Source of the DNA: Thermodesulfobium sp. 4217-1
Lineage (GTDB): Bacteria > Thermodesulfobiota > Thermodesulfobiia > Thermodesulfobiales > Thermodesulfobiaceae
DNA: 19,613 nt
Reading direction: 5' to 3'
Assembly: GCF_039822205.1 (NCBI RefSeq)
Contig: NZ_JBAGBW010000028.1
Location: 1-19,613, forward strand
The notes beneath the pieces are model-generated. The model did no database searches. It was not told where the DNA came from and was given only the letters and a program-made list of their open reading frames with translations. This document shows positions 1-19,613 of this stretch, piece after piece. Each line of letters starts with the position of its first letter. The first letter of the stretch is position 1. The position numbers and the translations under genes were made by a program.

Positions 1-86
1 TGTTTGGGTTTTTAGGGGTACGGTATTTTAGCTAAATTTAGGAGGTTTTTGACGAAGATGGGTTAAGTAATATTTCAAGTCAAATG

Positions 87-95
87 TGCTAAAAT
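87..95 (+). promoter_or_regulatory. Possible extended -10 promoter upstream of the first gene
   Basis: The string TGCTAAAAT fits an extended -10 element (TGn followed by TAAAAT, five of six matches to TATAAT). It lies about 60 bases before the first start codon. No good -35 hexamer sits 16-18 bases upstream. The first 86 bases contain only short open stretches ending at stops at positions 13-15, 29-31 and 33-35. One of these may be the tail of an upstream gene, but none can be identified. Confidence 0.35.
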
Positions 96-153
96 CATAA
101 GTTAATATTAGTTTTTGATATTATCTTTATCAACTTCATTAAAGGGGGCTTTT

Positions 154-498
154 ATGCTTTATCAGATTGCTTTACATGTAAAGAGTTGTGATACATATAG
201 GCTTGGAGTAGCGATTGATCAAGTGGAGAGACTTTATCAAAAGGTGAGTGAAGGCTCTATTTCAGTGATATTTATTTTTACCTTTGAGGGGATTGACTTA
301 TTTTATAAACATAAAATACCAGACGATTTGTTAAGGAGGATGGAAAAGCTTTACTCTGACGGCGTGAAATTTAAGCTGGTTCTGCCGAATGATGGAGAGG
401 TAAAGTTTGGCGAATATCCATTCTTAGACGTGATAGAAGCTGGTTTGATAGAACTTGTAAAGCTTTATAGAGCGGGATATTTATATATAAGTATGTAG
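154..498 (+). CDS. Small DsrE-like hypothetical protein
   Basis: The product is 114 residues. The reading frame is open from 115, but ATG at 154 is preferred because the purine-rich ribosome binding site AAAGGGGG lies just before it, at 141-148. The sequence alternates hydrophobic strands and helices: a VIFIFTFEG strand, a helix ending in a GVKFKLVLPNDG strand, then a short C-terminal YLYISM strand. This pattern recalls the DsrE/DsrF-like fold, whose members carry or reduce sulfane sulfur. The conserved cysteine of active DsrE proteins is not evident; the only cysteine is near the N-terminus (KSCDTY). It precedes the pseudo-E2 gene by 23 bases and is probably co-transcribed with it. The fold assignment is a guess from pattern; the gene itself is likely real. 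Confidence 0.6.
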   Translation: MLYQIALHVKSCDTYRLGVAIDQVERLYQKVSEGSISVIFIFTFEGIDLFYKHKIPDDLLRRMEKLYSDGVKFKLVLPNDGEVKFGEYPFLDVIEAGLIELVKLYRAGYLYISM

Positions 499-521
499 AT
501 AATTTTTTTTAGGAGATAAAT

Positions 522-1397
522 ATGCAAATTTTGATGCCCGAGGTAAACAAGGATAGTATAAGAAACAGATTGGTAAAATGGTTAAAGAATGAAAAAGATG
601 AAGTAAAAGCTGGTGAAGAGATTGCGTTGATAGAAAATCAAAGGGTTACAAGCGTTATAAAGTCAGCTTTTTCTGGAAGGCTTATTAATATTGCGGCAGA
701 AAATAGCTTTATAGATGTTGGCCAACAAGTTGCTGAAGTTCTAGAAGATGATCCGCTCAAAGAGTCTTCCTTGCCAGATGTGGTAGCCACTGATGGAGAG
801 ACTGAAGGGGACGACTTGCAAGTAAACTTTGTCAAAGAAGACCAGCCACTCATAGCTGTTAAAGATTCTTTGAACTTCAGGTGCAAAGTCGATATCTCTA
901 AATCTTTGTATTTTGTTTTCGATAATTCTATTGATTTTTCAAGTTATTTGTTTTTTTGTATATCAAAAGCTTATTCAAAATATCCATTTTTAGGTAGAAA
1001 ATATCCAGTTAATTTTTATAAGTTAAGCGAGAATGGTTTAGAAAATGTGAATTCTTATTCTGAAGATCTGTTAAAGAAAATCGAATTGGCTGGTTTGAGC
1101 TCTTTAGACGAATTTTTCAATAGAAAGAGAAAAAATATTGATTTTTCGACAAGTGAGAATTTTAACGTAATTTACTGTGAAGATATGTCTTTGGAGAACA
1201 TACAAATTACTTTCTCTAAGAAAAATAGCGCAATTCTTACCTGTGCTTACGATATTCCTGAAAATTTTGATGATGACTCTAAAGAAGAGTGCAGCTTATT
1301 TTTTAGCTCTAACTTTGGAGGAAATTTATCCGATTTCTTGAATTTTTTGAGGAAATTAAAAGGCTTTTTGACTAAGCCTGAGAATTTAATTCTCTAA
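522..1397 (+). CDS. Degenerate 2-oxoacid dehydrogenase E2-like protein (lipoyl-like domain plus acyltransferase-like domain)
   Basis: The product is 291 residues, with a good AGGAGA ribosome binding site. Residues 1-75 align by eye with a lipoyl/biotinyl domain: MPEV near the start, VKWLKNEKDEVKAGEEIALIE, then SGRL and VGQQVAEV. Where the family has the lipoyl lysine (DKA), this protein has Arg41 (NQRV). An acidic linker spans roughly 75-110. Residues 115-291 follow the E2 catalytic-domain pattern: DISKSL, SKAYSKYPFL, DLLKKIE, the MSLENIQITF strand, KNSAILT, and a C-terminal FLRKLKGFLTKPENLIL. The catalytic HxxxDG motif is replaced by FSSNFGGN, with no histidine. No E1 or E3 genes are nearby. 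It is therefore probably not a working acyltransferase, but an intact open frame of this length argues for a retained structural or regulatory role. Confidence 0.7.
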   Translation: MQILMPEVNKDSIRNRLVKWLKNEKDEVKAGEEIALIENQRVTSVIKSAFSGRLINIAAENSFIDVGQQVAEVLEDDPLKESSLPDVVATDGETEGDDLQVNFVKEDQPLIAVKDSLNFRCKVDISKSLYFVFDNSIDFSSYLFFCISKAYSKYPFLGRKYPVNFYKLSENGLENVNSYSEDLLKKIELAGLSSLDEFFNRKRKNIDFSTSENFNVIYCEDMSLENIQITFSKKNSAILTCAYDIPENFDDDSKEECSLFFSSNFGGNLSDFLNFLRKLKGFLTKPENLIL

Positions 1398-1473
1398 ATT
1401 TATATAAGAATGGGCTTTTTATTAATATTATGAATTCGCAATTAATTTATATTTATTTATGGAGGAGATAGAG

Positions 1474-2262
1474 ATGATTAGGGTAGTGGTATCGGGTATC
1501 GGTGGCAAGATGGGAAGAATGGTTTCTGAAACTGTCTTGAAGCAGCCAGATATGAAATTGGTAGGTGGAGTTGACCCATTTGTAGCGGGTAAGACGCTTA
1601 AAGACCTTTTTAAGATTGAAGATTCTACAGCTATTAGTCCAACCGTAGAGGAGCTTTTAATAAATGTTCAGTTTGACGTATTAATAGACTTTACAAGGGG
1701 AAACGTCGCTCCTCATACCATTGAAAAAACTCTTGAGGACAGAAGAAATGTAGTGGTGGGGACTACGGGGATAGACGGCAAGGATCTGGATCGCTTAGGC
1801 AAGATGGCTGACGATCTAAAAGTAGGTTTTTTCCTTGCACCTAACTTTTCTTTGGGAGCTGTTTTGATGATGGAGTTTGCAAAGAAGGCAGCTCAGTATC
1901 TCGATCATGCTGAGATAATAGAGCTTCATCACAACCAAAAAGCTGATGCCCCTTCAGGCACTGCGCTAAGAACTGCTTATCTGATGTCGAATGGCTCAAA
2001 GGTATTTAACAAAGACACTGTTCAGGGCGAAGAGAAGATAAAGTCAGCTCTTGGTGGAGAGGTGAATGGCATTAGGATTCATTCTGTAAGATTGCCTGGC
2101 TTTGTGGCACATCAAGAGGTTCTTTTTGGCGGTGTGGGTGAAATTTTGACAATTAGACATGACTCTTTGTCAAGAGAATCCTTTATGCCAGGGGTATTGC
2201 TTGCTACCAGAAAGGTGCAGGGGTTGAATGGATTTGTGGTAGGACTTGAAAATTTGTTGTAG
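1474..2262 (+). CDS. dapB: 4-hydroxy-tetrahydrodipicolinate reductase
   Basis: DapB reduces hydroxy-tetrahydrodipicolinate with NAD(P)H in the diaminopimelate/lysine pathway in the cytoplasm. The 262-residue product has the N-terminal Rossmann motif GIGGKMG (8-14), the GTTG loop (96-99), and the family signature ELHHNQKADAPSGTA (150-164) with the catalytic histidine pair and Lys156. The C-terminal HSVRLPGFVAHQEVLFGG segment is also typical, and length is normal for the family. An in-frame ATG occurs at 1459, but it lies inside the ATGGAGGAGAT ribosome binding site, so ATG 1474 is the better start. No other lysine genes adjoin it. A strong terminator follows at 2301. Confidence 0.97.
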   Translation: MIRVVVSGIGGKMGRMVSETVLKQPDMKLVGGVDPFVAGKTLKDLFKIEDSTAISPTVEELLINVQFDVLIDFTRGNVAPHTIEKTLEDRRNVVVGTTGIDGKDLDRLGKMADDLKVGFFLAPNFSLGAVLMMEFAKKAAQYLDHAEIIELHHNQKADAPSGTALRTAYLMSNGSKVFNKDTVQGEEKIKSALGGEVNGIRIHSVRLPGFVAHQEVLFGGVGEILTIRHDSLSRESFMPGVLLATRKVQGLNGFVVGLENLL

Positions 2263-2300
2263 ATAATATTTGATTTGTAATGAATTTTGACAATAATTTT

Positions 2301-2334
2301 CCTAAGCAGTTAAGTTAGCTGCTTAGGGTTTTTT
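2301..2334 (+). terminator. Rho-independent terminator after dapB
   Basis: CCTAAGCAG (2301-2309) pairs perfectly with CTGCTTAGG (2319-2327), extendable inward through a T-G and two A-T pairs. It is followed by GTTTTTTA. It separates dapB from the ATPase cassette. Confidence 0.92.
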
Positions 2335-2351
2335 ATAGTTTTTGCTTTTTG

Positions 2352-2375
2352 TATAATATTATTTATAATATTATT
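2352..2375 (+). repeat. Tandem 12-bp repeat carrying two -10 boxes
   Basis: TATAATATTATT occurs twice, back to back and exact (2352-2363 and 2364-2375). Each copy starts with a perfect TATAAT. The second has a weak TTGCTT -35 candidate at 2342-2347 with 16-base spacing. The repeat ends 25 bases before the TTG start of the cassette, so it likely forms the promoter region of the three-gene operon. Confidence 0.6.
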
Positions 2376-2400
2376 ATTTAAATACTAAGGGGGTTTTAAT

Positions 2401-3195
2401 TTGGAGAACAACGAATTTAACCAGTTTTTGAAGAAGATAGAGTCTGTGGAAAAGTTAAACAAGAAGATAGCTTCAAGCCTTGCTGGTCTAAAAAACTCAT
2501 TTAAAAATATGAATATTAAGGACCACAAAAAATATTTAGATAATTTATCAAAAGAGACTAAGACAATTGGTGAGGAATTTTCTTTGATAGAAGAAGACCT
2601 GAGAAGTTATGCTTCTGATGTTGAGGGCTATATTAAGAGCGAACAATATCCACTGGACTTAGATTCAAAGCTTAAGGATGAACCAGGAATAAAGCTTTCA
2701 TATCCAACTTATGAGCTTGGGCCTATAAGGCTAAAGATTGATCTTAATCAGGGAAACAACATAATATTTGGCAGGAAAGCAAATAAAATATTTGACTATA
2801 AGCCAGATAAATTATTAGACCTTTTAAAGAAAAAATATTCAACAATTACTAAAAGACCTTTTAACAGGGATAAATTTTGCAAGGATCTTCTGGAGGCATA
2901 TAAGATTCTTAATAAACTAACATATCAAAACAGCGATGTGAAATGGGGGAATGCAGTATCACTTTCAAAGATCTACGAACTTATTACAATTAGCTCTGCA
3001 TATAGACAAGAATATTCAAAAGCTAATTTTATATTTGATATCTCAAGGCTAAAAGACCAGTTCGAAATTAAATTTGATAAATTTCAATTTAATTTTGGGA
3101 CGTCAAGGGATGTTGCAAACACACTTCTTGTGGTAGATTCTAATGGTAACGAGAGTAGGCTGAGCACTCTAATAGTTCACAAGTTGGAGGATTAA
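2401..3195 (+). CDS. Coiled-coil protein of unknown family, first gene of the two-ATPase cassette
   Basis: The product is 264 residues, starting at TTG with an AAGGGGG ribosome binding site 7 bases upstream. I do not recognise the family. Residues 1-75 are charged and helical with heptad-like spacing, suggesting a coiled coil. Residues 90-264 look like a mixed alpha/beta domain: SYPTYELGPIRLKIDL, a helix-rich middle, then beta-like FDKFQFNFGTSRDV and a C-terminal LSTLIVHKLED. It has no signal peptide, membrane segment or nuclease/helicase motif that I can see. The next gene begins after a 3-base gap, so it is almost certainly translated with the two ATPases and may be their partner or substrate adaptor. 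Confidence 0.8.
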   Translation: MENNEFNQFLKKIESVEKLNKKIASSLAGLKNSFKNMNIKDHKKYLDNLSKETKTIGEEFSLIEEDLRSYASDVEGYIKSEQYPLDLDSKLKDEPGIKLSYPTYELGPIRLKIDLNQGNNIIFGRKANKIFDYKPDKLLDLLKKKYSTITKRPFNRDKFCKDLLEAYKILNKLTYQNSDVKWGNAVSLSKIYELITISSAYRQEYSKANFIFDISRLKDQFEIKFDKFQFNFGTSRDVANTLLVVDSNGNESRLSTLIVHKLED

Positions 3196-3198
3196 GCA

Positions 3199-4404
3199 AT
3201 GCATATTTCTGGGGAGGATTTTAGATTATTAAAGAGTGGGCAGGTTCCTTCAGACGATGAGCTTATGTGTAGGATGTTTATTGGCCAAAGAGATTGGATA
3301 GATGAGTTTAAGGATTATTATCTTTATAACTTTGTGGGGAAGGGGTATGGCAGCAAAGTAAAGTTTCTAATTGGTTCTGAAGGCTGTGGTAAGACACACG
3401 CTCTTCGATTGCTTGGGAAATATGCGAAAGATATGGGATATGAAGTATGTCATCTATCAATTAAAGATTTAGATATAAAAATAAGCGATATGGCTTCGTT
3501 ATATAAAGAAATTTGTAATCAAGTTAACAAAGAAAGAATTGTTGCTGGACTTTGCAAGAGAGTCGCTTCTGACATTGGCTATAACGATTATGATGGCGAT
3601 GTTCTATTTCTGCCAATAATGCTTGAATACGAAAAAGGCATTCCTGCTAGCGATGCAAAAAAAGAGATTAGAAGATCTCTGGGATCTATTATAAAGAAAT
3701 TAGATGTTTTGCCCAGCTTTGTTACTTTTTGTTTTCAAGCTTGTCACGCAAGGATGGTAGATGATAACAATGAAGTTATCGACATTCTTTTGAAATGGTT
3801 AAGCGGGATTTCTCTCACCAGGCAGGAGAAGAATCAGGTTGGCATTTTTGATAAACTACAAAGGCATAATGCAAGGTTGTGGCTTAACTGCCTTATAAAA
3901 CTTTTGGATTTCGTAGGCATAAAGGGCCTTTTTGTCGCAATTGACGATCTTGAATCTGTACTATATAAAAATGATGCATCCAAAACATTAAATTATACGA
4001 GAGGCAATTTAAACGATTTGTTTGAAATGATAAGACAATTTATAGACGAAACTGAGCATATATCTAATTTTATAATATTTTTTGCTGGGAGAAATGAGCT
4101 ATTAGATGATGAAAAAAGGGGTTTTAAAAGCTATGAAGCCCTTCAAATGAGAATTCAAACAGGAATAATTCAAAAAGAACTCTTTAACCCTTATGCAGAT
4201 ATTATAGATTTTGATCAGTGGTTGTGCAATAAAGACGAATCTTTTTTTAAAGAAATAAATTATAATTTGAGAAGCATTTTTGAAGAAAGTGGCTACAGGT
4301 TTGACTTTAAAATGTCTAATTTTTTTGAATCCGAGAGTAAAAATATAAGATCTGCAATTATTGAGACCTCAAACTTTATGGAAGGGGGTGAGGATGATGA
4401 TTAA
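3199..4404 (+). CDS. P-loop ATPase, BrxC/BrxD-like (DUF2791 type), first of two
   Basis: The product is 401 residues. Walker A is GSEGCGKT (59-66) and Walker B is FVAIDDLE (245-252). After Walker B comes a helix starting TRGNLNDLFEMI, then FIIFFAGRNELLDD (291-304) and YEALQMRI (312-319). That order resembles the tail of the DUF2791 (BREX ATP-binding) family, where an R-L pattern, a strand ending in a T/R-P/N sensor and a Y-AL-R motif follow Walker B. It is a soluble AAA+-like ATPase with no evident fused nuclease or helicase. It follows the coiled-coil gene by 3 bases and overlaps the next ATPase start at ATGATGATTAA. Family placement is by pattern reading. The role is unknown; anti-phage defence or DNA transactions are possible. 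Confidence 0.8.
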   Translation: MHISGEDFRLLKSGQVPSDDELMCRMFIGQRDWIDEFKDYYLYNFVGKGYGSKVKFLIGSEGCGKTHALRLLGKYAKDMGYEVCHLSIKDLDIKISDMASLYKEICNQVNKERIVAGLCKRVASDIGYNDYDGDVLFLPIMLEYEKGIPASDAKKEIRRSLGSIIKKLDVLPSFVTFCFQACHARMVDDNNEVIDILLKWLSGISLTRQEKNQVGIFDKLQRHNARLWLNCLIKLLDFVGIKGLFVAIDDLESVLYKNDASKTLNYTRGNLNDLFEMIRQFIDETEHISNFIIFFAGRNELLDDEKRGFKSYEALQMRIQTGIIQKELFNPYADIIDFDQWLCNKDESFFKEINYNLRSIFEESGYRFDFKMSNFFESESKNIRSAIIETSNFMEGGEDDD

Positions 4405-5647
4405 CTATACAGAAAATCAGCTTGAGGCCATTGCAATTATAGAATCTTTAAGATCCGGTATCCCCACAATGCGTTCAACAAGAAATCTGCCCGATTTAAG
4501 ACCTGAATTGATGAAATTAGTTGAAAAAGATCTAAACTCTTTAAAAAATAAGTCAATTGTCAAAGGAAGGATAATATGGGGACCATATGGAGATGGCAAG
4601 TCTCATCTGTTAACATCAATAGAACATAAGGCTCTAAGTTTAAATATGGCAGTTAGCAAGATATCTTTGAGTAGAAACGTTACTTGTAACAATTTTTCAA
4701 AGCTATATTATTATCTTGCTTCTCGTGTTAGAACTCCAGATTCTGTTATTATGGGTATTCAGAGATATCTAAACCAAAAGAAAAGGGAAGAATTTTCAGA
4801 TAGCCAGATTGCTAAACCTAATAGGTATAGTCATCCATTCTTCTCATATATCTTTGAAGACTACTTGGCAGCAAGCGGTGAAGAGCAAGAAATTATTTAC
4901 AACTTTTTAGTTGGAGGAAGGCCTTTTTTAAATGAGTTAAAAAAAATTCACAAATCAATCCACAAAGTGCCAATGGAAAAGTTTGAGAGGAATTTTAGTT
5001 TCAAGGAAGATTCGAATAGTTTTTTTGATTATTTCTCTGATATATTAACCTTTTTGGGTTTTGACGGCTGGATTATTTTGATTGATGAATTGGAACTTGT
5101 ATCCAGACTTTCAAAAAACGCAAGATTGGACACATATTTAAATCTTAATAAACTGCTAAACTGGTCTGATGATCTAAATTGTCCAATATATGTAATATGC
5201 GCTGCTGCCCAGAGCTTGCAAAGTGATTTGTGGTTTTCTTCACATCTGAAGAGAAATGATAAAGACTTAATGCCTGACCTTGCAAAAGAGAAATATAAAA
5301 AAGAAGCTGTAAATATAATTAATAATTTTTTTAATTTTGCAATTGATAAAGAAATTTGTCCTATTATTAAGCCTGTGGAATTAAATGTTTTATTGGAGCT
5401 TTTGCTAAAGATAAAGGACATTTATGAAAGAGCTTTTAATAAGAGTTTTTATTTTGATATGAAAGAATTTATAGGCAATTTTCCCTCTGATACCACAATC
5501 AGAACTTATATTAGAGCGCTTATTGAGAAGTTAGATATATTAAGAGTACATGATACCGATGTTGAGGTCAGAGCTGGGAGTATTTCTGGCTACTCTATTA
5601 ATGAGGATGCAGAATATTTTTCTGAAGAGGATTTAAATGATATTTAG
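4397..5647 (+). CDS. P-loop ATPase, BrxC/BrxD-like (DUF2791 type), second of two
   Basis: The product is 416 residues. The N-terminal region is close to the DUF2791 pattern: AIAIIESLRSGIPTMR, then Walker A GPYGDGKSHLL (62-72), then MAVSKISLS and the LYYYLASRVRTP helix. Walker B is WIILIDELE (225-233), followed by a sensor-like PIYVICAAAQS (263-273). The frame is open from 4361. The ribosome binding site GGGGGTGA at 4384-4391 favours ATG 4397 (5-base spacing), though ATG 4394 is possible. The start overlaps the stop of the preceding ATPase by 8 bases, implying translational coupling and perhaps a fixed ratio or hetero-oligomer. No pglX, pglZ, brxL, helicase or TerB-like gene lies within the window. 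Confidence 0.8.
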   Translation: MINYTENQLEAIAIIESLRSGIPTMRSTRNLPDLRPELMKLVEKDLNSLKNKSIVKGRIIWGPYGDGKSHLLTSIEHKALSLNMAVSKISLSRNVTCNNFSKLYYYLASRVRTPDSVIMGIQRYLNQKKREEFSDSQIAKPNRYSHPFFSYIFEDYLAASGEEQEIIYNFLVGGRPFLNELKKIHKSIHKVPMEKFERNFSFKEDSNSFFDYFSDILTFLGFDGWIILIDELELVSRLSKNARLDTYLNLNKLLNWSDDLNCPIYVICAAAQSLQSDLWFSSHLKRNDKDLMPDLAKEKYKKEAVNIINNFFNFAIDKEICPIIKPVELNVLLELLLKIKDIYERAFNKSFYFDMKEFIGNFPSDTTIRTYIRALIEKLDILRVHDTDVEVRAGSISGYSINEDAEYFSEEDLNDI

Positions 5648-5679
5648 AAAATGATTTGATAAAAAAAGCATTAATAATG

Positions 5680-5738
5680 TTCACTATTTTTCTTTTTAAC
5701 ATAAAATTAACATTGTTATGATAATTTTAAGATATACT
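5680..5738 (+). promoter_or_regulatory. Pho box and promoter of the pst operon
   Basis: Two exact 7-bp repeats TTAACAT (5696-5702 and 5707-5713) are separated by AAAA, the 11-bp repeat pitch of PhoB/PhoP binding sites. Weaker copies flank them: TTCACT at 5680 and TTATGA at 5716. A TATACT -10 box lies at 5733-5738, with the repeats occupying the -35 region. This predicts induction of the downstream transporter under phosphate limitation by a PhoP/PhoB-type regulator encoded elsewhere. Confidence 0.75.
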
Positions 5739-5769
5739 TTATCCCTATCTTAAGGAGTGAAAACGCTTA

Positions 5770-6714
5770 ATGTTTAAAAAGGCTCAAAATATACTTAGTT
5801 TTCGCTCTGTTGACTTAGCTAACCTTTCATTATTTGACATATTATTAAAACTTGTAGCTATATTTCTGATTTTGTTGCCAGTTCTGATTTTTATAATATT
5901 GTTTATAAATTCCTTGCCTGCAATCTCGAAATTGGGCTTTAGCGTATTCACTACGAACAACTGGGATCCTGTGAGCGACAAGTTTGGCGTGATAGCACCC
6001 TTACTTGTGACAGTTATAGTCGGCGTGATCAGTACAGTTCTTGGTTTGATGATTTCAACTCCCATTGCTCTTTTTCTCTCGTTTTACTCAAGAGGGAAAA
6101 TTTCATCTTTTTTTTCTACGGTAATTGATGCGCTTGCATCTATACCTTCAGTGGTTTTAGGCCTGTGGGCTATTTTTTATGTGGCTCCCCACATTGGTAC
6201 GATTGAAACAGTAATAAAGGCTTTGTTTGGATTTATACCATTTTTGAACGGTAATCCCTCTCCATTTGGTCTTTTGACTACGATTTTGATCTTGACCTTA
6301 ATGCTCGTCCCTATTCAGACTGTCTTGATTAAGGAGCTGATAATCTTGGTTCCTAGAAATTTACTTGAAGCGGGTTTTAGCCTGGGCACTACAAAATACG
6401 AGATAGTAACAAATTTAATATTGCCCTTTATAGGACAGGGAATAGTGGCTGTCGTCTTTCTCTCCCTTGCAAGGGGTATGGAAGAGACTATGGCTACTGC
6501 TATGCTCATTGGAAACAGACCTCTTTTCCCTGATTCGATCTTCTCTCCTACCGCAACCCTGACAAGTATAATTGCTAATGAGTTTTCGGAGGCATTTTCT
6601 AAAACCTACCTGTCTGTGCTTTTTGAGCTGGGTCTTATCCTCTTTGCGCTCGTTTTTGTAACCAATGTATGCGCTAAGTTTATACTGAGAATGTTATACA
6701 GGAGATTTAGATGA
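5770..6714 (+). CDS. pstC: Phosphate ABC transporter permease PstC
   Basis: The 314-residue inner-membrane protein is one of the two permease subunits of the high-affinity phosphate importer. It has about six hydrophobic segments, the first at roughly 27-48. The cytoplasmic EAA-type loop begins near Glu200 (EAGFSLGTTKYEI, ending LILP), where PstB docks. The motif after it reads RGMEETMA (235-242); the family usually has G-E-T there, so Glu238 replaces a glycine. The AAGGAG ribosome binding site is 12-13 bases from ATG, slightly long. It starts the operon directly behind the Pho box. No phosphate-binding protein gene (pstS) precedes it, which is unusual for this operon. Confidence 0.95.
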   Translation: MFKKAQNILSFRSVDLANLSLFDILLKLVAIFLILLPVLIFIILFINSLPAISKLGFSVFTTNNWDPVSDKFGVIAPLLVTVIVGVISTVLGLMISTPIALFLSFYSRGKISSFFSTVIDALASIPSVVLGLWAIFYVAPHIGTIETVIKALFGFIPFLNGNPSPFGLLTTILILTLMLVPIQTVLIKELIILVPRNLLEAGFSLGTTKYEIVTNLILPFIGQGIVAVVFLSLARGMEETMATAMLIGNRPLFPDSIFSPTATLTSIIANEFSEAFSKTYLSVLFELGLILFALVFVTNVCAKFILRMLYRRFR

Positions 6715-7529
6715 GAGTATTAACTGATAGATTATTTCAGGCTTTTACTATGGCTGTGGCCCTGTCAGTATCCATCATTCTCGCCTTTATACTGTTTCAA
6801 CTTATAAAAGACGGAATTGGATCTATAAATCTCAACTTTTTTGTTGAAACAGCTAGGCCTGTGGGCTCAAACTCGGGCGGATTCAAACAGGCTATCGTGG
6901 GATCGCTACTTATAGATTCTATCGCAATGATAATAATCATCTCTTTTTCTGTTCTTGGAGGACTATTTTTGCACGTTTATCCCGAAACCCTGCTTTCAAA
7001 AATATTAAAAGAATCTATGTCACTTTTGCAAGGGACACCGACAATTGTCTGTGGAATATGTGTTTATTATATGGTTGTGAGGTCGATGGGTCACTTTTCT
7101 GGTTTTGCAGGTTCTATAGCCCTTGCTTTGGTGGGAATACCGTATATGGTGCTTGCCAGCGAACAGATTTTCAAGATGACCCCGTCTCTACTGGTAGAGG
7201 CTGCATATTCTTTGGGCCTCTCTAAGGCAAGGGTTATATTTTATGTGATACTTAGATTTGCAAAGTTTCCACTCCTTGCAATCTCTCTTTTGACGCTTGC
7301 AAGGATAGCAGGAGAGACAGCGCCGCTTCTTTTTACCGCATTTGGAAATAGCTTTTTAGAGCTAAATCCTGGAAGGCCAATGGCTGCTATGCCTTTACAG
7401 ATATTTATATATGCTATTTCCCCTTATGACGAATGGCATCGGCTAGCTTGGGCAGGCGCGTTGGTTCTAATAATATTTGTTACAGTTTTAAGTATAATTT
7501 TAGGTCGTTATAGAAGGCTTGGAGAATAG
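6711..7529 (+). CDS. pstA: Phosphate ABC transporter permease PstA
   Basis: The 272-residue second permease subunit starts at the ATGA that overlaps the pstC stop by 4 bases, with CAGGAGAT as ribosome binding site. Hydrophobic segments occur at about 10-32, 63-88, 110-125, 133-150 and 245-265. The EAA-type loop EAAYSLG is at 163-169, and the PstA signature ARIAGETAPLL ends at residue 207. It pairs with PstC to form the membrane channel. The tail RYRRLGE is cytoplasmic and basic. Confidence 0.95.
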   Translation: MRVLTDRLFQAFTMAVALSVSIILAFILFQLIKDGIGSINLNFFVETARPVGSNSGGFKQAIVGSLLIDSIAMIIIISFSVLGGLFLHVYPETLLSKILKESMSLLQGTPTIVCGICVYYMVVRSMGHFSGFAGSIALALVGIPYMVLASEQIFKMTPSLLVEAAYSLGLSKARVIFYVILRFAKFPLLAISLLTLARIAGETAPLLFTAFGNSFLELNPGRPMAAMPLQIFIYAISPYDEWHRLAWAGALVLIIFVTVLSIILGRYRRLGE

Positions 7530-7540
7530 GTGGGCAAAAT

Positions 7541-8293
7541 ATGATAAAAATGAAGTTGCAAGACGTTCATGCCTTTTTCGGGAAAAACGAAGTTCTTAAA
7601 AGCATCAATCTGGACGTTTATGACAAAGCTGTTACTTCTATAATAGGTCCATCTGGATGTGGTAAGACTACTCTCTTGAGATGTTTAAATAGAATGCATG
7701 AGCTGGATAGAAATGCTTCAATCAAAGGGCGGATTCTCTTAGATAATGAAGATATTTTTAAGATGGATCTATATAAAGTGAGGAGAAAGGTTGGGATGGT
7801 ATTCCAAAGGCCTAATCCATTTCCTTTTATGTCTATACAGGATAACGTTCTTGCAGGTTTTTTGATGAGCGGCAAAAGACTCTCAAAAAAGCAAAAAGAA
7901 GAATTATGTGAGAAAAATTTAAGAAGGGTTGCTCTGTGGGAGGAGTCAAAAGATAGATTAAGAGATTTGCCTACCAATTTGTCTGGCGGGCAGCAACAGA
8001 GGCTTTGTATTGCAAGGGCTCTGGCAAACGATCCTGAAATCGTTTTGATGGATGAGCCTACGTCGGCACTCGATCCTATTTCTACCTCTAAAATCGAAGA
8101 GTTAATTATTGCTCTAAAAAATGAAATAGTAATAGTCATAGTTACTCATAATATGCAGCAGGCAGCAAGAATTTCTGATTTTACTTCATTTATGTATCTT
8201 GGTAATTTGATAGAATATGGTGTAACGGAACAAATATTTAAAGTGCCAAAGGAAAAGCTTACGGAAGACTATATAACAGGAAGATTTGGATAA
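7541..8293 (+). CDS. pstB: Phosphate ABC transporter ATP-binding protein PstB
   Basis: The 250-residue ATPase powers the Pst importer. Walker A is GPSGCGKT (36-43), the Q-loop glutamine is Gln89 (VFQRPNPFP, typical of PstB), the ABC signature is LSGGQ (147-151), Walker B is IVLMDEP (167-173), and the switch histidine is His203. ATG 7541 is used. A second in-frame ATG at 7550 is possible, but the AGGTGGG element upstream suits the first. It lies 11 bases after pstA and 17 bases before phoU. Confidence 0.97.
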   Translation: MIKMKLQDVHAFFGKNEVLKSINLDVYDKAVTSIIGPSGCGKTTLLRCLNRMHELDRNASIKGRILLDNEDIFKMDLYKVRRKVGMVFQRPNPFPFMSIQDNVLAGFLMSGKRLSKKQKEELCEKNLRRVALWEESKDRLRDLPTNLSGGQQQRLCIARALANDPEIVLMDEPTSALDPISTSKIEELIIALKNEIVIVIVTHNMQQAARISDFTSFMYLGNLIEYGVTEQIFKVPKEKLTEDYITGRFG

Positions 8294-8310
8294 GAAAGTG
8301 AGGTGTATCT

Positions 8311-8970
8311 TTGGAAAGACACTTTGATATAGAGATCAGGGAATTAACGAAAAAATTATTTGAGATGACTACTCTTGTAGAGAGGTCTATTGACTTGGTT
8401 ATTCTCTCTATCTTGGAAAGAGATTCCAGAATTGCCCAAGAGGTCATTGAAAGTGAAAAAATGACAGATGAGCTTGAGATCGATATAGAAGAGCAGTGTA
8501 TGACCATGTTAGCGCTCTATCAGCCAGTAGCAAAGGATCTTAGATATATAGTTATGATTATGAGGATAATAGTAGATCTCGAAAGAATGTCTGATGAGAC
8601 AAAGAGCATCGCAGTTTCAACCATGAATCTTTTGAAGGATCCACCAATTGAGATCTTTATGCAAAAGATTCCTGATATGGCGAAGAAAGTAAAGGTTATG
8701 GTTAGGAACGCCATTACTTCATTGGTGGAAAGAAGCGAGGATATAGCTCTTAGCGTGATAGAAGATGACGATGCGGTAGATGAGGACTATCACAATATTC
8801 TTAAATATTTGAACAAAGAGATTTCTGAAAGAAGGTTCAATTGCGAAAGAATTATCGATTGGTTATTTATTACCAGGCATTTTGAGAGATTGGGGGACCA
8901 CGCCACGAACATTGCCGAAGACGTTCTATATATCGTAAGAGGCAAGAACGTTAAACACATGAAACCTTAA
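8311..8970 (+). CDS. phoU: Phosphate transport system regulator PhoU
   Basis: The 219-residue helical protein has the two three-helix-bundle repeats of PhoU. Metal-cluster type E-x3-D motifs appear in each half: ERMSD (91-95) and FERLGDHA (about 191-198). The LYQPVAKDLR segment is characteristic. PhoU links Pst transport to the phosphate-sensing kinase and restrains the Pho response when phosphate is plentiful. Start is TTG, with GAGGTG about 7 bases upstream. It is the last gene of the Pho-box operon. The kinase and regulator are not in the window. Confidence 0.95.
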   Translation: MERHFDIEIRELTKKLFEMTTLVERSIDLVILSILERDSRIAQEVIESEKMTDELEIDIEEQCMTMLALYQPVAKDLRYIVMIMRIIVDLERMSDETKSIAVSTMNLLKDPPIEIFMQKIPDMAKKVKVMVRNAITSLVERSEDIALSVIEDDDAVDEDYHNILKYLNKEISERRFNCERIIDWLFITRHFERLGDHATNIAEDVLYIVRGKNVKHMKP

Positions 8971-9050
8971 TCTTAATCGCATTAGCTGTGAGGGGAAAGT
9001 TGATTGCTAAAGTTAAATTATTTTAGTTTTGAATATGGGGAGATGCAGCT

Positions 9051-9395
9051 ATGAAAATAAGAGTTACAAATGAAGCAAGAAAATTTATTCAGAGCAGAAC
9101 CAAAGGGACTGCGTATGTTATCATAAGCGCGCCAATAAAATATTGCGGTTCCTGAACTGATCCAGAGCCTAGCAGTTTGCAGGCAAGAATCGTAACACCC
9201 GATCAGATAAATAAGTTTACTCATGATATGATTTTGTGGGACGAAGATTTAAGAGTATACGTAGAGTTTCTTACTGACAAATATTTTGGTCAAATTGATC
9301 ACGTGTTAGATCTTTGTTATGATGATGTTACTGAGGCTCCATATCTGTGCGTTAACCCTGATCCAAGACTTCTCATGGACCTGGCTCGAATTTAA
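9051..9395 (+). CDS. Probable selenoprotein with CGSU redox motif (HesB/IscA-like, tentative)
   Basis: Read through an in-frame TGA at 9153-9155 (codon 35), the frame runs 114 residues from ATG 9051 to TAA 9395. GGGGAGA at 9037-9043 is a good ribosome binding site. The TGA follows Cys-Gly-Ser, giving C32-G-S-U35, a CxxU arrangement common in redox selenoproteins. A SECIS-like hairpin begins 12 bases after the TGA. The sequence stays protein-like on both sides, with TDPEP immediately after the TGA. The opening MKIRVTNEARKFI and the CG-containing turn recall small HesB/IscA-like proteins; further cysteines are Cys89 and Cys100. A conventional gene caller would report only the part after the TGA, from TTG 9177. 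The alternative is a pseudogene with one nonsense mutation. The gene stands between phoU and a UspA gene. Confidence 0.75.
9156..9184 (+). promoter_or_regulatory. Candidate bacterial SECIS element
   Basis: Just downstream of the TGA, GCCT (9167-9170) pairs with AGGC (9181-9184), and GC (9172-9173) with GC (9179-9180). One A (9171) is bulged and the apical loop is AGTTT. The loop G at 9175 is 20 bases after the TGA, within the range seen for bacterial SECIS elements, whose SelB-binding loops carry a G-U and a nearby bulged base. Confidence 0.6.
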
Positions 9396-9413
9396 ATTTA
9401 AGGAGGTAAGAAT

Positions 9414-9842
9414 ATGAAAATCTTAGTTGCTGTGGATGGATCCAAGCCTTCTATAAAGGCTGTAGAATTTGCTTTAAATATGGCAAAAGAGCACCACGCA
9501 ATAGAAGTTGTATTGATAACAGTGTCTTGTGGGTACGACTGGACTTTTGTGAGCGATGATGTTTTCGTAGATCCTGAGAAGATCAATGAAGCCTGTGACA
9601 TAGCTTTTTCTAAAAAATTGGATGAAGCTAAAAAAGTTTTTGATGATGCAGGAGTTAAGGTAAAGGCTATAATGATCTCGGGAGGCGATCCTGCAAAGGA
9701 GATCTTGAAATATGTAGAAGAAAATGATATCGAAAGAATCATAGTTGGAAACAAGGGTCTAAATCCTTTGTCAGGTTTGATTGGAAGTGTAGCTTACTCT
9801 ATTTTAAAAAATGCTACTGTTCCTGTTACATTGGTAAAGTAG
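9414..9842 (+). CDS. Universal stress protein UspA family
   Basis: The 142-residue single-domain Usp has the usual length. It begins MKILVAVDGSKPS, with the conserved Asp of the ATP-binding type. The ATP-phosphate motif G-x2-G-x9-G-S is seen in GNKGLNPLSGLIGSVA near residues 118-133. The protein ends in the expected TVPVTLVK strand. AAGGAGGT provides a strong ribosome binding site. It lies 18 bases after the selenoprotein, so the two may be co-transcribed; that would suggest a stress or redox link, but this is inference. Confidence 0.92.
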   Translation: MKILVAVDGSKPSIKAVEFALNMAKEHHAIEVVLITVSCGYDWTFVSDDVFVDPEKINEACDIAFSKKLDEAKKVFDDAGVKVKAIMISGGDPAKEILKYVEENDIERIIVGNKGLNPLSGLIGSVAYSILKNATVPVTLVK

Positions 9843-9880
9843 ACTATATAAATTAAGTAAAAAATAATATTGTCTAAATA

Positions 9881-9927
9881 AATATTGGCAGCAAGAATTT
9901 TGCTGCAATATTGTTAGATATTTTTTT
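9881..9927 (+). terminator. Long hairpin and T tract between usp and ubiD
   Basis: AATATTG(9881-9887)-CAGCAA(9889-9894) pairs with TTGCTG-CAATATT (9900-9912). This gives 13 base pairs with one bulged G and a 5-base loop. A TATTTTTTT tract begins a few bases later, at 9919. It fits a terminator for the usp unit, although the T tract is 6 bases from the stem. It ends immediately before the ubiD ribosome binding site, so a leader-attenuator role is also possible. Confidence 0.6.
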
Positions 9928-9932
9928 AAGGA

Positions 9933-11384
9933 GTGATTATAATAAGCGCTTTTTCATCTCTGGGTGAGTATATAGCTTTTTTGGAGAAAAGAAATGAGTT
10001 AAAAAGAATCAGAGTAGAGGTTGACAGATACCTTGAGATAACAGAGATTGCTGATAGATTCGTAAAAGTTGGCGGGCCAGCCCTATATTTTGAAAATGTA
10101 AAAGACTCGAAATTTCCTTTGGCTATCAATGTCTTTGGCACTTGGGACAGGGTAGTAAGGGCTATAGGCAATCCAGATGATATCGCCAAAAAAATTGACG
10201 AATTGTTAAAATTGCCAACCAAGAAGATTGGTTTTTGGGATACGGTAAGATCACTGCCAAATATAGTAGGCCTTATGAATATAAAACCAAAAATTGTCAA
10301 TAAAGCGCCGTGCCAAGAGGTAATCTTGAGGGGAGATCAGGTAAACTTAAACGATCTGCCAGTGCTTCACTGCTGGCCTCTTGACGGTGGTCCATTCATT
10401 ACCCTGCCCCTGGTTATGACACAGGATCCCGAATCAAAAGAGAGAAATCTCGGGATGTATAGGATGCAGGTCTTTGATAGAAATACTACGGGTATGCATT
10501 GGCATCATCACAAGGATGGAGCAAGGCACTTCTCGAAGTTGAAACCGGGAGAGAGAATGAACGTGGCTGTAGCTATTGGAGCTGACCCTGCTACCATTTA
10601 CTCTGCTACTGCGCCGCTTCCGCCAAACGTGGATGAGTTTGTGTTTGCGGGCTTTTTAAGAGGATCTGGAGTAGAGATGGTTAAGGCTTTAAATTCTGAT
10701 ATACTTGTGCCCGCACAGGCTGAATTTGTATTAGAAGGTTATGTCGTCAAGGGAGAGCTTAGACGAGAAGGGCCATTTGGAGATCATACGGGATTTTATT
10801 CGCTGGAGGATGATTTTCCGGTATTTCACGTTGAGTGTATCACCCATAGAAAAAATCCTGTTTACGTAGCCACCATTGTGGGAAGACCTCCTATGGAGGA
10901 TGCCTATCTTGGCAAGGCTACTGAGAGAATATTTCTCCCAATGCTAAAGATGACTTTCCCCGAAATAGTAGATCTAAACCTGCCGATTGAGGGGGTATTT
11001 CACAATTTAGCTATAGTATCAATTAAAAAACAATATCCAGGACATGCAAGAAAGGTTATGCATGCCCTATGGGGGCTCGGACAGATGAGCTTTACGAAGT
11101 TCATAGTGGTGGTTGACGAGGATGTAAACGTTCACGACATGTCTTATGTGAGATGGAAGGCTTTAAATAACGTAGACCCAGAAAGAGACATTGAGATAGT
11201 AAAAGGTCCTGTGGATGTTCTCGATCATGCAGCGCCATACCCAAGATTTGGCTCTAAGATGGGGATTGACGCCACGAAGAAGATGAAAGAAGAGGGCCTT
11301 ATAAGGGAATTTCCGCCTGATATTGTGATGGGCGAAGATATTCGGAATATGGTAAGCAAACGCTGGCAAGAATATGGCTTTTAA
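9933..11384 (+). CDS. ubiD: UbiD family prenylated-FMN decarboxylase (menaquinone- or ubiquinone-type)
   Basis: The 483-residue enzyme is a prFMN-dependent decarboxylase. It shows EITEIADRFVKVGGPAL near the N-terminus, NLGMYRMQ (173-180, cofactor contact region), WHHHKDG, and the UbiD signature EGPFGDHTGFY (279-289). The next genes encode a UbiA-type prenyltransferase and UbiX, which makes the prFMN cofactor. This trio fits late menaquinone synthesis by the futalosine route (MqnL/MqnP/MqnM) as in many anaerobes, but a hydroxybenzoate role is not excluded. The start is uncertain: GTG 9933 overlaps the AAGGAG ribosome binding site (9928-9933), and the codons at the correct spacing are ATA at 9939 and 9942. 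The protein body is unaffected. Confidence 0.95.
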   Translation: MIIISAFSSLGEYIAFLEKRNELKRIRVEVDRYLEITEIADRFVKVGGPALYFENVKDSKFPLAINVFGTWDRVVRAIGNPDDIAKKIDELLKLPTKKIGFWDTVRSLPNIVGLMNIKPKIVNKAPCQEVILRGDQVNLNDLPVLHCWPLDGGPFITLPLVMTQDPESKERNLGMYRMQVFDRNTTGMHWHHHKDGARHFSKLKPGERMNVAVAIGADPATIYSATAPLPPNVDEFVFAGFLRGSGVEMVKALNSDILVPAQAEFVLEGYVVKGELRREGPFGDHTGFYSLEDDFPVFHVECITHRKNPVYVATIVGRPPMEDAYLGKATERIFLPMLKMTFPEIVDLNLPIEGVFHNLAIVSIKKQYPGHARKVMHALWGLGQMSFTKFIVVVDEDVNVHDMSYVRWKALNNVDPERDIEIVKGPVDVLDHAAPYPRFGSKMGIDATKKMKEEGLIREFPPDIVMGEDIRNMVSKRWQEYGF

Positions 11385-11427
11385 TTTTGACTGAAGGGAG
11401 TAAGACAAGATAAGAAATCAGATTGTA

Positions 11428-12276
11428 TTGAAGTTATCAAACATCTTTGATGATATACGAGTTGAACATACTGTGTTTTCATTGCCTTTTTTGTTGGCCT
11501 CTGCTTTTATAGCGTCAAATGGCTTCCCAGATTTAGAAAAATTAATTCTTATCATAGTAGCTCTTTTATTTGCAAGGGCGGCTGCTATGTCATTTAACCG
11601 ATTTGCTGATGCAAATATTGACAGATTCAATCCAAGAACTGCAAAAAGATCTATCCCGAAAGGCGTGGTAAAAAGAAAAGATATGTTTTTCTTTGTAAGC
11701 TTTTGTTCGGTGATGTTCATCTTAACTTCTTATTTTCTGGGCAGCTTGACATTTATGCTGTCGCCTGTGGCACTATTTATAGTTTTTTTCTATTCTTATA
11801 CGAAAAGATTTACTGCGCTAAGCCACATTGTTTTGGGCATTGCTCTTAGCCTTGCTCCTGCTGGTGCATGGATAGCCCTGAGAAACGATTTTGGTTTAGT
11901 GCCATTTTTTATGATGCTTGCGGTTGTATTCTGGCTTGCGGGCTTTGACGTCTTATATTCTCTTCAAGATCTAAAATATGATATAAAGCAAGGCCTTCAC
12001 TCTATACCTGTAGCCATAGGGGAAAAAAATTCTTTATACATAGCAAGGTTTTTTCACGCGCTTACAATATTGTTTTTGATTCCCATAGGGGTTTTAGCTA
12101 ATATTAGCCCGGTTTATTTTGCAGGGTTGGTTATATTTGCGTTTCTTTTGCTATATGAGCATTCATTGGTAAAGCCAAACGATCTCTCAAAGATAAATAT
12201 GGCCTTTTTTAACGTAAACGCAATATGCTCTTTCATATATGCCTCTTTTGTAATTGTTTCGGTATTAATAAAATAA
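11428..12276 (+). CDS. ubiA: UbiA family polyprenyltransferase (MqnP-like)
   Basis: The 282-residue integral membrane prenyltransferase has about eight to nine hydrophobic segments. The first aspartate motif is NRFADANID (57-65) and is followed by FNPRT. The second lies in FDVLYSLQDLKYD (173-185). Both bind the Mg-pyrophosphate of the prenyl donor. The NPRTAKR variant and short length fit the 'ubiA_other'/MqnP-type group found with UbiD and UbiX homologues. TTG 11428 is the first conventional start, but the ribosome binding site AAGGGAG (11394-11400) is 27 bases upstream. It is 9 bases before an in-frame ATA at 11410, which would add six residues. The frame has a stop at 11401-11403, so no longer extension is possible. 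Confidence 0.93.
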   Translation: MKLSNIFDDIRVEHTVFSLPFLLASAFIASNGFPDLEKLILIIVALLFARAAAMSFNRFADANIDRFNPRTAKRSIPKGVVKRKDMFFFVSFCSVMFILTSYFLGSLTFMLSPVALFIVFFYSYTKRFTALSHIVLGIALSLAPAGAWIALRNDFGLVPFFMMLAVVFWLAGFDVLYSLQDLKYDIKQGLHSIPVAIGEKNSLYIARFFHALTILFLIPIGVLANISPVYFAGLVIFAFLLLYEHSLVKPNDLSKINMAFFNVNAICSFIYASFVIVSVLIK

Positions 12277-12289
12277 TTAGGTGGATAAT

Positions 12290-12856
12290 TTGAAAAAAAT
12301 TGTACTTGGTATTACTGGCGCAAGCGGTATGAAATATGCCCTCAGGATGATCGATGTTTTAAAAAAAGACTCAGATCTGTGTGTGGTATATACTAATGCA
12401 GCAGCTCTGGTTCTCAAAGATGAAGAAGTAATCGACATAGAATCGATAAAAGAAAGATATCAGGGCGTTAGCTTCTATGACCAAGGCGATTTTAGTTGCG
12501 AATATGCGTCTGGCTCTCAGAACCTGGATGCAGTAGTTGTCTGTCCCTGTTCTGCTGCTACTCTTTCGAGCGTGGCAAATGGATTATCTTCGAATCTTTT
12601 GGAGCGGGTTTGCGATGTAGCTCTTAAAGAGGGCATAAAATTGGTTTTGGTATTTAGAGAGACGCCTCTAAATTTGATTCACATTGAGAACATGAGAAAG
12701 GTCGCTATGGCTGGCGGTATTATCTTGCCTGCCTGTCCTGGTTTTTATAATAGCCCAAAGACGATAGATGATTTGGTGGATTTTGTAGTGGCAAAGACGT
12801 TAAACAGAATAGGGTTTGAAAATAATCTCTTAAGACCCTGGCAGGGCAAGAAGTAA
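12290..12856 (+). CDS. ubiX: Flavin prenyltransferase UbiX
   Basis: UbiX joins dimethylallyl phosphate to reduced FMN to make the prFMN cofactor of UbiD. The 188-residue product has the N-terminal FMN motif GITGASG (7-13), the CPCSAATLSSVANG segment (85-98) and the signature RETPLNLIHIENM (123-135), ending with PACPGFY. All are diagnostic. TTG 12290 is preferred: TAGGTGG lies 5 bases upstream. GTG 12281 is in frame but sits inside that ribosome binding site. It follows the ubiA gene closely and precedes cobA-hemD by 27 bases. Confidence 0.95.
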   Translation: MKKIVLGITGASGMKYALRMIDVLKKDSDLCVVYTNAAALVLKDEEVIDIESIKERYQGVSFYDQGDFSCEYASGSQNLDAVVVCPCSAATLSSVANGLSSNLLERVCDVALKEGIKLVLVFRETPLNLIHIENMRKVAMAGGIILPACPGFYNSPKTIDDLVDFVVAKTLNRIGFENNLLRPWQGKK

Positions 12857-12883
12857 ATTTCAATTTTTAAGGAGTGTAAAAAT

Positions 12884-14392
12884 ATGGGCAAAGTTTATTT
12901 GGTAGGTTCTGGTCCTGGAAATGAAGGGCTCTTTACTATATTCGGAATGAATATCCTGAAAAAGGCTCAAGTTCTGGTCTTTGATAGGCTTATCCCAAAA
13001 GAGCTTTTGGCAATGGTTCCAGAAAATTGCGAGCAAATCTATGTGGGAAAAGAATCAAGTAAACACGCAATGAAGCAAGACGATATAAATAAATTGCTTG
13101 CTGATAGGGCGTCTGAAGATAAACTGGTAGTTAGACTAAAGGGCGGAGATCCATTTTTGTTTGGTAGGGGCGGAGAGGAGGCTCTTTACCTTAAAGAAAG
13201 GGATATAGAGTTTGAATTGGTTCCTGGGATTAGCGCAGCTTTAGCGGTGCCTCTTTATGCAGGAATACCTGTTACCCACAGAAAGGTAGCTTCATCTTAT
13301 GCTATATTTACCGGGCACGAGGACCCCACGAAAGAAGACTCTACCATTGATTGGGAGGGCTCTCTTGGGGCAGATACCCTTGTCTTCTTTATGGGGGTAG
13401 AAAGGCTTGATAAGATAGTAGAAAAGATAATTGCTGTTAGGAAAGATAAAGAAATCCCGTGCGCGCTCATTCAAAACGGAACCCTTCCCACTCAGAAGGT
13501 GGTAGTGGGGAATCTATCAAATATAGTAAGCCTTGCTGAAGAAAACTCAGTCAAGCCTCCGGCCTTGTTTGTAGTAGGCAATGTGGTGAGCCTGAGAGAG
13601 GATCTGATGTGGTTTGAGAAAAAGCCCTTGTTTGGCAAAAGGGTTGTGGTAACCAGATCCAGGATGAAGGCGAGCCTCTTAAGCGAGAGACTAAAGGAAA
13701 ATGGCGCAGAGGTTTTTGAGATACCGGTAATAAAGTGCGTCCAGATAGCAGATCAAAAAGAATTTAAATTTGTTTTTGAGAATTTGTGCGAATATGAATA
13801 TATAGTTTTTAGCTCGTCAACAGGAGTAAAAATCTTCTTTGAGAACTTGTTTAAGGCTGGATATGATAGCAGATGTATAAAATCAAAAATTGCTGTGATT
13901 GGCGATGGCACAAGCGATGAGCTTTTAAAATATGGCGTGGTGGCAGATATCTTGCCTGAAAAGTTTGTGGCAGAAAGCTTGTTAGACAGTTTTGAGAAAA
14001 CTAATGAAGCCAAGAAGATTCTGATACCGAGGGCTAAAGAGGGTAGAGATGAACTGGTAAGAGGCTTACTGGAGAAGGGCTATGTGGTGGATGACTTTCA
14101 CATATATTCGGTACAGCCTGAGCAAATTTCAAAGCAGGATATCGAAATGGCTTTTCAGGATGGGAAAGAAGTTTTCTTGACCTTCGCGAGCTCTAAGACA
14201 GCTGAGTATTTCTATGAATCCTTAGGAGAACACAGGGATCTGGTGCTAAAAGTTGCTAAAGTCGTATCTATTGGGCCGATTACCTCAGAGAAAGCAAGGG
14301 GTTTGGGATTCAATGTGGTAGCTCAGGCAGCAGAGTACAATATAAATGGTCTGGTAAGCGCCCTGATAGGTTGCGAAAAGGGCAATAGTTAA
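12884..14392 (+). CDS. cobA-hemD: Fused uroporphyrinogen-III C-methyltransferase / uroporphyrinogen-III synthase
   Basis: The 502-residue protein is a two-enzyme fusion. Residues 1-245 are the SAM-dependent methyltransferase that makes precorrin-2: VGSGPGNEGLFT near the start, RLKGGDPF (84-91), FGRGGEE, and VPGISAA (113-119) with AGIPVTHR. Residues about 250-500 are HemD, which cyclises hydroxymethylbilane to uroporphyrinogen III: GKRVVVTRSR, FSSSTGV, IPRAKEGRDEL, and FASSKTAEYF. The fusion channels the tetrapyrrole branch point toward siroheme and corrinoids, which would suit a sulfite-reducing or corrinoid-dependent anaerobe (inference). AAGGAGTG precedes ATG. The stop overlaps that of the convergent SemiSWEET gene. 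Confidence 0.97.
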   Translation: MGKVYLVGSGPGNEGLFTIFGMNILKKAQVLVFDRLIPKELLAMVPENCEQIYVGKESSKHAMKQDDINKLLADRASEDKLVVRLKGGDPFLFGRGGEEALYLKERDIEFELVPGISAALAVPLYAGIPVTHRKVASSYAIFTGHEDPTKEDSTIDWEGSLGADTLVFFMGVERLDKIVEKIIAVRKDKEIPCALIQNGTLPTQKVVVGNLSNIVSLAEENSVKPPALFVVGNVVSLREDLMWFEKKPLFGKRVVVTRSRMKASLLSERLKENGAEVFEIPVIKCVQIADQKEFKFVFENLCEYEYIVFSSSTGVKIFFENLFKAGYDSRCIKSKIAVIGDGTSDELLKYGVVADILPEKFVAESLLDSFEKTNEAKKILIPRAKEGRDELVRGLLEKGYVVDDFHIYSVQPEQISKQDIEMAFQDGKEVFLTFASSKTAEYFYESLGEHRDLVLKVAKVVSIGPITSEKARGLGFNVVAQAAEYNINGLVSALIGCEKGNS

Positions 14393-14649
14393 CAGGAATT
14401 TTTTGATGTTCTTTTAAAATATAGCAGTATTGAGAGCAAGATAAAGCTTATGAAATTCCAGAACACTATAGGCATTTGAAATATATAAAAGCCATATATA
14501 ACCCAGCAAAAGACTCCTATCCACATCATAAGAAGCATTACGAGGGATATATCCTTTGTTGAGCGCGTCTTCCATGCCTTTATTACCTGAGGCACAAGAG
14601 AGCTCGTGGTAAGTAGCCCAGCAAACAATCCAAGATAAGTATCAAGCAT
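14389..14649 (-). CDS. SemiSWEET / PQ-loop family transporter
   Basis: The 86-residue protein has three hydrophobic segments and the PQ motif at Pro20-Gln21 (LVPQVIKAWKTRSTKDIS), the layout of bacterial SemiSWEET sugar transporters, which work as dimers. It is the only clear minus-strand gene in the window. It converges on cobA-hemD, with the two stop codons sharing bases within 14389-14392. No ribosome binding site precedes the ATG. Instead a perfect TATAAT on the minus strand (14661-14656) places the expected transcript start at or next to the A of the ATG, suggesting a leaderless message. Substrate is unknown. Confidence 0.88.
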   Translation of the reverse strand: MLDTYLGLFAGLLTTSSLVPQVIKAWKTRSTKDISLVMLLMMWIGVFCWVIYGFYIFQMPIVFWNFISFILLSILLYFKRTSKNSC

Positions 14650-14655
14650 AAAGAT

Positions 14656-14661
14656 ATTATA
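14656..14661 (-). promoter_or_regulatory. -10 box of a leaderless promoter for the SemiSWEET gene
   Basis: ATTATA on the plus strand reads TATAAT on the minus strand. It ends 7 bases upstream of the ATG at 14649, with no Shine-Dalgarno sequence in between. The -35 region is poor. Confidence 0.5.
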
Positions 14662-14703
14662 ACTTAAAAGAATTTTTTATAAAGTCGGTTGCGCACATGA
14701 AAG

Positions 14704-14732
14704 TTTACTTTTATTGTCAACTATTGTATAAT
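14704..14732 (+). promoter_or_regulatory. Promoter of the small membrane protein gene
   Basis: TTTACT (14704-14709) and TATAAT (14727-14732) are separated by 17 bases. An exact inverted repeat GTTTAC (14703-14708) / GTAAAC (14733-14738) brackets the promoter and could be a repressor site overlapping both boxes. Confidence 0.65.
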
Positions 14733-14754
14733 GTAAACAATGGAGGTGACGTAT

Positions 14755-14985
14755 ATGTGGTGTAGCGGTCCAGGATTTTATGGTCACGGCTTTTATGGAA
14801 TGCCTATGTTTGGGATGATTTTTCCTTTATTGTTCCTTGCTGTAGTAGTCTTTGCGGTTTTTTATTTCTTGAAGCAGGGAATGAGCAGGTGCTCTGTGCT
14901 TAGCAATAGTACTTCAAACGAAGATCTTATAAAAGAGATAAATAGCCTAAAGGAAGAAGTAAAGAGGCTAAAAGAAGAAAAGTAA
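14755..14985 (+). CDS. Small single-span membrane protein with C-terminal coiled coil
   Basis: The product is 76 residues. ATG 14755 follows a near-perfect GGAGGTGA by 5 bases, whereas the in-frame ATG at 14740 overlaps that site. Residues 1-16 are rich in Gly, Phe, Tyr, Met, with one Cys and one His (WCSGPGFYGHGFYGMP). Residues about 17-38 form a membrane helix. Residues 55-76 are a charged heptad helix (DLIKEINSLKEEVKRLKEEK). The family is not recognised with certainty; small proteins with this layout are common in anaerobes. It has its own promoter and terminator, so it is a monocistronic unit. Confidence 0.75.
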   Translation: MWCSGPGFYGHGFYGMPMFGMIFPLLFLAVVVFAVFYFLKQGMSRCSVLSNSTSNEDLIKEINSLKEEVKRLKEEK

Positions 14986-15003
14986 ACTTTCTCAAGCTAT
15001 AGG

Positions 15004-15037
15004 GGCATTGATCTTATGTGCGGTCAATGCCTTTTTT
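15004..15037 (+). terminator. Rho-independent terminator
   Basis: GGCATTGA (15004-15011) pairs with TCAATGCC (15024-15031), followed by six T residues. It ends the small membrane protein unit. Confidence 0.9.
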
Positions 15038-15038
15038 A

Positions 15039-15067
15039 TTGGAAATTTAATCCTTTTAATGTAAAAT
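15039..15067 (+). promoter_or_regulatory. Promoter of the Bax-inhibitor family gene
   Basis: TTGGAA (15039-15044) and TAAAAT (15062-15067) are separated by 17 bases. The -35 box begins two bases after the T tract of the preceding terminator. Confidence 0.55.
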
Positions 15068-15106
15068 AAGCTTACAATAATAAATATTTTAAAAGGAGTG
15101 ATAAGA

Positions 15107-15805
15107 GTGTATAGGTCATATAATGATGAGTTAACTGGAACTACAGCCGCTACTGACGTATCTGGCTTTTTTAGGGGAGTCTTCACGTGGATGTTTCTTG
15201 GGCTCCTGTTCACTGGAGTGATTTCTTACGCAATAGCGTCTAATGTTTCAATTTTGCAGCTTATTTTGGGCAATCCTATCTTGTTTTATGGGATAATCGG
15301 CCTGCAATTTATTGCAGTTATAACCCTATCTGCTGCTATTACAAAGCTACCTGCTGAGGTCGCAGAGTTTATTTTTATATTATATTCTGCCCTGACAGGA
15401 GTAACTTTTTCTACGCTATTCGTAGCTTATACATCTGATTCTATAGCGTCCACATTTCTCGTTACCGCTATATCTTTTGGCGTAATGGCTTTAATGGGAT
15501 ACACCACAAAGGCAGACCTGACTAAGATGGGGACATTTATGATGGCAGGTCTTATTGCAATAATAGTAGGCTTTGTAGTAAATATTTTCTTGCACAGTAG
15601 CGCTCTAATGCTTCTTTTATCTGTGGTAGGCGTGATTGTGTTCCTGGGCCTTACTGCTTATGACATGCAAAAGCTAAAGAAGATATATCTAGCAGGCGCA
15701 TTTGATGAAAGAAAGGAAACAGTTTTGGGCGCTCTCACTCTGTATCTGGATTTCATAAACCTATTTCTTATGCTACTAAATGTAATGGGGAACAGAAGAG
15801 ACTAA
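15107..15805 (+). CDS. Bax inhibitor-1 / YccA-YbhL family membrane protein
   Basis: The 232-residue protein has about seven hydrophobic segments after a soluble N-terminus, the layout of bacterial BI-1 (TMBIM) proteins. Family features include the SALTGVTFSTLF helix, GYTTKADLTKMG in the middle, TAYDMQKLKKIY, and a final YLDFINLFLMLL segment. Homologues act as pH-sensitive calcium leak channels or modulate FtsH; the role here is unknown. GTG 15107 is chosen because AAGGAG lies 8 bases upstream. GTG 15098 is within that site. Confidence 0.93.
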   Translation: MYRSYNDELTGTTAATDVSGFFRGVFTWMFLGLLFTGVISYAIASNVSILQLILGNPILFYGIIGLQFIAVITLSAAITKLPAEVAEFIFILYSALTGVTFSTLFVAYTSDSIASTFLVTAISFGVMALMGYTTKADLTKMGTFMMAGLIAIIVGFVVNIFLHSSALMLLLSVVGVIVFLGLTAYDMQKLKKIYLAGAFDERKETVLGALTLYLDFINLFLMLLNVMGNRRD

Positions 15806-15837
15806 ATTTTATGTTTGAAATTTTTTAGAGGGAAATT

Positions 15838-16197
15838 ATTAAATATTTCTGTCCTTTTTGTAAAGCAGAGTTATCTGAAGATTTCAAGGCCTGTCCTTAT
15901 TGCAAGGCTGATTTGAGGGGTAGTATTTCTTATGATGATAAGATAATATTATCCCTTGATCATCCTATTCTTGACATCAGAATGGTATCTATCAAGTTGG
16001 TTGGAGATAAGCGCATAAAAAGAGCCTTGTCAAAACTATCTGATCTAGCAAATAAATCAAGCGATCCGCTGGAGCTTATCGCAATATGTAAGGCTCTAAA
16101 ACAAATTGACTCAGATGAGGCTATTGATATCATAGGAAGGATCAAACAAAAAAATAATAAAATTGTGAACGATTATATAGATGAAATTATGTCTTGA
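15838..16197 (+). CDS. Zinc-ribbon protein with helical-repeat-like C-terminus
   Basis: Read from ATT 15838, the product is 119 residues. Residues 5-22 form a double-CxxC zinc ribbon (CPFC, then CPYC ten residues later). Residues 35-119 are helical with HEAT-like repeats (HPILDIRMVSIKLVGD, then LSDLANKSSDPLELIAICKAL). A stop in this frame lies at 15826-15828. The first conventional start is TTG 15913, which would delete the zinc ribbon. The GAGGGA ribosome binding site at 15828-15833 points to ATT 15838, as in infC. The gene overlaps the DUF89 gene by 17 bases. Function is unknown; a metal- or nucleic-acid-binding adaptor is plausible. Confidence 0.75.
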   Translation: MKYFCPFCKAELSEDFKACPYCKADLRGSISYDDKIILSLDHPILDIRMVSIKLVGDKRIKRALSKLSDLANKSSDPLELIAICKALKQIDSDEAIDIIGRIKQKNNKIVNDYIDEIMS

Positions 16198-17047
16198 TTG
16201 TATAGTTTGTTTCCAAAAACAGGCCCTCTTTGCGACAAAAGATCTGGACGATAGCTTAAGGGCTAAGATTTTGAAGAAAGTAATGCTTTTTCTGTGCGAC
16301 GCTGATTGGGAGACTTCCCCCGATGAGTTTGCAAACGAGGTTCACTGCATTATAAGAGAAGTATCGGGTTTATCAGACCCATATAAAGAGATTAAGAAAA
16401 ACAGCAATAAAATCTCACTTGAAATGTATCCTGAGTTAAAGGAACTTTTAGATAGAGAAAAATTAGAAAATCGGCTTTACACAGCGGTGAAGTTAGCTAT
16501 TGCAGGAAACATAATAGATTTTGGCCCTTCAGTTGAATTCGATCTCAAAGGTACTGTGAACGAGGTGATGTATAAAGATCTAGCTATAGATGATTTTAAG
16601 ATACTTCAGGAAAGGATAATTGCTTCTGAAAGATTACTTTACTTTGCAGACAATGCTGGAGAAATAGCCTTTGACAAGATATTTATTGAAGAGATGCTGA
16701 GAACAAGAAAAAGGCCCTTTAAGCAAATTAGCTTTGTAGTAAAGAGTGGGCCGATTATAAACGATGCAATGTTGGGCGATGCTTGCGATGTAGGAATTGA
16801 CAGGCTTCCTAATATTAGATTCTTAGAGATTTCAAACGGCGAAAAGAATAGCGCTCCCTCAAGAAGAAGCGATGAGGTAAGAAGATATATAGAGGAACAT
16901 GACATAGTAATTTCAAAGGGGCAGGGGAATTTCGAGGGGCTAAGCGACTATAGCAATATATTCTTTATGTTGATGGCAAAGTGCCCTGTAATATCAAATG
17001 AGCTAATGGTCGATATAAGAAGCAGCGTTATAAAATATAAAGAATAG
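16181..17047 (+). CDS. DUF89 / ARMT1-like damage-control phosphatase family protein
   Basis: The 288-residue protein matches the DUF89 metal-dependent phosphatase pattern. The N-terminus has Cys4, Cys7 and Cys10 (MKLCLDCIVC). The metal-binding DNAGE is at 157-161, PIIND at 191-195, and KGQGNFE at 246-252, followed by AKCPVISNEL. Members hydrolyse aberrant sugar phosphates or nucleotide-type metabolites; the specific substrate here is not evident. The start overlaps the zinc-ribbon gene by 17 bases, so the two are translationally coupled. A 52-base spacer separates it from queD. Confidence 0.93.
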   Translation: MKLCLDCIVCFQKQALFATKDLDDSLRAKILKKVMLFLCDADWETSPDEFANEVHCIIREVSGLSDPYKEIKKNSNKISLEMYPELKELLDREKLENRLYTAVKLAIAGNIIDFGPSVEFDLKGTVNEVMYKDLAIDDFKILQERIIASERLLYFADNAGEIAFDKIFIEEMLRTRKRPFKQISFVVKSGPIINDAMLGDACDVGIDRLPNIRFLEISNGEKNSAPSRRSDEVRRYIEEHDIVISKGQGNFEGLSDYSNIFFMLMAKCPVISNELMVDIRSSVIKYKE

Positions 17048-17099
17048 TAAAGCTTCTTTTGACTCCGAAACTGTTTCTGAGAAAGGAAAGTGCGAATAT

Positions 17100-17456
17100 A
17101 TGAGGATAAAGGTTTATAAGGAATTTAGTTTTTCTGCTGCACATAAACTGGTAGATTACAATGGCGATTGCGCTAACCTTCATGGACACACATATAAACT
17201 GGGGGTTGAGGTATCTGGACCTATTGGGGAAAACTCTATGGTGATAGACTTTAAGATCCTCAAGAATATTGTAGAAGAGAGGATAATCTCTAAACTGGAT
17301 CACAAATATTTAAACGATGTCATATACAATCCTACTGCTGAGAGGGTTTGTGAGTGGGTATTGAACGAATTAAAAGATTGTGTGCCCGAAAGCGTAAAAT
17401 TAGAATTTGTAAGGCTCTGGGAATCAGAAACTTCTTATGTGGAAATATCCTTATAG
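17100..17456 (+). CDS. queD: 6-carboxy-tetrahydropterin synthase
   Basis: QueD converts dihydroneopterin triphosphate to 6-carboxy-tetrahydropterin, the second step toward queuosine. The 118-residue product has the zinc ligands His15, His28 and His30 (the HGH motif), the catalytic Cys24 in CANLHGH, and the LDHKYLND segment with Asp67-His68. NPTAERVCEWV and a final WESETSYVEI are also typical. AGGAAAG precedes ATG. The stop TAG overlaps the GTG of queE, so the two pathway enzymes are coupled. Confidence 0.96.
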   Translation: MRIKVYKEFSFSAAHKLVDYNGDCANLHGHTYKLGVEVSGPIGENSMVIDFKILKNIVEERIISKLDHKYLNDVIYNPTAERVCEWVLNELKDCVPESVKLEFVRLWESETSYVEISL

Positions 17457-18106
17457 TGATAGCAATTCATTCTATATTTGAAAGCATATCTGGTGAAATA
17501 GGTTTTATGCCGCAGGGCTCCTGGTGCACTATAGTGAGGCTTCAGGGTTGCAACCTGAGGTGTAGGTGGTGCGACACAAAGGAATCTCAGGGCATTGAGA
17601 CTAAATATATGCTTTCAATTGATGAAGTTATAGATAGGTGTAAGAACCCAAAAGTACTCATTACTGGTGGAGAGCCGCTTATTCAGGGTGAAGCTCTTGG
17701 ACTGATAGATAGCCTTATAGAGCGGCATCACTTTGTCCAGGTGGAAACCAACGGGAGTATCTCCCTGCCAAAGGGATACTCGTCCGATTGTGGTTGGGTG
17801 GTGGACTACAAGGGGCCATCTTCTGGGGTGATTGACAGGATGCCCTCATTTGAGGAGTTTATAGATAACTGGATAGAGCACAGGGTCATAGTGAAGCTGG
17901 TAGTTGATAACTCTAAAGAGGATCTTGAATTTGTCTTTCAGATTCTTTCAAAGATGTACGGCCTTTTTCAATTTGCAATTAGCCCGCTGGATGCAAAGGG
18001 AGAAAAGATCTTAGACATTGTAAACTTTATCAGGGAGAGGGACGAAAAATTACTGGGTGAACTGATATTTTCAATTCAGATGCACAAGGTAGTGGGGCTT
18101 TTGTAG
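17456..18106 (+). CDS. queE: 7-carboxy-7-deazaguanine synthase (radical SAM)
   Basis: QueE rearranges the QueD product to 7-carboxy-7-deazaguanine. The 216-residue enzyme has an N-terminal IFESISGE, the radical SAM cluster motif C32-x3-C36-x2-C39 (GCNLRCRWCDT), and the SAM-binding ITGGEPL. The open frame extends upstream to 17354, but that part lies inside queD. GTG 17456, overlapping the queD stop by one base, gives the family-like N-terminus. No queC or queF is in the window. Confidence 0.95.
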   Translation: MIAIHSIFESISGEIGFMPQGSWCTIVRLQGCNLRCRWCDTKESQGIETKYMLSIDEVIDRCKNPKVLITGGEPLIQGEALGLIDSLIERHHFVQVETNGSISLPKGYSSDCGWVVDYKGPSSGVIDRMPSFEEFIDNWIEHRVIVKLVVDNSKEDLEFVFQILSKMYGLFQFAISPLDAKGEKILDIVNFIRERDEKLLGELIFSIQMHKVVGLL

Positions 18107-18136
18107 AGGAGTTTTTGTTATTGTTGTATAGACGCA

Positions 18137-18165
18137 TTGAAACGAAGATGTAAATGATTTATCAT
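18137..18165 (+). promoter_or_regulatory. Promoter of the XRE/ImmA gene, likely leaderless
   Basis: TTGAAA (18137-18142) and TATCAT (18160-18165) are separated by 17 bases, each matching consensus at five of six positions. The ATG at 18173 lies where transcription should start (7-8 bases after the -10), and no Shine-Dalgarno sequence precedes it. Confidence 0.6.
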
Positions 18166-18172
18166 AAAGTTT

Positions 18173-19291
18173 ATGAAGGTAAAAAACTTTAATAAAAAAA
18201 TTTTAGAGGAATATAAGGGCAATCTATCCTTAACAAGGTTTCCAAAGCTAAAGCAATGGATAGATGGGACAGATTCCCCTACGCTAAAACAGTTATCCAA
18301 AGTGGCAGATGCTCTGCATATTCCGTTTGGTTATTTCTTTTTAGATACTATGCCTGAAAGAAAAATTCCAATACCAAATTATCGCACTAAAAAAGATATT
18401 TTTTTGATGCCATCAGTTGATTTAATCGAAACTATTGAATTTGTTCAGCAACAGCAAAATTGGGTTAAAGATATTCTTGAATTATGGGGACATGAAAAGC
18501 TTGGTTTTGCTGGTAAATATAATATTGGTAGTCCAAAAAACCTGGTTGTTGGTGAATTAAGAATAATTCTTGGCTTAGAAAATGGTTGGGCAAGGTCTAT
18601 TCCTAATTGGAATCAGGCCTTAAAGGAATTGATTGTAAGGTCGGAAAAAGCAGGCATATTTGTTGTTGTAAATGGTGTGGTGGGTAATGATACGCATAGA
18701 CAACTTCAAGTTGAGGAATTTAGAGGTTTTGTTCTATATGACCCTGTTGCGCCGTTTATCTTTATAAATAACAATGATGCAATATCTGGCAAAATATTTA
18801 CTATTGTTCATGAATTAATACATATTATTATCGGTAAAAGCGGTTCTTTTGATCTTGAAAAATTTCAGGCCTGTGACGATGATATTGAACAGTTTTGTAA
18901 TAAATGTGCCGCTGAATTTTTGGTGCCAGAGCAAGACTTACTAAAAGAGTTGAAAAACAAGCGAAATATAGAGAATCAGGACGTAGAAGATCTTGCAAAA
19001 GTTTTTAAGGTAAGCTCTCTAGTTATTATAAGACGTTTGCTGGATATTTCTGTGATAAATCAGGACGATTTTTATAATTTTTATGATAAATATTTGCAAA
19101 CTGAAAGAAAAAAACATAGCAAAGGAGTCGGTGGCAATTTTTATGCTACTGAAATACTGCGCCTTAATAAGAAATTTTTAGAAATTGTCAAAGCAGGTGT
19201 AGATGAGGGGGTTATTCTTCATAGGGATGCTTATAAAATAACCAATCTTAAGGCATCTACGTTTCACAAGCTTATGGTTAGAGTTACTTGA
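18173..19291 (+). CDS. XRE-like / ImmA-IrrE family metallopeptidase, antitoxin-type regulator
   Basis: The 372-residue protein has an N-terminal degenerate helix-turn-helix (SLTRFPKLKQW, then SPTLKQLSKVADALHIPFGYFFL, about residues 20-57) and a zinc-peptidase domain with HELIH (213-217) and a likely third ligand Glu248 in CNKCAAEFLVP. This architecture commonly pairs with DUF4411 genes in toxin-antitoxin-like modules, and a DUF4411 gene indeed starts within its stop codon. In related systems the peptidase cleaves a repressor; here the likely role is autoregulation or toxin control. The N-terminal HTH is somewhat shorter than usual. ATG has no ribosome binding site, consistent with a leaderless message. 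It is likely accessory DNA at the window edge. Confidence 0.9.
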   Translation: MKVKNFNKKILEEYKGNLSLTRFPKLKQWIDGTDSPTLKQLSKVADALHIPFGYFFLDTMPERKIPIPNYRTKKDIFLMPSVDLIETIEFVQQQQNWVKDILELWGHEKLGFAGKYNIGSPKNLVVGELRIILGLENGWARSIPNWNQALKELIVRSEKAGIFVVVNGVVGNDTHRQLQVEEFRGFVLYDPVAPFIFINNNDAISGKIFTIVHELIHIIIGKSGSFDLEKFQACDDDIEQFCNKCAAEFLVPEQDLLKELKNKRNIENQDVEDLAKVFKVSSLVIIRRLLDISVINQDDFYNFYDKYLQTERKKHSKGVGGNFYATEILRLNKKFLEIVKAGVDEGVILHRDAYKITNLKASTFHKLMVRVT

Positions 19292-19613
19292 TGTATATAA
19301 TTGATACTAATATTTTTATCACTCCACATAGGACTTATTATCCTTTTCAGTTTGGTTTGGAATTTTGGAATTTCTTAGTTAAAAAGGCAGAAGAGGGTGA
19401 AGTTTGTGGTATAGATAAGGTTTATGATGAATTAAAGGATTCGAATGATGAACTTTCTAAATGGGTACGCACTTCTTTTCATAAATATTTCAAAAATTGC
19501 GAAAGCGCATCAGTTATAGGAACTTACAGAGAGATAATTAATTGGGTAAATTCACAATCACAATATAAGCAAGAAGCAAAAAATAAATTTACGTCTTATT
19601 CAAATGCTGATAT
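19291..19613 (+). CDS. DUF4411 family PIN-like protein, partial (3' end beyond window)
   Basis: The first 107 residues are present. The start MYIIDTNIFI carries the first acidic residue (Asp5) of a PIN-type nuclease site. YYPFQFGLEFWNFL, VYDELKDSNDELSKW and the final SNAD match the DUF4411 pattern, where a second aspartate (here in NAD) is expected. ATG at 19291 overlaps the preceding TGA by one base (TGATG), so translation is coupled. It is probably the toxin partner of the XRE/ImmA protein; the remaining third is cut off by the window edge. Confidence 0.85.
   Translation, partial: MYIIDTNIFITPHRTYYPFQFGLEFWNFLVKKAEEGEVCGIDKVYDELKDSNDELSKWVRTSFHKYFKNCESASVIGTYREIINWVNSQSQYKQEAKNKFTSYSNAD

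Follow-up and report, generated by a model that had tools for sequence, protein, structure and literature searches.

A probable selenoprotein with a CxxU motif in Thermodesulfobium, distantly related to the CC/Se motif family

The CC/Se motif family comprises predicted selenoproteins with a CxxU motif, first predicted in Moorella thermoacetica (2026 review, Table 1, PMC13188914). It is catalogued in NCBIfam as NF041239, 'CC/Se motif family (seleno)protein' (Moor_selen_rel), and listed in reviews, without a known function. Three other described systems come close in one respect or another: TIGR01911, a group of small HesB-like selenoproteins with the motif UxGP; the A-type Fe-S carriers IscA/SufA/HesB (PF01521), with a Cys or Sec in the loop that follows the second strand and a C-terminal CxC; and the selenocysteine insertion (SECIS) element of Escherichia coli fdhF. 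The locus described here shares some features with each of them. Judged from its sequence, it very probably encodes a 114-residue selenoprotein made by Sec insertion, with a link in the general direction of the CC/Se family; this confidence applies to the product and to the direction of the link, and not to the biochemical role.

The window, i.e. the whole stretch of DNA analysed, comprises 19,613 nucleotides of Thermodesulfobium sp. 4217-1, whose genus belongs to an isolated phylum. Its features of interest are collected in Table 1. The gene is a single open frame that runs from an ATG to a TAA ending at 9395, with an in-frame TGA as codon 35 (9153-9155; context KYCGS-U-TDP). With TGA read as Sec, the translation is MKIRVTNEARKFIQSRTKGTAYVIISAPIKYCGSUTDPEPSSLQARIVTPDQINKFTHDMILWDEDLRVYVEFLTDKYFGQIDHVLDLCYDDVTEAPYLCVNPDPRLLMDLARI. 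The initial annotation, which had described one frame from a well-placed ATG with a TGA directly after Cys-Gly-Ser and extra cysteines at 89 and 100, was right in coordinates, motif and cysteines. It had also expected standard gene callers to drop the gene or to truncate it to the part after TTG 9177, and an ORF of 72 residues starting there (9177-9395) is indeed what such a caller could report. With it, the selenoproteome of a deep-branching genus gains a gene that has probably been overlooked. Four known selenoprotein genes have been reported from a Thermodesulfobium genome in the deep-Sep paper (PMC12013277). An Rfam scan of the window gave zero matches.

Table 1. Features of the selenoprotein locus and its neighbours (window coordinates).
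Feature	Position	Strand	Remarks
phoU	8311..8970	+	Context; 5' neighbour in all four species
Shine-Dalgarno-like GGGGAG	9037..9042	+	Read directly; 8 nt spacing to ATG 9051
Selenoprotein gene (probable)	9051..9395	+	Frame and single TGA kept in four species; low dN/dS on either side
CxxU motif C32-G33-S34-U35	9144..9155	+	Sec column aligned with invariant Cys/Sec of CC/Se relatives
SECIS-type hairpin GCCU-A-GCA-GUU-UGC-AGGC	9167..9184	+	Identical in four species
Cys89 codon	9315..9317	+	Invariant in four species
Cys100 codon	9348..9350	+	Invariant in four species
Universal stress protein gene (uspA)	9414..9842	+	Context; 3' neighbour in all four species
Terminator-like hairpin after uspA	9888..9906	+	Possible transcript end; pattern match only

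The window's genome (2.0 Mb) was compared with those of three species of the same genus, two of which are single contigs of 1,898,865 and 1,774,794 bases. Orthologues with the same single TGA occur in all four species, with 82-96% identity to the window's gene; in two of the four, the motif is CGAU instead of CGSU. Across the four species, dN is 0.04-0.11 against a dS of 0.28-1.7 for codons 1-34, and 0.005-0.096 against 0.21-1.25 for codons 36-114. Since dN is well below dS both before and after the TGA, both sides are under selection as protein. This agrees with the protein-like character that had been noticed on both sides, and decay of the frame in related strains, named at the outset as an observation that would speak against the proposal, is not seen in the four species; the frame is under purifying selection. 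The gene order phoU - selenoprotein gene - uspA - ubiD is common to all four species. The start of uspA lies 18 bp past the stop of the selenoprotein gene, preceded by AAGGAGG. Neighbours that encode a phosphate uptake regulator (PhoU) and a universal stress protein are compatible with a stress-related role, without proving one.

A stem-loop with a G-U apical loop had been reported some 20 bases after the TGA. The hairpin is present; it begins 11 nt past the TGA, and its loop G (9175) and U (9176) follow, the G being 19 nt past the TGA. Energy rules for SECIS elements ask for a G at the first or second loop position, located 16-37 nt after the UGA, and for an MFE of at most -7.5 kcal/mol; in short fragments, the target hairpin shows all of these properties, with a GUU loop and an MFE of -8.2 to -8.4 kcal/mol. 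A stricter scan (closed ends, -7.5 kcal/mol) retains the target in only one of the four species, and the same scan misses selD in three of the four. Such rules were rejected as stand-alone evidence, because 6-7% of TGAs picked arbitrarily in the window (20/300 and 45/721) are also followed by a SECIS-like hairpin. For this reason, the argument rests on conservation of the hairpin and not on its fold alone. Despite heavy synonymous change elsewhere, the hairpin is unchanged in the four species: codons 39-46 (9165-9188), eight degenerate codons in a row that cover it, show no change in any of the four genomes. Only one of 3,211 eight-codon windows in 12 neighbouring genes is equally conserved, and shuffling within the gene gives p = 0.03 for the unchanged run. 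Where energy rules give no clear answer, codon conservation among related species can thus back a SECIS element.

For comparison with E. coli fdhF, a sequence of its UGA region was used that matches fdhF in 5,368 E. coli genomes. Both elements have a bulged stem, and in both the loop G and U occupy positions 23 and 24, with the U of UGA as position 1; the target differs in its three-base loop, GUU, and in the bulged base, which is A in place of U. At the predicted apex, the genus's two CC/Se selenoprotein genes have CAGUU, and its selD has AGGU.

The machinery for Sec insertion, which the initial annotation had proposed to look for as selA, selB, selC and selD, is complete in the window's genome. 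Its tRNA-Sec scores 76 bits, has the anticodon TCA and ends 37 nt ahead of the selB match. Matches to selA, selB and selD are above cut-off in all four species, and selD itself contains an in-frame TGA (CAGUAA). TGA also serves as an ordinary stop in this genome; a genome-wide use of TGA as a sense codon was rejected, since pstC terminates with it.

The initial annotation had recognised no described family with exactly this layout, which holds only in part. Among NCBIfam models there is one match, NF041239 (E=1e-5), which covers target residues 1-71 and model positions 1-63 of 91, and thus not the full model. At 25.5 bits against a curated cut-off of 40, the match is below threshold, so the target is not a formal member of the family. 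A profile-profile comparison of the target with the CC/Se family over residues 1-71 gives a probability of 93.5 and E=2e-7, with the CxxU motifs aligned. The target shares with NF041239 the N-terminal strand-helix-strand, the CxxU/C motif at the family's conserved column and the small size; it differs in a C-terminal half that is longer and unlike that of the family, carries Cys89 and Cys100, and shows no detectable homology. When the two sides of the TGA were scored apart, residues 1-34 alone beat all 1,000 shuffles, residues 36-75 scored above 963 of 1,000, and residues 36-114 above only 824 of 1,000. Homology is therefore carried mainly by the part before the TGA, and the target is called a divergent relative rather than a member. 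This family link makes the gene less exotic than first thought.

Three clearer NF041239 members occur in the window's genome, namely one Cys form and two forms with a TGA. The Cys form (L017, C14:47329-47604) is about 7 kb from selA (C14:54883), and the other two are a tandem pair (L022, about C1:124,097-124,664) with the motifs CSTU and then CFSU; the three related species have this pair as well. The catalogued family has thus diversified into several paralogues in this genus. In a joint alignment that includes the Cys paralogues, all 17 sequences have Cys or TGA in the column of the target's Sec. A search for homologues with Cys in place of Sec, as had been suggested, was successful in part: distant relatives (L014-L017 and L018) carry Cys in this column, and the searches made yielded no close orthologue of equal length with Cys. 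A CC/Se relative in another phylum (G171, L020:1501-1776) has a TGA and the motif QCTU.

The target type itself appears narrowly distributed. It was not found outside the genus in a profile search of 386 genomes, in three further phyla with CC/Se relatives, or in viral contigs; a pattern search of contigs from about 85,000 species returned only one further locus, on a MAG contig whose length equals that of the contig of genome G002. In all searches made, the C-terminal part with Cys89 and Cys100 was seen only in this genus. A Pfam scan of the target gave only a chance match, and a PDB sequence search with the family profile gave no matches.

The resemblance to HesB/IscA proteins that had been suggested gains support from the predicted fold and not from sequence. 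No PF01521 match was obtained for the target, no TIGR01911 match at E <= 0.001 in the four genomes, and the IscA sequence is not significant against the family profile. The likeness to IscA is therefore structural and predicted, linked by fold only. The target model has a pLDDT of 74, with confidence lowest at the CxxU loop, and its best match among IscA/SufA/HesB-type structures has Z 5.7 (89 residues, 3.3 A; VIA-align). For the model of a CC/Se paralogue, predicted without the target, pLDDT is 81 and the best Z is 9.1 (89 residues, 3.2 A; VIA-align). For both models, the VIA-align matches listed are nearly all IscA/SufA/HesB-type structures, the remainder being a model of the related YneR; with Foldseek, neither model gave an E-value under 0.001. 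As paralogues are present in the alignment behind the target model, its fold is not fully independent evidence, and for the target itself the IscA/SufA likeness is only moderate. In the target model the Cys/Sec is located in the loop that follows the second strand, as in PF01521 proteins; the target lacks the C-terminal CxC of the latter. Like TIGR01911 proteins, it would be a small Sec protein that is HesB/IscA-like, in its case by predicted fold, and it differs from them in having CxxU and not UxGP. Taken together, sequence and model suggest that the target is a diverged relative (paralogue) of NF041239 with an IscA/SufA-like β fold.

Other readings of the locus account for the observations less well. 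If the TGA were a true stop, a 34-residue peptide and a separate 72-residue protein from TTG 9177 would be made. The latter ORF exists, and separate scoring of the two halves gives significant CC/Se homology only upstream of the TGA; yet the TTG sits inside the hairpin without a clear ribosome-binding site, codon changes are suppressed over this same hairpin, the identical TGA is kept in four species, both halves are used in the modelled fold, and Cys-bearing CC/Se relatives read through this position. Termination at codon 35 is accordingly considered very improbable. The chance of a decaying pseudogene or of a one-base sequencing error is close to negligible: either would typically show up as a single in-frame stop, and nothing more specific speaks for them, whereas the TGA is common to the assemblies of four different species (two of these assemblies are single contigs), synteny is kept, and dN/dS is low before as well as after the codon.

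A real selenoprotein might also be unrelated to the CC/Se family, its N-terminal likeness being convergent or a short shared motif. The score below cut-off and the scant detectable homology past residue 71 would fit this idea; it is nevertheless thought improbable, given the profile-profile E-value with aligned CxxU motifs, a similar order of strands, and structural neighbours that are the same as those of the CC/Se paralogue modelled without the target.

For a selenoprotein related to the CC/Se family, a possible mode of action can be outlined. At the hairpin, SelB with Sec-tRNA(Sec) would decode the UGA as selenocysteine, which would create the C32-G-S/A-U35 pair. In the predicted model, CxxU falls in the low-confidence loop that follows the second strand, and Cys89 and Cys100 lie in late strands. 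C32 and U35 may form a selenenylsulfide, possibly resolved by Cys89 or Cys100. The likeliest role, put forward tentatively and at somewhat less than even chances, would be thiol/selenol redox chemistry, or metal or sulfur handling, via this selenenylsulfide. A bolder and rather unlikely proposal is that the CC/Se selenoproteins, the target included, are Sec-bearing IscA-type carriers that hold an Fe-S cluster or another metal via the selenolate; the four genomes of the genus yielded no PF01521 protein, whereas 9 of 14 control genomes have one. The CC/Se group accounts for the only IscA-like predicted folds seen in this analysis. The most useful new idea to emerge is that an IscA-like fold is predicted for the whole CC/Se family, and this shared predicted fold provides a first testable functional hypothesis for it.

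Elsewhere in the window, a three-gene cassette (2401-5647) lies between dapB and pstC. Its absence from this site in the three related genomes points to a probable insertion. The cassette encodes a 264-residue protein without a family and two BrxC/BrxD-like ATPases (PF10923; PADLOC BrxD, SngB), and is possibly a partial or undescribed defence system.
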